This document shows positions 1 through 57,218 of a DNA stretch of 57,218 bases, in pieces. How positions within the stretch are numbered: the stretch's first letter is position 1; every line of letters starts with the position of its first letter. Both the position numbers and the translations under genes were made by a program. The DNA is from Bacteroidota bacterium (GTDB lineage Bacteria > Bacteroidota > Bacteroidia > B-17B0 > Aurantibacillaceae): positions 1-57,218 of the forward strand of contig OMJH01000035.1 of NCBI GenBank assembly GCA_900299295.1, written 5' to 3'. The notes beneath the pieces are model-generated. The model saw only the letters and a list, made by a program, of their open reading frames with translations. It ran no database searches and was not told the origin of the DNA.

Positions 1-1007
1 AAAGTGTCGCTGTATTTTCGAGATGTTGGAAGATGAGCTTCATTTTGCGCATACTGATAATGCGTATCTGCGCCTGTAACGATGTGTAGACTTGGAAACC
101 GTTGTAGCAGAGAATCGAAGAAGAGCCGAAGATAAGGATGGTTGTCTAAATTATTTTCAAATATATCGTCACCGATGAATTGGTGAGGAATAAATGTCTC
201 CGGGAAAACAAGGTAATCAATCGTTGAATCCAGTTGCTTGTGAGCCAATTTCATTGTTTGACTGAATTGGTCCGCAAACGGGATTTCAAATTTTTCAGTG
301 TAAGGATTATATCCGGGCTGCAGGATGAGGCATTTGACACGATTTAAATTTTTTGTTTTTGCGGGTATCGGTTTAATTACGTGAGAAATGAGTATCGGTA
401 AAAAAAAGAATGCGACAAGACATATAAATAAAATTATTTTTCTAAGAAATGTTTTTGTTGTTTCGGGATAAAAAAGAATAATGAAAACGAGTGCATTAAT
501 AAGTAGAATCCACAAGCTTCCTCCTGAAACGCCGGTAAATTCATACCACTGAATCCAGGTTGTCTTAAAAGCAAAAACATTTCCTAGGGTAAGCCATGTC
601 CAGGACAAATCCCAGTCGGTGTGCAGGTATTCAAAACTTAACCAAACGGGCAAAAGGAGAAAATAACGTAAAAAAGAAGTGATATTTTTTGTAAGCAATA
701 AATACACAAGATAAGTTAAGCTCATTAGCAAGGCGTTGCAAGTGATGGCCATTGCAGCACCGCCAAGGGAGGCGTAGGAAACCCACCAGGTGGCACATAA
801 ATTCCAGGTAAAAAAAGTCAGATAGGAAAGCCAGAATAAGTAATTTAATTTGTTTTTTCTATCTGATGCTAAAACTGATTTTTCGTTCAGAAAAAACGGA
901 ACAAACGCAAAAAAGATCAGAAAAGTTAGCGATGGAATCCATGCACTACCAAGTAGTAATCCGGATAAGACGGACCAAAATAAGCCGGAAATTTTTACAA
1001 ATTTCAT
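1..1007 (-). CDS. lnt: Apolipoprotein N-acyltransferase, C-terminus cut off by window edge
   Basis: Lnt adds the third acyl chain to the N-terminal cysteine of lipoprotein precursors at the outer face of the inner membrane. The reverse strand reads open from an ATG at 1007 to the window edge (335 codons). The first two thirds are hydrophobic membrane segments with the family's Trp-rich stretches. They are followed by the nitrilase-like domain: LILQPGYNPYTEKF, and YLVFPETFIP, whose Glu is the expected catalytic residue, then VTGADTHYQYAQ. The catalytic Lys and Cys lie beyond the edge. The gene follows mtgA by 12 bases on the same strand, so the two are probably co-transcribed. Family assignment comes from motifs read in the translation. 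Confidence 0.92.
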   Translation of the reverse strand, partial: MKFVKISGLFWSVLSGLLLGSAWIPSLTFLIFFAFVPFFLNEKSVLASDRKNKLNYLFWLSYLTFFTWNLCATWWVSYASLGGAAMAITCNALLMSLTYLVYLLLTKNITSFLRYFLLLPVWLSFEYLHTDWDLSWTWLTLGNVFAFKTTWIQWYEFTGVSGGSLWILLINALVFIILFYPETTKTFLRKIILFICLVAFFFLPILISHVIKPIPAKTKNLNRVKCLILQPGYNPYTEKFEIPFADQFSQTMKLAHKQLDSTIDYLVFPETFIPHQFIGDDIFENNLDNHPYLRLFFDSLLQRFPSLHIVTGADTHYQYAQNEAHLPTSRKYSDT

Positions 1008-1019
1008 TTTACAGTAAAA

Positions 1020-1781
1020 CTATTTCTTTTTTTTTGGTTCAACATTTTCTACTTCATACTTTTCATAATCCAGTTTTCCGCCCCAGAACCGCATTTGCTG
1101 TAAAACAAACTGCTTGCGTTTTTGCAGGTATGCAGTTTTTAAATTTTTTCCGTAAACGCGCGGATTCGGCAACAAGGTTGCAAGCACTGCCGACTCTTCC
1201 TTCGTCAATTGTTCAGCGGATTTTCCAAAGTAATGCCTTGCGGCAGCTTCTGCACCATATATGCCATCCCCGAATTCAATTACGTTGAGGTAAACTTCCA
1301 TAATTCTCTCTTTGCTCCAGCAGATTTCAATAACGAATGAAAAATAAAATTCAAAGGCCTTTCTAATATAGTCCCTTCCGGGCCATAGATAAACATTTTT
1401 AGCCGTTTGCATGGTGATTGTGCTTCCTCCGCGAAAACGTTTTTTGCCCCTTTTTTTATTTTTTTCGTTTTCGTTGAGGGCTTTTTTTAATGCGCCAAAA
1501 TCTACTCCGTTGTGTTTTAAAAAATTTTGGTCCTCACTGCACACAACCGCAAGTTGCAGGTGAGGGCAAATGTCTTCCAGCGCAACCCAATCTTTTTCCA
1601 GTTTCATTTTTTTATCCTCCGATAATTGCTGACCCCATCGAATCAGCATGAGTGGTGTTATCGGAACAGGTATCCAACGGAAAACAAGCGTAATTAAAAA
1701 TGAAGCGGCAAAAAAAATCAAAACAGATTTCCAAACGAATCTCCACAATTTTTTCAAAAAAGGTTTTTTTGATGAAGCCAC
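1020..1781 (-). CDS. mtgA: Monofunctional biosynthetic peptidoglycan transglycosylase
   Basis: A GT51 enzyme that polymerises lipid II into glycan strands without a transpeptidase domain. At 253 residues it has the size of MtgA. It has one N-terminal membrane anchor (about residues 15-45). Family motifs follow in order: EDQNFLKHNGVDF with the catalytic Glu, RGGSTITMQTAKNVYLWPGR, the KERIMEVYLNVIEFG block, and LLPNPRVY. The start is GTG at 1781; no ATG lies before the anchor. A TAGTTTTG -7-like box at 1786-1793 sits almost against the start, suggesting a very short or absent leader. lnt follows 12 bases downstream, so both genes serve the envelope. Confidence 0.95.
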   Translation of the reverse strand: MASSKKPFLKKLWRFVWKSVLIFFAASFLITLVFRWIPVPITPLMLIRWGQQLSEDKKMKLEKDWVALEDICPHLQLAVVCSEDQNFLKHNGVDFGALKKALNENEKNKKRGKKRFRGGSTITMQTAKNVYLWPGRDYIRKAFEFYFSFVIEICWSKERIMEVYLNVIEFGDGIYGAEAAARHYFGKSAEQLTKEESAVLATLLPNPRVYGKNLKTAYLQKRKQFVLQQMRFWGGKLDYEKYEVENVEPKKKK

Positions 1782-1785
1782 TATT

Positions 1786-1793
1786 CAAAACTA
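1786..1793 (-). promoter_or_regulatory. Putative -7 box (TAGTTTTG) for mtgA-lnt
   Basis: Matches the Bacteroidota -7 consensus TAnnTTTG. It ends 4 bases before the GTG start, which would give a leaderless or nearly leaderless transcript. No clear -33 box is visible, so it may be fortuitous. Confidence 0.35.
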
Positions 1794-1828
1794 TGTAAAT
1801 TTACAACCGCGGTAGAAACTCATCGCCG

Positions 1829-1836
1829 TAATTTTG
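1829..1836 (+). promoter_or_regulatory. Putative -7 box (TAATTTTG) for the thioredoxin-like gene
   Basis: TAnnTTTG match ending 16 bases before the ATG at 1853. It is correctly oriented and spaced; no clear -33 box was seen. Confidence 0.5.
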
Positions 1837-1852
1837 AACAAAAAAAGGTTAA

Positions 1853-2344
1853 ATGAAAAACAGACTTATTTTACTTGTGTTGCTGGTTTCAGGATTTTTG
1901 GTATTTCTGTTTTTTTACAACAGATACCGAACTGCACCACAGTTGGATCCTTTTAACCTATCACTTACTACCTCTGAAGGTAAAGTGCAGAGGCTTTCCT
2001 CATTCCGGAATAAAAACGTTATGATTGTTTTTTATGCTTCCTGGTGTCCTGATTGCCGCGTTGAACTGGATGATTTGAATGAAATTTACGCCTCCCGATT
2101 GCGTAATATTGAGGTTGTTTGTATCACCGATGATCCAATTGAAAAAATGAATTCATTTAAAAAAAAGAAAAATTACCCGTTTCATTTTTTTCAGGCTTCC
2201 GTGCAGCTTTCTGAGCTGGGAATTTTTACCATTCCAGCTAATTATCTCGTTAATGCAGACGGAAATATTGTATTGCAGAAAGTGGGCGCCATTAATTGGC
2301 GCGACAACAGTGTTGTTGTGAAGATGCTGGAGTTATTAAAATAA
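1853..2344 (+). CDS. TlpA/ResA-like membrane-anchored thioredoxin-family protein
   Basis: Probable periplasmic thiol-disulfide oxidoreductase. Residues 4-22 form a hydrophobic signal anchor. The thioredoxin fold follows, with the redox motif in ASWCPDCRVEL, i.e. CPDC rather than the common CGPC or CPPC. The cis-Pro region reads FTIPANYLVNADGNIV. The length (163 residues) fits ResA/TlpA single-domain proteins. The gene stands alone on this strand and converges with ispD, two bases apart. Which partner it reduces cannot be told from context: no cytochrome c maturation gene is nearby. Family assignment is firm, function only general. Confidence 0.85.
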   Translation: MKNRLILLVLLVSGFLVFLFFYNRYRTAPQLDPFNLSLTTSEGKVQRLSSFRNKNVMIVFYASWCPDCRVELDDLNEIYASRLRNIEVVCITDDPIEKMNSFKKKKNYPFHFFQASVQLSELGIFTIPANYLVNADGNIVLQKVGAINWRDNSVVVKMLELLK

Positions 2345-2346
2345 TT

Positions 2347-3036
2347 TTAATTTTTTCTTGCAGATTTTTTCAGCAGCGATAAGCTGGCAAATTCCAAATC
2401 CTCAGGGAATGTAATTTTGATATTTTCTCTATTACCTTCCACCAAATGAATTTTATTTCCCGCTGCTTCTGCCACACTTGCATCGTCTGTAAATTGTGGC
2501 TGCCACTGTTGCTCAAATGCTTTTTTAATCAGATTAACATTAAAACACTGGGGCGTTTGCACGCTTCGCATGAAATCTCTATTGACAGCCAAGGAGTTTC
2601 CTCCTTTCACTTCTCGCAACGATTCGGCAATCGGTGTGACCGGGATAGCATTGCCGTGTAATTTAGTTGCTGTTACACACCTTTGAATCGTTTCTGCAGA
2701 AACCAATGGGCGGGCTGCATCGTGAATCATTACAATTGAATCGGTTTCATAAGGAATAATTTCGAGACCGTTTTTGACTGAATGAAACCGTGTTTCCCCT
2801 CCTGCAACAATTGAAAAATTATGTTCCGGAAAGTGTTTCGAAAGTTCGCTTCTCAGAAAAGTAATCCAATCGGAATGAACGGCTACAATGATTTTAAGTT
2901 CTTGAATTTCTTTTTGGAAAATTTCAATCGAATGACAGATTACAGGTTTACCTAATAAATGCAAAAATTGCTTTGGAATCTCAGAGCTCATCCGGCTTCC
3001 TGTTCCGCCTGCAACAAGAATTAAATAGGTTGCCAT
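2347..3036 (-). CDS. ispD: 2-C-methyl-D-erythritol 4-phosphate cytidylyltransferase
   Basis: IspD couples CTP to MEP in the non-mevalonate isoprenoid pathway. At 229 residues it has the usual length. Motifs: N-terminal nucleotide loop VAGGTGSRM with PKQF just behind it, the HDAARPLVS block, TPIAESL, and the C-terminal EGNRENIKITFPEDL, all characteristic of IspD. It is the last gene of the leftward run from ftsX and starts 37 bases behind queA. Its product feeds the isoprenoid supply used by UppS, encoded at 51.2 kb in this window. Confidence 0.96.
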   Translation of the reverse strand: MATYLILVAGGTGSRMSSEIPKQFLHLLGKPVICHSIEIFQKEIQELKIIVAVHSDWITFLRSELSKHFPEHNFSIVAGGETRFHSVKNGLEIIPYETDSIVMIHDAARPLVSAETIQRCVTATKLHGNAIPVTPIAESLREVKGGNSLAVNRDFMRSVQTPQCFNVNLIKKAFEQQWQPQFTDDASVAEAAGNKIHLVEGNRENIKITFPEDLEFASLSLLKKSARKN

Positions 3037-3073
3037 ACAGTATAAAGTGTTAGGGTATGCTTACGCACGTCTC

Positions 3074-4123
3074 CTAAAGGATTAACATTGCGTCTCCGTA
3101 AGAATAGAAACGATATTTTTCCTTTATTGCTTCTTTATAGGCTTTCATAATCAGATCATACCCGCCAAATGCAGTGACCATCATTATAAGTGTAGATTCA
3201 GGCGTATGAAAGTTGGTAATCATGCAGTTTGCCACAGAAAAATCGTAGGGAGGAAAGATAAATTTATTTGTCCATCCTCGGAAAGGGTTTAAGTGTCCGT
3301 TGGTAGAAACTGAGGTTTCAATTGCACGCATGCTTGTGGTTCCAACCGCACACACGCGGCGTTTTTTATCAAGCGCTTTATTTACAATTTGGGTTGTGAT
3401 TTCAGGTATTTCCAATTCCTCAGAATCCATTTTGTGCTTAGTAAGATCTTCGACTTCAACCGTACGGAAAGTTCCGAGACCTACATGCAGTGTAACAAAT
3501 CCAAAATCAACGCCTTTAATTTCAAGGCGTTTCATAAGTTCACGGCTGAAATGCAACCCGGCTGTAGGGGCAGCAACGGCACCTTCATTCTTTGCGAATA
3601 CTGTCTGATATCGAGCTTCATCTTCGGGCTCAACTTTTCGTTTAATATATTTAGGAAGTGGGGTCTCGCCCATGTTTTTTAAGCAATTGCGGAATTCTTC
3701 GTAGGTGCCGTCGAACAAAAAACGTAAGGTACGACCTCGTGAAGTTGTGTTATCAATTACTTCTGCTACAAGTGTTTCATCATCGCCAAAATATAACTTA
3801 TTCCCGATACGAATTTTACGAGCAGGATCTACAAGTACATCCCACAAACGGCTTTCAGCATTTAATTCGCGCAATAAAAAGACTTCAATTTTAGCACCCG
3901 TTTTTTCTTTGTTTCCGTACATGCGGGCAGGAAACACCTTGGTGTCGTTCATAATCATAACATCGCCATTGTCGAAGTAATTAATGATGTCCTTAAATAC
4001 TTTGTGTTCGATTTTTCCGGTTTTCCGGTTTACGACCATCAGACGGCTCTCGTCACGATTTTTTGCAGGGTGTTCAGCCAGTAATTCTTTTGGAAGGTTG
4101 AACTTAAACTGAGATAGTTTCAT
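3074..4123 (-). CDS. queA: S-adenosylmethionine:tRNA ribosyltransferase-isomerase
   Basis: QueA transfers the ribosyl part of SAM to 7-aminomethyl-7-deazaguanine in tRNA, forming epoxyqueuosine. It has 349 residues, the usual length. Seen: N-terminal [33 protein letters not shown], the [14 protein letters not shown] block, [10 protein letters not shown], and the C-terminal [13 protein letters not shown] and [16 protein letters not shown]. All are family signatures. A TATCTTTG -7 box lies 32 bases upstream of the ATG, so queA-ispD may have its own promoter inside the larger leftward cluster. Confidence 0.97.
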
Positions 4124-4155
4124 AGGGTTAATCTTACGGGATTATTAATTGGCGG

Positions 4156-4163
4156 CAAAGATA
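4156..4163 (-). promoter_or_regulatory. Putative -7 box (TATCTTTG) for queA
   Basis: TAnnTTTG match in the 78-base gap between truB and queA. It ends 32 bases before the queA ATG. The -33 region is only T-rich. Confidence 0.5.
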
Positions 4164-4201
4164 CAATGAGAAATAGGGAATTGGAAGAAAAATCGAATAA
4201 T

Positions 4202-4942
4202 TTACGGTCGTTTAACCAAATTTTCCATGAGTTCATGAAGGTTAAGGCTGTTTTCTAACGTAAAATCGCCGATTCGAGTTCGGCATAATCGAGTAAGATG
4301 AGCGCCGCTGTCAAGGGCTTTTCCAAAGTCGCGGGCAATTGAGCGGATATAGGTTCCCTTGCTGCAAACAATTCGGAAGGAAACGGAAGGCATGGAAATA
4401 TTCGTTATTTCGAATGTTTTTATTTCGATCTCTTTTCCGGGAATTTCCACTTCAATACCTTTTCTTGCCAGTTCATAAGCACGTTTACCTTGAATTTTAA
4501 CCGCAGAAAAAGCGGGCGGCTGTTGAATTAAAACACCGGTAAATTTCTTTGCAGCAGTTAAAATATCTGTTTCTTGAATGTGATGGGTTGGGTAGGTCGC
4601 ATCAATTTCTCGTTCGAGATCAAAACAGGGCGTAGTTGCGCCAATTAAAAATGTTCCGGTATATTCCTTTTCCAATTGCTGAAAGCTAGAAATTTCTTTA
4701 GTCTTTTTGCCTGTGCATATCAGCAAAACGCCGGTTGCAAGCGGATCAAGTGTGCCAGCATGACCAACACGGAGGCGGGCTTGGTTATTTTGAGTTTGTT
4801 CAGTGTGATGATTTAAGTATTGTCTTGCAGCCCATTTAATTTTGTTAACGGCTTGAAAAGAAGTAATATGTGATGGTTTATCAATTGCTACAACCTCGCC
4901 TCCAAAAAAATTAAATTCTCTGTTGAGTTCTTGATTTAGCAC
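4202..4942 (-). CDS. truB: tRNA pseudouridine(55) synthase
   Basis: TruB makes pseudouridine 55 in the T-loop of tRNAs. It has 246 residues. The N-terminal AIDKPSHITSFQAVNKIK and the catalytic block RVGHAGTLDPLATGVL, whose Asp is the nucleophile, are intact. They are followed by KEYTGTFLIGATTPCFD, QQPPAFSAVKIQGKRAYELAR and CSKGTYIRSIARDFG. About 16 extra polar residues (around positions 40-55) separate the first motif from the catalytic block, as often in this phylum. It lies 12 bases downstream of uppP in a leftward operon. Confidence 0.97.
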   Translation of the reverse strand: MLNQELNREFNFFGGEVVAIDKPSHITSFQAVNKIKWAARQYLNHHTEQTQNNQARLRVGHAGTLDPLATGVLLICTGKKTKEISSFQQLEKEYTGTFLIGATTPCFDLEREIDATYPTHHIQETDILTAAKKFTGVLIQQPPAFSAVKIQGKRAYELARKGIEVEIPGKEIEIKTFEITNISMPSVSFRIVCSKGTYIRSIARDFGKALDSGAHLTRLCRTRIGDFTLENSLNLHELMENLVKRP

Positions 4943-4954
4943 CTTGCAATGAAT

Positions 4955-5791
4955 TTACTTTTTCTGAATAATTTGTGTATTGACTGAATTTGATTCTTCG
5001 TTGAAATTTAAAGGCTTAATTGTAAAGTGAATGAACAATAAAAGTCCCGCCAAAAGAATTCTGTACCAACCGAAAATCACAAATCCTTTATTATTCAGAA
5101 AAGCAATAAAAGCTTTTATTGCTAATAGGGCAATTACAAAAGCTACGATATTTCCCATGATCAGCATATTAATTTCATGCGAATTGGGAAGCCCATGTTC
5201 CTGGTAAAAATCCAAGCATTTTTTTGCAGTTGCCGCGAACATGGTTGGGACAGCGAGAAAAAAAGAAAACTCCGCGGCGGCACGCGGAGTTAATTTTTGC
5301 GACAAACCGCCGATGATAGTAGCGCCGCTTCGTGAAACGCCCGGAAAAAGTGCCAGACACTGAAAGAGGCCAATTTTAAAGGATGTACTGTTTTTCAATT
5401 CATCTGTGTTATCAGTTTTTCCCGCCGGGATTAATTTTTGGATGAATAGAAATACGATGCCGCCTAAAAAAAGTGCTATACAAATACCGATTGTATTCTC
5501 CATGAATTTGTCGATTTTATCGGCCAGCAACAAGCCGAAAACTGCAGCAGGAATAAAAGCAATAAACAGTTTAAAATAAAAATCAACGGAGCGAAAAAAT
5601 TTTTTAAAGTAAAGCACTACAACCGATAATATGGCGCCGAATTGAATTGCAACAGTGAACAACTTAAGAAAGGAATTGTTTTCCATACCCATCAGCGCTG
5701 ACCCTATTACAAGGTGTCCGGTAGAAGACACAGGAAGGAATTCTGTAAGCCCTTCAATAATGGCAAGAATAAATGCCTGAAGTGATGTCAT
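4955..5791 (-). CDS. uppP: Undecaprenyl-diphosphate phosphatase
   Basis: UppP (BacA) dephosphorylates undecaprenyl diphosphate to recycle the lipid carrier for cell-wall and glycan synthesis. It has 278 residues with about eight membrane segments. Signature motifs: [20 protein letters not shown] near the N-terminus and [14 protein letters not shown] around residue 150. It is followed 12 bases later by truB and preceded 6 bases earlier by the DUF3098 gene. It works on the product of UppS, encoded at 51.2 kb. Confidence 0.97.
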
Positions 5792-5797
5792 CGGAAA

Positions 5798-6052
5798 TTA
5801 TTCTTCCGTTGGGTTTTGTTTTGGCTTGCGCATAATAGCATAAAACAAAACAGCAAATCCAAGGAGGCAGGTAACAGGTGCATAGGTAATCCGTTGTTTG
5901 TCAAAAATAGCCGGATTAAAAACATTCGGATCCTTACTTTCTCCACCAATCATCATTAAATACCCTGCGCCAATTAAAACAATGCCGAGTATCAAAAAAA
6001 GATAATTCAGTTTATCAAAGTAAACTTCTTCTGTTTTAATGTTTTTTTCCAT
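5798..6052 (-). CDS. DUF3098 family small membrane protein
   Basis: A short protein of unknown function (84 residues from the chosen ATG) with two predicted membrane helices: NYLFLILGIVLIGAGYLMMI and APVTCLLGFAVLFYAIM. Between them lies a GGESKDPNVFNPAIFDKQR loop typical of DUF3098. The reading frame is open to 6109, but the start at 6052 is preferred. It begins with the conserved MEKNIKTEEVYFDKLNY, and a TATATTTG -7 box lies at 6070-6077, which would fall inside the longer version. The gene sits between ftsX and uppP, a gene order conserved across Bacteroidota, hinting at an envelope or division role (inference). Confidence 0.85.
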   Translation of the reverse strand: MEKNIKTEEVYFDKLNYLFLILGIVLIGAGYLMMIGGESKDPNVFNPAIFDKQRITYAPVTCLLGFAVLFYAIMRKPKQNPTEE

Positions 6053-6069
6053 TGGGTTAATTGAGTAGA

Positions 6070-6077
6070 CAAATATA
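6070..6077 (-). promoter_or_regulatory. Putative -7 box (TATATTTG) for DUF3098-uppP-truB
   Basis: TAnnTTTG match between the ftsX stop and the DUF3098 ATG, ending 17 bases before that ATG. It supports the internal start at 6052. Confidence 0.45.
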
Positions 6078-6109
6078 GGAATTGATGGCGAATATAAACG
6101 ATGCTGCAA

Positions 6110-6988
6110 TTACAGGTGCAGGTCCTCAGATTTTAGGTTGAGGTAACGTTTAATCGCAAGACCCGCACTTAAAGATGAGATAAGTACACCCAATAGAATA
6201 ATTGAAAACATGAGTGCCAGTAATTGATTTTGATTTTGATTGAATAATAAAACAGGAAAAATTTTGACAAGTACAATAATAAAACCTCCGATTAGCAGGC
6301 AGGCAAATATGCCGGCAACAACTCCTTGTCGTACAGCCTTTATGATAAATGGTCTGCGAATAAAGGCACGGGTAGCACCCACCAGGTACATCGTGCGAAG
6401 CAAATATCGTTTCGAATAAATTGATAAACGGATAGTGTTGTTAATTAAACCGATTGCCACGAATGAAAGCAGAGCGGAAAGGACAAGAAGAATTAAACCG
6501 ATATCCCTGCTGTTTTTGTCCATTTCTTCAAATAATAATTTGTGATAATTGATTTCTTTTACGGTTTTACCGCCCGCCATGGATTGAATCTCTGATTTAA
6601 TCCATTCCAAACTATCGTTATTTACATAGGTTGAATTTAGTTTTACATTGATACTGGGTTCGAGCGGATTATCACCTAAAAATTCAACAAAATCTTCACC
6701 AAGTTCTTTTTTCATTTCCTCGGCGGCAACTTCTTTTGCTATATATTCCGCCTCTTTCACAAATAATGAAGCGTCAAGTTCTTTTCGGAGGGTTTGAATA
6801 TTTGCCTCCGTTGCCTTTTCGTTGATGATAACCTGAAACCCGAATTCTTCTTTCAACGTATTGGTAAGGTTTCTGAAATTCAACATGGCCCAGCCGGCAA
6901 GTCCGAGCATAAATAAAACCAGAGCAAGGCTGATTACAACCGTGGTAGATGAAGAGGCGAAGCGGAAGTTTCCGGATTTTGTTGCCAT
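6110..6988 (-). CDS. ftsX: Cell division protein FtsX
   Basis: FtsX is the membrane subunit of the FtsE-FtsX complex. With FtsE it controls peptidoglycan hydrolases at the septum. Its 292 residues show the family layout: one N-terminal membrane helix (about residues 15-37), an extracytoplasmic domain, then three C-terminal helices. LLRTMYLVGATRAFIRRPF sits between helices two and three, the coupling region for FtsE. No ftsE lies in the window; separation of the two genes is common in Bacteroidota. This is the first gene of the leftward cluster, and no strict TAnnTTTG box is visible ahead of it. Confidence 0.93.
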   Translation of the reverse strand: MATKSGNFRFASSSTTVVISLALVLFMLGLAGWAMLNFRNLTNTLKEEFGFQVIINEKATEANIQTLRKELDASLFVKEAEYIAKEVAAEEMKKELGEDFVEFLGDNPLEPSINVKLNSTYVNNDSLEWIKSEIQSMAGGKTVKEINYHKLLFEEMDKNSRDIGLILLVLSALLSFVAIGLINNTIRLSIYSKRYLLRTMYLVGATRAFIRRPFIIKAVRQGVVAGIFACLLIGGFIIVLVKIFPVLLFNQNQNQLLALMFSIILLGVLISSLSAGLAIKRYLNLKSEDLHL

Positions 6989-7136
6989 TTGAAAAACGAA
7001 AATAGTTTTTGAAAATTAGTTAATTTTTTGATCCTGAAAATGATGTTAACAGCGGATTGTTTATCGCAAATTTTGCATTGTATGCCGCGATTGGCATCTT
7101 TTTTTTAATTTTCATTATCAACTGAATAAAAAAAGT

Positions 7137-7144
7137 TAGTTTTG
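7137..7144 (+). promoter_or_regulatory. Putative -7 box (TAGTTTTG) for the T9SS repeat protein
   Basis: TAnnTTTG match ending 24 bases before the ATG at 7169. No convincing -33 element. Confidence 0.45.
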
Positions 7145-7168
7145 AATTAAATAAAAATTTAACCTTTG

Positions 7169-8809
7169 ATGAGAATAAAAATTTCTGCTTGTTTACTTAC
7201 GGTTTTTGCAGTTCATTTGAACGCACAATGGAATAGCAATCCTTCCGTAAATACACCCGTTAGCCAAAGTGTTTTGGATCAGCAGGAGGTTCGTTTGGTA
7301 TCTGATTCAAATGGCGGTGCCATCATGGTGTGGGAAGATTTCAGAAACAATGCCTCATTTGCAGATATATTCATTCAGCGAATTAACACCAACGGCTATG
7401 CGAAATGGACTGTAAATGGAGTGGGTACATGCACCGATATTTTTGATCAGCGAAATGCTGCTGTTTGTCCTGCTCCTTCGGGCGGAGCAATTGTAGCCTG
7501 GCAGGATTTCCGAAACGGGAACTGGGATATTTATGCGCAAAAAGTAGATTCGATTGGGTATACCCATTGGGCCGCCAACGGAGTTCCGGTTTGTGTTAAA
7601 GCACTACATCAAACCGATGTAAAGTCGGTTCCTGATTTAAGCGGTGGCGCTTATTTTGTTTGGGTTGATTCGGTTCCCGGAACTTACGACATTTACGCGC
7701 AGCACCTGGATGCTTCCGGAAATCTTTTGTGGTCTTCAAGCGGCTTGCCGGTATGTACATCTTTTGACAAGCAAACGAATCCAAGGATTGAACTGGATGG
7801 TTTTGGAGGTTGTATAATAACCTGGATGGATAAGCGTTTCGGTGATTATGATATTTACGCGCAGCGAATCGATGCTGCGGGTAACATTAAATGGCAAGCC
7901 AACGGAAGTCTGATTGTTGCTTATCCATTAAACCAATCCAATCCGAAAATAGACCCCGATAATTTGGGAGGTGCAATTATTTCCTGGCAAGATTTCCGCA
8001 ACGGAAATGATTACGATGTTTATGCTCAGCGTGTTGATTCATCAGGCGCAGTTAAATGGGCAACTTCGGGTGTTGCACTTTGTTCGTTAGTTGGATCTTC
8101 GCAAAGTGCTGTCGAGATCTGTTCAAAAGGCGGAATCAATGGAGCTATTATTGCCTGGAAGGATGGCCGCGCCGGTGGTGGAGCATCGCAGGTGTACATG
8201 CAACGGATTGATGTGAATGGACAAGTAAAATGGCAAAGCAATGGAATTTTTGTGGGTAATGGAATTAATCCAAATTTATGCGAAGACGGAAATGGTGGTG
8301 TAATTGTTACTTGGCAGGATTCTACCTTAGGTAACTGGGATGTGCTGACACAGCGAATTGATTCGCTAGGAAATTTTGTGTGGGCTTCCGGCGGAGTTGC
8401 GGTTGGAAACGCTGTTGGTAGTCAATCTTCGCCTAAAAATGTTCCGGATGGAAACGGCGGATCAATTTATGCCTTTCAGGATAAGCGGAACCTGATCGAT
8501 TTTGATGTGTATGCACACCACATTTATTTTTATGGTTCAGCAGTTGGGATAAATGAGATTTCACACGAGGTATCAGCAAAATTGGTTTACCCAAATCCGG
8601 TAAAAAGCGGACAAGTGTTGAATTTTTTACAGGATGAAGAATTACTTTCAATTGATATAACAGATTTACAAGGAAAGTCCATCCATTTTTTACAACTCAA
8701 TGGCCAACATTCCTTTATTGTTCCATCAACAATTACTAACGGCGTTTACCTTTTATGCGTTAAGGAAAAATCAGGCAGAACATTCGGATTACGAATGATT
8801 ATTGAATAA
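7169..8809 (+). CDS. Secreted repeat protein with T9SS type-A sorting domain
   Basis: The protein begins with a signal peptide (about residues 1-19, ending near HLNA). Then come roughly seven copies of a 50-55-residue unit built around GGAIVAWQDFRNG, DIYAQRID and KWQANG. This pattern suggests blades of a beta-propeller. The last 80 residues (LVYPNPVKSGQ through GVYLLCVKEKSG to RMIIE) are a T9SS type-A C-terminal domain, which directs export across the outer membrane and surface attachment. The ligand or substrate is unknown. ATG at 7169 is preferred to the TTG three bases earlier. It stands alone between ftsX (opposite strand) and the MerR gene. Confidence 0.85.
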   Translation: MRIKISACLLTVFAVHLNAQWNSNPSVNTPVSQSVLDQQEVRLVSDSNGGAIMVWEDFRNNASFADIFIQRINTNGYAKWTVNGVGTCTDIFDQRNAAVCPAPSGGAIVAWQDFRNGNWDIYAQKVDSIGYTHWAANGVPVCVKALHQTDVKSVPDLSGGAYFVWVDSVPGTYDIYAQHLDASGNLLWSSSGLPVCTSFDKQTNPRIELDGFGGCIITWMDKRFGDYDIYAQRIDAAGNIKWQANGSLIVAYPLNQSNPKIDPDNLGGAIISWQDFRNGNDYDVYAQRVDSSGAVKWATSGVALCSLVGSSQSAVEICSKGGINGAIIAWKDGRAGGGASQVYMQRIDVNGQVKWQSNGIFVGNGINPNLCEDGNGGVIVTWQDSTLGNWDVLTQRIDSLGNFVWASGGVAVGNAVGSQSSPKNVPDGNGGSIYAFQDKRNLIDFDVYAHHIYFYGSAVGINEISHEVSAKLVYPNPVKSGQVLNFLQDEELLSIDITDLQGKSIHFLQLNGQHSFIVPSTITNGVYLLCVKEKSGRTFGLRMIIE

Positions 8810-8878
8810 TGTTTATAAACAGATCTGCGTTTTTAATAACTTATTAATTAATAGCTGTCAAGTTTTTACTTCAATTAA

Positions 8879-8886
8879 TAAATTTG
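8879..8886 (+). promoter_or_regulatory. Putative -7 box (TAAATTTG) for the MerR-family gene
   Basis: TAnnTTTG match ending 4 bases before the ATG at 8891, so the transcript would be leaderless or nearly so. No -33 box was seen, and the surrounding DNA is AT-rich, so chance is possible. Confidence 0.35.
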
Positions 8887-8890
8887 ATTG

Positions 8891-9250
8891 ATGCAAACAC
8901 TTCCTGAAGAAAAATTATTTTTTACAATTAGTGAGGTCGCTGAACATTTTCGGGTGAATGCTTCACTGATTAGGTTTTGGGAAAAGGAATTTCAATTGTT
9001 AAAGCCTCACAAAAACAAGAAGGGAAACCGATTGTTTACCCGCAAGGATATTGAGAACATCAGACTTATTTATCATTTGGTAAAGGAAAAAGGCTACACC
9101 TTGCAGGGAGCCAAGGAAAAGTTGAAAGCAGACAGCAGCAAAATCACACGGACGACGGAAGCAATTGATACGCTCAACCGGTTGCGGACTTTTTTACTCT
9201 CTTTAAAATATCAGCTGGATGTAGAAGAAGGAGAAAATCTTTCTGCTTAA
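8891..9250 (+). CDS. Small MerR-family transcriptional regulator
   Basis: A DNA-binding protein of 119 residues. The winged helix is FFTISEVAEHFRVNASLIRF, continuing WEKEFQLLKPHKNKKGNRLF, then TRKDIENIRLIYHLVKEKGY and TLQGAKEKLK, the classic MerR N-terminal domain. Only a short C-terminal helix follows, with no ligand-binding domain and no metal-binding cysteines. This short form is widespread in Bacteroidota and its targets are generally unknown. ATG at 8891 is used; a TTG lies just before it. The neighbours give no clear regulon, though the O-acylation cluster starts 95 bases downstream on the same strand. Confidence 0.88.
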   Translation: MQTLPEEKLFFTISEVAEHFRVNASLIRFWEKEFQLLKPHKNKKGNRLFTRKDIENIRLIYHLVKEKGYTLQGAKEKLKADSSKITRTTEAIDTLNRLRTFLLSLKYQLDVEEGENLSA

Positions 9251-9345
9251 GACCTGCTGATTTTGGTAAACAAAGGGCTGTGCATAATTTTCATTTTATT
9301 ATCTGATTCAATTTAACAGGATGGGTAATATTATCCACTGTTTTT

Positions 9346-10845
9346 ATGCGCGAATTTCGCCCGTTACATACATTGTTGATGTTGGCGCTTGTTTTTTTGA
9401 CATTAGGTTCCATTATTTTTATTTTTCCTGAAAACGGATTGCAAATCGCTGAAGGTTTTTCTTTTAAGTATCCGCGCTGGAAAGATGTTTTGCCGTTAGA
9501 ACAAGAAGAAAAAAAAGACATTAGTTCGATACTAGAGTTAGCGGATGAGGAAGAGAAACTGGATAGTCTGGGGCCTCGGAAATTCAATGCCCCGCAACTT
9601 ATTGATTCAGTCGTTGATGAAAAAAACGGAATAACATTTAAAGTGGATACCGGTGTTAATCGCCTTGTGACTTCAATTCAATTCAAATCGGGAAAAAAAG
9701 GCGCCTTGGATAAATTTTTTATTTCGTTGCAGGCTCTTTCCGAAAAAAAGAAAATGATCCGGGTGCTGCACTACGGTGACTCGCAAATTGAAGGTGACCG
9801 CATGACTGAATTTTTACGTTCCAAATTGCAAAATCAATTTGGCGGAAATGGCCCGGGTTTTATTTCTGCAGCTCCGGTTGCTCAAAGTATTGCCATCCGA
9901 CAGAAGTGGAGCGAGAATTTTGATCGTTATAATGTTTTTGTCGGGAAGGACTCGCGCGTAAAGCATAATAATTTTGGGCTTATGGCAGGATTTTGTCGCT
10001 TCGCGCCTTATTCTACTTCCGTTGATAGCAACTCGGTGAAGTCGGCCTATCTGCAGATTACCACAAATAAAAATGGAGGAGCCATGCTGGCAGGTTATTC
10101 AAAAGTACGTTTGTATTATGGTGGCGCACACCGCAAAACAAAGGTAGAGTTTTATGATGGTGGTAAATTGACGGATGAGGATTCATTACAATCGGGTGGT
10201 TTTTTTAATACGAAAACGTGGAGTGTTTCAACACCTTCTCCTAAGTTTGAATTGAAATTCAGCGGCATGGATAGTCCCGATATTTACGGTCTGTCGCTGG
10301 AGGGAGAATCCGGAATAATGGTCGACAATTTTGGACTGCGCGGAAGTTCCGGAACTTTTTTCAGTCAAATGAATCAAACCCAACTTAAACAGTTTTACGA
10401 GCAATTGAATGTGCAGTTAATTATTTTGCAATTCGGTGGAAACGCACTTCCGGGCATGAAAGATTCTACAGGAACACGTTGGTTTGGTCGTCGTTTAAAA
10501 ACTCAAATTGAGATCATACGTAAAATTTTACCGGAGGTCAGTATATTGGTAATTGGTCCATCCGACATGAGCATTGCAGAGGGCACTTCTTTTGTTACGC
10601 ATCCGCAGCTTGAAAATTTACGTAATGCAATCCGGGATGCAGCATTTGAAACCAATTGTGCTTTTTGGGATATGTATGAGGTGATGGGCGGAAAAAACAG
10701 CATGGTGGAGTGGGTTAAACTGAATTTGGCCGCTACCGATTACATTCACTTTGCGCCTGCGGGGGCAAGAAAAATTTCGACTTTATTGTATTCCGCTTTA
10801 ATCAAAGAGTATGAAAATTATCTTCAACACGTTATAGTAAACTAA
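9346..10845 (+). CDS. Membrane-anchored SGNH hydrolase, probable O-acyltransferase partner
   Basis: A 499-residue protein with an N-terminal membrane anchor (about residues 8-28), a long linker, and an SGNH hydrolase domain. The nucleophile block is VLHYGDSQIEGDRM (Ser near residue 146). Then come LQFGGNALPG (Gly/Asn block) and the C-terminal TDYIHFAPAG (Asp-x-x-His). So a catalytic triad looks complete. It is followed within a few bases by a second SGNH gene and then an MBOAT acyltransferase. AlgJ/AlgX and PatB are SGNH proteins that pair with an MBOAT to O-acetylate extracytoplasmic glycans. By analogy this protein probably transfers or removes acyl groups on a surface polymer (inference). 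Confidence 0.8.
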   Translation: MREFRPLHTLLMLALVFLTLGSIIFIFPENGLQIAEGFSFKYPRWKDVLPLEQEEKKDISSILELADEEEKLDSLGPRKFNAPQLIDSVVDEKNGITFKVDTGVNRLVTSIQFKSGKKGALDKFFISLQALSEKKKMIRVLHYGDSQIEGDRMTEFLRSKLQNQFGGNGPGFISAAPVAQSIAIRQKWSENFDRYNVFVGKDSRVKHNNFGLMAGFCRFAPYSTSVDSNSVKSAYLQITTNKNGGAMLAGYSKVRLYYGGAHRKTKVEFYDGGKLTDEDSLQSGGFFNTKTWSVSTPSPKFELKFSGMDSPDIYGLSLEGESGIMVDNFGLRGSSGTFFSQMNQTQLKQFYEQLNVQLIILQFGGNALPGMKDSTGTRWFGRRLKTQIEIIRKILPEVSILVIGPSDMSIAEGTSFVTHPQLENLRNAIRDAAFETNCAFWDMYEVMGGKNSMVEWVKLNLAATDYIHFAPAGARKISTLLYSALIKEYENYLQHVIVN

Positions 10846-10848
10846 GTG

Positions 10849-12114
10849 ATGATGAAAAGTGACAATTTTGCGAATTTTTTGAATCAAAGCAAGAATTGTT
10901 TTTTTGTTCCAATTCTTTTTTTCTTTTTTTGTTTTTCTTTTTTGTATTCTCAGGAAAGTCTGCCTGAATTTGTTGATTTGAAATACAATCAGATCGTGTT
11001 TCCGGGTGACAGTTCGGCTTTTACGAATTTTTACCGGAAAATTGATGAATTGCAATTGAATAAAAGAAAAAAAGTAAGCATAATTCATTACGGGGGAAGT
11101 CACGTTCAGGCGGGTTACTGGGACGAAGCTTTTCAGGAGAATTTACAAAATACCATCACCAAATTCGATGGCGGGGGAGTGTGGACGTTTCCATTCAAGC
11201 TGGGGAATGCAAACACTCCACCTTTTTACATGTATTATTCAACCGGAATTTGGAAGCGTTGCAGATCCTTAGGTAAAGAGGCCTGCACTGATTTTGGCAT
11301 GAATGGAATAACAGTAAGTACAACCGCATTCACTAACGATTTTGCTTTGGCTATTCAGGAAAATTTCCATCATCGTTCGTTCAAAACCGCACGCGTTTAT
11401 CATAATTTTAATTCTTCTTACGTTTTTAAAATAAGTCGTGGAATAGAAGTGCCCTGTGAAAGACGAGATTTTCCGTCATTGGGTTATTCTCAGTTTGAAT
11501 TCAAGGATCAAATAGACAGTGTCGCGTTTGAATTAACCAAGCGAGATTCACTCGATTCCACTCGTTTTGTGTTGTACGGAATAAGTTTGATTTCTGACGA
11601 GCCCGGTTTTTATTATGCAGGCATGGGTTTTAACGGCGCCTCCACTCAAAGTTATATCGATGCGATTCATTTGGAATCGCAACTGAAAACCCTGGAACCT
11701 GATTTAATAATTTTTTCCATCGGTGTTAACGATACGCATGGTCCTAATTTCAGCAAGAGCTATTTTGTTACCAACTACGATACGCTCGTGGCAAAAATCA
11801 AACGTGTTTCACCGAATTGTGCAATTTTGTTTACTACTGTGACGGATAATTACATCCGAAGAAAAACACCGAACAAAAACACTTTAATGGCACATGAGGC
11901 AATTTTGGAACTTGCAAAGAAGCACAATGCGGGGTATTGGGACATGTTTAAACTTATGGGCGGTTTTAAAAGTATGTCTTTATGGGTGAAGGCACAGCTG
12001 GCTAATCGCGACAAAGTACATTTTACCAGCACAGGATATCGGATGATGGGTAATTTAATGTTCGAAGCGTTTAATAAAAGTTATTATCATTCAACAACAC
12101 TTAAAAAAAAATAA
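10849..12114 (+). CDS. Secreted SGNH hydrolase with GGS nucleophile block
   Basis: A 421-residue protein with a strongly hydrophobic signal peptide ending near SFLYSQ. The SGNH blocks are SIIHYGGSHVQAG (GGS in place of the usual GDS, Ser retained), IFSIGVNDTHGP (GxND) and DKVHFTSTGY (Asp-x-x-His). It resembles the upstream gene in layout and shares the DMF/YEVMGG-like stretch before the last block, so the two are probably ancient duplicates. Start: GTG at 10846, ATG at 10849 and ATG at 10852 are all possible; ATG 10849 is used. It lies 3 bases behind the first SGNH gene and 3 bases before the MBOAT gene, so translational coupling is likely. Confidence 0.8.
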   Translation: MMKSDNFANFLNQSKNCFFVPILFFFFCFSFLYSQESLPEFVDLKYNQIVFPGDSSAFTNFYRKIDELQLNKRKKVSIIHYGGSHVQAGYWDEAFQENLQNTITKFDGGGVWTFPFKLGNANTPPFYMYYSTGIWKRCRSLGKEACTDFGMNGITVSTTAFTNDFALAIQENFHHRSFKTARVYHNFNSSYVFKISRGIEVPCERRDFPSLGYSQFEFKDQIDSVAFELTKRDSLDSTRFVLYGISLISDEPGFYYAGMGFNGASTQSYIDAIHLESQLKTLEPDLIIFSIGVNDTHGPNFSKSYFVTNYDTLVAKIKRVSPNCAILFTTVTDNYIRRKTPNKNTLMAHEAILELAKKHNAGYWDMFKLMGGFKSMSLWVKAQLANRDKVHFTSTGYRMMGNLMFEAFNKSYYHSTTLKKK

Positions 12115-12117
12115 ACA

Positions 12118-13812
12118 TTGGTTTTGTCGGTGCAGCTAAGTGAAGTTTTAAAATCCTGGTTTACCTATAAAGAAGGTGAACCAATACTTTTTACCGCGCT
12201 TTATTTCTGGGGATTTTTTGCATTGGTAATGGCGGTGTATTCATTTGTTTACAGGAAAAATTCATTGCGCACTGTTTTTTTGCTGCTGGTAAGTTTTTTC
12301 TTTTATTACAAAACGAGTGGATTGTTTTTAATCTTGTTGTTGTTTACCATCGTGTCTGATTATTATTGGGGAGGACGCATACACAAAACAGCAGAACAAT
12401 GGAAGAAAAAAGTTTATGTGACAATCAGTTTGTTCCTGAATTTATTTTTTCTGTGTTTTTTTAAATATGCCTGGTTTTTTACGGACAGCTATAACGAGTT
12501 TATGCAAACGGATACAAAAGCGGTTAATTTGTTTGCTCAATTTGCCAATACGTATGCCGGCACGCACTTCGATATTGGGATGCTGATTGTTCCTGCGGGC
12601 GTTTCGTTTTTTACGTTTCAGAGCATTTCCTATATCGTGGATATGTACCGCGGAAAAATTGAGCCGGTAAAAACTGTTTACGATTACGGATTCTTCGTTT
12701 GTTTTTTTCCTCACCTTGTTGCCGGACCAATTGTCAAAGCAAAGGAGTTTATCCATCAGATTTATCAGCCTTACAGTTTGACCCGTCATGAATTTGGAAT
12801 GGCCGTTTTCTGGATATTAAACGGATTTGGAAAAAAAATTCTGGGGGATTATGTTGCTGTAAATTTCATTGATCGTGTTTTTGCAAATACGCAATTGTAT
12901 TCCGGTGTTGAGTGTGTTCTTTCTGTTTTTGCATATTCTTTTCAGGTATATGCCGACTTTTCAGGTTATACTGATATCGCAATTGGCATAGCACTCTTGC
13001 TTGGGTTTCGATTAAAAACAAATTTCAACTCACCCTACAAAGCGGCAAGCACAAGTGAATTCTGGCAGCGCTGGCATATTTCACTCAGCAGCTGGCTCAA
13101 AGAATATTTATACATTCCGCTGGGCGGAAATCGCGAGGGTACGCTTGGTTCTTATCTTGTAATTGGATTAATGGGCGTTGTTATTTGTTTGCTCAGCGGA
13201 TCACTCTGGCTGCCTGTTTTGATCACATTGCTTCTAACAGCGATTATTTTTTGGGTACTCGCAATTTATTTTCCGGGTTTCAGGAAAAGCATTAACACCA
13301 ACATTAATTTAATGATCACTATGTTGCTGGGTGGCTTCTGGCATGGCAGCAGCTGGATGTTTATTACATGGGGTGGGTTAAACGGATTAGGACTCGTAAT
13401 TCATAAATTCTGGGAGAGCATCAATCCTTTTTCAAATTGGTCGGCAAAATGGATTTATCGTGGCGTGATGATTTTCATTACACTCACATTTATATCCTTT
13501 ACGCGGATTTGGTTTCGTGTTGGTAGTATGAAAGGGGGAAGCTGGGAAAATGTAAAAATGTTTTTTGACCGTATGGCCTATCACATGGGTGGTGATTTAT
13601 TCTGGAAAATTGTTTCAGGCTATAAGAATGTAATGCTGGTTATTGTAATTGGTTATCTGATTCATTGGATTCCCGAAACCTTCAAACAAAATTACCGGAT
13701 TCGTTTTGCAAATCTGCCCTTGCCTGCAATGGGAGCAGTGATTGTTGTAGTAGTATTTTGCCTTTATCAAATGATGGGTCTGATGCAACCCTTCATTTAC
13801 TTCCAGTTTTAA
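12118..13812 (+). CDS. MBOAT-family membrane-bound O-acyltransferase
   Basis: A polytopic membrane protein (564 residues, about ten or more helices) of the AlgI/DltB/PatA group. This group moves acyl groups across the inner membrane for polysaccharide O-acylation. Diagnostic stretches: PAGVSFFTFQSISYIVDMYR, FFPHLVAGPIVKAKEF, YADFSGYTDIAIGIALLLGF, the FWQRWHISLSSWLKEYLYIP block, and MLLGGFWHGSSWMFITWGG, whose His is the expected catalytic residue. No ATG precedes the conserved first membrane segment, so the start must be TTG (12118) or another near-cognate codon. It is the last gene of the SGNH-SGNH-MBOAT set and converges with the DUF1801 gene. Confidence 0.92.
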   Translation: MVLSVQLSEVLKSWFTYKEGEPILFTALYFWGFFALVMAVYSFVYRKNSLRTVFLLLVSFFFYYKTSGLFLILLLFTIVSDYYWGGRIHKTAEQWKKKVYVTISLFLNLFFLCFFKYAWFFTDSYNEFMQTDTKAVNLFAQFANTYAGTHFDIGMLIVPAGVSFFTFQSISYIVDMYRGKIEPVKTVYDYGFFVCFFPHLVAGPIVKAKEFIHQIYQPYSLTRHEFGMAVFWILNGFGKKILGDYVAVNFIDRVFANTQLYSGVECVLSVFAYSFQVYADFSGYTDIAIGIALLLGFRLKTNFNSPYKAASTSEFWQRWHISLSSWLKEYLYIPLGGNREGTLGSYLVIGLMGVVICLLSGSLWLPVLITLLLTAIIFWVLAIYFPGFRKSINTNINLMITMLLGGFWHGSSWMFITWGGLNGLGLVIHKFWESINPFSNWSAKWIYRGVMIFITLTFISFTRIWFRVGSMKGGSWENVKMFFDRMAYHMGGDLFWKIVSGYKNVMLVIVIGYLIHWIPETFKQNYRIRFANLPLPAMGAVIVVVVFCLYQMMGLMQPFIYFQF

Positions 13813-13816
13813 AATA

Positions 13817-14275
13817 TCATTTTTTTACAAATGACTTTTCGTAAACCTCAATCCATTTTTTCGCGGCGACCTTGGAGATCAGTTTTTTTATTAAGTCAAA
13901 CGGAATTTCGTCCGGCTTTTTGAATCGTATACAACTTTTTCCCATATCCAATTTTGAATCGGTTGTGCTTTTCCATGTTTCCTCAAACCAATTCAACAAG
14001 GAGGCGTCAGCATATAATCCCATGTGATACAATGCAATGAAATTCTTTTGCGCAGCAATACTGATAAAGGGTAATGCTTGTTCCGGATTGCAATGATAAC
14101 CTTTTGGATATATGGAGTGAGGAACACAGTAGGTTATCATCCTGTACGAAAATGTTTCATCGAATCCTTTGGGAAGGTTTTTCAGAATTGTTTCTCGTAA
14201 TTTTTCAAAAGCTTGCTTTTTATCCTCCGGAATTGATGCGATATAATTTTTAATTGAGGAATTTGTTTCATTCAT
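13817..14275 (-). CDS. DUF1801 family protein
   Basis: A 152-residue soluble protein. It contains the DUF1801 pattern: an N-terminal IKNYIASIPEDKKQAFEKLR, then FSYRMITYCVP, FISIAAQKNFIALYHMG, and KSCIRFKKPDEIPFDLIKKL. The fold is frataxin-like in relatives such as YdhG, sometimes called an iron chaperone, but no function is proven for this branch. It starts 3 bases downstream of the E1 dehydrogenase gene on the same strand, so it is probably co-transcribed with it. Confidence 0.82.
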   Translation of the reverse strand: MNETNSSIKNYIASIPEDKKQAFEKLRETILKNLPKGFDETFSYRMITYCVPHSIYPKGYHCNPEQALPFISIAAQKNFIALYHMGLYADASLLNWFEETWKSTTDSKLDMGKSCIRFKKPDEIPFDLIKKLISKVAAKKWIEVYEKSFVKK

Positions 14276-14278
14276 GTT

Positions 14279-16366
14279 TTAATATTTAAGTAACTTTTGA
14301 ATTGCTGCTTCCACTTTTTCGGCATTGGGCAAAAGTGTTTTTTCAAGTGTGGCATTCAGTGGAATGGCCGGAGTATTTCCCGAACCGATAACCGTTACCG
14401 GTGCATCAAGAAATTCAAAACACTGGTGCGAAATGCGAGCTGCAATGCTTTGTGCAAACCCGTTTCGTTCAGGCTCTTCTGTTACCACTAAAATTTTTCC
14501 GTGCTTCTTTGCCGAAGTAAAAATCATTTCTTCATCCAGAGGAACTAAGGTCCGCAAATCAATTATTTCTACCTGACCCGGAAAATTTTTTGCAGCGTTT
14601 TTGCTCCAGTAAACACCCATACCATAGGAAATTACCAATACGCTTTCACCTTTGTTTATTCTATCTTCATCGGCATCCTGAACCAATCGCGCTTTCCCAA
14701 ACGGGATGATGTAGTCCTCGTCCGGTTCAATAGTTTTGGCGTCTTCTGTTCCCTTAATTTTACTCCAGTATAAGCCTTTGTGTTCAAACATCACCACCGG
14801 GTTTGGATCGTAATAGGCTGCTTTCAAAAGTCCTTTCAGGTCGGCTCCTGTTGATGGATATGCCACTTTAATTCCGTGAATGCTGGTTACCACTGATTCC
14901 ACACTACTGCTGTGGTATGGTCCGCCGCTGCCATAGGCTCCGATGGGCACACGTAAAATCATTGAGACAGGCCATTTTCCATTGGTGAGATAACAACTAC
15001 GTGCCACCTCCGTAAATAATTGGTTCAGTCCCGGCCAGATGTAGTCGGCAAATTGTACTTCAACAATAGGTTTTAACCCAACGGCACTCATTCCGACAGT
15101 AGAACCAACGATGAAGGCTTCCTGAATGGGCGTATTGAAAACGCGATGGTCGCCGAATTTTTGCGCAAGTGTTGATGCCTCTCGAAATACACCTCCCAAA
15201 CGTGCGCCTACATCTTGCCCATATAACAAACATTCAGGGTGCTTTTCCATCAACTCACGAATCGCAAACAATGCACAGTCCACCATTACGGTTGGCTGTT
15301 TACCTACAGGATTCCGATTTCCTTTTTCTTCGGTAACCGGAGTTGGTGCGTAAATATGCTCGTATAAATCTTCAGGTAAAGGATCTTGTGCGTTGCGTGC
15401 TTTTTCATATTCTGCTTTCACAAATTCTTCCACCTCTTGTTCAATTGCCGTTATTTCTTTCAGCGTAACGCCTTCAATCAGTAAATAATTTTTTAATTGC
15501 GGGTATGGATCACGTTCCTTACTTGCTTCCAGATCATCACGATACCACTCCTTTCGAACACCGGAAGTATGATGATTAAGCAAAGGAACTTTAGCGTGAA
15601 TTAAAAAAGGCCTTCGCTCTTTTCGGATGAGCTCAAGCACTTCATGAATTGTTTTATAACACAAAGGAAAATCGGTTCCGTCAATGGTGCGTGTTTCTAA
15701 ACCTTTAAATCCTTTTGCGAATTCGGTCGCATCCTGTGCACGAATTTCTTTAGCATGAGCGGAAATATCCCACTCGTTGTCTTGCACAAAATATAAAATC
15801 GGTAATTTTTTCAGGACAGCCATTTGAAAGGCCTCAGCGACCTCACCTTCGGTGATGGATGCATCGCCCAGCGAGCAAACGACAACCGGTGGCGTTGCCT
15901 CATTTGTGGAGTGCATCTCATTTTTTTCCTTATACCACAATCCTAACGCAATTCCGGTTGTAGGTATTGCCTGCATTCCTGTAGCGCTGCTCTGGTGTGG
16001 TATTTTTGGTTTGTCGGGCTGATTTAAGCTGGGATGTGAATAATAGGTTCTGCCTCCGGAAAAAGGATCATCGCGTTTTGCCAGCAATTGCAACATTAAT
16101 TCGTACGGTTGCATTCCGATGGCGAGAAGCAAACTATCATCACGGTAGTAAGCGCTGAGGTAATCCTGCGGTTGCAATTGCAAACCCAACGCAATTTGAA
16201 CGGCTTCATGTCCGCGCGATGTAGCGTGCACATATTTTGCAGTAATTTCTTTATTCGCTTCGTAGAGTTCGCTCAAGTATTTTGCCGTGCACATGAGACG
16301 GAACGCTCTTTTCAGGAGCTCGAGTGTAACAGTTCCGGTTTTTGTTTTTTCTTCCGTTTCGTACAT
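14279..16366 (-). CDS. Fused alpha/beta E1 of a branched-chain 2-oxoacid (or similar) dehydrogenase
   Basis: A thiamine-diphosphate E1 enzyme that decarboxylates 2-oxoacids and passes the acyl group to the lipoyl E2. Its 695 residues join both subunits. The alpha part (about 1-330) carries CSLGDASITEGEVAEAFQMA and the ThDP-Mg motif ending in VQDNEWDISAH, with an HHTSG phosphorylation-loop-like segment. The beta part (about 355-695) carries GQDVGARLGGVFREASTLA, NTPIQEAFIVGSTVGMSAVG, EVQFADYIWPGLNQL and EEPERNGFAQSIAARI. Such fusions are typical of Bacteroidota. No E2 or E3 gene is nearby, so they must be elsewhere. The exact substrate cannot be settled from sequence alone. Confidence 0.88.
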   Translation of the reverse strand: MYETEEKTKTGTVTLELLKRAFRLMCTAKYLSELYEANKEITAKYVHATSRGHEAVQIALGLQLQPQDYLSAYYRDDSLLLAIGMQPYELMLQLLAKRDDPFSGGRTYYSHPSLNQPDKPKIPHQSSATGMQAIPTTGIALGLWYKEKNEMHSTNEATPPVVVCSLGDASITEGEVAEAFQMAVLKKLPILYFVQDNEWDISAHAKEIRAQDATEFAKGFKGLETRTIDGTDFPLCYKTIHEVLELIRKERRPFLIHAKVPLLNHHTSGVRKEWYRDDLEASKERDPYPQLKNYLLIEGVTLKEITAIEQEVEEFVKAEYEKARNAQDPLPEDLYEHIYAPTPVTEEKGNRNPVGKQPTVMVDCALFAIRELMEKHPECLLYGQDVGARLGGVFREASTLAQKFGDHRVFNTPIQEAFIVGSTVGMSAVGLKPIVEVQFADYIWPGLNQLFTEVARSCYLTNGKWPVSMILRVPIGAYGSGGPYHSSSVESVVTSIHGIKVAYPSTGADLKGLLKAAYYDPNPVVMFEHKGLYWSKIKGTEDAKTIEPDEDYIIPFGKARLVQDADEDRINKGESVLVISYGMGVYWSKNAAKNFPGQVEIIDLRTLVPLDEEMIFTSAKKHGKILVVTEEPERNGFAQSIAARISHQCFEFLDAPVTVIGSGNTPAIPLNATLEKTLLPNAEKVEAAIQKLLKY

Positions 16367-16517
16367 ATTTCTTAGAATATAACTTCAAGGTTTTAGTTAT
16401 ATCAATTCTCTTCAATATTAAGCAATAAATACTTAAAATAAAAGTAATTACTCTTTCGTGTTTACAGGAATAAAAAAGGAATGCAGCAAGTAATAACTGC
16501 TATAAAACAGATTAATT

Positions 16518-17711
16518 TTATTTATTAATGGCTTCAACACCGGGAAGTGTACCTTGTTCAATATATTCAAGCAAGGCGCCTCCTCCTGTAGAAACGTATG
16601 AAACTTTTTCGCCTAAATGATATTTGTTGATGGCGGCAACCGAATCACCACCACCAATTAACGAATAAGATCCTGACGATGTAGCTTCAACTATGGCAAG
16701 TGCCATGCTTTTGGTTCCTTGTTCAAAATTGCTCATTTCAAAAACGCCCATCGGCCCATTCCATAAAATTGTTTTTGATTGTCGAACAACATCAGAATAC
16801 TTTATTAAAGTTTTCGGTCCAATGTCCAAGCCCATCCATCCATCCGGGATTGCATCCACAGCACTTTCCTTTCTGTTTGCTTCATTTTTAAAATCATCAG
16901 CAATGATTGCATCAACAGGAAGGTGAAGATGAATGCCTTTCGTTTTTGCTTTTGAAATTAAATCGTTTGCCATGTCAAGTTTATCTTCTTCGCACAATGA
17001 TTTTCCGATGTGACCTCCCAATGCCTTTATGAAAGTAAATGCCATTCCTCCGCCAATAATAATATGCTGTGCTTTATTCATCAACTGCTCAATGATAAGA
17101 ATCTTATCGGAAACTTTTGCCCCTCCAATTATTGCGGTAAAAGGTTTTTCAGCTTCATTCAATACTTTGTTGATACTATTAACTTCACCGGCCATAACAA
17201 AACCGAAACATTTATGATGGCTGTCAAAATACTGCGCGATAATTGTTGTAGAGGCGTGTGCGCGATGCGCTGTTCCAAAAGCATCATTCACATAAAAATT
17301 TCCATGTCCGGCGAGCTTTTTTGCGAATGCATTGTCACCTTTTTCTTCTTCTTTGTAAAATCGCAGATTTTCAAGCAGCAAAATTTCGCCGGGCTTTAAT
17401 TGCGAAGATTGATGGAAACTCTGTTCACTGATGCAATCATCTGCGAAGTGTATTTCGCGCTGAAAAACTTTTCTTAAGGGCTCAACAAGATGTTTTAAGG
17501 AGTATTTTGTACTCGGTCCTTCTTTTGGTCTTCCCAGATGGGACATTAACACAACTGCGCCCCCGTCGTTAAGAATTTTTTGGATCGTGGGAACTGCAGC
17601 ACGAATTCGGGTATCGTCGGTTATTTCAAATTTATCATTCAGCGGAACATTGAAGTCAACGCGAATTACAGAACGAATATTCTTGAAAGTGTAATCGTTT
17701 ACGGTTTTCAT
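16518..17711 (-). CDS. pgk: Phosphoglycerate kinase
   Basis: Glycolytic enzyme interconverting 1,3-bisphosphoglycerate + ADP and 3-phosphoglycerate + ATP. It has 397 residues, the standard length. Visible motifs: RVDFNVPLND, MSHLGRPKEGP, LLENLRFYKEEEKGD, VNDAFGTAHRAHAST, IIGGAKVSDKI, WNGPMGVFEMSNF, and the C-terminal LIGGGDSVAAI and YVSTGGGALLEYIEQG. It stands alone, with a TATATTTG -7 box 29 bases upstream. It is divergent from the aminotransferase gene, and the two promoters share a short intergenic region. Confidence 0.98.
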   Translation of the reverse strand: MKTVNDYTFKNIRSVIRVDFNVPLNDKFEITDDTRIRAAVPTIQKILNDGGAVVLMSHLGRPKEGPSTKYSLKHLVEPLRKVFQREIHFADDCISEQSFHQSSQLKPGEILLLENLRFYKEEEKGDNAFAKKLAGHGNFYVNDAFGTAHRAHASTTIIAQYFDSHHKCFGFVMAGEVNSINKVLNEAEKPFTAIIGGAKVSDKILIIEQLMNKAQHIIIGGGMAFTFIKALGGHIGKSLCEEDKLDMANDLISKAKTKGIHLHLPVDAIIADDFKNEANRKESAVDAIPDGWMGLDIGPKTLIKYSDVVRQSKTILWNGPMGVFEMSNFEQGTKSMALAIVEATSSGSYSLIGGGDSVAAINKYHLGEKVSYVSTGGGALLEYIEQGTLPGVEAINK

Positions 17712-17740
17712 AAGATTTATACGGTAGAAAAAATTATTGG

Positions 17741-17748
17741 CAAATATA
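17741..17748 (-). promoter_or_regulatory. Putative -7 box (TATATTTG) for pgk
   Basis: TAnnTTTG match ending 29 bases upstream of the pgk ATG, in the divergent region shared with the aminotransferase gene. Confidence 0.5.
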
Positions 17749-17795
17749 AAGATCTGGTTTTATATTCTTATTGATATGGATACTGCGTGTTTTGT

Positions 17796-17803
17796 TACTT
17801 TTG
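17796..17803 (+). promoter_or_regulatory. Putative -7 box (TACTTTTG) for the aminotransferase-amidase pair
   Basis: TAnnTTTG match ending 19 bases before the ATG at 17823. A TTG lies 22 bases upstream of the box, within the spacing seen for Flavobacterium-type promoters. It argues against the longer reading frame starting at 17787. Confidence 0.5.
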
Positions 17804-17822
17804 TAAGTATCAACGATTTATT

Positions 17823-18980
17823 ATGTCAGAAAATCCGGTTTCGCTGAATTCAAAATTACCAAAGGTAGGAACAACAATTTTTTCGGTAATGAGCAAACTT
17901 GCTGTGGAGCACCGGGCAATTAATTTGTCGCAGGGCTTTCCCGATTTTAATTGTGCTGCTGAATTGGTTACGTTGGTTAATAAATTTATGACTGAAGGAT
18001 TGAATCAATACGCACCAATGCCGGGTGTTCCAAAGTTGAGGGAACGGATCTCAGAAATGATGGAGGGATTATATGGTAAGCAGTACGACCCCGAGCATGA
18101 AATAACAGTAACAGCAGGTGCAACGCAGGGGTTATACACTGCAATTGCCGCTTTTGTTCGAGAAGGAGATGAGGTAATAATAATTGAACCTGCTTATGAT
18201 TCTTACAGGCCTGCCGTTGAAGTGAATGGAGGAAAGCCGGTTTATGTTCAGTTGAAGCAGCCTGATTTTTCAATCGACTGGCAGTGTGTGAAAAAAAGCA
18301 TTAATGAAAAGACCCGGATGATTATCATTAACACTCCTCACAATCCGAGCGGTGCTGTTCTTACAAAACAAGATTTTTTGCAGCTTGAAAAAATCACCTC
18401 CAACTCAAATATTATAGTGTTAAGTGATGAGGTCTACGAGCACATGTGTTTTTCGGATGAAGGTCATCAGAGTGCTGCACATTTTAAGGAGTTGTCGGAG
18501 CGCAGTATCATTGTTTCATCCTTTGGAAAAACAGTTCATACTACGGGCTGGAAGATCGGATACGTGGCAGCACCAAAATTTTTAATGAATGAATTTCGAA
18601 AGGTTCATCAGTTCTTGGTTTTCAGTTGTAATACACCGATTCAATATGCCTTAGCTGAATATTTAAAACAGAAAGATAATTATTTACAGGTTAAGGAATT
18701 TTACAGACAAAAACGCGATTATTTTGTACAATTAATTAATGGTTCGCGTTTTAAATTATTGAAATGTTCCGGGACTTATTTTCAAGTATTGGATTACAGT
18801 AGTATTTCCAACGAAAAAGATGTTGAATTTTCAAAACGTCTTACATCTGAATTTAAATTGGCTTCCATTCCCCTTTCTGTATTTTATCATGAAAAGCTAG
18901 ATCATCACTTGTTGCGATTTTGCTTTGCGAAAAAAAATGAAACCCTGGAAAAAGCGGCAGAGATTCTACAAAAAATATAA
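17823..18980 (+). CDS. Methionine-type PLP-dependent aminotransferase (YbdL-like)
   Basis: Fold-type I aminotransferase of the YbdL/KAT group; E. coli YbdL prefers methionine. Visible: SKLPKVGTTIFSVMSKLA, INLSQGFPDFNCA, TVTAGATQGLYTAI, the NTPHNPSGAVL block, LSDEVYEHMCF, and SSFGKTVHTTGWKIGYV, whose Lys should bind pyridoxal phosphate. From ATG 17823 the protein has 385 residues; the frame is open to 17787, but that start would overlap the promoter. It lies 11 bases before a YafV-type omega-amidase, which removes the 2-oxoacid amide made in glutamine-dependent transamination. The pair fits methionine salvage (inference from known partners). Confidence 0.88.
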   Translation: MSENPVSLNSKLPKVGTTIFSVMSKLAVEHRAINLSQGFPDFNCAAELVTLVNKFMTEGLNQYAPMPGVPKLRERISEMMEGLYGKQYDPEHEITVTAGATQGLYTAIAAFVREGDEVIIIEPAYDSYRPAVEVNGGKPVYVQLKQPDFSIDWQCVKKSINEKTRMIIINTPHNPSGAVLTKQDFLQLEKITSNSNIIVLSDEVYEHMCFSDEGHQSAAHFKELSERSIIVSSFGKTVHTTGWKIGYVAAPKFLMNEFRKVHQFLVFSCNTPIQYALAEYLKQKDNYLQVKEFYRQKRDYFVQLINGSRFKLLKCSGTYFQVLDYSSISNEKDVEFSKRLTSEFKLASIPLSVFYHEKLDHHLLRFCFAKKNETLEKAAEILQKI

Positions 18981-18991
18981 ATTTCATCTTT

Positions 18992-19789
18992 ATGAAGACT
19001 TTACCTGAACCGCTACGTGTTACAATTGTACAAGCTCCATTGCAATGGCAGGCTGTTGATGCCAACCTGCAGTATTTTGATAAAAAGCTAAATGAAATAA
19101 AATCTGCTACGGACGTAATTATTTTACCGGAGATGTTTACCACCGGTTTCACTATGATGCCGCAGGAATTTGCCGAACAGCATGAAGGTTCAGGTTTTGA
19201 ATGGATGAAGAAAAAGGCAAAAGAATTGTCGTGTGTCATATGCGGAAGTATTTCAGTAAACGATGGTGGAAAATATTTTAATCGTTTGTATTGGGTGCTG
19301 CCGGATGGGTCCTTTTCGCATTATGACAAACGCCATTTGTTTCGCATGGCGGGTGAGGATAAGATTTATACTGCCGGAACACAACGTGTGGTTGTGGAGT
19401 TGAAAGGATGGAAAATACTTTTACAGATATGCTATGATTTACGTTTTCCGGTTTTTAGTCGTAACAGATGGGATAAAGAAAACGCATGTACTGCAGAATA
19501 CGATGCAATTTTTTACGTTGCCAACTGGCCACAGGTAAGGTCATTTCCGTGGAAGCAATTATTGATTGCCCGAGCAATCGAAAATCAGGCTTACGTTGTT
19601 GGAGTGAATCGTATAGGTAAAGATGGTAATGATATCGCACATTCAGGAGATAGTGCAGTTGTGACTCCGCGTGGCGAACAGGTCAGTACTATATTATCCG
19701 GTGAAGAGAAAATTGAAACAGTTGAACTGGATTATAAAACGCTGAATGAATTTCGAATGATTTTTCCTATCGGACTAGATGCTGATTAA
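18992..19789 (+). CDS. Omega-amidase of the nitrilase superfamily (YafV-like)
   Basis: Hydrolyses 2-oxoglutaramate or 2-oxosuccinamate to the dicarboxylate and ammonia. It has 265 residues. The Glu-Lys-Cys triad is visible in VIILPEMFTTGF, HYDKRHLFRMAGE and LLQICYDLRFP. DAIFYVANWPQVRSFPWKQL and ARAIENQAYVVGVNRIG follow, both typical of YafV/NIT2 proteins. It is directly downstream of the YbdL-like aminotransferase. Pulling off the oxoacid amide would make the transamination of glutamine irreversible. Confidence 0.9.
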   Translation: MKTLPEPLRVTIVQAPLQWQAVDANLQYFDKKLNEIKSATDVIILPEMFTTGFTMMPQEFAEQHEGSGFEWMKKKAKELSCVICGSISVNDGGKYFNRLYWVLPDGSFSHYDKRHLFRMAGEDKIYTAGTQRVVVELKGWKILLQICYDLRFPVFSRNRWDKENACTAEYDAIFYVANWPQVRSFPWKQLLIARAIENQAYVVGVNRIGKDGNDIAHSGDSAVVTPRGEQVSTILSGEEKIETVELDYKTLNEFRMIFPIGLDAD

Positions 19790-19871
19790 ATGGATTCCGA
19801 GATTGGAATTAGGTACGGTGTTTACAATTACCCTTTATTTGCTCACCAAAAGTAAACCGAAAAAATTTAAA

Positions 19872-20312
19872 TTATTTTTTACCTGTACTTCCAAATCCAC
19901 CATCTCCTCTTGAGGTTTCACCCAAAGTATTGCTCGGAACCCAAGTAATTTGTTCGTGTTTTGCCACAATCATTTGAGCAATTCGTTCACCGTCTTGAAT
20001 TTCGAATGATTTCTGAGATAAGTTAATGAGTAAAACATTGATTTCTCCTCGGTAATCGGCATCGATTGTTCCCGGTGAATTAAGTACGGTAATACCATGT
20101 TTAAACGCGAGTCCGCTGCGCGGACGGATTTGCGCTTCAAAACCTATTGGTAATTCAATAAATAGACCGGTTGGGATCAGGCGGCGCTCCATCGGCTCTA
20201 GGGTAATAGTAGTTTCAAGGTTAGCTCTGAGGTCGAGTCCTGCGCTTGATACTGTTGCATATTCAGGTAAAGCGTGCCGGCTTTTATTTATAATTTTTAC
20301 GTTAAGTTGCAT
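19872..20312 (-). CDS. dut: dUTP diphosphatase
   Basis: Trimeric dUTPase that hydrolyses dUTP to dUMP and pyrophosphate, keeping uracil out of DNA and supplying dUMP. It has 146 residues. The five family motifs are seen: [37 protein letters not shown] (here [16 protein letters not shown]), the [10 protein letters not shown] segment, and the C-terminal [12 protein letters not shown] that closes over the active site. The ATG overlaps the flippase stop by 11 bases on the same strand, so the two are coupled. Confidence 0.98.
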
Positions 20313-21795
20313 CCGGTGTTTTTTCTGTTAAATTGGAGAATTCTAGTTTATAAAACAGCCAGCAATAAAAAATGAACAATAAATTATTAAGGATTACTTC
20401 AATTAAAACATATTCACGACCAAATTTTCCTTTGTAGCTCAGCGAAATAAGAAACAAAATCAGGGCAGTTAAAAAAAAGAAACTCATACTTCGGAGGTTG
20501 TAATTAATGCGGTAGTGTTTTTTACCAACCACATATGAGATAACCATCATCGACCCGTAAGATAAAAGCGTTGCCCAGGCAGCGGCAGTATAAGAATAAA
20601 GTGGGATAAAAATAAAATTGACAACAAGAGTAAGCGTTGCACCTGCCAGTGTAATGTAAGCACCATAACGCGTTTTTTCGGTGAGTTTATACCAGATAGA
20701 AAGATTATAATATACACCTAAAAATAAATTCGCGATAAGTAATATGGGTACAACTGCCAATCCCTGCCAATAAGAATCACTAATGAAGTATTTTATCCAT
20801 TCGAGGTTCATCATCGTGCCCAGAAAAATAAACGAACAGAAAATCACAAAATACTTTGTTACCTGAGCGTTTGTTTTTTTAGAATCCGTATTATTTGCAG
20901 TATTGAAAAAAAACGGCTCTGCTGCAAACCGAAATGCCTGAATAAAAATTGTCATGATAATTGAAAGTTTATAGCAAGCGCCATAAATACCCACTTCTTT
21001 TCTGGCAATTTCCTGAGGTAATAATTTACCTAATAAAATTCTGTCGAAGGTTTCATTAACCATTCCTGCCAAGCCAACCAAGATGAGTGGCATGGCATAC
21101 ATCATCATGGATTTCCAGATTTTTATGTCAAATACATAATTGATTCGAAAAAACTCTTTATAAAGAAATAGTAAGGAAATCAGGTTGGCGAGTACGTTTG
21201 CTAGAAAACCATATCCAATACCAATATGCGGATCATAAATTTTACTGAACAAGGAATCGGCGTGACGTTCGTAAGCATTTTTACAAATTACAATAAAAAA
21301 AATATTAAAGAAGATATTAATTAATATATTAATCGTTTTAATAACGGCAAACTTTGCAGCTTTATTTTCAGCACGTAGTTTTGCGAACGGAATCACCATT
21401 ATGGCATCACTGCAAATAATGATTATCATCCAAAAAATAAAAATTTTGTAATCAGTGTAGCTCATCCATTCAGCAATGGCATTCCTGAAAACAAGCCCAA
21501 TTGTAAGAAAAAATAAACTCGAACTCAGCAACGAAATAAGTGCAGTTGAATAAATTCTTTCTTTTTCAGTTTGTTTGGAATAGAAATTAAAAAAAGCTGT
21601 TTCCATTCCATACGTGAGAAGAATGTTCAAAAAAGAGATATAAGCGTAAATTTCGGTGTTGATTCCAAATTCAGCTTGATTTCTGAAGACGTATGTATAA
21701 AGGGGAGTTAATACTAGATAATTTGCTGTCCGTGCAAGAATCGTGCTTAAACCATAAACGGCTGTCTGACCAAGCAATTTTTTAAGCGGATTCAA
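20302..21795 (-). CDS. Oligosaccharide flippase-family membrane protein (Wzx/MATE-like)
   Basis: A 497-residue protein with 12 to 14 hydrophobic segments. The N-terminal [20 protein letters not shown] and [20 protein letters not shown] are typical of polysaccharide-biosynthesis flippases of the MOP superfamily. These move lipid-linked sugars across the inner membrane. Charged positions within the helices and the [16 protein letters not shown] segment fit this group. Neighbours are rfaE2 (heptose activation) upstream and dut downstream, overlapping by 11 bases. The substrate is unknown, and no glycosyltransferase cluster is adjacent. Confidence 0.87.
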
Positions 21796-21878
21796 AGGTT
21801 TTGTTTTATTAAGTTGATTTTATTTTTGAAATGGTTTAATTAAAATTATGCTTCAGGTCCATCAACTAAATTAAGTTA

Positions 21879-22406
21879 TTATTTTTTTAGTTTTTGAATG
21901 ATGTGTGTTGTAGAATAACCTTCCACTAAAGGAATAGTGATTACTTTCCCATTACGGTTTTTCACAAAATCAGAGCCGACGATATATTTTTTGTCATCGG
22001 GCTGGGTTTCATTTGCATCATAATCCCCTCCTTTTACCAATACATCCGGCTCTATTACGTGGATTAATTTTTCAGGCGTATTTTCGTCAAACAGAATAAT
22101 ACAATCAACAAAATGTAACGCACCTAATTGAATCGCCCGCGTGACCTCGTCGTTTAACGGGCGCTCAGGAGATTTGTTCTGCGATCGAACTGAGGCATCT
22201 GTGTTTAATCCAATTACGAGGTAATCACCCTGCATTGAAGCCTGCATTAAATATTCAAGATGCCCCCGATGTAAAATATCAAAACAACCATTAGTGAAAA
22301 CAATTTTTTTTCGAAAATTTTTAAGTTGATTTTTAATGGGGACAAATGACTCAGGCGTCAATAACTTATCCTTGCAAATTTTCAAAAAATCCGGACGTTC
22401 GTTCAT
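21879..22406 (-). CDS. rfaE2: D-glycero-beta-D-manno-heptose 1-phosphate adenylyltransferase, stand-alone
   Basis: Nucleotidyltransferase equivalent to the C-terminal half of HldE (175 residues). The motif FTNGCFDILHRGHLEYLMQA contains the HxGH nucleotide-binding signature. DYLVIGLNTDASVRSQNKSP, ERPLNDEVTRAIQLGALHFV and DVLVKGGDYD follow, all typical of RfaE2. It makes ADP-heptose for LPS cores or for glycoprotein glycans. The kinase half (RfaE1) is not in the window. The gene lies 6 bases behind the LPG-synthase-like gene and 83 bases ahead of the flippase. Confidence 0.92.
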   Translation of the reverse strand: MNERPDFLKICKDKLLTPESFVPIKNQLKNFRKKIVFTNGCFDILHRGHLEYLMQASMQGDYLVIGLNTDASVRSQNKSPERPLNDEVTRAIQLGALHFVDCIILFDENTPEKLIHVIEPDVLVKGGDYDANETQPDDKKYIVGSDFVKNRNGKVITIPLVEGYSTTHIIQKLKK

Positions 22407-22412
22407 AGTTGC

Positions 22413-23453
22413 CTAGGTGGTTTGTATTTCTTCAGCAGGGATAATCGGCTCGTAGTTTTTATTTAAAATCGGGAGTGAAATAAATGAAAATAAACCGAGG
22501 AAGAGAATCAGTACGAAACTGGTTAACCACGAAAGCCATCCGATGGATGCGCCACCTGCTTCCGGCACAAAATAAACCAGCAATAAAATTTTTTGCAAGG
22601 CAAAGGGATAAGCTCCAATTCCACCAGGTGTTATCATAACCGTAATCGATCCAAATACAAACGCGGTAATCGCTTCACTGAAACCAAGATGAGCTGTTAA
22701 CGGAAGACAGTAAAAACAAACATGAACGCTAGCATAATAGCAGACCCAAATCAAAAAGGTTAGTAAAATGAATGTTATGCGCTTTTTTACTTTTCGAATA
22801 CTGCTGAATCCATTTCCGAAACTTAAGGCAAGACCTTTTATTTTATTTGAAAATTTACCGCTGATTTTTTTTCGAAAACGATAAATCAAAAGTAAAAAGG
22901 CACATGCAATTACGGATGAAATAGAAAAAAAATAGGTGTGTTGTGCGAGATTATTTATTTTATTTGAAATGGGTGGTAGAAGGTAGTTTTCGAAATAAGC
23001 TGAAATGGTGTCGTACTGTGTAAACAGCATGAGAAAAAAAACAACAAAAAAAAGAAAAACATCAAGCACACGTTCTGCGATTACCGTACCAAGAGTTTTA
23101 GTAAACGCGATTTTTTCATATTTGGTGAGTAAGGTGCAGCGCGAGATTTCCCCAAGTCTTGGCACTCCATAATTTACCAGGTAACCGGCCATTACTGCAT
23201 TAAACGAGTTAATAAAGCGAGGCTTGTAACCCATGGGTTCAACCAACATGTTCCATCGGTAAGCACGAATAAGATGGCTGAGTATCCCAATGCCAATGGA
23301 TAACGCGAGCAATCCGAAATTGGCCTCGTGAATGGAAGTTTTTATTGTGCTAATCTGCTCTTCTGTAAGCGCTTTAAGGGATAACCAAACAAGAAAAATA
23401 CCGAGCAAAAAAAAGAAGGTAATTTTTAACGTTGCCAGCATTTGCTTTTTCAT
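22413..23453 (-). CDS. LPG-synthase-like integral membrane protein (UPF0104)
   Basis: A polytopic protein of 346 residues with about eight helices. It belongs to the family of the flippase domain of MprF/AglD. Characteristic segments: HLIRAYRWNMLVEPMGYKP, MAGYLVNYGVPRLGEISRC and ITPGGIGAYPFALQK. Activity is unproven for stand-alone members; lipid or lipid-linked sugar flipping is plausible. The frame is open to 23555 but would overlap panD. The ATG at 23453 begins MKKQMLATLKITFFFLLG, a normal first membrane segment, and is preferred. panD just upstream is a conserved neighbour in Bacteroidota. Confidence 0.85.
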   Translation of the reverse strand: MKKQMLATLKITFFFLLGIFLVWLSLKALTEEQISTIKTSIHEANFGLLALSIGIGILSHLIRAYRWNMLVEPMGYKPRFINSFNAVMAGYLVNYGVPRLGEISRCTLLTKYEKIAFTKTLGTVIAERVLDVFLFFVVFFLMLFTQYDTISAYFENYLLPPISNKINNLAQHTYFFSISSVIACAFLLLIYRFRKKISGKFSNKIKGLALSFGNGFSSIRKVKKRITFILLTFLIWVCYYASVHVCFYCLPLTAHLGFSEAITAFVFGSITVMITPGGIGAYPFALQKILLLVYFVPEAGGASIGWLSWLTSFVLILFLGLFSFISLPILNKNYEPIIPAEEIQTT

Positions 23454-23459
23454 GTAAAG

Positions 23460-23467
23460 CAAATGTA
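23460..23467 (-). promoter_or_regulatory. Putative -7 box (TACATTTG) ahead of the LPG-synthase-like gene
   Basis: TAnnTTTG match ending 6 bases before the ATG at 23453, which would make a leaderless transcript. It may also be fortuitous, since panD lies only 53 bases upstream on the same strand. Confidence 0.3.
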
Positions 23468-23506
23468 CTTTATATTGGGCAAATCTTGTTACAAAAGGGA
23501 CAATAC

Positions 23507-23863
23507 TTAGCTTTGAAGAAGACTGTTGTTTTCGCTGTCCGGGAAAATTACCCACGGTCGAAATCGTTTTGCTTCCTCAAAATTCATTGTTGCGAAGCTC
23601 ATAATAATTAATAAATCATTCAGTTCAACGAGTTTGGCAGTTGCTCCGTTCAGGCAAATGGTTCCGGATCCACGTTTCCCTTTTATAACATAGGTTTCAA
23701 AACGATTTCCGTTGGTAATGTCAGCAACCAAAACTTTTTCATTTTCAATTAAGTTGGCGGCTTCCATCAGGTTTTCATCGATGGTGATACTTCCAATGTA
23801 ATCCGCGTTGGCTTCAGTTACTTTAACCCTGTGAATTTTTGATTTGAGAACCTCGATATTCAT
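23507..23863 (-). CDS. panD: Aspartate 1-decarboxylase proenzyme
   Basis: Pyruvoyl enzyme making beta-alanine from aspartate for pantothenate and coenzyme A. From the ATG at 23863 it has 118 residues. Self-cleavage should occur between Gly24 and Ser25 in [14 protein letters not shown], the same positions as in E. coli Pan[21 protein letters not shown] and [14 protein letters not shown] follow. The frame is open upstream to 23896, but that would add residues before the conserved [12 protein letters not shown] and would overlap the terminator stem. It is immediately downstream of rplY's terminator. Confidence 0.95.
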
Positions 23864-23880
23864 CTTGAGATGTTCAAAAG

Positions 23881-23910
23881 AAAAAGAAACCCCCAACTTT
23901 TAATCGGGGG
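23881..23910 (-). terminator. Rho-independent terminator downstream of rplY
   Basis: On the minus strand CCCCC (23910-23906) and GGGGG (23894-23890) pair around an 11-base loop, followed by TTTCTTTTTC. It lies 15 bases behind the rplY stop and ends in the panD leader, so it may partly insulate panD. Confidence 0.65.
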
Positions 23911-23925
23911 CATTCTAGTTTAAAA

Positions 23926-24561
23926 TTATTTTTTAGGTGCCGCCGCCGCAGGTGCCGCCGCCGCAGGTGCCGCCGCTGCCGCAGGTGTCGCCGCCGCAGG
24001 TTTCTCCTCCTCAACCGCCTTACGTGTGGTTAGCACGGAAACGATTGATATATTGGAAGGATGATTCAGGGTTACGCCCTCAAGTTTAATGTCTGAAGGG
24101 GTAACAGATTTTCCGATTTTAAGGTTTTCGATATTGATGTCGATGTACTGAGGGATTTTTGAAATCAATCCCGTCACTTTTAATTTTCTCAAATTCAAAG
24201 CTAATTGACCTCCGTCTTTTACTCCTTGAGCCTGGCCATGTAATTTTACAGGTATTTGCATTGTTGCAGGCTTTCCTTCTTGGAGCTCAAGAAAATCGGC
24301 GTGAATCAGTTTATCGGTCAGTTTATGGTATTGTGAGGCTTGTAAAATCGCCTGATATTCGTTGCCTTCAACATTGATATTTACCACGCATGCTTCCGGC
24401 GTGAAAATGATTGGTTTGAACTGACGCTCGTCGGCGTGAAAATGAATCTGTTCTTTACCGCCATAAATTACGCAAGGTACATGACCTTTTGCGCGGAGTT
24501 CGGCAGCATCTTTACTCCCTACGTTCGTACGTAACGAACCGCTCAATGATACTGTTCTCAT
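23926..24561 (-). CDS. rplY: 50S ribosomal protein L25 / general stress protein Ctc
   Basis: Two-domain L25 (Ctc type) that binds 5S rRNA in the large subunit. It has 211 residues. The N-terminal RNA-binding domain shows SLRTNVGSKDAAELRAKGHV, PCVIYGGKEQIHFHADE and KLIHADFLELQ. The C-terminal TL5 domain shows LRKLKVTGLISKIPQYIDIN. It ends in a low-complexity tail of about 25 residues with (A)nP repeats and a final KK, encoded by repeated GCC/GCA codons. Such Ala-Pro tails are common on Bacteroidota L25. It has its own promoter and terminator. Confidence 0.96.
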   Translation of the reverse strand: MRTVSLSGSLRTNVGSKDAAELRAKGHVPCVIYGGKEQIHFHADERQFKPIIFTPEACVVNINVEGNEYQAILQASQYHKLTDKLIHADFLELQEGKPATMQIPVKLHGQAQGVKDGGQLALNLRKLKVTGLISKIPQYIDINIENLKIGKSVTPSDIKLEGVTLNHPSNISIVSVLTTRKAVEEEKPAAATPAAAAAPAAAAPAAAAPKK

Positions 24562-24600
24562 AATTGTTTTTTTTGTTAACCGCCTTTTTTAGGCGGGGGG

Positions 24601-24608
24601 CAAAGATA
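24601..24608 (-). promoter_or_regulatory. Putative -7 box (TATCTTTG) for rplY
   Basis: TAnnTTTG match ending 39 bases before the rplY ATG, just behind the icd terminator. The leader between box and gene contains a small hairpin (CGCC with GGCG across 24581-24595). Confidence 0.55.
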
Positions 24609-24631
24609 TGAATTTTCTTTTCTCAGTGAAT

Positions 24632-24656
24632 AAAAAAAGGGTCATTTGACCCTTTT
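24632..24656 (-). terminator. Rho-independent terminator downstream of icd
   Basis: On the minus strand AAAAGGGTCA and TGACCCTTTT form a perfect stem with a two-base centre (AA), followed by more T residues. It starts 7 bases behind the icd stop codon and separates icd from rplY. Confidence 0.85.
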
Positions 24657-24662
24657 AATGAT

Positions 24663-25892
24663 TTACTTGCCGAGTTTCTTTTTTAATCCTTCATCCAAAG
24701 CTGTTAAAAATTCTTCAGTATAGAGGTAATGTTTGCCGTGTTCCACTTTATTTCCATGTACACAAACAGCAAGATCTTTTGTCATCTTTCCGCTTTCAAT
24801 GGTTTCAACACATACTTTTTCGAGTGCATGACAAAAATCAATCAATGGCTGATTTCCATCTTTCTTGCCTCTGAATTCCAGCCCGCGTGTCCAGGCAAAA
24901 ATAGAAGCAACCGGATTAGTCGAGGTTGGTTTACCTGCCTGATGATCGCGGAAGTGACGTGTAACAGTTCCGTGCGCCGCTTCTGCCTCCATGGTTTGTC
25001 CGTCTGGCGTAACCAAAACGGAAGTCATCAAACCAAGCGAACCGAAACCTTGGGCTACTGAATCGGACTGAACGTCTCCGTCGTAGTTTTTGCAGGCCCA
25101 CACAAAATTTCCATTCCATTTCAACGCAGACGCAACCATGTCATCAATCAAACGGTGCTCATAAACAATTTTCGCAGCCTCAAATTTGGCGCGGTAATCT
25201 TTTTCATAAATCTCAGCGAAGATGTCTTTAAATCTTCCATCGTATTTTTTAAGAATAGTATTTTTTGTAGAAAGATACAAAGGCCATCCTTTGCTCAAAG
25301 CCATATTAAAACATGCATGGGCAAAGCCGCGGATAGATTCTTCCGTGTTATACATTCCCAACGCTACGCCCGCACCTTTGAATTTGAAAATTTCGTGTTC
25401 AATTACTTTTCCGTCCTCACCTTCAAATTTAATCGTGAGTTTTCCTTTTCCGGGAACAACAAAATCGGTTGCGCGGTACTGATCGCCGAACGCATGACGA
25501 CCAACGATGATGGGAGCATCCCAGTTGGAAACCAAACGAGGAACGTTTTTGCAAACAATCGGCTCACGGAAAACTGTTCCGTCAAGAATATTTCTGATGG
25601 TGCCGTTGGGCGACTTCCACATTTGCTTGAGATTAAATTCTTTTACACGGGCTTCGTCAGGAGTAATCGTAGCACACTTGATTCCGACTCCGTACTTCTT
25701 GATTGCTTCAGCAGCATCAATGGTAACCTGGTCGTTGGTAGCGTCCCTGTGTTCAACTCCTAGGTCGTAATACTTTATGTCAACGTCAAGGTAGGGTAGA
25801 ATCAGTTTATCTTTAATGAATTTCCAAATGATGCGTGTCATTTCGTCTCCGTCGAGTTCTACAACGGGATTGGCAACTTTAATTTTTGTCAT
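24663..25892 (-). CDS. icd: NADP-dependent isocitrate dehydrogenase, eukaryote-like dimeric type
   Basis: TCA-cycle enzyme converting isocitrate to 2-oxoglutarate. It has 409 residues. The N-terminal [20 protein letters not shown] and [19 protein letters not shown] mark the eukaryote-like homodimeric subfamily rather than the E. coli type. The [17 protein letters not shown] substrate loop, [33 protein letters not shown] and [17 protein letters not shown] (the ERGTVTRH-like coenzyme segment) are all present. It has a strong promoter and a clear terminator, so it is monocistronic. Confidence 0.97.
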
Positions 25893-25938
25893 GTGAGGTA
25901 TTGGCTTTGAATAGTATTTGAAATCAAATTGTGGGCGC

Positions 25939-25969
25939 CAAAGGTAAAAATTGAATTTCGATGCGCAAA
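25939..25969 (-). promoter_or_regulatory. Strong Bacteroidota promoter for icd (-33 TTTG, 19 bp, -7 TACCTTTG)
   Basis: On the minus strand TTTG (25969-25966), a 19-base spacer and TACCTTTG (25946-25939) match the TTTG-N19-TAnnTTTG consensus of the phylum. The box ends 46 bases upstream of the icd ATG. Confidence 0.75.
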
Positions 25970-26011
25970 TTTTTGAGAACTAAATTCGACATAATTAATA
26001 AATCAAAATAG

Positions 26012-26019
26012 TATTTTTG
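26012..26019 (+). promoter_or_regulatory. Putative -7 box (TATTTTTG) for the PolX-like gene
   Basis: TAnnTTTG match ending 13 bases before the ATG at 26033. No -33 element recognised. Confidence 0.45.
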
Positions 26020-26032
26020 AAGAACATCGCGA

Positions 26033-27643
26033 ATGACACCATCCGAAATAGCTGATCAACTTGAACTGACCGCCAAATTGCTGGAACTTCACGGGGAGAA
26101 CTTGTTTAAAGTTCAATCCCTGAAAAATGCCGCATACCGTATTTACAAATCGAATTTAGATTTAACAGGTAAGTCTTTGCTTGAACTGGAGGACATAGAG
26201 GGAATCGGTAAGCGAATTGCTGGAAAAATTATTGAGATGCAGCAATCCGGAATTACGCAGGAATTACGTTTGTTATTGGATAAAACGCCACCCGGTTTAT
26301 TGGATATTTTGCGAGTAAAAGGATTAGGACCCAAAAAAGTCGCACAATTGTGGCGTGAACTTGCGATTGAATCCCTGGGCGAATTACAATACGCTTGCAA
26401 CGAAAATCGTTTGATTGATTTGAAAGGTTTTGGTGCTAAAACGCAGCAATCCATTCTGGAAAATATTGCCTTTTTGCAATTGAGCCAGGGAAAATTTCAT
26501 TATGCACGAATTATTGATCTTGCGTTATCAGCAGTGAATGATTTGAAAAAAGAATTTAATACAGAGTTTGTTTCGCTCACGGGAGAATTATATCGTAAAT
26601 GTGAAGTAGTCGATAAAATCCAGTTCTTAATCGGAAGTGAAAATCAAAGAACCTTTGATGTTTCAAGCTTAAATCTACCGCTGCAGGTTGATTTGCTTTT
26701 TTGCGCACCCACTGAGTTTTATCTTAAACTGGTAATGACTTCAAGTACATCAGAACATCGCGCCGCTTTTAATTTCGACCGGTTGAATGAACGGGAATTC
26801 ACCTCTGAAAAAGCAGTTTACGAGGCGCTGCAAATTTCTTTTGTAGAGCCCGAATTACGCGAGGGCATTATTGAAGTAACGCATGCACGCGAAGGAACCA
26901 TTCCAGAGCTTTTATCGGTTTCCGATTTGAAAGGCGCATTACACAATCACAGTACGTACAGCGATGGTCAGAACACTTTAGAAGAAATGGCCTTGCGATG
27001 TAAGCAAATGGGCTATTCTTACTTTGGAATTGCAGATCATTCGCAGAGCGCATTTTACGCCGGGGGTTTAAAACCTGAACGAATAATTGAACAGCATCGG
27101 GAAATTGATGCGCTGAACGAGAAACTTTTTCCGTTTCGGATTTTCAAAGGTATTGAAAGTGATATTCTCAACGACGGTTCTCTTGATTATGACGATGAGG
27201 TTTTAAAAACCTTTGATTATGTGGTGGCCAGTATTCACTCCGGATTAAAGATGGAGGAAGAAAAAGCCATGCAACGATTAATTAAAGCGATTGAAAATCC
27301 GTTTACCACCATTTTAGGTCACCCCACTGGACGATTACTCCTTTCGCGCCCGGGTTATCCCGTGAATCATCGAAAAATTATTGATGCTTGCGCTGCAAAC
27401 GGCGTGGTGATTGAATTAAATGCACATCCTTATCGCCTGGATATTGATTGGCGTTGGATCCCGTATTGTATGGAGAGGGGAGTATTGATTTCCGTGAATC
27501 CTGATGCACATCACGTTGATGGAATTTCCGATATGTATTACGGTGTTTGTGCTGCACGTAAAGGAATGCTGACAAAAGATTTCTGTTTTAATGCCATGGA
27601 TTTAAATACGATTGAAAAACATTTTCAATCGAGGAAAAAATAA
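26033..27643 (+). CDS. polX: PolX-like protein: helix-hairpin-helix, degenerate polymerase, PHP phosphoesterase
   Basis: Bacterial PolX combines a family X polymerase with a PHP nuclease for base-excision repair. This 536-residue protein has the family order. Helix-hairpin-helix motifs lie at about 50-70 (DIEGIGKRIAGKI) and 92-110 (RVKGLGPKKVAQLW). The PHP domain from about 300 has LHNHSTYSDG, FGIADHSQS, GIESDIL, VASIHSG, LGHPTGR, LNAHPYRLD and NPDAHH, so its metal site looks whole. In the polymerase palm (about 181-200) the usual GSLRR...GDID is replaced by GELYR...VDKIQF. That removes two catalytic aspartates, so polymerase activity is doubtful; nuclease activity seems kept. Length matches PolX (about 570). 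Confidence 0.85.
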   Translation: MTPSEIADQLELTAKLLELHGENLFKVQSLKNAAYRIYKSNLDLTGKSLLELEDIEGIGKRIAGKIIEMQQSGITQELRLLLDKTPPGLLDILRVKGLGPKKVAQLWRELAIESLGELQYACNENRLIDLKGFGAKTQQSILENIAFLQLSQGKFHYARIIDLALSAVNDLKKEFNTEFVSLTGELYRKCEVVDKIQFLIGSENQRTFDVSSLNLPLQVDLLFCAPTEFYLKLVMTSSTSEHRAAFNFDRLNEREFTSEKAVYEALQISFVEPELREGIIEVTHAREGTIPELLSVSDLKGALHNHSTYSDGQNTLEEMALRCKQMGYSYFGIADHSQSAFYAGGLKPERIIEQHREIDALNEKLFPFRIFKGIESDILNDGSLDYDDEVLKTFDYVVASIHSGLKMEEEKAMQRLIKAIENPFTTILGHPTGRLLLSRPGYPVNHRKIIDACAANGVVIELNAHPYRLDIDWRWIPYCMERGVLISVNPDAHHVDGISDMYYGVCAARKGMLTKDFCFNAMDLNTIEKHFQSRKK

Positions 27644-27665
27644 GAAACAATTTCAAAATACGGAT

Positions 27666-28589
27666 TTACACCAGCGAAATATCAAATTGCACCAGATCCA
27701 CAAACTCTTGAATACGCTCGTTGATTTCTGTGTCTTTCAATTCCTGTAATTTTTCAGTGCCAAATTTCTCCACGCAAAAACTCGCCATTGCCGATCCGAA
27801 AATAATTCCCCGTTTCATGTTCTCGAAAGAAATATCTTTCGTTTGCGCAAGGTAGCCAATGAATCCGCCTGCAAAAGTATCTCCGGCGCCTGTTGGATCA
27901 AACACATCCTCAAGCGGCAAAGCCGGCGCGAAAAACACCTGTTCACGATTAAACAACAAAGCGCCGTGTTCTCCTTTTTTAATCACCAGAACTTTTGGGC
28001 CCATCTGTAAAATTTTTTGTGCCGCTTTAACCAGCGAATATTCATTTGACAACTGGCGTGCTTCCGCATCATTGATGGTAAGCACATCCACCTCTTTTAG
28101 TGTCAGTAACAAATCATCCATTGCAATTTCCATCCAGAAATTCATCGTGTCCATTACAATTAATTTCGGACGCTTTTGCATCTGCGCAATCACTTTGCGC
28201 TGTAGCGAAGGCATCAGATTTCCCAGCATTAAAAATTCAGCGTTTTTGTATTGTTCAGGAACAATAGGATCAAAATCACTCAACACATTCAATTGAGTAT
28301 CCAAAGTATCACGTTGATTTAAATCGGTGTGGTATTTTCCCTTCCAGTAAAAAGATTTTTGACCCTGCTTTACCTGCAATCCGCTAAGGTTGATGGATTT
28401 TTTTTCCAGCAATTGCTTAAAATCTGCCGGAAAATCATCGCCTACCACCGACACAAGTCCAATTTCTTTGGTGAAATAGGATGCTGATAGCGAAATATAG
28501 GAGGCGGCTCCCCCAACAATTTTATCGGTTTTGCCAAAAGGGGTTTCGATTGCGTCAAAAGCAACGGTACCAACAACGAGTATACTCAT
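27666..28589 (-). CDS. PfkB-family carbohydrate/nucleoside kinase
   Basis: Ribokinase-fold kinase of 307 residues from the ATG at 28589, which starts MSILVVGTVAFDAIETPFG as family members do. The frame is open to 28709, but that would run through the tRNA gene. Visible: GGAASYISLSASYFTKEIG (substrate lid and sugar site), VLTINDAEARQLSNEYSLVK, VIKKGEHGALLF, and the catalytic DPTGAGDTFAGGFIGYLA with the anion hole and base Asp. Substrate unknown; adenosine, ribose and fructose 1-phosphate are all possible. It is convergent with the PolX-like gene and divergent from tRNA-Asn. Confidence 0.88.
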   Translation of the reverse strand: MSILVVGTVAFDAIETPFGKTDKIVGGAASYISLSASYFTKEIGLVSVVGDDFPADFKQLLEKKSINLSGLQVKQGQKSFYWKGKYHTDLNQRDTLDTQLNVLSDFDPIVPEQYKNAEFLMLGNLMPSLQRKVIAQMQKRPKLIVMDTMNFWMEIAMDDLLLTLKEVDVLTINDAEARQLSNEYSLVKAAQKILQMGPKVLVIKKGEHGALLFNREQVFFAPALPLEDVFDPTGAGDTFAGGFIGYLAQTKDISFENMKRGIIFGSAMASFCVEKFGTEKLQELKDTEINERIQEFVDLVQFDISLV

Positions 28590-28679
28590 AAGGAATTGAT
28601 TAGGAGGATAAAATTTTTTGCGAAGATATTGTATAATTAGGACTTTTGCACTAATATTGCACTCCCATTTCGGGATGAT

Positions 28680-28753
28680 TCCTTGGTAGCTCAGCTGGTT
28701 AGAGCACATGACTGTTAATCATGGGGTCCCTGGTTCGAGCCCAGGCCGAGGAG
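28680..28753 (+). tRNA. tRNA-Asn (anticodon GTT)
   Basis: A complete cloverleaf. The acceptor stem is TCCTTGG with CCGAGGA. The D-arm contains AGCTCAGCTGGTTAGAGC, the anticodon loop CTGTTAA has GTT at 28714-28716, and the T-arm CCTGGTTCGAGCCCAGG has the standard TTCGAGC loop. CCA is not encoded. A strong terminator follows 3 bases later. No duplicated 3' end of the tRNA was seen in the window, so there is no sign of an integrated element at this site. Confidence 0.97.
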
Positions 28754-28756
28754 CGA

Positions 28757-28785
28757 AAGCCATCTTTGTGATGGCTTTTTTGTTT
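28757..28785 (+). terminator. Rho-independent terminator downstream of tRNA-Asn
   Basis: AAGCCATC and GATGGCTT form a perfect 8-bp stem around TTTGT, followed by TTTTGTTTTT. Confidence 0.9.
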
Positions 28786-29021
28786 TTCATATTTCTTTCT
28801 TTTCATCTACCCGGCGAAACTGCCTGCTTTTTTTGTGTAATTTTTTTCAAGTTCTTTTTATTTATCAATAGGCTTTTGAACCAAATTTCAAATATTCTGA
28901 AATTACCGATACTGGTTGTATAAAGTAATTCCTTAATTCACAAATTGCCACTACCAGGCAGACCAATCGAAATGGATAAAAAAATATTTTGCTGGTTTGT
29001 TTTTTTTAGAGCACATGCTAT

Positions 29022-30201
29022 ATGAAAATTACAAATGGAAAATCTGTACATGTTGTAGGCGTGTCACAATTGCCAGTACAGAAAAAGTCTGACTTATCGA
29101 TTCAGGAAATGGGAGCACGTGTGGTACGCAAGGCATTAGATGACGCCGGCTTGTTAACCGCAGATGCTTTGTTCGTTGGCAATATGTTGTCGGGATTACT
29201 GAGTCAGCAACAACAGCTTGCGGCCATTATCGGAAATGCAAGTCCGATTCGCGGAAAGGAAGCATTCACTATTGAGGCGGCCTGTGGGTCGGGCGGAGCT
29301 GCGTTACGTGCAGGCATGATGGCAATCAAGAGTGGTTTCTGCGATACGGTGGTTGTTTGTGGTATTGAAAAAATGTTCCATGAAAATAAAGAGCAGGTTA
29401 CGAAAGCAATCGCCACCGCTTCCGATTTTGAAACAGAATTCGATCAGGGAGAAAATTTTTTAACGCTGAACGCGCGTTTAGCAAAATTATATCTAGACAC
29501 GTATCGACTTCCATCAGATGCTTTTATGATGTTTGGTATTAACGCACATTCCAACGCGCAAAAAAATCCGAACGCATTGTTTCAAAAAATAATTTCCACC
29601 GCAGATTATCGGGAGGCCAAATTAATTTCAGGTCCATTACGGATTTTTGATGCTTCGCCGGTTTGCGATGGTGCAGCCGCCGTTGTATTGTCGAAGTTTT
29701 CCGCTACTGAACTGAAAGGGATTTCCGATAGTACTGTGAAAATTACCGGATCCGGTTGTGCAACCGAACAAGTGGGTTTGTCAAAGCGTTTTAAACCTAC
29801 TTGAAGGAAATGCAATCAAATCATCAGCAATGGCAGCGCTAAAAATGGCCGGTACCGAAAAAAACGAAATTGACTTTTTTGAGTTGCACGATGCCTATGC
29901 AGTTATTGCGGCTTTATCTTTAGAGGCTTTAGGATTCGCAAAGCCAGGGAAAGCCTGCGACTTAGCTGCTGACGGAGAAATTTTCTCTACCGGAAGAATC
30001 CCCATATCAACTTTCGGAGGGTTAAAAGCGCGTGGCCATGCTTTAGGAGCTTCCGGCATTTATCAAACGGTTGAAGCTTATCTACAACTTAGCGGTAAGG
30101 CGGGGTTAAATACCTTGACGAAAAAACCGCGTATAGGGTTGGTTCAAAGTATCGGCGGTACCGCATCAACAGTTATCTCTCATATATTGGAGCGAACCTG
30201 A
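29022..30201 (+). pseudogene. Thiolase-family acetyl-CoA acetyltransferase split by a +1 frameshift
   Basis: Two consecutive frames (29022-29804, and the next frame through to 30201) together encode one thiolase of about 392 residues. The first part has AACGSGGAALRAGMMAIKSG with the acyl-binding Cys, CGIEKMF, and SPVCDGAAAVVLSKF. The second has FFELHDAYAVIAAL (active-site His), FGGLKARGHALGASGIYQTV and VQSIGGTASTVI. The last block has GGT where classical thiolases have a second Cys (CxG), which points to the SCP2-like branch. The frames meet near a TTTT run at 29789-29792. Removing one T restores SKRLNLLEGNAIKSSAMAAL, so one base appears inserted; the stop is TGA at 29802. It is either a real mutation or a sequence error. 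Confidence 0.8.
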
Positions 30202-30278
30202 TTTTTTTCTGTAAACTGATTTCTAATAAGTTCTGATTCCGATTTGATTCATTAAATTCGGCTTTCAAATTCTCTCAC

Positions 30279-32873
30279 ATGAAAAAGGTTTTGCTATTAA
30301 TTCTTCTCACAACTTTCTCAGGTCATTTTTTTCCACAAATTAAATTATCTGATCCACAAGGCACAGAACAGCGTTTGCGTCAACACATTAATTATTTATC
30401 ATCAGATCAACTCGAGGGGCGGGAATCCGGGTCCAAAGGCGAATCACTTGCGGTTGCGTATGTGACAAAACAATTTTCTGAACTAGGTTTACGACCTGGC
30501 TGCGTGAATGGTTTTGAACAATCATTTACATTTACGAAGGGTATCAATTTTGATAAATCAACTTGTAGTTTGACACTAGATGGCAAATCACTTGAATTAA
30601 ATGTTGATTATTATCCGCTACCTTATTCTTCAAGTGGGAAAGTAAGCGCACAAACTGTATTTGTGAAATATGGCTTAATTGCTCCTAAATTAAAATATGA
30701 CGACTATCAGAATTTGAAAAACTTGAATGGCAAGATTTTTATAATGGATGTTTCCCGCCCTTGGAAAAAACCTGAGGACAGTTCAGCGTGGGCTCCGTTT
30801 GTTGATTTACGTTTACGAATAGATTCGGCCATTTCAAAGGGAGCGGCAGCAATTTTTTTGGTGTATTCAGATGGATCGGGTTCATTTTCTCAGCTTTATA
30901 AAAAAAGTGATTGGTCAAAAATTTCTCCAACACGTGTTCCGGTGGTTGGACTGGAATCTGCCATTTGGAAAAAAATAGATGTTAATCAGGCTTTTTCAGT
31001 TGAACTCACTCAAACAATTAAACGAAATCAGGAAACTGCGAACAATGTAATTGCTTTTTTAGATAACCGCGCTGAAAATACCGTAATAATTGGCGCTCAT
31101 ATGGATCACTTGGGTTATGGAGATGAAGAAAGTTCGTTATTCAAGGGAGGAAAAGCAATACATAACGGGGCTGATGATAACGCGAGCGGTACGGCGGCAG
31201 TTATTGAGTTGGCCCGTGAGTTAAAAAAATCATCACTCAATAAAAACAACTATTTATTTATTTGCTTTTCAGGTGAAGAAAAAGGTTTGCTGGGCTCTTC
31301 GTACTTCGTTAAGAATCCAACTCTACAACTTTCCAAAGCAAATTACATGATTAACATGGATATGATTGGACGATTAAATAAGGATGACAAACTTTTGTAT
31401 TTGTACGGAACCGGTACATCTTCCGAATGGAAAAAAGTGATTGAAAAATTGAGTGTAGATAGTTTAAAAATAAAACAAACAGAAAGTGGTGTTGGTCCAT
31501 CCGATCATACCATGTTTTATTTGAATAATGTTCCCGTGCTTCATTTTTTTACAGGATTTCATACCGACTACCATAAGCCAAGCGATGATGCGGATAAAAT
31601 TAATTACGCCGGGGAGCTATCAGTCATGAACTATATTATGAATATTGTTGCAGCGTGTGATGCGAAAGGAAAATTAAATTTTACTAAAACAAAAGACGAA
31701 GTAGTTTCTTCGCGAAACGTTGGACGACCTAAAACTACCTTAGGAATCATTCCCGATTATGCACCCGGCACCGGAGATGGAATGAAAATAAATGGTGTTA
31801 CCGAAGGCAAGCCGGCAGAGGTGGCCGGACTAAAAGCGGGTGATGTTATCGTTCGAATCGGTGAATACAAAGTTTATGACATGCAGTCCTACATGGATGC
31901 CTTAGGTCATTTTAAGAAAGAAGATAAAACAACAGTTACAATTAAACGCAATGAGCAGGAAATCGTATTACCGGTAGATTTTAATGCAAGTGCTTCAGCT
32001 GTTCCGCAAAAATCATTGCTCAACGAAAGTAATTACCGAATTTATTCTGTAAAGCGACAAAAGGAAATTACCATTAATGAAATTGTTGCGGATATGCAAG
32101 ACTATGATGTGTTGTTTTACGGGGAAGAGCACAACGACAGTGTCACACATTTTCTGGAAAAGGAGATTTTTCAGAAATTGATTGGTGCTTATGGTAAAAA
32201 TGTAACACTTTCCATGGAGATGTTTGATCGCGATGTGCAAACTGTTATGAACGAATACCTCAATAATCAGATACGAGAAAAGAATTTTAAAAAAGATGCA
32301 CGTGTATGGAGCAATTACCGGGATTATCGTCCAATGGTGGAGTTGGCGCGTGAGAATAAACTGAATGTGATTTGCGCAAATGCTCCGTCTCGTTACACGA
32401 ATCTCGCAGGTAGAATGGGGCAGGAGGCATTAAAAAAACTTTCGGAGGAGTCTAAAAATTATTTTGCTCCACTACCCTATGATACTGCAATTGGTAAGTA
32501 TTACGAAAAATTGATGGAAATGTCCGGTCATTCCCCAGGAGATACATCAAAACCAAAAATGGCTGCGATGATGGGTGGATTTAATCTTATTGTTGCACAG
32601 TCGCTGTGGGATGCAACCATGGCTTACTCAATTGCAACATTTGCGAAAAAGTATAAAAAGCAAAAAATTTTTCAGGTAAATGGACGCTTTCATAGCGATG
32701 AGCGTTTTGCTGTCGTTGAACAACTTAAGAAATACAATCCAAAATTACGAACGCTCGTTATTTCTTCGGGTAGTGATGAGTCGTTTCCTTCCGTCGATTG
32801 GAAAAAATATGAAGCGCAGGGTGATTTTATCATTATTACTGATCCAAAAGTTCCGAAGACTTACGACGAGTAA
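30279..32873 (+). CDS. Secreted M28 peptidase - PDZ - ChaN (DUF399) three-domain protein
   Basis: An 864-residue exported protein; the signal peptide is residues 1-20. The M28 zinc aminopeptidase domain (about 28-460) has GAHMDHLGYG, NGADDNASGTAAV, CFSGEEKGLLGS, NMDMIGRL and HTDYHKPSDD, which supply all expected zinc and catalytic residues. An inserted PA-like region lies at about 110-250. A PDZ domain (about 485-575) contains MKINGVTEGKPAEVAGLKAG. From about 590 to the end is a ChaN/DUF399 domain: DVLFYGEEHNDSVTHFLEKE, LSMEMFDRDVQTVMNEYL, MMGGFNLIVAQSLWDATMAY, and GRFHSDERFAVVEQL. ChaN is a haem-binding lipoprotein family tied to iron uptake. The combination suggests proteolysis linked to haem or iron handling (inference). 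Confidence 0.88.
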   Translation: MKKVLLLILLTTFSGHFFPQIKLSDPQGTEQRLRQHINYLSSDQLEGRESGSKGESLAVAYVTKQFSELGLRPGCVNGFEQSFTFTKGINFDKSTCSLTLDGKSLELNVDYYPLPYSSSGKVSAQTVFVKYGLIAPKLKYDDYQNLKNLNGKIFIMDVSRPWKKPEDSSAWAPFVDLRLRIDSAISKGAAAIFLVYSDGSGSFSQLYKKSDWSKISPTRVPVVGLESAIWKKIDVNQAFSVELTQTIKRNQETANNVIAFLDNRAENTVIIGAHMDHLGYGDEESSLFKGGKAIHNGADDNASGTAAVIELARELKKSSLNKNNYLFICFSGEEKGLLGSSYFVKNPTLQLSKANYMINMDMIGRLNKDDKLLYLYGTGTSSEWKKVIEKLSVDSLKIKQTESGVGPSDHTMFYLNNVPVLHFFTGFHTDYHKPSDDADKINYAGELSVMNYIMNIVAACDAKGKLNFTKTKDEVVSSRNVGRPKTTLGIIPDYAPGTGDGMKINGVTEGKPAEVAGLKAGDVIVRIGEYKVYDMQSYMDALGHFKKEDKTTVTIKRNEQEIVLPVDFNASASAVPQKSLLNESNYRIYSVKRQKEITINEIVADMQDYDVLFYGEEHNDSVTHFLEKEIFQKLIGAYGKNVTLSMEMFDRDVQTVMNEYLNNQIREKNFKKDARVWSNYRDYRPMVELARENKLNVICANAPSRYTNLAGRMGQEALKKLSEESKNYFAPLPYDTAIGKYYEKLMEMSGHSPGDTSKPKMAAMMGGFNLIVAQSLWDATMAYSIATFAKKYKKQKIFQVNGRFHSDERFAVVEQLKKYNPKLRTLVISSGSDESFPSVDWKKYEAQGDFIIITDPKVPKTYDE

Positions 32874-32927
32874 TACGCTGCTGGTTTTTCTTTTGTTTAC
32901 GCTGATTGTCTCTGTAGCGCACAACAT

Positions 32928-35203
32928 GTAATACGTAATGGAAAAGCTGAGAAAATAGATTCTGTTTATTTAGTTCCCGGTGATTTAATTTTTTTGGAAG
33001 CAGGCGATATTGTTCCTGCTGACGCACGTATTTTAAAATCAAATAGTTTACAGGTTAACCAATCTGCGCTTATAGGTGAATCACTTCCGGTAGATAAGGT
33101 TAGTTCGCATAATGCCGAAAATGTACCGCTTTCGGAACAATCAAACATGATTTTTAAAGGAACTTTTGTAACGCGTGGGAACAGCAATGCAATAGTCGTA
33201 TCTATAGGTTCGAAGACAGAAATTGGAAAAATATCTGAGTTAGTTAAAACAGCAAAACCGGGTGCTACTCCACTTGAAATTCATATCGAAAAATTCAGCA
33301 GTAAACTTATTTTTTTATCCTTGATTTTGCTTGCCATTGTGTTTTTAATTGGTTTAGCTAATAGTTTCCCGTTCCTTGCTATTTTAGAGACTTCGATATC
33401 ACTGGGTGTTGCCGCAATCCCCGAAGGGCTTCCTGGTTGTGGTAACAATTTCCCTAGCATATGGAATGTTAAAAATGGCCAAAAGAAATGTGTTGGTCAG
33501 AAAGTTAACGGCAGTGGAAACGCTTGGGGATTACCAATGTAATAGCCGTTGACAAAACAGGTACACTGACAGAAAATAAACTGAAGGTAGATTGTTTAAT
33601 TTCTGGAGTTTCAGAGTGGAAATCTGAATCAAAAATTCCGGATGAGGATGAAAGTCTTCGTCATTTAATGATGATTGCAGTTTTTTGTTCTAACGTAAAA
33701 TTCACTGAAAAGACGATTGATGCAAGCGATCCGCTGGAGTTAGCCTTGGTTGAATTTGTTTTTAATTTAAATAGTAAAATCAGGACAGAAGCCGCGAATT
33801 GGAAACGTGTTGGTGAGGTACCCTTCACCTCGCATTCAAGGTTGATGATTACCCGGTATGAACATGAAAATTGTGCATGGGGATTTTACAAAGGTTCGTT
33901 AGATTCTGTTCTTCCATTGTGTACATGGACGTATAATGCAAACGGGCAGTTATTTGAACTAACAGCAGAGGCAAGAAATGCGTGGCTTTTACATGAATTA
34001 AAATTAGCTTCTGACGGACTACGGGTAATTGCGGGAGCATTTCAGCAATACGGAAAAGTGAATAATGAAATTATTCTTGCCGGATTATATGGATTAATTG
34101 ACCCGCCTATTCAGGAATGTATTTCCGCGATAAAAGAATGTAAACAGGCAGGCATTGATGTTATCATGTTAACAGGAGACCATCCTGCAACTTCAAAAAA
34201 TATTGCGCTACGCTTAAAAATAATTTCAGATAATGAGGAAGTGATCAGTGGTATTGAAATCAATCCTGAAAAAATAAATTCCACAAATTTTACTCAACGT
34301 GTTTTAGGTTGTAAAGTTTTTGCGCGTGTTGATCCTTCACAGAAATTAAAACTGATTGAAATTTTCCAGCAGAGCGGCAAAGTTGTGGCCATGACAGGCG
34401 ATGGAGTAAATGATGCTCCGGCACTTACGAAAGCGGATATTGGCATTGCAATGGGAAAAAGAGGTACTCAGGTTGCGCAGGAAGCCGCTTCATTAATCTT
34501 GAAAGATGACTCTTTTACATCTATTGTTTTCGCAATAAAGCAAGGTCGGATTATATTTACCAATATTCGTAAGTTTTTGGTTTACCTTATTTCCTGTAAT
34601 CTTTCAGAAATTTTTGTTGTTGCTTCCCTCACAATTTTGCAACCCAAGGCGATGTTGTTGGCGCTGCAAATTTTATTCATGAATATTGTAACTGATGTTT
34701 TTCCGGCGCTTGCATTGGGGTTTTCTCCCGGTTCAAAAAACATAATGAGTTTAGGCTTTCAAATAAATTCTTCGCAGTTGATTGATCGACGAAGCTGGAT
34801 AAGAATAATTGTTTATGCCGGCCTTATTACTTTTTGCATCTTGATTGAATATTTTATAATCATTAAATCCGGATTCGACTATAACAAAAATTCACTTGAG
34901 CACTTGAACTCTGTTTTATTCCTAAGTTTGTTAATTGCACAACTCATTCATGTGTTTAATATGCACGAGCCCGGAGTTGTTTTCTTTAAGTCGGAAATTA
35001 TTTTAAATAAATTCATATGGCTGGCGCATTCCATCTGCATTTTTTCAATCGTTATTGTTTATCAAGTGCCCTTTTTTAGGGCAATGTTAAATCTAACTTA
35101 TTTGGAATTTGAAGAGTGGTGCCTGGTAGGGTTTACCGGAATGCTAATGTTGTTTTTTGTTCAATTCTTTCGGATTGTTGAGATGAAACTCGAACATCGT
35201 TAA
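32928..35203 (+). pseudogene. Cation-transporting P-type ATPase remnant: N-terminus missing, two frameshifts
   Basis: A P2-type (calcium-ATPase-like) pump. Homology begins abruptly at VIRNGKAEKIDS (32928), 55 bases behind the stop of the M28 fusion gene. Some 120 residues (first two helices and the start of the actuator domain) are absent, with no plausible start codon. LIGESLPVDK and AAIPEGLP follow, then one extra G at 33435-33436 and another in GGGG at 33526-33529. Undoing both gives [15 protein letters not shown] and [20 protein letters not shown] with the phosphorylated Asp. The rest to 35203 is intact: MLTGDHPATSKN, MTGDGVNDAPALTKADIGIA, and the last six helices. Almost certainly non-functional as read. 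Confidence 0.82.
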
Positions 35204-35210
35204 GGACATT

Positions 35211-37511
35211 TTAATCGAGAGATTTTTTATTAAAAATTGTATATCCGAAATGAATGAGATAAGTGAAACTTTCTTTTCCTGCTTCATAATAGTTAACGGA
35301 AAAGCTGACAGGTCCGGCCGGTGAGTGATAAACCAATGCCCCCATGGCAATAAAATGGCGGTACAGAAAATTTGAACTGTAGTAAGGTAAATGGTTTGGA
35401 TCTTCCAAGATTGAATTGAACGGTTGAAAAACATAGCCTTCAGTACGGACATCTACATTTTTCCAGGGATGAAAAATAAATTTTAATCCCCCGGCGATAT
35501 ATTTATGTGCTCTATATTTTGTAAGGAATAATGTTTTACTTTCCGGTGTTGGCATAAATGCCGGAGCAGTGAGAATAGTAGAAGTATAATTATTAAAAAA
35601 TCCCTGCGAATAATATGCTCCTTCAGCATATACGCCAATTTTAAACTTTCGGCTTGTTTTTAAATAAATATCTGCGATGCCTTTTACCTGTATCCATTGA
35701 TGAAATTTGGATATGGTGTCTTTTATTATCGCCGTTGTACCCGGATATAAATATTCAAATCCATTTACAACTTTGCTTTGAAGCGCAAAAAATTTTCCAT
35801 CCGAGGCATACTGCTTTCTGTTCAGTGAATTATAGTTATAATTTATGCTTGCAAAACTAAAATCAAAGAATGTTCTATCTGCGGTATCTTTTATCGTGAA
35901 ATTATTGTCTTGATAATAAATGTTTTCTAACTCGGAAACACCAGCACCGAAACTTAATTTTCCGTGATTAGAAATGGGGACTCCAACATTCATTTCACTA
36001 AACATATCACGCTGTTTTAGATAAGGTGGGATTTCTAAATCATAAAAAACATTACTGCTTTTAAAATAATCCCAAAATGAATAATAAGCAGCAGATTCAA
36101 TGAAACAGGGTGTTTTTCCTGGAAAATCCACTTTTATTTTGCCCATAACTGAAGTGTTGAATTTCCCAAAATAGGTGTTACCATAAAAGGTTGTAGCGCG
36201 TTTGCCAAAGTAATTGTACTGCAATCCCATGAACCCCTCTGAAATAGGACGATTGGAGAAATTGCCGCCTAATTGTACTAGAAATTTTTTATCTTCTTTC
36301 ACCTGAATGTTTAATCGATACTTTCCAAAAACTGTATCAAAATGGGCAGTTGGGTACAGGTATTTTATTTTATCATCATTAGCTAACTGAAAGAATTTTT
36401 TTTCCAGTTCTTCAAAGGATTGTTCGTTTTTACCTTTAAAGAGAAGTTTCTCAATATAAGACTTCTGTCTGTGATTGATCCCTGTAATTTCTCCTGCAAT
36501 GAACGAAATGGTTCTGAATGATTCCCTGAATTTTTTTCTCTTCATTGCGATTTCTTCTGGCAAAACAACACGCTTAACCTGTAGTTTTATATTCTCCATT
36601 TCCCGTACAGTTGCTGCATAACCACTGTCAATTAAATACTGCGGATTCTGAAAATCGAAAAGACCAACAGCTGAATACGGATTAATGATGATTCCATTTT
36701 CACAATCGGTATTGAAATTGGTTTTTGCCATCATCATTGTTCTTAATTGAAGGTATAAATCCTCTTCGTCAGGGTCGGGAGCGTTTTCGGTTACTGTGCA
36801 ACCGATAATTATATCCGGAGAAAATTCACGATTAATGGTTTGAGCCGGAAAGTTATCGTAAAGTCCTCCGTCAAAAAGCAATTTTCCGTTTTTGGTTATT
36901 GGTCGCAGATAAAACGGATACGTCATGGAAGCTCGTACAGCCTCCGTTAAATCGCCATTTCTGAAAACAACTGACTGTTTTGAACTGATATCTGATGCAA
37001 CGCAACGAAAGGGAATAAATAAACTGTCAAAATTATAATTCGCTGCCGTTGAAGGACGCATAAAAACCTCCATCATTTTAAAATCGAGCGGAACAGAATT
37101 AATGAAATTTACAGGCAAATTGTTTTTCAGTCCGGATTGGAGATCAAAATGTAGATTTAACCAAGAAGCATTATCCTCTTGCTTTTTAAAGTAAAATGCT
37201 TTTTCGGGGTCGGATTCACCCTTTGCAATTCGAATAAATTCTTCTGATTTAATCATTGATTCAATTTCATTCGGACTGTATCCTGAAGCATACAATCCTG
37301 CAATGTAAGCTCCGATTGATGTTCCGCCGATATAATCAATGGGAATTCCTGCTTTTTCCAATGCTTTTAGAAAACCGATGTGTGCAATTCCGCTTGCGCC
37401 ACCGCCACTTAATACGATTCCTGTTTTTTGTGCAACAACATTAAGGCCGGTAAAAACAAAAATGAGGAGCAGAGTGAATATTTTTCTAAATAAAGTATAG
37501 GGCGTATTCAT
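35211..37511 (-). CDS. Patatin-like phospholipase fused to an outer-membrane beta-barrel
   Basis: A 766-residue exported protein with a signal peptide (about 1-28). The patatin domain (about 30-320) has the oxyanion loop VLSGGGASGIAHIG, the nucleophile elbow IGGTSIGAYIAG (Ser near 65), and the catalytic Asp in LLFDGGLYDNFPAQT. A connecting POTRA-like region (about 330-420) and then a BamA/TamA-like barrel of about 300 residues follow, ending in a beta strand with a C-terminal HFGYTIFNKKSLD. This resembles the type Vd (PlpD) architecture: a lipase tethered to or passed through its own barrel. It converges with the P-ATPase remnant, 7 bases apart. Confidence 0.88.
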   Translation of the reverse strand: MNTPYTLFRKIFTLLLIFVFTGLNVVAQKTGIVLSGGGASGIAHIGFLKALEKAGIPIDYIGGTSIGAYIAGLYASGYSPNEIESMIKSEEFIRIAKGESDPEKAFYFKKQEDNASWLNLHFDLQSGLKNNLPVNFINSVPLDFKMMEVFMRPSTAANYNFDSLFIPFRCVASDISSKQSVVFRNGDLTEAVRASMTYPFYLRPITKNGKLLFDGGLYDNFPAQTINREFSPDIIIGCTVTENAPDPDEEDLYLQLRTMMMAKTNFNTDCENGIIINPYSAVGLFDFQNPQYLIDSGYAATVREMENIKLQVKRVVLPEEIAMKRKKFRESFRTISFIAGEITGINHRQKSYIEKLLFKGKNEQSFEELEKKFFQLANDDKIKYLYPTAHFDTVFGKYRLNIQVKEDKKFLVQLGGNFSNRPISEGFMGLQYNYFGKRATTFYGNTYFGKFNTSVMGKIKVDFPGKTPCFIESAAYYSFWDYFKSSNVFYDLEIPPYLKQRDMFSEMNVGVPISNHGKLSFGAGVSELENIYYQDNNFTIKDTADRTFFDFSFASINYNYNSLNRKQYASDGKFFALQSKVVNGFEYLYPGTTAIIKDTISKFHQWIQVKGIADIYLKTSRKFKIGVYAEGAYYSQGFFNNYTSTILTAPAFMPTPESKTLFLTKYRAHKYIAGGLKFIFHPWKNVDVRTEGYVFQPFNSILEDPNHLPYYSSNFLYRHFIAMGALVYHSPAGPVSFSVNYYEAGKESFTYLIHFGYTIFNKKSLD

Positions 37512-37653
37512 TTTTGGATCTTCTGTAAAAGTACAAAAATTACATTTTTAGTCATTTGTGCTTTACTTTAATTGCATGAATACAAAAAGTTTAGGTAACG
37601 ATTTTTATTTTTAATTTTAAACCGCCATAAACAAGGTAAGCGTTTATATTTAG

Positions 37654-38526
37654 ATGGAAGCTGCAACAGATACGTTTTGCAATTTTAACGGGCATCTCAT
37701 CAGTATATATGAGCCTGTTATTTCTTTTGCCAACCGTGCATTCCGTTATGGTGACGCCTTGTTCGAAACCATACGTGTTGTAAACGGTAAAATCATGTTC
37801 CTCCATGATCATATGCGGAGAATAAAGGTGGGTATGACCATGCTTCGCATGAACGTTCCGCATGAGTTGGGGGCAGATGCTATTTCCAATCTTATTCATC
37901 AGTTAATTCAAGTTAATCAGATTACTAGTGATGTTCGGATTCGTTTTACCGTTTTTCGAAACGAAGGAGGTTTTTATACACCAACGAGTAATGATATTAG
38001 TTTTTTGATTGAAACTGAAACATTGGAAGAGAAGGGATATTGTCTGAACTCACCGGGGTACAACGTTGATGTGTTCCACGGAATACGAAAAACGAAAAAT
38101 AAACTGGCTACACTTAAAAGTGGCAATGCGCTTATTTACGTTCTTGCAGGTATTTACAAGAAAGATATTAAGCTTGATGATGTTATTTTATTAAATGATG
38201 AAGGAAACATCTGTGAAAGTGTTTCAAGTAATATCTTTTTTGTAAAAAACGGAGCATTATATACCCCTACACTTGATGAGGGATGTGTTGAAGGTGTAAT
38301 GCGCAGACAGATTCTCGATTTGGCGCAACGCAATCGTATCTTATGTTATGAAATTACCATCCCACTTAACACCATGTTGAATTCAGATGAGATTTTTCTT
38401 ACAAATGCGATTCAGGGAATTCGATGGATTGGGGAGTATAAAACAAAAGTTTATCAAAATAAGATGGCCATGTTTTTTACGCAGAAACTCAACGAAGTAG
38501 TTACAGAAAAATACGTACCCCAATAA
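37654..38526 (+). CDS. Class IV aminotransferase (PabC / branched-chain aminotransferase type)
   Basis: A fold-type IV PLP enzyme of 290 residues. Visible: NGHLISIYEPVISFANRAFR and YGDALFETIRVVNGKIMFLH at the N-terminus, the Lys region KNKLATLKSGNALIYVLAG, where the PLP lysine is expected, NEGNICESVSSNIFFVKNGA, GVMRRQIL, and ADEIFLTNAIQGI (here SDEIFLTNAIQGI). These fit aminodeoxychorismate lyase and branched-chain aminotransferases about equally, so the substrate is open. It stands alone, convergent with pdxH; interestingly pdxH makes the PLP cofactor it uses. Confidence 0.88.
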   Translation: MEAATDTFCNFNGHLISIYEPVISFANRAFRYGDALFETIRVVNGKIMFLHDHMRRIKVGMTMLRMNVPHELGADAISNLIHQLIQVNQITSDVRIRFTVFRNEGGFYTPTSNDISFLIETETLEEKGYCLNSPGYNVDVFHGIRKTKNKLATLKSGNALIYVLAGIYKKDIKLDDVILLNDEGNICESVSSNIFFVKNGALYTPTLDEGCVEGVMRRQILDLAQRNRILCYEITIPLNTMLNSDEIFLTNAIQGIRWIGEYKTKVYQNKMAMFFTQKLNEVVTEKYVPQ

Positions 38527-38531
38527 TTTTT

Positions 38532-39182
38532 TTAAGGTGCAAGTCTGAAAATTTGCCAAACCTTTTCTAACTCCTGATAACAAATCCGATCGTGTAGCCG
38601 GCTTTCACGCCCTTGCCAGAATTCGTAGTAGGTAGGTTTTAGTAAATAACCACCCCAGAAATCAGGTCGCGGTACTATTTCTTCATTGTATTTTTTATCG
38701 AAAGCAGTAACCAGATTTTCCAGTTCATGTCTTCCCGCTATTTTTTTGCTTTGCGGAGACGACCATGCCCCAATACGAGACATCCGCGGTCGTGAATGAA
38801 AGTAATTGTCACTGGCTTCCTTGTTGTGCTGAGTAACTGTTCCCTCAATGCGGATTTGGCGTTCAAGTTCGGGCCAGAAAAAAGTAAGGCATGCGTTAGG
38901 GTTTTTAACCAGATCTTCTGCCTTTCTGCTTTGGTAATTTGTGAAAAAAGCAAAGCCATTGGTGGTAAATTCGCGAAGAAGTACTACGCGCGCCGAAGGC
39001 TTGTGATTTTCGGCAACGGTAGAAAGCACCATGGCATTGGGCTCATTCACATCAGCTTTCACTGCTTCCTTAAACCAATGCTCAAATTGAAGGAGTGGAT
39101 TAGGATTTATGTGGCTTTCATCCAGCGGCTCGCCGGAAAAATCTTTGCGAAGTTCGCGAACGAATTTGTTGATGTCTTCCAT
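38532..39182 (-). CDS. pdxH: Pyridoxamine 5'-phosphate oxidase
   Basis: FMN enzyme that oxidises pyridoxine or pyridoxamine 5'-phosphate to PLP. It has 216 residues. Motifs: PNAMVLSTVAENHKPSARVV, LLREFTTNGFAFFTNYQSRK, FWPELERQIRIEGTV, SRPRMSRIGAWSSPQSK, and the C-terminal FWGGYLLKPTYYEFWQGRES with RLHDR just behind it, diagnostic of PdxH. It is divergent from yqgE. Confidence 0.97.
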   Translation of the reverse strand: MEDINKFVRELRKDFSGEPLDESHINPNPLLQFEHWFKEAVKADVNEPNAMVLSTVAENHKPSARVVLLREFTTNGFAFFTNYQSRKAEDLVKNPNACLTFFWPELERQIRIEGTVTQHNKEASDNYFHSRPRMSRIGAWSSPQSKKIAGRHELENLVTAFDKKYNEEIVPRPDFWGGYLLKPTYYEFWQGRESRLHDRICYQELEKVWQIFRLAP

Positions 39183-39192
39183 TCAGGGTACT

Positions 39193-39222
39193 TTTGGTAA
39201 AGTAAAGTTAAGGATACCTTTG
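39193..39222 (+). promoter_or_regulatory. Bacteroidota promoter for yqgE (-33 TTTG, 18 bp, -7 TACCTTTG)
   Basis: TTTG at 39193-39196, 18-base spacer, TACCTTTG at 39215-39222. It ends 11 bases before the TTG start at 39234, which it supports. Confidence 0.65.
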
Positions 39223-39233
39223 ATTTTTCTTTC

Positions 39234-39782
39234 TTGAAAATTGAACAAAATAAAATTCTGGTGGCTCAGCCGTTTTTGCAGGATCCGTTTTTCAGACGAT
39301 CGGTAATCTTATTGGCTGAACACGATAGTGAGCATACCATTGGTTTCATTGTAAACAAACCGCTGAAATTAAAATTGGGTGATTTACTCAGTAATTTATC
39401 TGCATCTGATTTTCCGATTTACCATGGAGGTCCTGTTGCTCAGGATCAGTTGTTTTTTTTACATTGCTACGGTGACAAGATAAAAAACAGTCAGCCAATT
39501 GGAAACGGTTATTTTTGGAATGGTGATTATGGAGATATGATTGGTTTACTGATTTCAAAGAAGGTGGAGAAAAGTTCAATAAAATTTTTTATTGGGTATA
39601 GCGGCTGGGGGCCCGGGCAACTGAACGACGAATTTAAAAGTGAAAGTTGGTATTTGTCGGATCCTGACTATTCCCTGCTGATGAAAAATGGGAGTCAAGA
39701 AATCTGGGGTGGAGCTTTAAAAAGAATGAAAAGTCCATATGCGAATCTGGCAAAGTTTCCGGATGGATTTTGGATGAATTGA
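39234..39782 (+). CDS. YqgE/AlgH family protein
   Basis: A 182-residue protein of the UPF0301 family. Seen: LVAQPFLQDPFFRRSVILLA near the N-terminus, GFIVNKPLKLKLGDLL, IYHGGPVAQDQLFFLH, and FFIGYSGWGPGQLNDEFKSE with SWYL just behind it, a family hallmark. Function is unsettled (AlgH was linked to alginate regulation in Pseudomonas). The start is TTG at 39234; no ATG precedes the conserved N-terminus, and the promoter position fits. It is convergent with the NADAR gene. Confidence 0.92.
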   Translation: MKIEQNKILVAQPFLQDPFFRRSVILLAEHDSEHTIGFIVNKPLKLKLGDLLSNLSASDFPIYHGGPVAQDQLFFLHCYGDKIKNSQPIGNGYFWNGDYGDMIGLLISKKVEKSSIKFFIGYSGWGPGQLNDEFKSESWYLSDPDYSLLMKNGSQEIWGGALKRMKSPYANLAKFPDGFWMN

Positions 39783-39805
39783 ATTTTTGTTTTGCAAGGC
39801 CAAGG

Positions 39806-39827
39806 TTTATCTTTGTTGCAAGATAAA
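39806..39827. terminator. Possible bidirectional hairpin between yqgE and the NADAR gene
   Basis: TTTATCTT and AAGATAAA form a perfect 8-bp inverted repeat around TGTTGC in a convergent gap, 24 bases behind yqgE. It has low G+C and no clean T tract, so it is weak as a terminator. Confidence 0.35.
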
Positions 39828-39834
39828 ATCTAAA

Positions 39835-40314
39835 CTAATTCATTTCAGTTAAATTTTCAATTTTAAGTTGTTCCCTGAATTCCATCCATATTTTTCCCAT
39901 TGTATTGGTTCCTATCCATCCATTGTTTGTGTTTCTTTTACCCCAAAATAAATGATTCGGCGCATTTCGTTTCCCGATATCTTCAACGATTTCATTATCA
40001 CCTGTAGCCAAAAGTCTTCTTTTCAAATCAGGGTGTTGTTCCAATTTTAGTTTAACACATAACTTCATGTTTTCAATATCCTCCGCAGATCTCAGTTCGA
40101 TAGCGTAAGAATTTTTATGTTTTTTTGATTTCATTTTGGCACCCATCGGACTTTTTTCGTTTCGAATTATTTCTTTTATTGTTTCGTCGTTAAATCGCAT
40201 CGCCTGAAACAACGCTTCGGCAGTTCTCCAGATTTTATTTTCATAATTTATTGAATGAGCTGACATATTGGATAACCAGCCATTTTCTTCGTTTACTTTA
40301 TTATATGTTATCAT
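39835..40314 (-). CDS. NADAR-domain protein (YbiA-like N-glycosidase family)
   Basis: A 159-residue protein. It has NGWLSNMSAHSINYENKIWR, then TAEALFQAMRF, KSPMGAKMKSKK, and the C-terminal FWGKRNTNNGWIGTNTMGKI, the hallmarks of the NADAR family. Members cleave N-glycosidic bonds: some act on riboflavin-pathway intermediates, and some remove ADP-ribose from guanine in DNA as antidotes to DarT-type toxins. No DarT or other ADP-ribosyltransferase is recognisable here. It follows a Lys-rich unknown gene by 51 bases on the same strand. The pair is AT-rich compared with its neighbours, suggesting horizontal arrival (inference). Confidence 0.87.
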   Translation of the reverse strand: MITYNKVNEENGWLSNMSAHSINYENKIWRTAEALFQAMRFNDETIKEIIRNEKSPMGAKMKSKKHKNSYAIELRSAEDIENMKLCVKLKLEQHPDLKRRLLATGDNEIVEDIGKRNAPNHLFWGKRNTNNGWIGTNTMGKIWMEFREQLKIENLTEMN

Positions 40315-40365
40315 ATTTTTTATTTTTTTGATTAAATTATTTGTTTTTGTTTTCCCTGGTTAAAG

Positions 40366-40755
40366 TTACAAGCTTGTCAAATAAATCATTTTTATTGTCT
40401 TAAACATTTCATTTCTCAAGGGCTCATAAATCCAATCTTGCAGATTTAATTTTGTAACCTGATCCAAAATGCTCTTTTTACTTACATGTTTAATTTCTTC
40501 CCGAAGATTGTATTCAGGAAAAAAAACACCGATTACTTTTTTTTCGTTTTCATTGTATCCAAAAAAAATAACACCCTGTTTTTCATCGGGTAGTTTCTTT
40601 ATTACTTCATTAAAACTTTTTTTGATTTTCGTTTCGCTTATTTCATACGTTGTCTTGATTTTTTTCAATCCATTTTTTTCTGTTTCCGTTGTTTTTTTTT
40701 CTTTTTCTAATTTGAACTCAAATTGATTTCCTTTCATTTCTTTCATTGTTTTCAT
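40366..40755 (-). CDS. Unrecognised Lys/Glu-rich protein upstream of NADAR gene
   Basis: I do not recognise this 129-residue protein. Residues 1-45 are highly charged (repeated K, E, T) and probably flexible or helical. The rest looks folded, with alternating segments: KKLPDEKQGVIFFGYNENEK, VIGVFFPEYNLREEI, and LNLQDWIYEPLRNEMFKTIK. There is no signal peptide, membrane segment or cysteine. It ends 51 bases ahead of the NADAR gene on the same strand, so the two may act together. By hand count one 60-base line (40441-40500) has 16 G/C, against 26 in 41161-41220. It could be a DNA-associated or toxin-like partner, but nothing in the sequence proves it. It is a real gene candidate rather than a shadow, because the opposite frame is only low-complexity. 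Confidence 0.6.
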   Translation of the reverse strand: MKTMKEMKGNQFEFKLEKEKKTTETEKNGLKKIKTTYEISETKIKKSFNEVIKKLPDEKQGVIFFGYNENEKKVIGVFFPEYNLREEIKHVSKKSILDQVTKLNLQDWIYEPLRNEMFKTIKMIYLTSL

Positions 40756-41121
40756 AATTGTTTTTTTTAGTTAATTGTTGGTTACTTTTTTTATTCACAC
40801 ACTTGCCTTGTCTGCTTTTAAATTTTCACCCTTTCGTTAGATTAATTTTCATTTCGAAAACGGGTTTTTCAACCTCCACGTTTAAATACGTGTAATCGCT
40901 TTGAGAAAGAACGCGGTTCTGACGTACGACATGCAGTATCCGTGTCGGGCTTTGACTAATTTCCCCTGTACAGAGGGAAAAATAAATTCACCCCCGCTCA
41001 CGGATACTATTTATTTAAATGTTGGAAATTGAATTGGAGGCAGAAATACGCTATCCTTAGGTAAAGGTTACAATTTTTCCGGAAAAAATCTAATCTAAAT
41101 CGCCAAAAAACGGAAATTGAC
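40756..41121. other. 366-base intergenic region holding a palindromic element
   Basis: No coding frame is visible. From about 40873 to 41040 it contains several inverted repeats (described as a separate repeat entry). The remaining parts (40756-40872 and 41041-41121) are AT-rich with no motif I recognise. The AsmA-like gene ends at 41122 and the Lys-rich gene starts at 40755, both on the minus strand. Confidence 0.7.
40873..41040. repeat. Palindromic element with a 74-base hairpin and outer CCTCCA/TGGAGG repeats
   Basis: Seen directly: AGTATCCGTG (40935-40944) is the exact reverse complement of CACGGATACT (40999-41008). Inside, CGGG (40946-40949) can pair with CCCG (40993-40996), and TTTCCC (40960-40965) with GGGAAA (40975-40980). 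Upstream are AGAAC-GCG-GTTCT (40908-40920) and CACGT-ttaaat-ACGTG (40877-40892). CGACA (40927-40931) can pair with TGTCG (40943-40947) and would compete with the long stem. CCTCCA (40873-40878) and TGGAGG (41035-41040) bracket the whole. It could be a small structured RNA, a REP/MITE-like element or a leader of the Lys-rich gene. No transposase is in the window. Confidence 0.7.
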
Positions 41122-43908
41122 TTATTTTAACTTATCTGCTTTTTCCTGCGCCTCCTGTAAAACCTTGTCGGCTTTTGCGTTTGCTTCCTCCGTAATTTTT
41201 TGACACTTCTGGTCAGTTTCCTTTCGTAGTTTTTCAGCCAGTTTTTTGTTCGCAATTTTTTCAATAGGGTTTGATCCTGATTTTTCTAGCTGATCCGCTT
41301 TATCATAGCCTTCTTTTTTCACTTGCGCAGAAAGCGTAGCGGCCTCCGATTTTATGCGTTCAGCCTGAGTCCGCGCTTCGCTGAGAATTTTTTCCGCTTC
41401 TTTTGCGGCTTCTTCTTTTCCTTTGTTGATTAACTCCTCTTTCTTTTCCTCAACGATTTCCTTGAGTTCTTCTTTGACTTCATTTTTTACGTCCTTCATC
41501 GCGTCTTTCATTCCTGTCTTAATCACCGGCTTGGTAACGGTTCCGCCAATTAAAGCGGTAACATCAATTTTTTCGGGAAGTTTGATTTCTTTTCCTGCAC
41601 TTGAAGAAGCTTTACTGAGCCAGCCTTCTACAAGCGAAGTAGCCTGAGTCGGTAAATCCTTGGTTGGAATTTTTAAATTCCAATTGTAATCAATCGTTTG
41701 GTCATAACCCGTAGAACCTGAAATTTCAGCGTCAATGTTTTTTATTTTTGTTTTGAACGGATCAACAATAACTCTTCCGTCTTTCACATTGAAAAATGCA
41801 GCGATATTCTGAAGATCCAGCTTTTTCAAACTTTCATTTTTTAAATTCTCCGCCAGTTTCACAACGGGTTCAAATCCTTCAACGCGCACAGATTTTGTAC
41901 GTAAACTTCCGTTGGCGGTAAGTGTGTTCAGATCCGGCATCATTTCTTCAGTCAGTGTTCCATTCAGGTTTTCCAGGGTGGTAGAGAATTTTCCGAACGC
42001 ATATTTTCCAATGGGTGCAAGTTTTTGAACGGTATTGAAAGCCGCAAAAGTTTTTTGAATATCAAGTTCGTTGATTTCAAGATTGTATTGGATGAGTGGT
42101 TTTTTCTGATTTTTTGTATCGTAAAAGCCGTTCATGGTAACAGAGCCGTCCAATAGATTCATTTTCAGTTTTTCCATTGTAATACGTTCGTTTTTTATGT
42201 GTATTAAACCATTTACTCCGCTGATGTCCAGGTTATCATATTTTATTTTGCCAATGGAAGAATTCAAGGTGAAGTCAATGTTTGCAGGGACAGGTATCAC
42301 TGACAAAGGCACAGTGTCAGCGGAAGCTGAAACGGTATCGGTTGTTTCCGGACCCATTAACTCATCAATGTCCATCATTTTTGAATTCATGGTAAAATTT
42401 CCTTTCAGCAGAGAGTCTTTAAATACGTATTGCATAAAATCTTCAATTTTTCCATTTGCAGTGATGTCACTTTTACCGATCTGCGATTCGAATGAATTCA
42501 ATTCAACAAACTTCGGCGTGAAGGTGAGCAGTAGTTTACGGATATCGATTGGGTAAGTCACAGATTTCGTTCTGTACTTCATGTCGGTGATTTGAAATGT
42601 TCCTGAAGCTTTAAATTCATCGTATTTTTCATTTTCTATCATCGACATCCTCCCGTTCAGTGAAATATCAGATGTAATTATTCCGTTCAGTTCTTCGTCC
42701 TTCTCCAGCGGAATAAATTCCTTTACACTTCCAAGATTGATTTGACCTTTCAGGTTTCCGTCTAAAGCCGGATCAGAAATGGGCGTGTTAACCCGTAAAC
42801 TCATGTCAATAGGATTTCCTCCCATTTCAGCATGAAAACGTTCAAGATTTATTTTTAAATGATCAAGATTAGCGTCCGGGCTGTTTACATCCAAGAGTAC
42901 CTGAATATTGTTTACGGACTTAGGCAAATCAGGATATTTGAACATTCCGTCAGCCACTTCGAGATGGCACCCGAAAGCGGGGAGAAGTGAATCATTGTAA
43001 ATTCCTTTCGCGAATCCGTTCAGTGCCAGTTTACCTTTGGTTTGAATTTTACTGATGCTTCCTGAATACACGACGGGAATTAACGATAGAATAGATTTGA
43101 ATTCCGTATTCGGGCAGGAAAATTTCAGGTCCATTTCAATATCATCAGTCGGCATCGCTACGTAACCTGTAGCTGCAAGTGATAACTCATTTAATTTCAT
43201 TTCATTTTCCTGGAAGGTGAATTTAAATTGCGGCATGTTCATGTTCATTTTCACTTTCACAGAGCTCTTAACGTTAGCCATGTAATGAACACCTCCATAA
43301 AAAAGATTATATTTTTCTATGGTAGCTTCAATATCCATGATAAAATTGTCCTGCGTAAAATCTCCTGCTAGTTTGAAATTTAATTGATCAAGTTTTGTAT
43401 CTAAACTCATACTCTCGTCGTTGTAGCGGATTCTTCCGTTACTGATATCGAATGATTTCAGGCTAAGATTGAATTTGGAAGCGGATGTGTCGGTGGCAAT
43501 TGTATCTGCTGATGGCTTTGTGATGTCCCAATTTGCTTTTCCATCTTTTAAAACATGTGCATAAATCGCAGGATCAACAAGAGAAATACGATTGATTTTA
43601 TATTTTTCTCCTTTGATTACGCTCATGAGGTCAAGATTTAGTTCGGTTTTTCCAATGAAAGCCAATGTGTCTTTTTCAAAATCATTGATTCCCGAAATGC
43701 AGAGGTTGCTAATGCTTAATTTAAAATCAGGAAAGCTGCTGATGAACGAAACGTCAATTTCACCAAAGTTCAGTCGGGCGTTTAGCTGTTTGTTGGCCTC
43801 CGCCTTGGAAAATTCGATAATCTTGTTTTTAAACAGAAATGAAATGGAGACAATAATTATGATTAATATCCCGAATACGATTGCGGTCCATTTCAAAACT
43901 TTTTTCAT
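41122..43908 (-). CDS. AsmA-family protein with C-terminal coiled coil
   Basis: A 928-residue protein with one N-terminal membrane helix (about 4-27) and a long periplasmic AsmA-type beta-rich region. Repeating beta segments and the N-terminal INRISLVDPAIYAHVLKDGK followed by ANWDI are typical of AsmA/YhdP lipid-transfer proteins that bridge the envelope. From about 800 it turns into a 120-residue Ala/Glu/Lys helix-forming tail with EAAKEAEKILSEARTQAERI and similar heptads, a likely coiled coil. It lies 39 bases downstream of the Asp-box T9SS protein on the same strand. The role in lipid traffic is inferred from the family. Confidence 0.82.
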   Translation of the reverse strand: MKKVLKWTAIVFGILIIIIVSISFLFKNKIIEFSKAEANKQLNARLNFGEIDVSFISSFPDFKLSISNLCISGINDFEKDTLAFIGKTELNLDLMSVIKGEKYKINRISLVDPAIYAHVLKDGKANWDITKPSADTIATDTSASKFNLSLKSFDISNGRIRYNDESMSLDTKLDQLNFKLAGDFTQDNFIMDIEATIEKYNLFYGGVHYMANVKSSVKVKMNMNMPQFKFTFQENEMKLNELSLAATGYVAMPTDDIEMDLKFSCPNTEFKSILSLIPVVYSGSISKIQTKGKLALNGFAKGIYNDSLLPAFGCHLEVADGMFKYPDLPKSVNNIQVLLDVNSPDANLDHLKINLERFHAEMGGNPIDMSLRVNTPISDPALDGNLKGQINLGSVKEFIPLEKDEELNGIITSDISLNGRMSMIENEKYDEFKASGTFQITDMKYRTKSVTYPIDIRKLLLTFTPKFVELNSFESQIGKSDITANGKIEDFMQYVFKDSLLKGNFTMNSKMMDIDELMGPETTDTVSASADTVPLSVIPVPANIDFTLNSSIGKIKYDNLDISGVNGLIHIKNERITMEKLKMNLLDGSVTMNGFYDTKNQKKPLIQYNLEINELDIQKTFAAFNTVQKLAPIGKYAFGKFSTTLENLNGTLTEEMMPDLNTLTANGSLRTKSVRVEGFEPVVKLAENLKNESLKKLDLQNIAAFFNVKDGRVIVDPFKTKIKNIDAEISGSTGYDQTIDYNWNLKIPTKDLPTQATSLVEGWLSKASSSAGKEIKLPEKIDVTALIGGTVTKPVIKTGMKDAMKDVKNEVKEELKEIVEEKKEELINKGKEEAAKEAEKILSEARTQAERIKSEAATLSAQVKKEGYDKADQLEKSGSNPIEKIANKKLAEKLRKETDQKCQKITEEANAKADKVLQEAQEKADKLK

Positions 43909-43947
43909 GACGAGGATTTGAATTTTGAGTTTTTTATTTTTAAGGTA

Positions 43948-46728
43948 TTAACGTATAACCACCATGCGGCCTACTTTTCTTTTTCCATCCGCGTTGAGTG
44001 CACAATAATAAGTTCCTGCTTTTAGCCGAGAAGCATCCCACTGATAAGTTTGTTTACCGGTCGCTAATTTGTCTAATTTTCTGGTTTCGATTATTCTTCC
44101 GCAATCATCCCAGAATTCAAGCGTTACTGCTGAAGGTTTTTTTAGATTGAATTCAATTGTGGTAGCATTTGAAAACGGATTGGGATAATTTTTCAATTCA
44201 ATTTCATCTGAAAAATTTGACAGATTTCCCGAGGAAACGACGTCGTTTACACTAGTAATTTTCGCGCTGTAAATTCCGTTGGCGTGGGTGGCCACAACAA
44301 CCAGTCCGTCAGACTCACGTACATCAATCATGTCACAAACTGCGTTGCCGATGGTGTTTGTTCCTTGCTGAACCCAAACCGTGTTGATTCCCATAAGTGT
44401 ATCTGTACAATACAAACCTGTGCTTGTCGCTAAAAAATATAAGGTACCATCCGCTACATGCAAAAAAGCACCCCACCGAATGGAAGGACTGATTGTGTTG
44501 GCGGCTTCTAAATTTCCTCCGGCCTTTTCCCAGGTGACTCCCGCATCTTTCGAATAAAACACGCTGTAAACATTGTAATTTGAAAAAACCACCATGAGTT
44601 TATTTCCGTCCTGAGGATCAACGGTAATGTTACTAACATATCCGGTGTTTGGGAAAAGTGCAGTAGAGGTGGTTGAAGTGATATCAATCGGTGTCGGAGT
44701 TCCTGAATCGGCATTGTCAACGCGGTAAACTCTTTTTTTATCAGTTCCATAATAAACTCTATTTGCCGGAGTTTTGCTCACCGCAAGTGCTGTCATTTCG
44801 GATAGTGCGGTAGGAATCGAATCGTTCCATTGTACCCAATTGGTACTAATAGAATCGTACTGGTTGGATAGCGGAATTTGAGATAAATCGCTATTTCTCC
44901 ATAAGTATTTTCCACCTGCCAGATACATAATATTATTATTGTTCGGATCAAGAGCGTATGGGTTCATCCACTGATAACCTTTACCGCCAATCGGATCAAT
45001 GCGCCGGAATCCGGTTTGATTTCCGTTCGCGTCAAGCGTTACTTTTACAAGTCTGCGTAAGTTCTGAATCGCGAAATAATAGGCACTCTGGTTATCTGCA
45101 ATTGCGCAATAGGCACCATCACCACCGTGTACATGTTTCCATGGGTTCGTTAGGTTCGCGCTGTTGGTCCACCAGGTTCCATTATCCTGCGCTCCGCCGC
45201 AAATCACATCGTTATTTGAATTTCCGTGATCAATTGCAACCGTGTAAAACATGGTTGTGATGTATCCGTTATTTAAGGGAGACCACACAACAACGGAATC
45301 AAGGTTGTTGTTCGTCCTGAAAACCCCGCCATCATTAGCATTAATCATAATATCAGGATTTGAGGGGAGAAATTCGAGACAATGCTGATCCGGATGATGG
45401 TTGAGGTAGGAGTTGATGGTTGGATAGGCAGAGCCTTCTTCGTAACCACCGATAAAGCTGGTATGTGTTGAATCCTGAAATGCGGTTGTTGAGCGGTATA
45501 AATTAGTTCCTCCTAAAAAAACAACATTTGAATTTCCGGGTTTTACTTTCACGAACATGTCATAAGAATCTTGTGTATGGAATTTATCGAATATGCCGCC
45601 CGTTGCCGGAAGATTGATTGACAAATCAATCCAATTTCCACCTAAGCTGTCTCCGTTTCCGGATATGTAATTGTATTTCCAGAGACTATTCCAATGCGCA
45701 TCGCCCTGAAAGTCGATTACTTTCTTCCCGAACCCGGGCGTGTTGGCCAGAAAATAAATTTCATTTTCGTTATTTGGATTAATACCCATTACTATTCGGT
45801 TGTAGGCTGAAGGAAAACCTGCAGGAGTAATATTTGTAAAAGTTATGCCATCTGAGGAACGCCATATTCCTTTTTGTGTTCCATCATCGCTAAGGGTTGC
45901 GTAAATGATTCCGTTTGAAGTGGCAGCCACCTCGGTGAAATAAGAATTACCTGAGCGAACGGTTGTCCAGCTGGTGCCGCCATTGATACTTCGGTATATT
46001 GATCCATAGGTTGCGGCATAAATTTCCGAAACAGAATCAGGAGCTGAAATATCGTTTGCAATTGAATAAACTATTTGCCAGCCGGTGGTAAATCCGTTCG
46101 GATTGCCAGAAGCAGTGGAAACAAGCGATTGCCAGGTAAGACCGCTGTCAATGGATTTAAAAATCCCATCACCTAAAAAATAAGCACTTCCGCCTCCGCC
46201 TGCAGATGCCCATGGATTACCACCTCCGTAATACCAAACATTTTGGTGATTGGGTCGTGTGTCCTGCGTCAGGCAGTTGGCTCCGCGAAGTTGTGAAAGC
46301 GTATTTGTCATTGTCCAGTTCTGTCCTCCGTCGGTGCTTAACCACATGCCGCCGGAGGTTGTACCTGCGAGTAAGCGATTCTCATTGGATGCGTCTAAAG
46401 CAAAAGCGCTGGTTTTGCCGCCTACGTTCCAGGGGCCGCGTGCTGTAAATGGAGTAGAGAATGTTGTTTTTTCATTGGAGGCATTCGCATCATTTGGTAA
46501 TGATGCAGAAAAAGCGATTTCTCTCGCGCGTGCATCCTGAGGAATTTTACCCGTTGCCGGATCGGCGAGGCGTTTTAAATCCCATTGCATTCTTTCCAGG
46601 GCTTCGTCTTCCGGAGAAAAGCCTGAGTTAGTTTTAATTTTGGAAGTTTGAGAGGTGGCTGCAGGTTGCCCGCAAAGGAGTGCAAGAGTAAGTAATGAAA
46701 TAATTTTTTTTGCGTATTGAAAATTCAT
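43948..46728 (-). CDS. Large secreted Asp-box/VPS10-like protein with T9SS type-A sorting domain
   Basis: A 926-residue exported protein from the ATG at 46728. The signal peptide ends near QPAATSQ; the frame is open to 46809 but that would put 27 unlike residues ahead of it. It carries several Asp-box (S-x-D-x-G-x-x-W) motifs on beta-propeller blades: STDGGQNWT, SIDSGLTWQ, SINGGTSWT and SKDAGVTWEK. This is the layout of sialidase-like and sortilin-like propellers, often annotated as glycosyl hydrolases without proof. The C-terminal 85 residues, KNYPNPFSNATTIEFNLKKP to GRMVVIR, form a T9SS type-A domain for export and surface attachment. It precedes the AsmA gene. Confidence 0.85.
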   Translation of the reverse strand: MNFQYAKKIISLLTLALLCGQPAATSQTSKIKTNSGFSPEDEALERMQWDLKRLADPATGKIPQDARAREIAFSASLPNDANASNEKTTFSTPFTARGPWNVGGKTSAFALDASNENRLLAGTTSGGMWLSTDGGQNWTMTNTLSQLRGANCLTQDTRPNHQNVWYYGGGNPWASAGGGGSAYFLGDGIFKSIDSGLTWQSLVSTASGNPNGFTTGWQIVYSIANDISAPDSVSEIYAATYGSIYRSINGGTSWTTVRSGNSYFTEVAATSNGIIYATLSDDGTQKGIWRSSDGITFTNITPAGFPSAYNRIVMGINPNNENEIYFLANTPGFGKKVIDFQGDAHWNSLWKYNYISGNGDSLGGNWIDLSINLPATGGIFDKFHTQDSYDMFVKVKPGNSNVVFLGGTNLYRSTTAFQDSTHTSFIGGYEEGSAYPTINSYLNHHPDQHCLEFLPSNPDIMINANDGGVFRTNNNLDSVVVWSPLNNGYITTMFYTVAIDHGNSNNDVICGGAQDNGTWWTNSANLTNPWKHVHGGDGAYCAIADNQSAYYFAIQNLRRLVKVTLDANGNQTGFRRIDPIGGKGYQWMNPYALDPNNNNIMYLAGGKYLWRNSDLSQIPLSNQYDSISTNWVQWNDSIPTALSEMTALAVSKTPANRVYYGTDKKRVYRVDNADSGTPTPIDITSTTSTALFPNTGYVSNITVDPQDGNKLMVVFSNYNVYSVFYSKDAGVTWEKAGGNLEAANTISPSIRWGAFLHVADGTLYFLATSTGLYCTDTLMGINTVWVQQGTNTIGNAVCDMIDVRESDGLVVVATHANGIYSAKITSVNDVVSSGNLSNFSDEIELKNYPNPFSNATTIEFNLKKPSAVTLEFWDDCGRIIETRKLDKLATGKQTYQWDASRLKAGTYYCALNADGKRKVGRMVVIR

Positions 46729-47030
46729 ATTTCTGTTTTGAGGTAAAATTACAGATTTACATTGGGGATTTAAAGTTTTGTGTTGTAGAATCTTTGGTAT
46801 TTTTTCCATGATTTTCGCTAAACTAAATAGATTTTCATTGGAGGCTGAGCGGCAGGGTAAATAAGTAAGGTCGATTTTACCAATGAAATTCGCAGGTATG
46901 ATTGTTAATATCTAGTGGGAAAATTTTTTTACCTCCCGTATTCTACCAATGAAATTTAATTTCATATTTGTCTCACCGAAATAGTTCGGAATAAACTTAA
47001 TCTCATTTAAGAGAAAAAAACAAAAACCAC
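46729..47030. promoter_or_regulatory. Divergent control region with three CCAATGAAA copies and hairpins
   Basis: A 302-base gap between the T9SS protein (minus) and the SWIB-H1 gene (plus). Seen: CCAATGAAA at 46833-46841 (minus strand), 46880-46888 and 46946-46954 (plus strand). The last is part of a perfect palindrome ATGAAAT-TTA-ATTTCAT (46949-46965). A second hairpin CCGAA-ATAG-TTCGG lies at 46976-46989. No strict TAnnTTTG box is visible. The repeats look like operator sites for one or both divergent genes (inference). Confidence 0.6.
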
Positions 47031-47366
47031 ATGGCAAAAAAAGCAACAAAAAAAGCTGCCAAGAAAGCTCCTAAGAAAGCTACAAAGAAGGCAGCAAAGA
47101 AATCTGGAAAGAAACGTGTACCAAATCCAGCATTTATGAAACCTCTTCAACCCAGCGCAGCATTAGCTGAAGTAGTTGGTAACAAGGCGATGCCTCGTAC
47201 TGAAGTGGTGAAAAAAATGTGGCAGTACATTAAGAAGAATGGTCTGCAAGATAAGAAGGTAAAAATTATGATTAACGCTGACGCAAAATTGAAACCAATT
47301 TTCGGCGGTAAAGGTCAAGTTTCAATGTTTGAAATGGCTAAGCACATTTCCAAGCAATTGAAATAA
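47031..47366 (+). CDS. SWIB/MDM2-domain protein with histone H1-like tail
   Basis: A 111-residue protein. Residues 1-30 are an Ala/Lys tail (repeats of KKAAKKAPKKATKK type) like the C-termini of histone H1 and of bacterial H1-like proteins. Residues 35-110 are a SWIB domain: FMKPLQPSAALAEVVGNKAM, PRTEVVKKMWQYIKKNGLQD and ADAKLKPIFGGKGQVSMFEM. It is likely a small DNA-binding or nucleoid protein; comparable SWIB-H1 fusions are known in Chlamydia and Bacteroidota. It is monocistronic with a strong terminator and an unusually structured upstream region. Confidence 0.9.
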   Translation: MAKKATKKAAKKAPKKATKKAAKKSGKKRVPNPAFMKPLQPSAALAEVVGNKAMPRTEVVKKMWQYIKKNGLQDKKVKIMINADAKLKPIFGGKGQVSMFEMAKHISKQLK

Positions 47367-47383
47367 TAAATTCAATTTTTTTG

Positions 47384-47421
47384 AAACCCCGCTCGGTACT
47401 TCCTGCGGGGTTTTCTTTTTT
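47384..47421 (+). terminator. Rho-independent terminator of the SWIB-H1 gene
   Basis: AAACCCCGC and GCGGGGTTT form a 9-bp perfect stem around a 12-base loop, followed by TCTTTTTTAT. Confidence 0.92.
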
Positions 47422-47502
47422 ATAGTAGTGCGTATTTAAATAATTGCATCATCACAGCTTTTTAGTTTCTTTGTAGCGCCTTTGATTCTGGTTTTATACC
47501 TA

Positions 47503-48678
47503 ATGTCAAGAAAAAAAATATTATTCGTTACCAGCCGATTTCCCTGGCCATTAGATAAAGGAGATAAACTACGAGCATATCACCAATTGAAATTTTTTTC
47601 AAAATATGCTGATGTTTATTTGTTTTCAGTAAATGATATGAAGAGTCCAGTTATACTTCCTGATGAAATTAAAACAATCTGCAAGGAGATTACAATTGCA
47701 CGGCTAACTATTTTTTCTGTTCTATTAAACTTATTAAGATCCGTGTTTAGTTCTAATCCGTTTCAGGTGGGTTATTTTTATAATCAGCGAATTAAACGGC
47801 AATTTGAAACTTTTGCAGATAAAACAAAACCGGATTTTATTTTTGCACAACTTATCCGTACCGCGCCGATCGTAATGACTAGAAGAGAAAGAAAAATTTT
47901 AGATTATATGGATGTTTTTTCAAAGGGTATTGAACGACGAATGAGAACGGAACCTTTTTATTTAAAACCTCTTTTTAAGTGTGAGCAAAGGCGTCTGGTG
48001 CACTACGAAGCTAAAGTTTTTGATTGGTTTGATGCAAGCACAATAATTTCAAACCAGGATAAGAACTTAATTCAACACGTACAACGAGATGAAATAATTG
48101 TTGTGCCAAATGGTGTTGACCTTGATTTTTTTTATCCGGCTCAAGGGATCAAGTCCTTTGAAATTTTATTTAACGGAAATATGAATTATCCACCAAATAT
48201 TGAAGCCGCCGAATACCTCTGTAAAAAAGTTTTACCAATCGTTCACCAGAAAAAACCTAATGTTAAAGTTTTAATTTCCGGAACTTCACCGTCTGCCAGA
48301 GTACTTAATTTAGTTTCTAACAAGGTTGTTGTATCAGGCTATGTTCCCGATGTGCGAGTAAATTTTTCAAAATGTATGATGTTGGTTGCTCCTATGCAAA
48401 GCAGTATCGGGTTGCAGAACAAGTTACTGGAAGCAATGGCGATGGGTATTCCTTGCATTACCTCAACTTTAGCCAACAACGCTCTTCAGGCTGAGGATGG
48501 TACCGAAATTTTTGTTGCAGATACTCCGGAAGCATTTGCGGAAAAAATTATTAAACTGCTGGAGAATAAAACCCTCAGTGATCTGCTTTCTGCTAACGGT
48601 TTAAAATTTGTACGGAAAAAATACTCTTGGGACTCAGCCAATCAAAAATTATTATCCATTTGCAAATTGAACGAATAA
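47503..48678 (+). CDS. Glycosyltransferase family 4
   Basis: A GT-B sugar transferase of 391 residues from the ATG at 47503, which gives the conserved MSRKKILFVTSRFPWPLDKG followed by DKLRAYHQLKFF. This start resembles the TIGR03087/stp1-type sugar transferases. The C-terminal Rossmann half has VVPNGVDLDFFYP, ILFNGNMNYPPNIEAAEYLC, VVVSGYVPDVRVNFSKCMML and the donor-binding QNKLLEAMAMGIPCITS. Start at 47482 is possible but lies before the natural N-terminus. Acceptor and sugar unknown; it stands alone, convergent with the T9SS repeat protein. Confidence 0.9.
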   Translation: MSRKKILFVTSRFPWPLDKGDKLRAYHQLKFFSKYADVYLFSVNDMKSPVILPDEIKTICKEITIARLTIFSVLLNLLRSVFSSNPFQVGYFYNQRIKRQFETFADKTKPDFIFAQLIRTAPIVMTRRERKILDYMDVFSKGIERRMRTEPFYLKPLFKCEQRRLVHYEAKVFDWFDASTIISNQDKNLIQHVQRDEIIVVPNGVDLDFFYPAQGIKSFEILFNGNMNYPPNIEAAEYLCKKVLPIVHQKKPNVKVLISGTSPSARVLNLVSNKVVVSGYVPDVRVNFSKCMMLVAPMQSSIGLQNKLLEAMAMGIPCITSTLANNALQAEDGTEIFVADTPEAFAEKIIKLLENKTLSDLLSANGLKFVRKKYSWDSANQKLLSICKLNE

Positions 48679-48680
48679 TT

Positions 48681-50108
48681 TTATCGTGTTATCACAACTT
48701 TCTTTATGTGTTGTTTTTCAAAATCTGAAAGCTGTAAAAAATATATACCCCCAGATAAACTTTGTATCGGTAGCTTTGTTGTAAATTCTCCGGCCTGAAT
48801 TTTTATTGAAAATAAGATTTCGCCTAAATTGTTGACCATTGTAACTTGTAAATCTTTTTCACATTTTCTCCTCTCTAGATTCAGTATTTCATGGGTTGGA
48901 TTTGGAAAAACACGAATGGAATTATCGTCATAATTAAATTCGTATGACTGCATTAAAGTTCCGAGGGTGTCCAGGTGCAACAAGTAAAACTGCGATTGTA
49001 GAAATGGGTCCGTAAAAATACCCGTTAAAATTAAACCTCCGCTGCTGCTGGGAATCATATCGTAGCAAATGTCTACTCCTGGACCTCCGTAGGTTTTTCG
49101 CCAAAGTTGGTTACCCGATGAATCCAGTTTCATCACAATTAAATCTAAAGGCGCTCCAAAATTGAAACTATTACTGTACCCCGCTGCATATAAACTTCCT
49201 TGATTATCCTCGCAAATTGTAAACAAGGCATCACTTCCGTTGCCACCGAAATTTTTTTTCCATTTTGAAATTCCGATGCTGTCAAACCGGTGCACCCAGA
49301 AATTAAATCCTGACCCGGAAAAAACCTCTTCTTCACCGTACAATAAAAAATCCCCATTTTTTAACAATAGTGTTCCCTGGCAACCGCCTGCAAATTGGTT
49401 ACCGGATGTTCGTGTCCATATTGTATCGCCTACAGAATTTAAACGAAGCAACCAACCGTCTGTACTTCCTGAACCAAACGATGAAGTGACAGCCGAAAGA
49501 ATGAATCCACCATCCTTGGTTTGATGGATGCCATCGCCATAATCTGCCTGGCTGCCCCCATGCAGTTTCTGCCAAATAATATTACCGGATGTATCAAGAT
49601 GAACTAATAATACATCATTGTCACCGTTCGGAGAGCTTGCATATCCGCAGGCAATAACATTTCCATTCTCGGTAGTGTCGGCAAATTGCAAACTTTGGTC
49701 ACCCGGACCTCCAAAACTTTTTTTCCAGATTAAATTCCCGGCAGTATCTAATTTCAGCAACAATACATCAATTCCGTTTTGGTTTCCGGTGTTTACTTCG
49801 CCCACCATAAAAAAACTACCATCACGCAGCTGTGCCATATAAAGACCAAAATCGTTCTCTGGAGAGGCATAATGTTTTATCCATTTTAAATTTCCGTAAC
49901 GATCTAGTCGCGACAATACCGCATCAAAAACGCCATTTTGATTCAATGAATCAGAATAACCACCGATAAAAATATCCCCTCCGGCAATTTCCTTTACTAC
50001 TTCTGCATTTTCGGCTCCATTACCTCCAAATTTTTTTTCAAAAAAAATTGACTGCGATTCAGCAGAAAATAAAGTTATGCACAAGAAAAAAGTAAGGTAT
50101 TTAACCAT
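48681..50108 (-). CDS. Secreted WD/propeller-like repeat protein with T9SS type-A sorting domain
   Basis: A 475-residue exported protein; the signal peptide MVKYLTFFLCITLFSAESQS is clear. About six repeats of roughly 50-60 residues follow, centred on LRLNSVGDTIWTRTSGN, VHRFDSIGISKWKKNFGGNG and MKLDSSGNQLWRKTYGGPG. They resemble beta-propeller blades with a GG(N/P)G(S/V)D turn. The tail RVFPNPTHEILNLERR to GGIYFLQLSDFEKQHIKKVV is a T9SS type-A domain. The role is unknown; it may be an adhesin or a surface sensor. Alone on its strand. Confidence 0.85.
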   Translation of the reverse strand: MVKYLTFFLCITLFSAESQSIFFEKKFGGNGAENAEVVKEIAGGDIFIGGYSDSLNQNGVFDAVLSRLDRYGNLKWIKHYASPENDFGLYMAQLRDGSFFMVGEVNTGNQNGIDVLLLKLDTAGNLIWKKSFGGPGDQSLQFADTTENGNVIACGYASSPNGDNDVLLVHLDTSGNIIWQKLHGGSQADYGDGIHQTKDGGFILSAVTSSFGSGSTDGWLLRLNSVGDTIWTRTSGNQFAGGCQGTLLLKNGDFLLYGEEEVFSGSGFNFWVHRFDSIGISKWKKNFGGNGSDALFTICEDNQGSLYAAGYSNSFNFGAPLDLIVMKLDSSGNQLWRKTYGGPGVDICYDMIPSSSGGLILTGIFTDPFLQSQFYLLHLDTLGTLMQSYEFNYDDNSIRVFPNPTHEILNLERRKCEKDLQVTMVNNLGEILFSIKIQAGEFTTKLPIQSLSGGIYFLQLSDFEKQHIKKVVITR

Positions 50109-50215
50109 ATCGTAAAATTAACCTTTTACTTAAAAAATTCTAATTGATTGCCAGGATATAAAATAATTAGCTTTAACATCCGTTATTTCTCAAATTCTGA
50201 TTAACTTTAGAAATT

Positions 50216-51082
50216 GTGTTAAAACGGTTTTTATTCATTTGCCTGATTATTTTATTGGTCTTAAGTAGTAATGCTAAAGACAAAGGTAAACCCGAAAAGT
50301 CCCGGCCGGTTCGGTTTAGCAATGATGTAGGATTACTTATAGGAGGTGCGTATTACCTTGGAGAGTTAAATCCATCCAAACATTTCTACATGATGCAACC
50401 CGCATTGGGCTTGTTTTATCGTTATAATCAAAATTATCGTTTCAGCTATTTGGTGGGGATGAACTTTGGAAGTATTATGGGAGATGATTCACAGTCAGAT
50501 GACATCGATCAATTAAACCGTAATTTAAATTTCAAAAGTAAATTGAAAGAGCTTCACGCGCTGGCTGAATTTAATTTTTGGGATTATCGTATCGGAAACA
50601 ACAAAAAGAATTTTGCTCCGTTTCTTTTCGCAGGCATTGCATTGTTGCATCACAATCCTGTTGCGGTATACAAGGGAAATGAATTTGATTTACAACCCCT
50701 CTCAACCGAAGGGCAGGGGACCCCTCTTGACGGGAAACAAAAACCATATAAGCTAACCCAGATTACACTTCCTTTCGGCATTGGTGCAAAACTCAATTTA
50801 TCCCATAATGTGGGACTAAGTTTTGAGTGGGGAATGCGAAAAACGTTTACGGATTATCTTGATGATGTAAGTAAACAATATGTAAACCGAAATTTACTCG
50901 CGGCTTTTAAAGGAAATACAGCAGCGGTGTTGTCGGATAGAAGTCTTGACACGGATGCCTTAAATCATACCGGTGCTCAGCGTGGAAATCCAGGAATCAA
51001 AGATTGGTATAATTTCTTTGGATTTAAAATTTCGGTTCAGATAAACCGGGTAAAAAAATGCAGTGGAGCCTATGGCACATAA
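50216..51082 (+). CDS. DUF6089-type outer-membrane beta-barrel protein
   Basis: A 288-residue exported protein with a signal peptide (about 1-21). GLLIGGAYYLGELNPSKHFY, ALGLFYRYNQNYRFSYLVGM, HALAEFNFWDYRIGNNKKNF and FGIGAKLNLSHNVGLSFEWG alternate beta strands and turns, which fits a porin-like barrel of the DUF6089 family. The start is GTG at 50216; there is no ATG before the signal peptide. It lies 79 bases upstream of uppS, which has its own promoter. Function not known; in related genomes the same gene often sits ahead of uppS-bamA. Confidence 0.82.
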   Translation: MLKRFLFICLIILLVLSSNAKDKGKPEKSRPVRFSNDVGLLIGGAYYLGELNPSKHFYMMQPALGLFYRYNQNYRFSYLVGMNFGSIMGDDSQSDDIDQLNRNLNFKSKLKELHALAEFNFWDYRIGNNKKNFAPFLFAGIALLHHNPVAVYKGNEFDLQPLSTEGQGTPLDGKQKPYKLTQITLPFGIGAKLNLSHNVGLSFEWGMRKTFTDYLDDVSKQYVNRNLLAAFKGNTAAVLSDRSLDTDALNHTGAQRGNPGIKDWYNFFGFKISVQINRVKKCSGAYGT

Positions 51083-51141
51083 AAAATATTTTCATGTCAA
51101 CTACTCAGGACAAAATAAAAAAAATCTGTCTCAAATCTAAG

Positions 51142-51149
51142 TATATTTG
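51142..51149 (+). promoter_or_regulatory. Putative -7 box (TATATTTG) for the uppS-bamA-skp operon
   Basis: TAnnTTTG match ending 12 bases before the ATG at 51162. An in-frame TTG at 51147-51149 falls inside the box and so is unlikely to be the start. Confidence 0.6.
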
Positions 51150-51161
51150 TCACACTTTTTC

Positions 51162-51905
51162 ATGTCACTAAAATCGCAAATAGATTTGGGTCGTTTACCC
51201 CGGCATGTTGCCGTAATAATGGATGGTAACGGCCGCTGGGCAAAGCAACAGGGGGAGGAACGCATTTTTGGTCATCATAACGGTGTTACTTCGGTTCGCG
51301 AAACGGCAGAGGCGGCCGCTGAACTGGGGATCCAATACCTTACCTTATATGCTTTTAGCACTGAGAACTGGAATCGCCCGAAGGATGAAGTTGAGGCACT
51401 GATGGAATTGCTAGTACATACAATCCATAACGAAACCAAAACTTTAAACGAAAATAATATCCGCCTTGAAGCAATAGGAGATTTGAGTAGTTTACCTAAA
51501 AATTGCTTCAATGAATTGCAGGAGGCAATGCAAAAAACAGCCGCAAACACACGCATGAAACTCGTGCTTGCTTTAAGTTACAGCAGTAAATGGGAGATTA
51601 TTCAGGCTGTGAAAAAAATTGCGTCAAGTGTCGTTGCAGGAAGTATTTCAATTGATGATATTAACGATTCAACCATTACCGCGCATTTGTGTACGTCTGG
51701 AATGCCTGATCCTGAACTAATGATCAGGACCAGCGGTGAACGTAGGATAAGCAATTTTTTATTGTGGCAACTTTCTTACGCTGAATTTTACTTTACTCCG
51801 AAATTGTGGCCGGATTTCAGAAAAGAAGATTTTTACGAAGCCATTTTAAATTTTCAAAACCGGGAGCGCCGCTTCGGGAAAATCAGTGAACAGCTTACAA
51901 CATGA
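51162..51905 (+). CDS. uppS: Undecaprenyl diphosphate synthase
   Basis: Cis-prenyltransferase that makes the C55 carrier lipid from FPP and IPP. It has 247 residues from ATG 51162. HVAVIMDGNGRWAKQQGEER (catalytic Asp), TLYAFSTENWNRPKDEVEAL, LALSYSSKWEIIQA and the C-terminal DPELMIRTSGERRISNFLLW with QLSYAEFYFT just behind it are all UppS motifs. It is the first gene of the cluster uppS-bamA-skp-skp, conserved in Bacteroidota. Its stop overlaps the bamA start (ATGA), so they are translationally coupled. Confidence 0.97.
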   Translation: MSLKSQIDLGRLPRHVAVIMDGNGRWAKQQGEERIFGHHNGVTSVRETAEAAAELGIQYLTLYAFSTENWNRPKDEVEALMELLVHTIHNETKTLNENNIRLEAIGDLSSLPKNCFNELQEAMQKTAANTRMKLVLALSYSSKWEIIQAVKKIASSVVAGSISIDDINDSTITAHLCTSGMPDPELMIRTSGERRISNFLLWQLSYAEFYFTPKLWPDFRKEDFYEAILNFQNRERRFGKISEQLTT

Positions 51906-54523
51906 CATTTCGTGAATCTCTTAAATGGTTAGTACTTTCATTGCTGTTTTGCTCTAATAGTCTTTTAGCGCAAGGCGGTTCAGATTTCACTGAGCCCAAA
52001 GAATATATCATTGATGAGGTAAACATCACCGGAAGCCAGTTCACCGACAAAAATGCGATTCGCCAGTTGTGTGGTATTTTTCCGGGGGATAAAATTGTAT
52101 TGCCGGGAGAAAAAACTACTGAAGCGATTCAGTCGCTCTGGCGAGGAAATTTGTTTGATCACGTGGAAATATTAGGCGCCAAATTAAATGACAGCCTGGT
52201 AGCCATTGAAATTCGTGTAATTGAAAAACCACGTCTGTGGCAGGTGCGTTTGCCCGGTCTCAAAAAAAGCGAAAAAGAAGACCTGAATGAAAAAATGCGG
52301 TTTCAGCCCGAACAATTTCTTACCGATTACCGAATTGGAAATGCTGAAAATATTATTCGCGAATTTTATGTCAACAAATCCTTTCTTAACGTTAAGGTAA
52401 CATCCAAAATAGTTCCACTGGTTGGCGAGGATACTTTGAAATGCAGAAATTGGAAGCAGCACCGTAACTTACTTATTGAGATTAGTAAAGGAAAGAAAGC
52501 AAAAATTCAGGATATATTTTTTGTTGGCAATGAAAATATCGGCAGAAAGAAAAATTCCAAAAATCAAAAACCTGAAGACATAAAAAAACGCAGCGACCAT
52601 AAACTGTGGAGGGCGATGAAGGAAACCAAGCGAAAGCGTTGGTGGAATCCATTTAAGGATGGAAAATATCTTGAGGAAAATTTAGAAAAGGATAAAGAAA
52701 ATATTGTGGTGAAGTATAACACGCTTGGTTATCGAGATGCCAAAGTGGTAAAAGATAGTCTGTGGCAGATAAGTGAGAAACGTGTTGCATTGAAAATCTG
52801 GATTGAGGAGGGAAGAAAATATTATTTTAATAAAATCAGTTGGGTAGGAAATACAGTTTATCGCTCTGGGCAACTGGATACCATTTTGGCTATCAAGCCG
52901 GGCGATATTTATGATCAGGCCATTTTGGAGCAAAAGCTATATATGAATCCGACTGGCAATGATGTTTCAAGTTTATATATGGACAATGGTTATTTATTTT
53001 TTCAGGTTCAGCCAACTGAAGTAAATATCGTAAACGATTCACTAATTGATCTTGAAATGCGAATTTACGAGGGAAAGCCGGCAATAATTAATCGTGTAAC
53101 CGTTAAGGGAAACAGTAAAACTAATGACCGTGTAATCATGCGGGAAATATGGACACGGCCAGGACAGTTGTTTCGAAGAAGTGATGTAATGCGAACGCAA
53201 CGTGAGCTTTCCTCGCTCGGATATTTCGATCCTGAAAAAATAAGTGTCAATCCAATTCCCAATCCTGCGGACGGAACCGTTGATATTGAATATACAGTCG
53301 AAGAAAAACCATCCGATCAGATTCAAATGTCAGGTGGTTGGGGAGGAGGTAGGATTATAGGCACCCTGGGTGTAACCTTCAATAATTTTTCGACACGCAA
53401 TTTTTTTAAACGGGGAGCCTGGCAACCACTGCCAGCAGGCGACGGACAAAAGCTAAGCATTCAGGCGCAAAGCACAGGAGCCTATTTTCGTAGTTTTAAT
53501 TTTTCATTCACTGAGCCATGGCTTGGCGGAAGGCGCCCAAATTCGCTTACTTATTCAATGTATCAAACGGTTTCTTCAAATGGACAGTCAAAAACAATTA
53601 AAAATTCTTCGGGAGAAAAGGTGGCAAATCCTAACCGTTCTGACATTCAGATTACCGGAATAACGCTTGGTTTTACTTCTCGTTTAAAAAAACCTGACAC
53701 TTATTTTTCTTTTTATGGCGAAACAAACTTCAGTAATTATCTTGTAAACAATTACGGATCATTTTTCGTTTTTTCAAATGGAAGGGCGAACGATTTTAAT
53801 GTTCGTTTGAGTTTGAGCAGGGACAGCAGGGATGGTTATATCTGGTACAAAAGCGGTTCTTACCTGAATGTTTCCGGACAGTGGACACCTCCCTATTCAA
53901 CGTGGAATGGTAAGAATTATGCAGGGCTTGAACTCGAAGAGAAATTCAAATGGATTGAATATCAGAAGTATAAATTTTCTGCTGAGTGGTATGTTCCTTT
54001 GACTTCAGTTAAAGTGAAAGAAGGTAAGGAGGCGCGAAATTTGGTGCTTCGCGTTCGTACAGGAATGGGTTTCCTTGCGTATTACAATAAACAGGTGGGC
54101 ACGGCTCCTTTTGAACGTTTTTATCTGGGTGGAAGTGGGCTTTCCGGGTTCAATACTTTTTTTGCACGCGAAATTATTGCGTTACGCGGTTATTCTGATA
54201 ATGCTGTTTCTTCATCGAAAGGAGACGCCTTCATTGCTAAATATACTACCGAACTTCGGTACCCTATCTCTTTAAATCCCCAGGCCACAATTTGGGCACA
54301 GGGCTTTTTGGAGGCTGGAAACAGTTGGCAAACCGTTCGTGAGTTTAATCCGTTTCGTCTATATCGATCCGGCGGAGTAGGTGTCCGTATTTTTCTTCCC
54401 ATGTTTGGATTGCTTGGGTTAGATTACGGCTGGCGATTCGACACTGTAAATAAACCCGGAGCACCGAATATGGCAAAAGGACAAATGCATTTCACAATCG
54501 GGGCTCAGCTCGGTGATTTATAA
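51902..54523 (+). CDS. bamA: Outer membrane protein assembly factor BamA
   Basis: The Omp85 barrel that folds other barrels into the outer membrane. It has 873 residues. Signal peptide (about 1-24), then about five POTRA domains (to about residue 460, with VNITGSQFTDKNAIRQLCGI at the first and YTVEEKPSDQIQMSGGWGGG at the last) and the barrel. The barrel shows YLGGSGLSGFNTFFAREIIA, ALRGY-type lid loop (LRGYSD) and the C-terminal terminal strand FTIGAQLGDL. It overlaps uppS by 4 bases and is followed 18 bases later by the first skp. Confidence 0.96.
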   Translation: MTFRESLKWLVLSLLFCSNSLLAQGGSDFTEPKEYIIDEVNITGSQFTDKNAIRQLCGIFPGDKIVLPGEKTTEAIQSLWRGNLFDHVEILGAKLNDSLVAIEIRVIEKPRLWQVRLPGLKKSEKEDLNEKMRFQPEQFLTDYRIGNAENIIREFYVNKSFLNVKVTSKIVPLVGEDTLKCRNWKQHRNLLIEISKGKKAKIQDIFFVGNENIGRKKNSKNQKPEDIKKRSDHKLWRAMKETKRKRWWNPFKDGKYLEENLEKDKENIVVKYNTLGYRDAKVVKDSLWQISEKRVALKIWIEEGRKYYFNKISWVGNTVYRSGQLDTILAIKPGDIYDQAILEQKLYMNPTGNDVSSLYMDNGYLFFQVQPTEVNIVNDSLIDLEMRIYEGKPAIINRVTVKGNSKTNDRVIMREIWTRPGQLFRRSDVMRTQRELSSLGYFDPEKISVNPIPNPADGTVDIEYTVEEKPSDQIQMSGGWGGGRIIGTLGVTFNNFSTRNFFKRGAWQPLPAGDGQKLSIQAQSTGAYFRSFNFSFTEPWLGGRRPNSLTYSMYQTVSSNGQSKTIKNSSGEKVANPNRSDIQITGITLGFTSRLKKPDTYFSFYGETNFSNYLVNNYGSFFVFSNGRANDFNVRLSLSRDSRDGYIWYKSGSYLNVSGQWTPPYSTWNGKNYAGLELEEKFKWIEYQKYKFSAEWYVPLTSVKVKEGKEARNLVLRVRTGMGFLAYYNKQVGTAPFERFYLGGSGLSGFNTFFAREIIALRGYSDNAVSSSKGDAFIAKYTTELRYPISLNPQATIWAQGFLEAGNSWQTVREFNPFRLYRSGGVGVRIFLPMFGLLGLDYGWRFDTVNKPGAPNMAKGQMHFTIGAQLGDL

Positions 54524-54541
54524 TATTAAAACAGAAACAAC

Positions 54542-55072
54542 ATGAAGATTCAATTTTTTAAAAAAATTTCTGCGCTTATTTTATTTTCTTTTTTCGCTTT
54601 GAATACTTTTGCGCAGAAATTCGGCTACGTTGATACAGAATATATATTGAATCAAATTCCCGAATATAAGGCTGCGCAAGCTGAGCTGGACAAAGCCAGT
54701 CTGGACTGGCAAAAAGAAATTGATTCAAAATATGCTGAAATTGATAAGCTCTCCAAGGCCTACGCGGCAGAGAAAATTTTTTTGACAGATGAAATGATGA
54801 AAAAGCGTGAAACAGAAATTGAAACCCGTCAGAAAGAGGTGAGGGATTTGCAAAAGGATAAATTCGGAGTTGACGGAGAATTATTCAAAAAAAGGATGGA
54901 ACTGATTAAGCCAATTCAGGATAAAATTTACAGCGCGGTAAAGGCGGTGGCTGAACGTGCAGGACTCGCTATCGTTTTTGATAAAAGCAGTGACTTAACC
55001 ATGTTATATACAAGTCCAAGGCATGACAAAAGTGACGATGTGTTGAACTACATGGGCTATAACAAGAAATAA
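54542..55072 (+). CDS. OmpH/Skp-family periplasmic chaperone, copy 1
   Basis: Skp is a trimeric chaperone that holds unfolded outer-membrane proteins on the way to BamA. This copy has 176 residues. Signal peptide (about 1-23), then FGYVDTEYILNQIPEYKAAQ and a long charged coiled-coil arm of Lys/Glu-rich heptads, ending in a return strand AGLAIVFDKSSDLTMLYTSP. The layout fits Skp. It directly follows bamA (18 bases), so co-expression with its client-assembly machine is likely. Confidence 0.93.
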   Translation: MKIQFFKKISALILFSFFALNTFAQKFGYVDTEYILNQIPEYKAAQAELDKASLDWQKEIDSKYAEIDKLSKAYAAEKIFLTDEMMKKRETEIETRQKEVRDLQKDKFGVDGELFKKRMELIKPIQDKIYSAVKAVAERAGLAIVFDKSSDLTMLYTSPRHDKSDDVLNYMGYNKK

Positions 55073-55168
55073 CAACTATCATCAATTTCCACAAGTGAAA
55101 GTGTTTCAGACATCAAAGAATTTCGTAATTTGGCACGGTTTTTAGAAACACCCTACAAAATTTTAACT

Positions 55169-55744
55169 ATGAAGAAAACTATTGTAACATCTCTATTGTT
55201 TTTAAGTTTCGCATTGAGTTCGGTTTTTGCCCAAAAGCTGGGACATGTTAGTCTGGATTCATTGATTTCACTAATGCCGGAATATAAAACTGCAAAAGAT
55301 AAAAGTGAAGGTAAATTAAAATCACTTGAGAGTTTTTTAATGAATCTTAAAAACGAGTATGATATGAAGGTTCAGAAAGCGCAAAACGATTACGAAAAAA
55401 TGAGTGATATTGAACGCAAGAATATTGAAGAGGAATTGGCAGGAATGCAGCAGCGAATACAGTCACGTCAGGCGGAGGCTCAAAATGAATATCAGGCTTA
55501 CAGCAATAACATGATGAAGCCGATTTATGACAAGGCGAAAAAAGCGATTGATAAAGTGGCAAAAGCAAACGGATACAAATACATTTTTGATACAGGAATT
55601 GGAAATGTACTTTACAGTGAGCCTGCAGACGATGTGTTATTGATAGTGAAAAAAGAATTGGATGCAATGCCCCCCGCCAAATTACCGGATAGCGGTGCAA
55701 CTGATGGCGGCATTAAGAATACGCCCCCAAAAGGAGGAAAGTAG
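55169..55744 (+). CDS. OmpH/Skp-family periplasmic chaperone, copy 2
   Basis: A second Skp homologue of 191 residues from the ATG at 55169. The signal peptide is MKKTIVTSLLFLSFALSS with VFA just behind it. Then come LGHVSLDSLISLMPEYKTAK, a coiled-coil arm with NIEEELAGMQQRIQSRQAEA, and GYKYIFDTGIGNVLYSEPAD. The C-terminal 30 residues are Pro/Gly-rich and unlike copy 1. The frame is open to 55130, but MARFLETPYKILT would precede a normal signal peptide. It is followed by a strong terminator that ends the uppS operon. Two copies in tandem are common in Bacteroidota. Confidence 0.92.
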   Translation: MKKTIVTSLLFLSFALSSVFAQKLGHVSLDSLISLMPEYKTAKDKSEGKLKSLESFLMNLKNEYDMKVQKAQNDYEKMSDIERKNIEEELAGMQQRIQSRQAEAQNEYQAYSNNMMKPIYDKAKKAIDKVAKANGYKYIFDTGIGNVLYSEPADDVLLIVKKELDAMPPAKLPDSGATDGGIKNTPPKGGK

Positions 55745-55765
55745 GGTTTTAAATCAGAAAAACTC

Positions 55766-55796
55766 AAGGCTGCTTTTTTAGGCAGCCTTTTTTTTT
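55766..55796 (+). terminator. Rho-independent terminator of the uppS-bamA-skp operon
   Basis: AAGGCTGC and GCAGCCTT form an 8-bp stem around TTTTTTAG, followed by seven T residues. Confidence 0.92.
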
Positions 55797-55897
55797 AAGT
55801 GGTTGCAAATGAATAAGGGTACTTTTTTATTTCTTTTCAACATTAGGTAATACAATTCATGCAATGTCGTTATCTTAATCTTCCTATTTTTTGACTA

Positions 55898-57218
55898 ATG
55901 TTTTTGATTTTTGATACCGAAACAACCGGTTTGCCCCGCAATTTTGATGCACCGTTTTCGGATCTGGATAACTGGCCGCGCTGCGTACAAATTGCATGGC
56001 AGTTACACGACTCTTATGGTAAGCTCTTACATCACCGCAGTTTAATAATTCGCCCTGATGGTTTTACAATTCCTTTTAAAGCTGTCGAGGTGCACGGCAT
56101 TACAACCGAACGCGCGTTACAGGAGGGATTGCCGCTTTCGCAAGTGCTGTCCGAATTTTCAGATGTTGTTGGTAAGGCAGATTTTATTTGCGGACATAAT
56201 ATCGGTTTTGATGTAAACATCATGGGTGCAGAATTCATTCGTGGAAATGCGCCAGATTTGTTGCAGGGAAAAGAAGTCGTAGATACAAAGAGTGATGCAA
56301 CGACAAATTTCTGTGCAATTCCGGGAGGTAAAGGTGGAAAGTTTAAATGGCCAACCTTAACTGAATTACATCAAAAATTATTTTCGGATGGATTTGATGA
56401 GGCTCACAACGCCGCTTTCGACGTTGCTGCAACTTCCCGCTGTTTTTTCGAACTTATCAAACGTAAAATAATTTCTCTTCCCGCTATTGATGCGTCACGT
56501 ACTGATTATGAGGCTCCCGACTTAACGGATTTGCTGGTTCAGGAGCGTGCGTTGCGTGAACAGAAAAAATCATCAGCGCAGGATGGTTCTGCCGGTGCTG
56601 AGCTGCCTCCGATGGAAATCACACAGGATGTAGTATTCACTCATTTACACAACCACACACAGTTTTCAGTTTTGCAATCGACAACAGATGTGAGTGACCT
56701 GGTGAAGAAGGCAGCGGCATATAAAAGTCCGGCAATTGCTATTTCTGATCACGGTAACATGTATGGTGCATTCATGTTCTGGAAGGCGGTTGACAATCAT
56801 AACAAAAAAATAAAACAAAATGCAAAGCCGGGTGAATCACTTCAGTTAATGAAGTGCATCATTGGTTGTGAATTATACCTTGCTACAGAACGGTTGAAAC
56901 GTGAACGTCAAGATCATGTGCATGCACAGGTTTTTTTGGCTAAAAACAAAACAGGTTATCATAACCTTTGTAAACTGAGTTCGATAGGTTTTACCGAAGG
57001 ATTTTATTATGTGCCCCGAATTGACAAAGAGGTTTTGTTGCAACATAAGGAGGGGTTGATTGTGACCACCGGCTCACTCCAGGGCGAGGTTCCGGATTTA
57101 ATTTTAAATGTAGGAGAAGCCCGGGCTGAGGAGGCATTTCGTTGGTGGCTGGATCATTTTGGGGAAGATTTTTATGTGGAGTTGAATCGGCACCGACTCC
57201 CCGAAGAAGAACATGTGA
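55898..57218 (+). CDS. dnaE: DNA polymerase III alpha subunit with N-terminal exonuclease, cut at window edge
   Basis: The replicative polymerase. The open frame runs from ATG 55898 to the window edge (440 codons). Residues 1-190 are a DnaQ-like 3'-5' exonuclease: LIFDTETTGLP with the Asp-x-Glu motif, then CGHNIGFDVNIMGAEF and EAHNAAFDVAATSRCFF. The PHP domain starts at about residue 247 with FTHLHNHTQFSVLQS, and AIAISDHGNMYGAFMFWKAV and YLATERLKRERQDHVHAQVF follow. A fused exonuclease at the N-terminus of DnaE is typical of Bacteroidota, where a separate epsilon subunit is often missing. The catalytic palm lies beyond the edge. Confidence 0.96.
   Translation, partial: MFLIFDTETTGLPRNFDAPFSDLDNWPRCVQIAWQLHDSYGKLLHHRSLIIRPDGFTIPFKAVEVHGITTERALQEGLPLSQVLSEFSDVVGKADFICGHNIGFDVNIMGAEFIRGNAPDLLQGKEVVDTKSDATTNFCAIPGGKGGKFKWPTLTELHQKLFSDGFDEAHNAAFDVAATSRCFFELIKRKIISLPAIDASRTDYEAPDLTDLLVQERALREQKKSSAQDGSAGAELPPMEITQDVVFTHLHNHTQFSVLQSTTDVSDLVKKAAAYKSPAIAISDHGNMYGAFMFWKAVDNHNKKIKQNAKPGESLQLMKCIIGCELYLATERLKRERQDHVHAQVFLAKNKTGYHNLCKLSSIGFTEGFYYVPRIDKEVLLQHKEGLIVTTGSLQGEVPDLILNVGEARAEEAFRWWLDHFGEDFYVELNRHRLPEEEHV

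Follow-up and report, generated by a model that had tools for sequence, protein, structure and literature searches.

Strain-specific sRNAs occur commonly in the Bacteroidota. In Bacteroides thetaiotaomicron, 27 of the 49 intergenic sRNAs called with high confidence are of this kind (PMC7366714), and in Flavobacterium psychrophilum 85 new independent RNAs with a median length of 176 bp have been mapped (PMC9723704). The element that we describe here, 167 nt at positions 40868-41034 of a 57-kb window (the whole stretch of DNA analysed, 57,218 nucleotides, which is 1 of 230 contigs in a 2.8-Mb genome), resembles the strain-specific RNAs in being ~170 nt long, intergenic, strongly folded and unconserved outside its strain. 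The RNAs mapped in those two species have been seen as transcripts, whereas the element is a candidate read from sequence and lacks a clear promoter or terminator. The genome is of Bacteroidia type, its phylum being inferred from a Por_Secre_tail domain and from the agreement of sister families with the Bacteroidetes 6S-Flavo model.

Three other kinds of system share some of its features. MITEs and REPs are likewise intergenic nested palindromes of which both strands fold, and in REPs of the GTAG type a palindrome of 20-40 bp has a GTAG tag next to it (PMC3733652); unlike these, the element is single, with no GTAG tag, no target-site duplication seen and no related element found in its genome. 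The Bacteroidales are known to have invertible promoters, and in the published examples at resistance genes an invertase gene lies immediately upstream (PMC8748976). The element has in common with such invertons a perfect inverted repeat with arms 54 bp apart, but no consensus promoter lies inside it and no invertase gene was seen adjoining it. The 6S-Flavo RNA (RF01685) is of similar length and also has a long closing stem, but it is a rod that has a central bubble and no branches, whereas the element forms a three-way junction and matches 6S-Flavo neither in sequence nor by model. No Rfam family, riboswitches included, matched above its gathering score (the best scored 17.5 bits where 75.9 were required), and a riboswitch or other known RNA was rejected for that reason. 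The attC boxes RYYYAAC / GTTRRRY and the GTAG tag are absent from both strands of the element, and an attC site and a GTAG-type REP were rejected on these grounds.

Anatomy and setting of the element

The whole element lies within a 366-bp gap (40756-41121) bounded by two minus-strand ORFs, and it spans no ORF of at least 60 aa in the ORF list, which bears out the statement of an earlier note on this DNA that no gene explains it. Its G+C content is 41%, compared with 28% and 36% in the flanks and a window mean of 39%. The upstream gene (41122-43908, minus strand) encodes a 928-aa AsmA/YhdP-like protein that has homologues across the whole class and matches DUF748 and YhdP below the curated cut-off. 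Downstream is an orphan ORF, orf129 (40366-40755, minus strand; 129 aa, 27% G+C), followed by a gene for a 159-aa NADAR-domain protein (39835-40314, minus strand; PF08719, 76.7 bits).

Every repeat listed in the earlier note was found in its place, among them the perfect 10-bp repeat AGTATCCGTG (40935-40944) / CACGGATACT (40999-41008), the arms of which, 54 bases apart, close a 74-nt hairpin (40935-41008) with a pairing probability of 0.99 on both strands. Within this hairpin are the stems CGGG/CCCG, TGA/TCA and TTTCCC/GGGAAA, and the 5' part of the element contains CACGT/ACGTG and a hairpin at ~40894-40918. The strongest outer pairing, which the earlier note did not have, joins 40868-40888 (TTCAACCTCCACGTTTAAATA on the plus strand) to 41012-41033 (TATTTAAATGTTGGAAATTGAA on the plus strand) over ~20 bp, with 11 + 1 + 8 pairs and a mean pairing probability of 0.84-0.91 on the minus strand. 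This stem closes a three-way junction whose branches are the 74-nt hairpin and a second, weaker hairpin at 40895-40930 that does not pair in the same way on the two strands. On the minus strand the outer stem begins with 11 unbroken pairs, two of them G-U, and at those two positions the plus strand has A-C mismatches.

Within the outer stem, CCTCCA (40873-40878) has two candidate partners. The minus strand prefers 41023-41028 (probability 0.91), and the plus strand prefers TGGAGG at 41035-41040 (0.93, as against 0.02 on the minus strand); in the predicted folds, this choice of partner is the only real pairing competition found. The switch suggested earlier, in which CGACA (40927-40931) would pair with TGTCG (40943-40947) in place of the long stem, is not supported: forcing it costs 10.5 kcal/mol on the plus strand and 9.3 kcal/mol on the minus strand, and its pairing probability is ~1e-6 or less compared with 0.99 for the long stem.

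Copies, relatives and the stability of the fold

Both blastn and a covariance model recovered one copy in the element's own genome, the model finding only the query itself; the next blastn match there is 24 nt long and lies within sequence lacking the palindrome. Covariance-model and blastn searches of 86 other genomes of the family found no relative, although a model derived from a single sequence, as this one was, may let distant relatives escape. Nor did the model find one in ~390 genomes of the class, where filters were stricter and fewer candidates were scored per genome, so that weak relatives may escape. Phages and plasmids gave no match by blastn with 11-base words. An exact-pattern scan of the GTDB r220 genomes did not find the 10-bp stem pattern. 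In IMG/VR the pattern has a single match, in coding-looking sequence, and three further 17-18-mers of the element led to two isolated short matches; all three sites were rejected as relatives since they have no other similarity to the element. The only blastn match in relatives was likewise set aside, as it aligns with 40801-40847, outside the element, in protein-coding-looking sequence. In 29 relatives, the sequence that follows the asmA homologue shows no such element by inspection or by model and blastn searches. This absence is weak evidence on age because, among genomes of the genus, even the closest one available has an AsmA protein only 52% identical.

The single copy and the lack of matches elsewhere tell against the REP or MITE that the earlier note had considered, and an element that occurs once with no conservation found is the outcome that note had set against its own proposal. 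A relic or orphan copy of MITE-like palindromic mobile DNA, arriving together with the low-G+C orf129-NADAR genes and folding by DNA symmetry rather than for any RNA function, is nevertheless the most serious rival explanation, if an unlikely one. The two strands fold near-equally, as a DNA palindrome should, and a wider imperfect inverted repeat, TTAGATTAATTTTCATTTCGAAAA (40837-40860) / TTTTCCGGAAAAAATCTAATCTAA (41075-41098), 71% matched, flanks the element. Gene order here is also unconserved: relatives have other genes after asmA, and in a same-genus genome pdxH-algH is kept and then followed by another ORF and trmD, with asmA beside another neighbour. Against a relic stand the single genomic copy with none in relatives, phages or plasmids, and the outer arms, which match no better than other chance pairs. 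The centres of the inner hairpin and outer stem do not coincide, no target-site duplication is visible by eye around 40837/41098, and the ends stay undefined without a second copy.

That the fold is a product of chance, the extreme among many stretches and noticed for being extreme, we consider a weaker explanation still, though one with some substance: nothing is conserved, and the element was picked for its palindromic look. Moreover, the 10-bp repeat AGTATCCGTG/CACGGATACT by itself is no more than chance would yield in 57 kb. The window contains 21 perfect 10-bp inverted repeats with loops of up to 100 nt, where shuffles give 15.7 +/- 5.7; of those with five or more G/C it contains 2, compared with 1.5. 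The fold as a whole is another matter. The folding energy of 40868-41034 is -53.5 kcal/mol on the minus strand and -51.5 kcal/mol on the plus strand (z -4.4 and -4.6), and dinucleotide shuffles were as stable in 1 of 2500 and 0 of 2500 cases, respectively. The element ranked first of 287 windows in a structure scan, and a composition-corrected scan of the window placed it at the head of 1269 stretches, with a z of -4.85 that is more extreme than that of the window's tRNA-Asn gene (-3.87) and those of all 2538 shuffled stretches, among which the extreme is -3.79. The second-ranked stretch, at 47251 (z -4.59), overlaps an intrinsic-terminator-like hairpin downstream of a SWIB-like ORF, which indicates that this measure of over-structure detects a recognisable RNA signal. 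The element is real, significantly structured, single and, in the genomes searched, not conserved.

Two further observations concern other parts of the window. The hairpin after the SWIB-like ORF (47031-47366), a strong AACCCCGC...GCGGGGTTTTCTTTTTT at 47390-47440 on the plus strand, is an ordinary one, and 811-1000 is also over-structured, with a long hairpin GTCAGATAGGAAA / TTTCTATCTGAT and a z of about -4.

An inverton, in which the 54 bp between the 10-bp repeats would flip and turn a promoter, is very improbable. In its favour, the inverted repeat is perfect and lies between genes in a member of the Bacteroidia; however, no TTTG/TAnnTTTG consensus promoter lies within, the gene upstream is asmA-like and not an invertase as in the described examples, and the outer closing stem would be left unexplained. 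A divergent 6S RNA of the window's family, which the similar length, the long closing stem and the presence of 6S-like RNAs in sister families with none convincing in this one might suggest, is the least credible, as RF01685 gives no match even at E up to 10, a model built from four sister-family sequences gives the element 1.1 bits with filters off, and the element is branched, its three-way junction having 2 nt on one side and no large central bubble.

The sister-family RNAs merit a separate remark. Eight 6S-like RNAs in eight genomes of these families fall well short of the 6S-Flavo cut-off in Rfam, and the four-sequence model finds more in three of the same genomes (E 3e-19 to 2e-6). Neither RF01685 nor this model gave a convincing match in the window's own family, whose 6S RNA may be divergent or missing.

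A candidate structured RNA and its neighbours

The explanation that we favour, tentatively, is a lineage-specific structured RNA, probably of the minus strand, acting either as a stand-alone sRNA or as an intercistronic leader between the asmA-like gene and orf129-NADAR. It is placed ahead of the palindrome relic and of chance because the fold exceeds that of a tRNA gene, there is no second copy, and only minus-strand RNA gives a continuous outer stem. The G-U pairs that keep the 11-bp run of the modelled outer stem unbroken mildly favour this strand; such continuity comes down to two pairs and is weak evidence, and the plus strand folds equally well (z -4.6). As no homologue was found, neither covariation nor conservation stands behind the structured RNA, which, with the earlier note's REP/MITE and switch unsupported, is the best reading left from that note's proposals, on grounds of thermodynamics and context only.

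As a stand-alone sRNA, the element would be ~170 nt long with its 5' end near 41035. A -7-box-like sequence, TATTTCTG (41041-41048, minus strand), matches TAnnTTTG at five of six positions in the arrangement ATTG-N22-TATTTCTG and ends 7 nt ahead of the stem on that strand, so that transcription from this box would start close to the outer stem's first base. This is suggestive only: the box is weak and at chance level, the best -33/-7-like pairs occur at several sites on both strands with equal score, and the gap 40756-41121 contains no perfect TAnnTTTG and, on either strand, no consensus promoter or intrinsic terminator. Alternatively, the element may be a folded intercistronic or leader segment that protects the low-G+C orf129-NADAR genes or uncouples them from asmA.

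Judged from gene order, the block formed by NADAR, orf129 and the element occupies a site where arrangement is not conserved. The low-G+C pair NADAR and orf129 (39835-40755) lies between algH and the asmA-like gene and is not conserved in relatives; the NADAR gene, at 33% G+C, is like orf129 below the window mean. The pair is possibly a small acquired cassette. orf129 belongs to no family and has no convincing homologue, its only matches in the phylum being very weak (E about 0.002-0.007); a single-sequence structure model of low confidence (pLDDT 65) matched nothing in the PDB at E < 0.3. Among the neighbours examined no gene was recognised as DarT, and orf129 matches no family; a link between the element and NADAR is therefore speculation. 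It is highly improbable that the element represents a new class of structured RNA travelling with the orphan 129-aa protein and the NADAR protein (of the ADP-ribosyl-guanine hydrolase type), where it might, for instance, serve a small defence or toxin-antitoxin-like cassette as its RNA regulator.

At present the element is a well-documented candidate without homologues. Strain-specific sRNAs of such size are usual in the Bacteroidota, so a structured RNA at this locus would be ordinary for the phylum. Were it transcribed, it would join a large and mostly uncharacterised set of strain-specific structured RNAs, and it would take on greater importance only if it regulates the orf129-NADAR pair.

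Follow-up and report, generated by a model that had tools for sequence, protein, structure and literature searches.

The locus and its divergent genes

Within the window, by which is meant the whole stretch of DNA analysed (57,218 nucleotides), two divergent genes are separated by an intergenic region of 302 bp, 46729-47030. The features of relevance are given below, with scores from a PWM trained without the window's own genome.

43948..46728, minus strand: divergent neighbour, a T9SS sorting-tail protein (PF18962, E 3.3e-9)
46755..46772, plus strand: putative operator site 1, ATTTACATTGGGGATTTA, PWM 14.7 bits
46831..46848, plus strand: putative operator site 2, ATTTTCATTGGAGGCTGA, degenerate right half, PWM 7.9 bits; copy 1 of the initial annotation, with an exact 9-mer
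46873..46890, minus strand: putative operator site 3, AATTTCATTGGTAAAATC, the best of the five, PWM 17.1 bits; copy 2 of the initial annotation
46908..46925, plus strand: putative operator site 4, ATATCTAGTGGGAAAATT, degenerate, PWM 9.5 bits; missed by the initial annotation
46939..46956, minus strand: putative operator site 5, AATTTCATTGGTAGAATA, PWM 13.8 bits; copy 3 of the initial annotation
46949..46965: palindrome ATGAAAT-TTA-ATTTCAT, probably incidental
46963..46970, plus strand: possible -7 box, CATATTTG, the nearest one-mismatch match to TAnnTTTG
46976..46989: hairpin CCGAA-ATAG-TTCGG, probably incidental
47031..47366, plus strand: SWIB-H1 gene, 111 aa, with a Lys/Ala-rich N-terminal tail ahead of a SWIB/MDM2 domain; the gene is the presumed target of the array and its product the presumed binder

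What are the two genes? They had been taken to encode a chromatin-type SWIB-H1 protein and a T9SS exoprotein, and profiles support both identifications, that of SWIB-H1 being a match to Pfam PF02201 with E 1.7e-27 and 95.4 bits, the cut-off being 25. The AlphaFold model of SWIB-H1 has the SWIB/MDM2 fold, with a pLDDT of ~90 over most of the domain, and its best Foldseek match is 1v31 (E 1.1e-6). The translation opens MAKKATKKAAKKAPKK..., i.e., a lysine-rich H1-like tail is joined to the SWIB domain, and the arrangement is similar in many aligned relatives. For the neighbour, a start at 46728 seems preferable to one at 46809. The suggestion that an operator here would be shared with that neighbour gains no support from the flanking families of SWIB loci: among 647 flanking ORFs at 151 loci, none of the 14 most recurrent families listed, apart from a SWIB-antisense ORF, occurs at more than 7 of 87 Bacteroidota loci. 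With no flanking family going along with the array described below, joint control with the T9SS gene was rejected.

The occurrence of SWIB is patchy, with the gene in 17 of 60 relatives, 51 of 395 genomes of the class and 27 of 87 genomes of the family, and the one other genome of the window's genus in the set, which is 78% complete, has no SWIB match. Phage or plasmid origin was considered and rejected: with a cut-off of 1e-5 tblastn gives no SWIB match among 50,697 phage records, 40 of 72,556 plasmid records contain a match, and at ten viral-contig SWIB loci no operator site scores 11 bits (two of these have 70-82 bp of upstream sequence, and two with ParB fusions were scanned before the fusion ORF). 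In Microvirga megaplasmids the number of SWIB matches per plasmid is one to three, and for some of these matches no gene is listed. The fusions, on two IMG/VR viral contigs (L262, 456-2279, and L263, 762-2231), are ORFs in which Pfam recognises ParB_N and/or HTH_ParB ahead of a C-terminal SWIB, and agree with a DNA-related role for the SWIB domain.

From a common word to a longer dyad

The initial annotation drew attention to three copies of CCAATGAAA in 122 intergenic bases, one of them inverted, and the coordinates are confirmed: 46833-46841 (-), 46880-46888 (+) and 46946-46954 (+). Two more copies in the window, at 43652 (+) and 46470 (-), are both within genes. In the 2.82 Mb assembly the word occurs 114 times, compared with 39 for the reversed word, and by a rough Poisson estimate the genome-wide value for three copies inside 122 bp is 0.0014. 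When 30 of the 114 were sampled, 25 were in ORFs and five intergenic, three of those five being the present cluster. SWIB-less relatives also show an excess over the reversed word (118 vs 33 in G024, 97 vs 38 in G003), and in genus g2 the ratio of the two is independent of SWIB status (p 0.34). As the 9-mer is common and, in the sample, mostly coding, it was rejected as the functional unit; what survives is that the words are the cores of an imperfect dyad of ~16-18 bp, TTTTCA-NN-GGNRAAA.

In other genera a longer unit, such as ATTTTTCATTGGGGAAATT, is present several times before SWIB genes, often in inverted orientation. Merging of duplicates left 151 SWIB-gene upstreams, all from loci with a locatable ATG (the others were dropped, uncounted); the 74 from Bacteroidota include the window's own, and some gene starts were guessed from the first residues. 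When spaced tetranucleotides were counted in 73 non-redundant Bacteroidota upstreams the motif was on top, with TTTC-N6-GAAA in 25 compared with 1.6 expected, and in the same count TCAT-N2-GGGA had a z of 19. An EM model seeded with TTTC-N6-GAAA alone, and with the window's genome left out of training, converged on TTTTCA-(TT/TA/GA)-GG-G-R-AAA; its most informative positions are the core C, G, G (1.5, 2.0 and 1.4 bits), and it has sites in 63 of the 73 training upstreams. Five-fold cross-validation yielded 149 held-out sites in 56 of the 74 Bacteroidota upstreams, 5.05 per kb vs 0.21 per kb in flanks, a background made up largely of coding DNA and lower in AT than promoters are; the composition controls are reversed and permuted models, and the reversed model gave 3 sites.

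The 64 upstreams from other phyla are nearly all from MAGs, with the phylum taken from record titles, so mis-binned contigs are possible among them, and it is with this proviso that 33 sites in 62 such upstreams, all outside training, are to be read (1.36 per kb vs 0.04 in flanks; one site with the reversed model and a mean of 0.3 with permuted models). Some operator matches outside Bacteroidota are from isolates, among them Corallococcus terminator (L096) and Beta proteobacterium AAP65 (L100). When scored without cross-validation, 17 of the 74 Bacteroidota and 39 of the 62 other-phyla SWIB upstreams are without a 12-bit site. De novo dyad counts in the other phyla did not have the motif in the lead: in Betaproteobacteria there were weak hints only, the five Gemmatimonadota gave other dyads and four sequences of Bdellovibrio type gave nothing. 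The top dyads of 21 non-redundant Verrucomicrobia upstreams are of a different element, GCTGATTAA, with AGAG nearby, and judging by this the phylum may use an additional site before SWIB.

From comparison of these upstreams we regard the predicted operator family of bacterial SWIB genes as real. As far as searches show it is undescribed so far; among the open-licence PMC papers listed, none was evident from its title or abstract start as dealing with a bacterial SWIB operator or this motif.

Five sites in the window

The summed PWM score of the five sites of 46729-47030 is 63.0, which was reached by none of 1000 shuffles of the region, and among 302-bp segments taken along the 57 kb in steps of 50 bp, this region scored highest. 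Phylogenetic footprinting of the corresponding region, proposed in the initial annotation, has the same site type recurring in arrays before SWIB genes, both in relatives and in other phyla, and it is near certain, as far as sequence comparison can take it, that the region is a multi-site operator of the SWIB-H1 gene. The multi-site character initially perceived is thus retained, but the number is about five by PWM and not three.

The nested palindrome and the hairpin are present where they had been noted. Their special role is not upheld, as every 300 bp of this window holds on average 0.30 perfect palindromes with 7-bp arms and a spacer of 0-5, and 0.26 hairpins of the CCGAA/TTCGG kind, i.e., both are at chance level, and they were rejected as operator parts.

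How does the array compare with those of relatives? Its five sites score 7.9-17.1 bits, whereas the best relative seen, G176, has twelve of 12.5-24.1 bits within 427 bp of its SWIB upstream, and the array in the window's genome looks partly decayed, a putative weakened member of the operator family. This weakness, together with the abundance and coding bias of the 9-mer and the chance frequency of the palindrome and hairpin, is what speaks for an accident, a frequent word having come together by chance in intergenic DNA that is rich in AT. However, a model derived from other genomes scores the region above every shuffle, and conservation, lack of which in relatives had been named beforehand as refuting a function, was found there, as were phasing and success in cross-validation, so that an accident is scarcely credible.

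Phasing and the promoter

Adjacent sites in Bacteroidota upstreams are mostly 20-21, 31-33, 43, 53-55, 65-66 or 76-78 bp apart (n 97), with R 0.73 for a period of ~11.1 bp; the nominal p of 3e-23 overstates the case because related arrays are not fully independent. Same-strand pairs have R 0.86 and opposite-strand pairs 0.60. Tandem duplication as the source of the spacing would yield multiples of one unit and not steps of 11. In relatives the predicted sites are strung on one face of the helix, with centres ~21, 32, 43, 54, 66 and 77 bp apart, and they lie upstream of the promoter or overlap it. The spacings in the window are 76, 42, 35 and 31 bp, three of which fit the relatives' phase while that of 35 bp does not. 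A search of 395 genomes for strict tandem site pairs, a pattern that misses arrays with inverted or degenerate sites, that of the window among them, gave three in the G176 SWIB upstream and one each in G306 and G233; the reversed control gave one, in G166.

The Bacteroidota -7 consensus is TAnnTTTG. It occurs exactly at -90..-25 in 38 of the 74 Bacteroidota SWIB upstreams, compared with 9 for the reversed word, and in those 38 the centre of every 12-bit site precedes its start, the nearest by 8 bp. A scan of the sigma-70 type yielded one promoter-like site, below the 2.3 expected, and one for terminators yielded two, compared with 0.8 expected, both within the SWIB gene on the opposite strand; on these grounds a sigma-70-type promoter and a terminator were rejected.

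By eye, several SWIB upstreams share an element TTGTTAATA / TATTAACAA (46902-46910 in the window) that lies between the operator sites and the promoter, and one like it precedes genes for the lysine-rich tail on its own. The latter ORFs, L234 (G000 C164) 1079-1162 and L232 (G001 C739) 1224-1319 on the minus strand, of 27 and 31 aa, start MAKKATKK... and correspond to the H1-like beginning of the SWIB gene but lack the SWIB domain; that of G001 has an exact operator site ~195 bp upstream. These ORFs possibly encode nucleoid proteins that consist of the tail alone.

Sites elsewhere in genomes and the identity of the binder

What binds the array? For a genome-wide count the exact site was defined as TTTTCAKWGGNRAAA, the sites upstream of SWIB itself being included (6 of the 60 of G176). 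The 51 genomes with SWIB have 380 such sites (control 48) and the 344 without it 563 (control 362), p 2.6e-12. An excess of at least 10 sites is found in 11 of the 51 vs none of the 344 (p 6e-11), and of at least 6 in 15 of the 51 vs 7 of the 344, with those seven having an excess of 6-9; in 13 of the 51 the excess is at most 1. Part of the contrast may be owed to composition, since in the stretches sampled the GC content of SWIB-less G145 is 49% vs 39-45% in G073, G176 and G112 (that of SWIB-less G260 is 43%). Four genera contain genomes of both sorts. In genus g47 sites and control number 60/0, 39/1, 19/0 and 4/0 with SWIB and 3/1, 1/1 and 0/1 without, and in the other three the contrast is small; with more members of genus g2 the raw numbers differ, 3.00 vs 1.04 (p 0.0005), while after subtraction of the control the difference falls short of significance (p 0.08).

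In the initial annotation it was thought that SWIB-H1 might regulate its own gene. Autoregulation gains support, short of proof, in that genome-wide site numbers track SWIB presence; the window's own genome has no genome-wide excess of exact sites (4 vs 2 in the control). SWIB itself is the simplest binder, and from the comparative evidence we put the balance somewhat in favour of SWIB-H1 binding the operator.

Alternatively, a separate transcription factor, gained and lost along with SWIB though unlinked to it, could bind the phased array and control SWIB. The dyad does resemble the classical site of a dimeric factor, and there are two exceptions to the correlation that such a factor could account for: in G400 the sites number 9 and the control 0 although the search found no SWIB there, and G073 has many sites genome-wide yet a weak array before SWIB. 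However, the factor would have to follow a patchy gene across several phyla, and no flanking family accompanies the array; we consider it unlikely, though a serious competitor.

In 20 chosen regions of G176, 40 sites fall in coding DNA and 32 between genes, the SWIB array accounting for 12 of the 32, so most of the sites in these regions are not promoter sites. At five of its loci (L273, L275, L277, L280, L281) several copies lie across or directly next to a start codon, CCAATGAAAAA being the beginning of M-K-K proteins, and some copies may be start-codon context and not regulatory. At another, L282 (C16, 1568-1695), an ORF and a gene that by eye is lysyl-tRNA-synthetase-like have between them three operator sites, at spacings of 43 and 67 bp, a trio which possibly marks a further target.

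The central pair of the site is TT, TA or GA depending on lineage, and this holds genome-wide as in SWIB upstreams; in G220 21 of 28 sites have TA at the centre, and in G094 13 of 17. Could the array act by intrinsic curvature, with DNA bent by the T- and A-runs that end each unit, phased at ~11 bp, and the promoter boosted without any dedicated protein? The runs and the helical spacing are as such a proposal would have them. Set against it are the concentration of information in the core C, G, G, the lineage-specific core pair away from SWIB too, in G220 and G094, and the way in which isolated sites across genomes keep step with SWIB, and we consider it very improbable.

The type of centre covaries most with SWIB residues 60 and 103, z 19.4 each with phylogeny still in. 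Phylogenetically independent pairs on supported branches number two and are underpowered. With all branches, unsupported ones included, there are 12 pairs, and residues 60 (4.5 vs 0) and 103 (2.9 vs 0) rank first and second of 82 columns, but columns 40 (0 vs 3.4) and 78 (1.5 vs 4.6) deviate just as strongly the other way, which leaves residue 60 as the one notable column. It is suggestive that this residue may follow the site centre.

The best explanation overall, with a probability of about 0.6, is that the region is a self-controlling operator of a SWIB-H1 nucleoid protein. Each imperfect dyad would be read by the SWIB domain, probably as a dimer, while the lysine-rich H1-like tail would hold neighbouring DNA, and several molecules would form one nucleoprotein patch that limits the supply of SWIB-H1. 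Binding by SWIB-H1, dimerisation, cooperation and autorepression are all inferred; the sign would more likely be repression than activation, though this is a guess. More broadly, SWIB-H1 proteins could be an unrecognised class of sequence-specific self-regulating chromatin proteins that polymerise on one DNA face with a pitch of ~11 bp, whose centre specificity shifts by lineage together with their genome-wide sites, and whose gene and operator are kept together across phyla; for this wider proposal the odds appear to us to be even.

Comparison with known systems

The plant plastid nucleoid protein SWIB-4 binds and compacts DNA and complements an E. coli hns mutant (Melonek et al. 2012, as described in PMC4154389). 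Like SWIB-H1 it is a small basic protein with a histone-H1-like motif beside its SWIB domain, and it differs in that the account in PMC4154389, as far as it is drawn on here, does not report a specific operator or autoregulation. Closer in being a stand-alone bacterial SWIB domain protein is Wcw_0377 of Waddlia chondrophila, whose binding is chromatin-like: it was bound all along the genome, with 1920 ChIP-seq peaks that the parts of PMC6426960 considered do not take further. The same source, in whose main text the stem 'autoregul' is absent, states that the DNA-binding residues of the SWIB domain are not known. Given that genome-long binding, SWIB is not, on the part of PMC6426960 consulted, an established sequence-specific DNA-binding fold. 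The yeast UAF subunit Uaf30 (PDB 7z0o) is a sequence relative of SWIB-H1, E 5.5e-9. It is in a promoter complex, and a subset of particles has density towards DNA (PMC9020658); it differs in that the part past its N-terminal winged helix is unresolved, and sequence-specific contact is not reported in what was drawn from that paper.

SWIB domains occur in plastids and in eukaryotic chromatin remodellers as well as in bacteria. An operator that is conserved but varies in its core between lineages, together with residue 60, which may follow that core, would make SWIB-DNA recognition directly testable in a bacterial protein of 111 residues, and the circuit proposed would be the first regulatory one for a bacterial relative of chromatin proteins.

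Phased repeats of ~21-22 bp bound by the product of the adjacent gene are a feature of plasmid replication origins, where they are termed iterons. Here, in contrast, the gene is SWIB, orientations are mixed, spacing can be any whole number of turns and the location is a promoter. An iteron array was rejected, as the neighbours are SWIB, the T9SS-tail protein and a glycosyltransferase, with no adjacent replication initiator gene. H-NS and Fis, abundant DNA architects, are autoregulated and occupy several sites in their own promoters. While those proteins and their sites are unrelated to SWIB-H1 and its array, a promoter with several sites is what they have in common.
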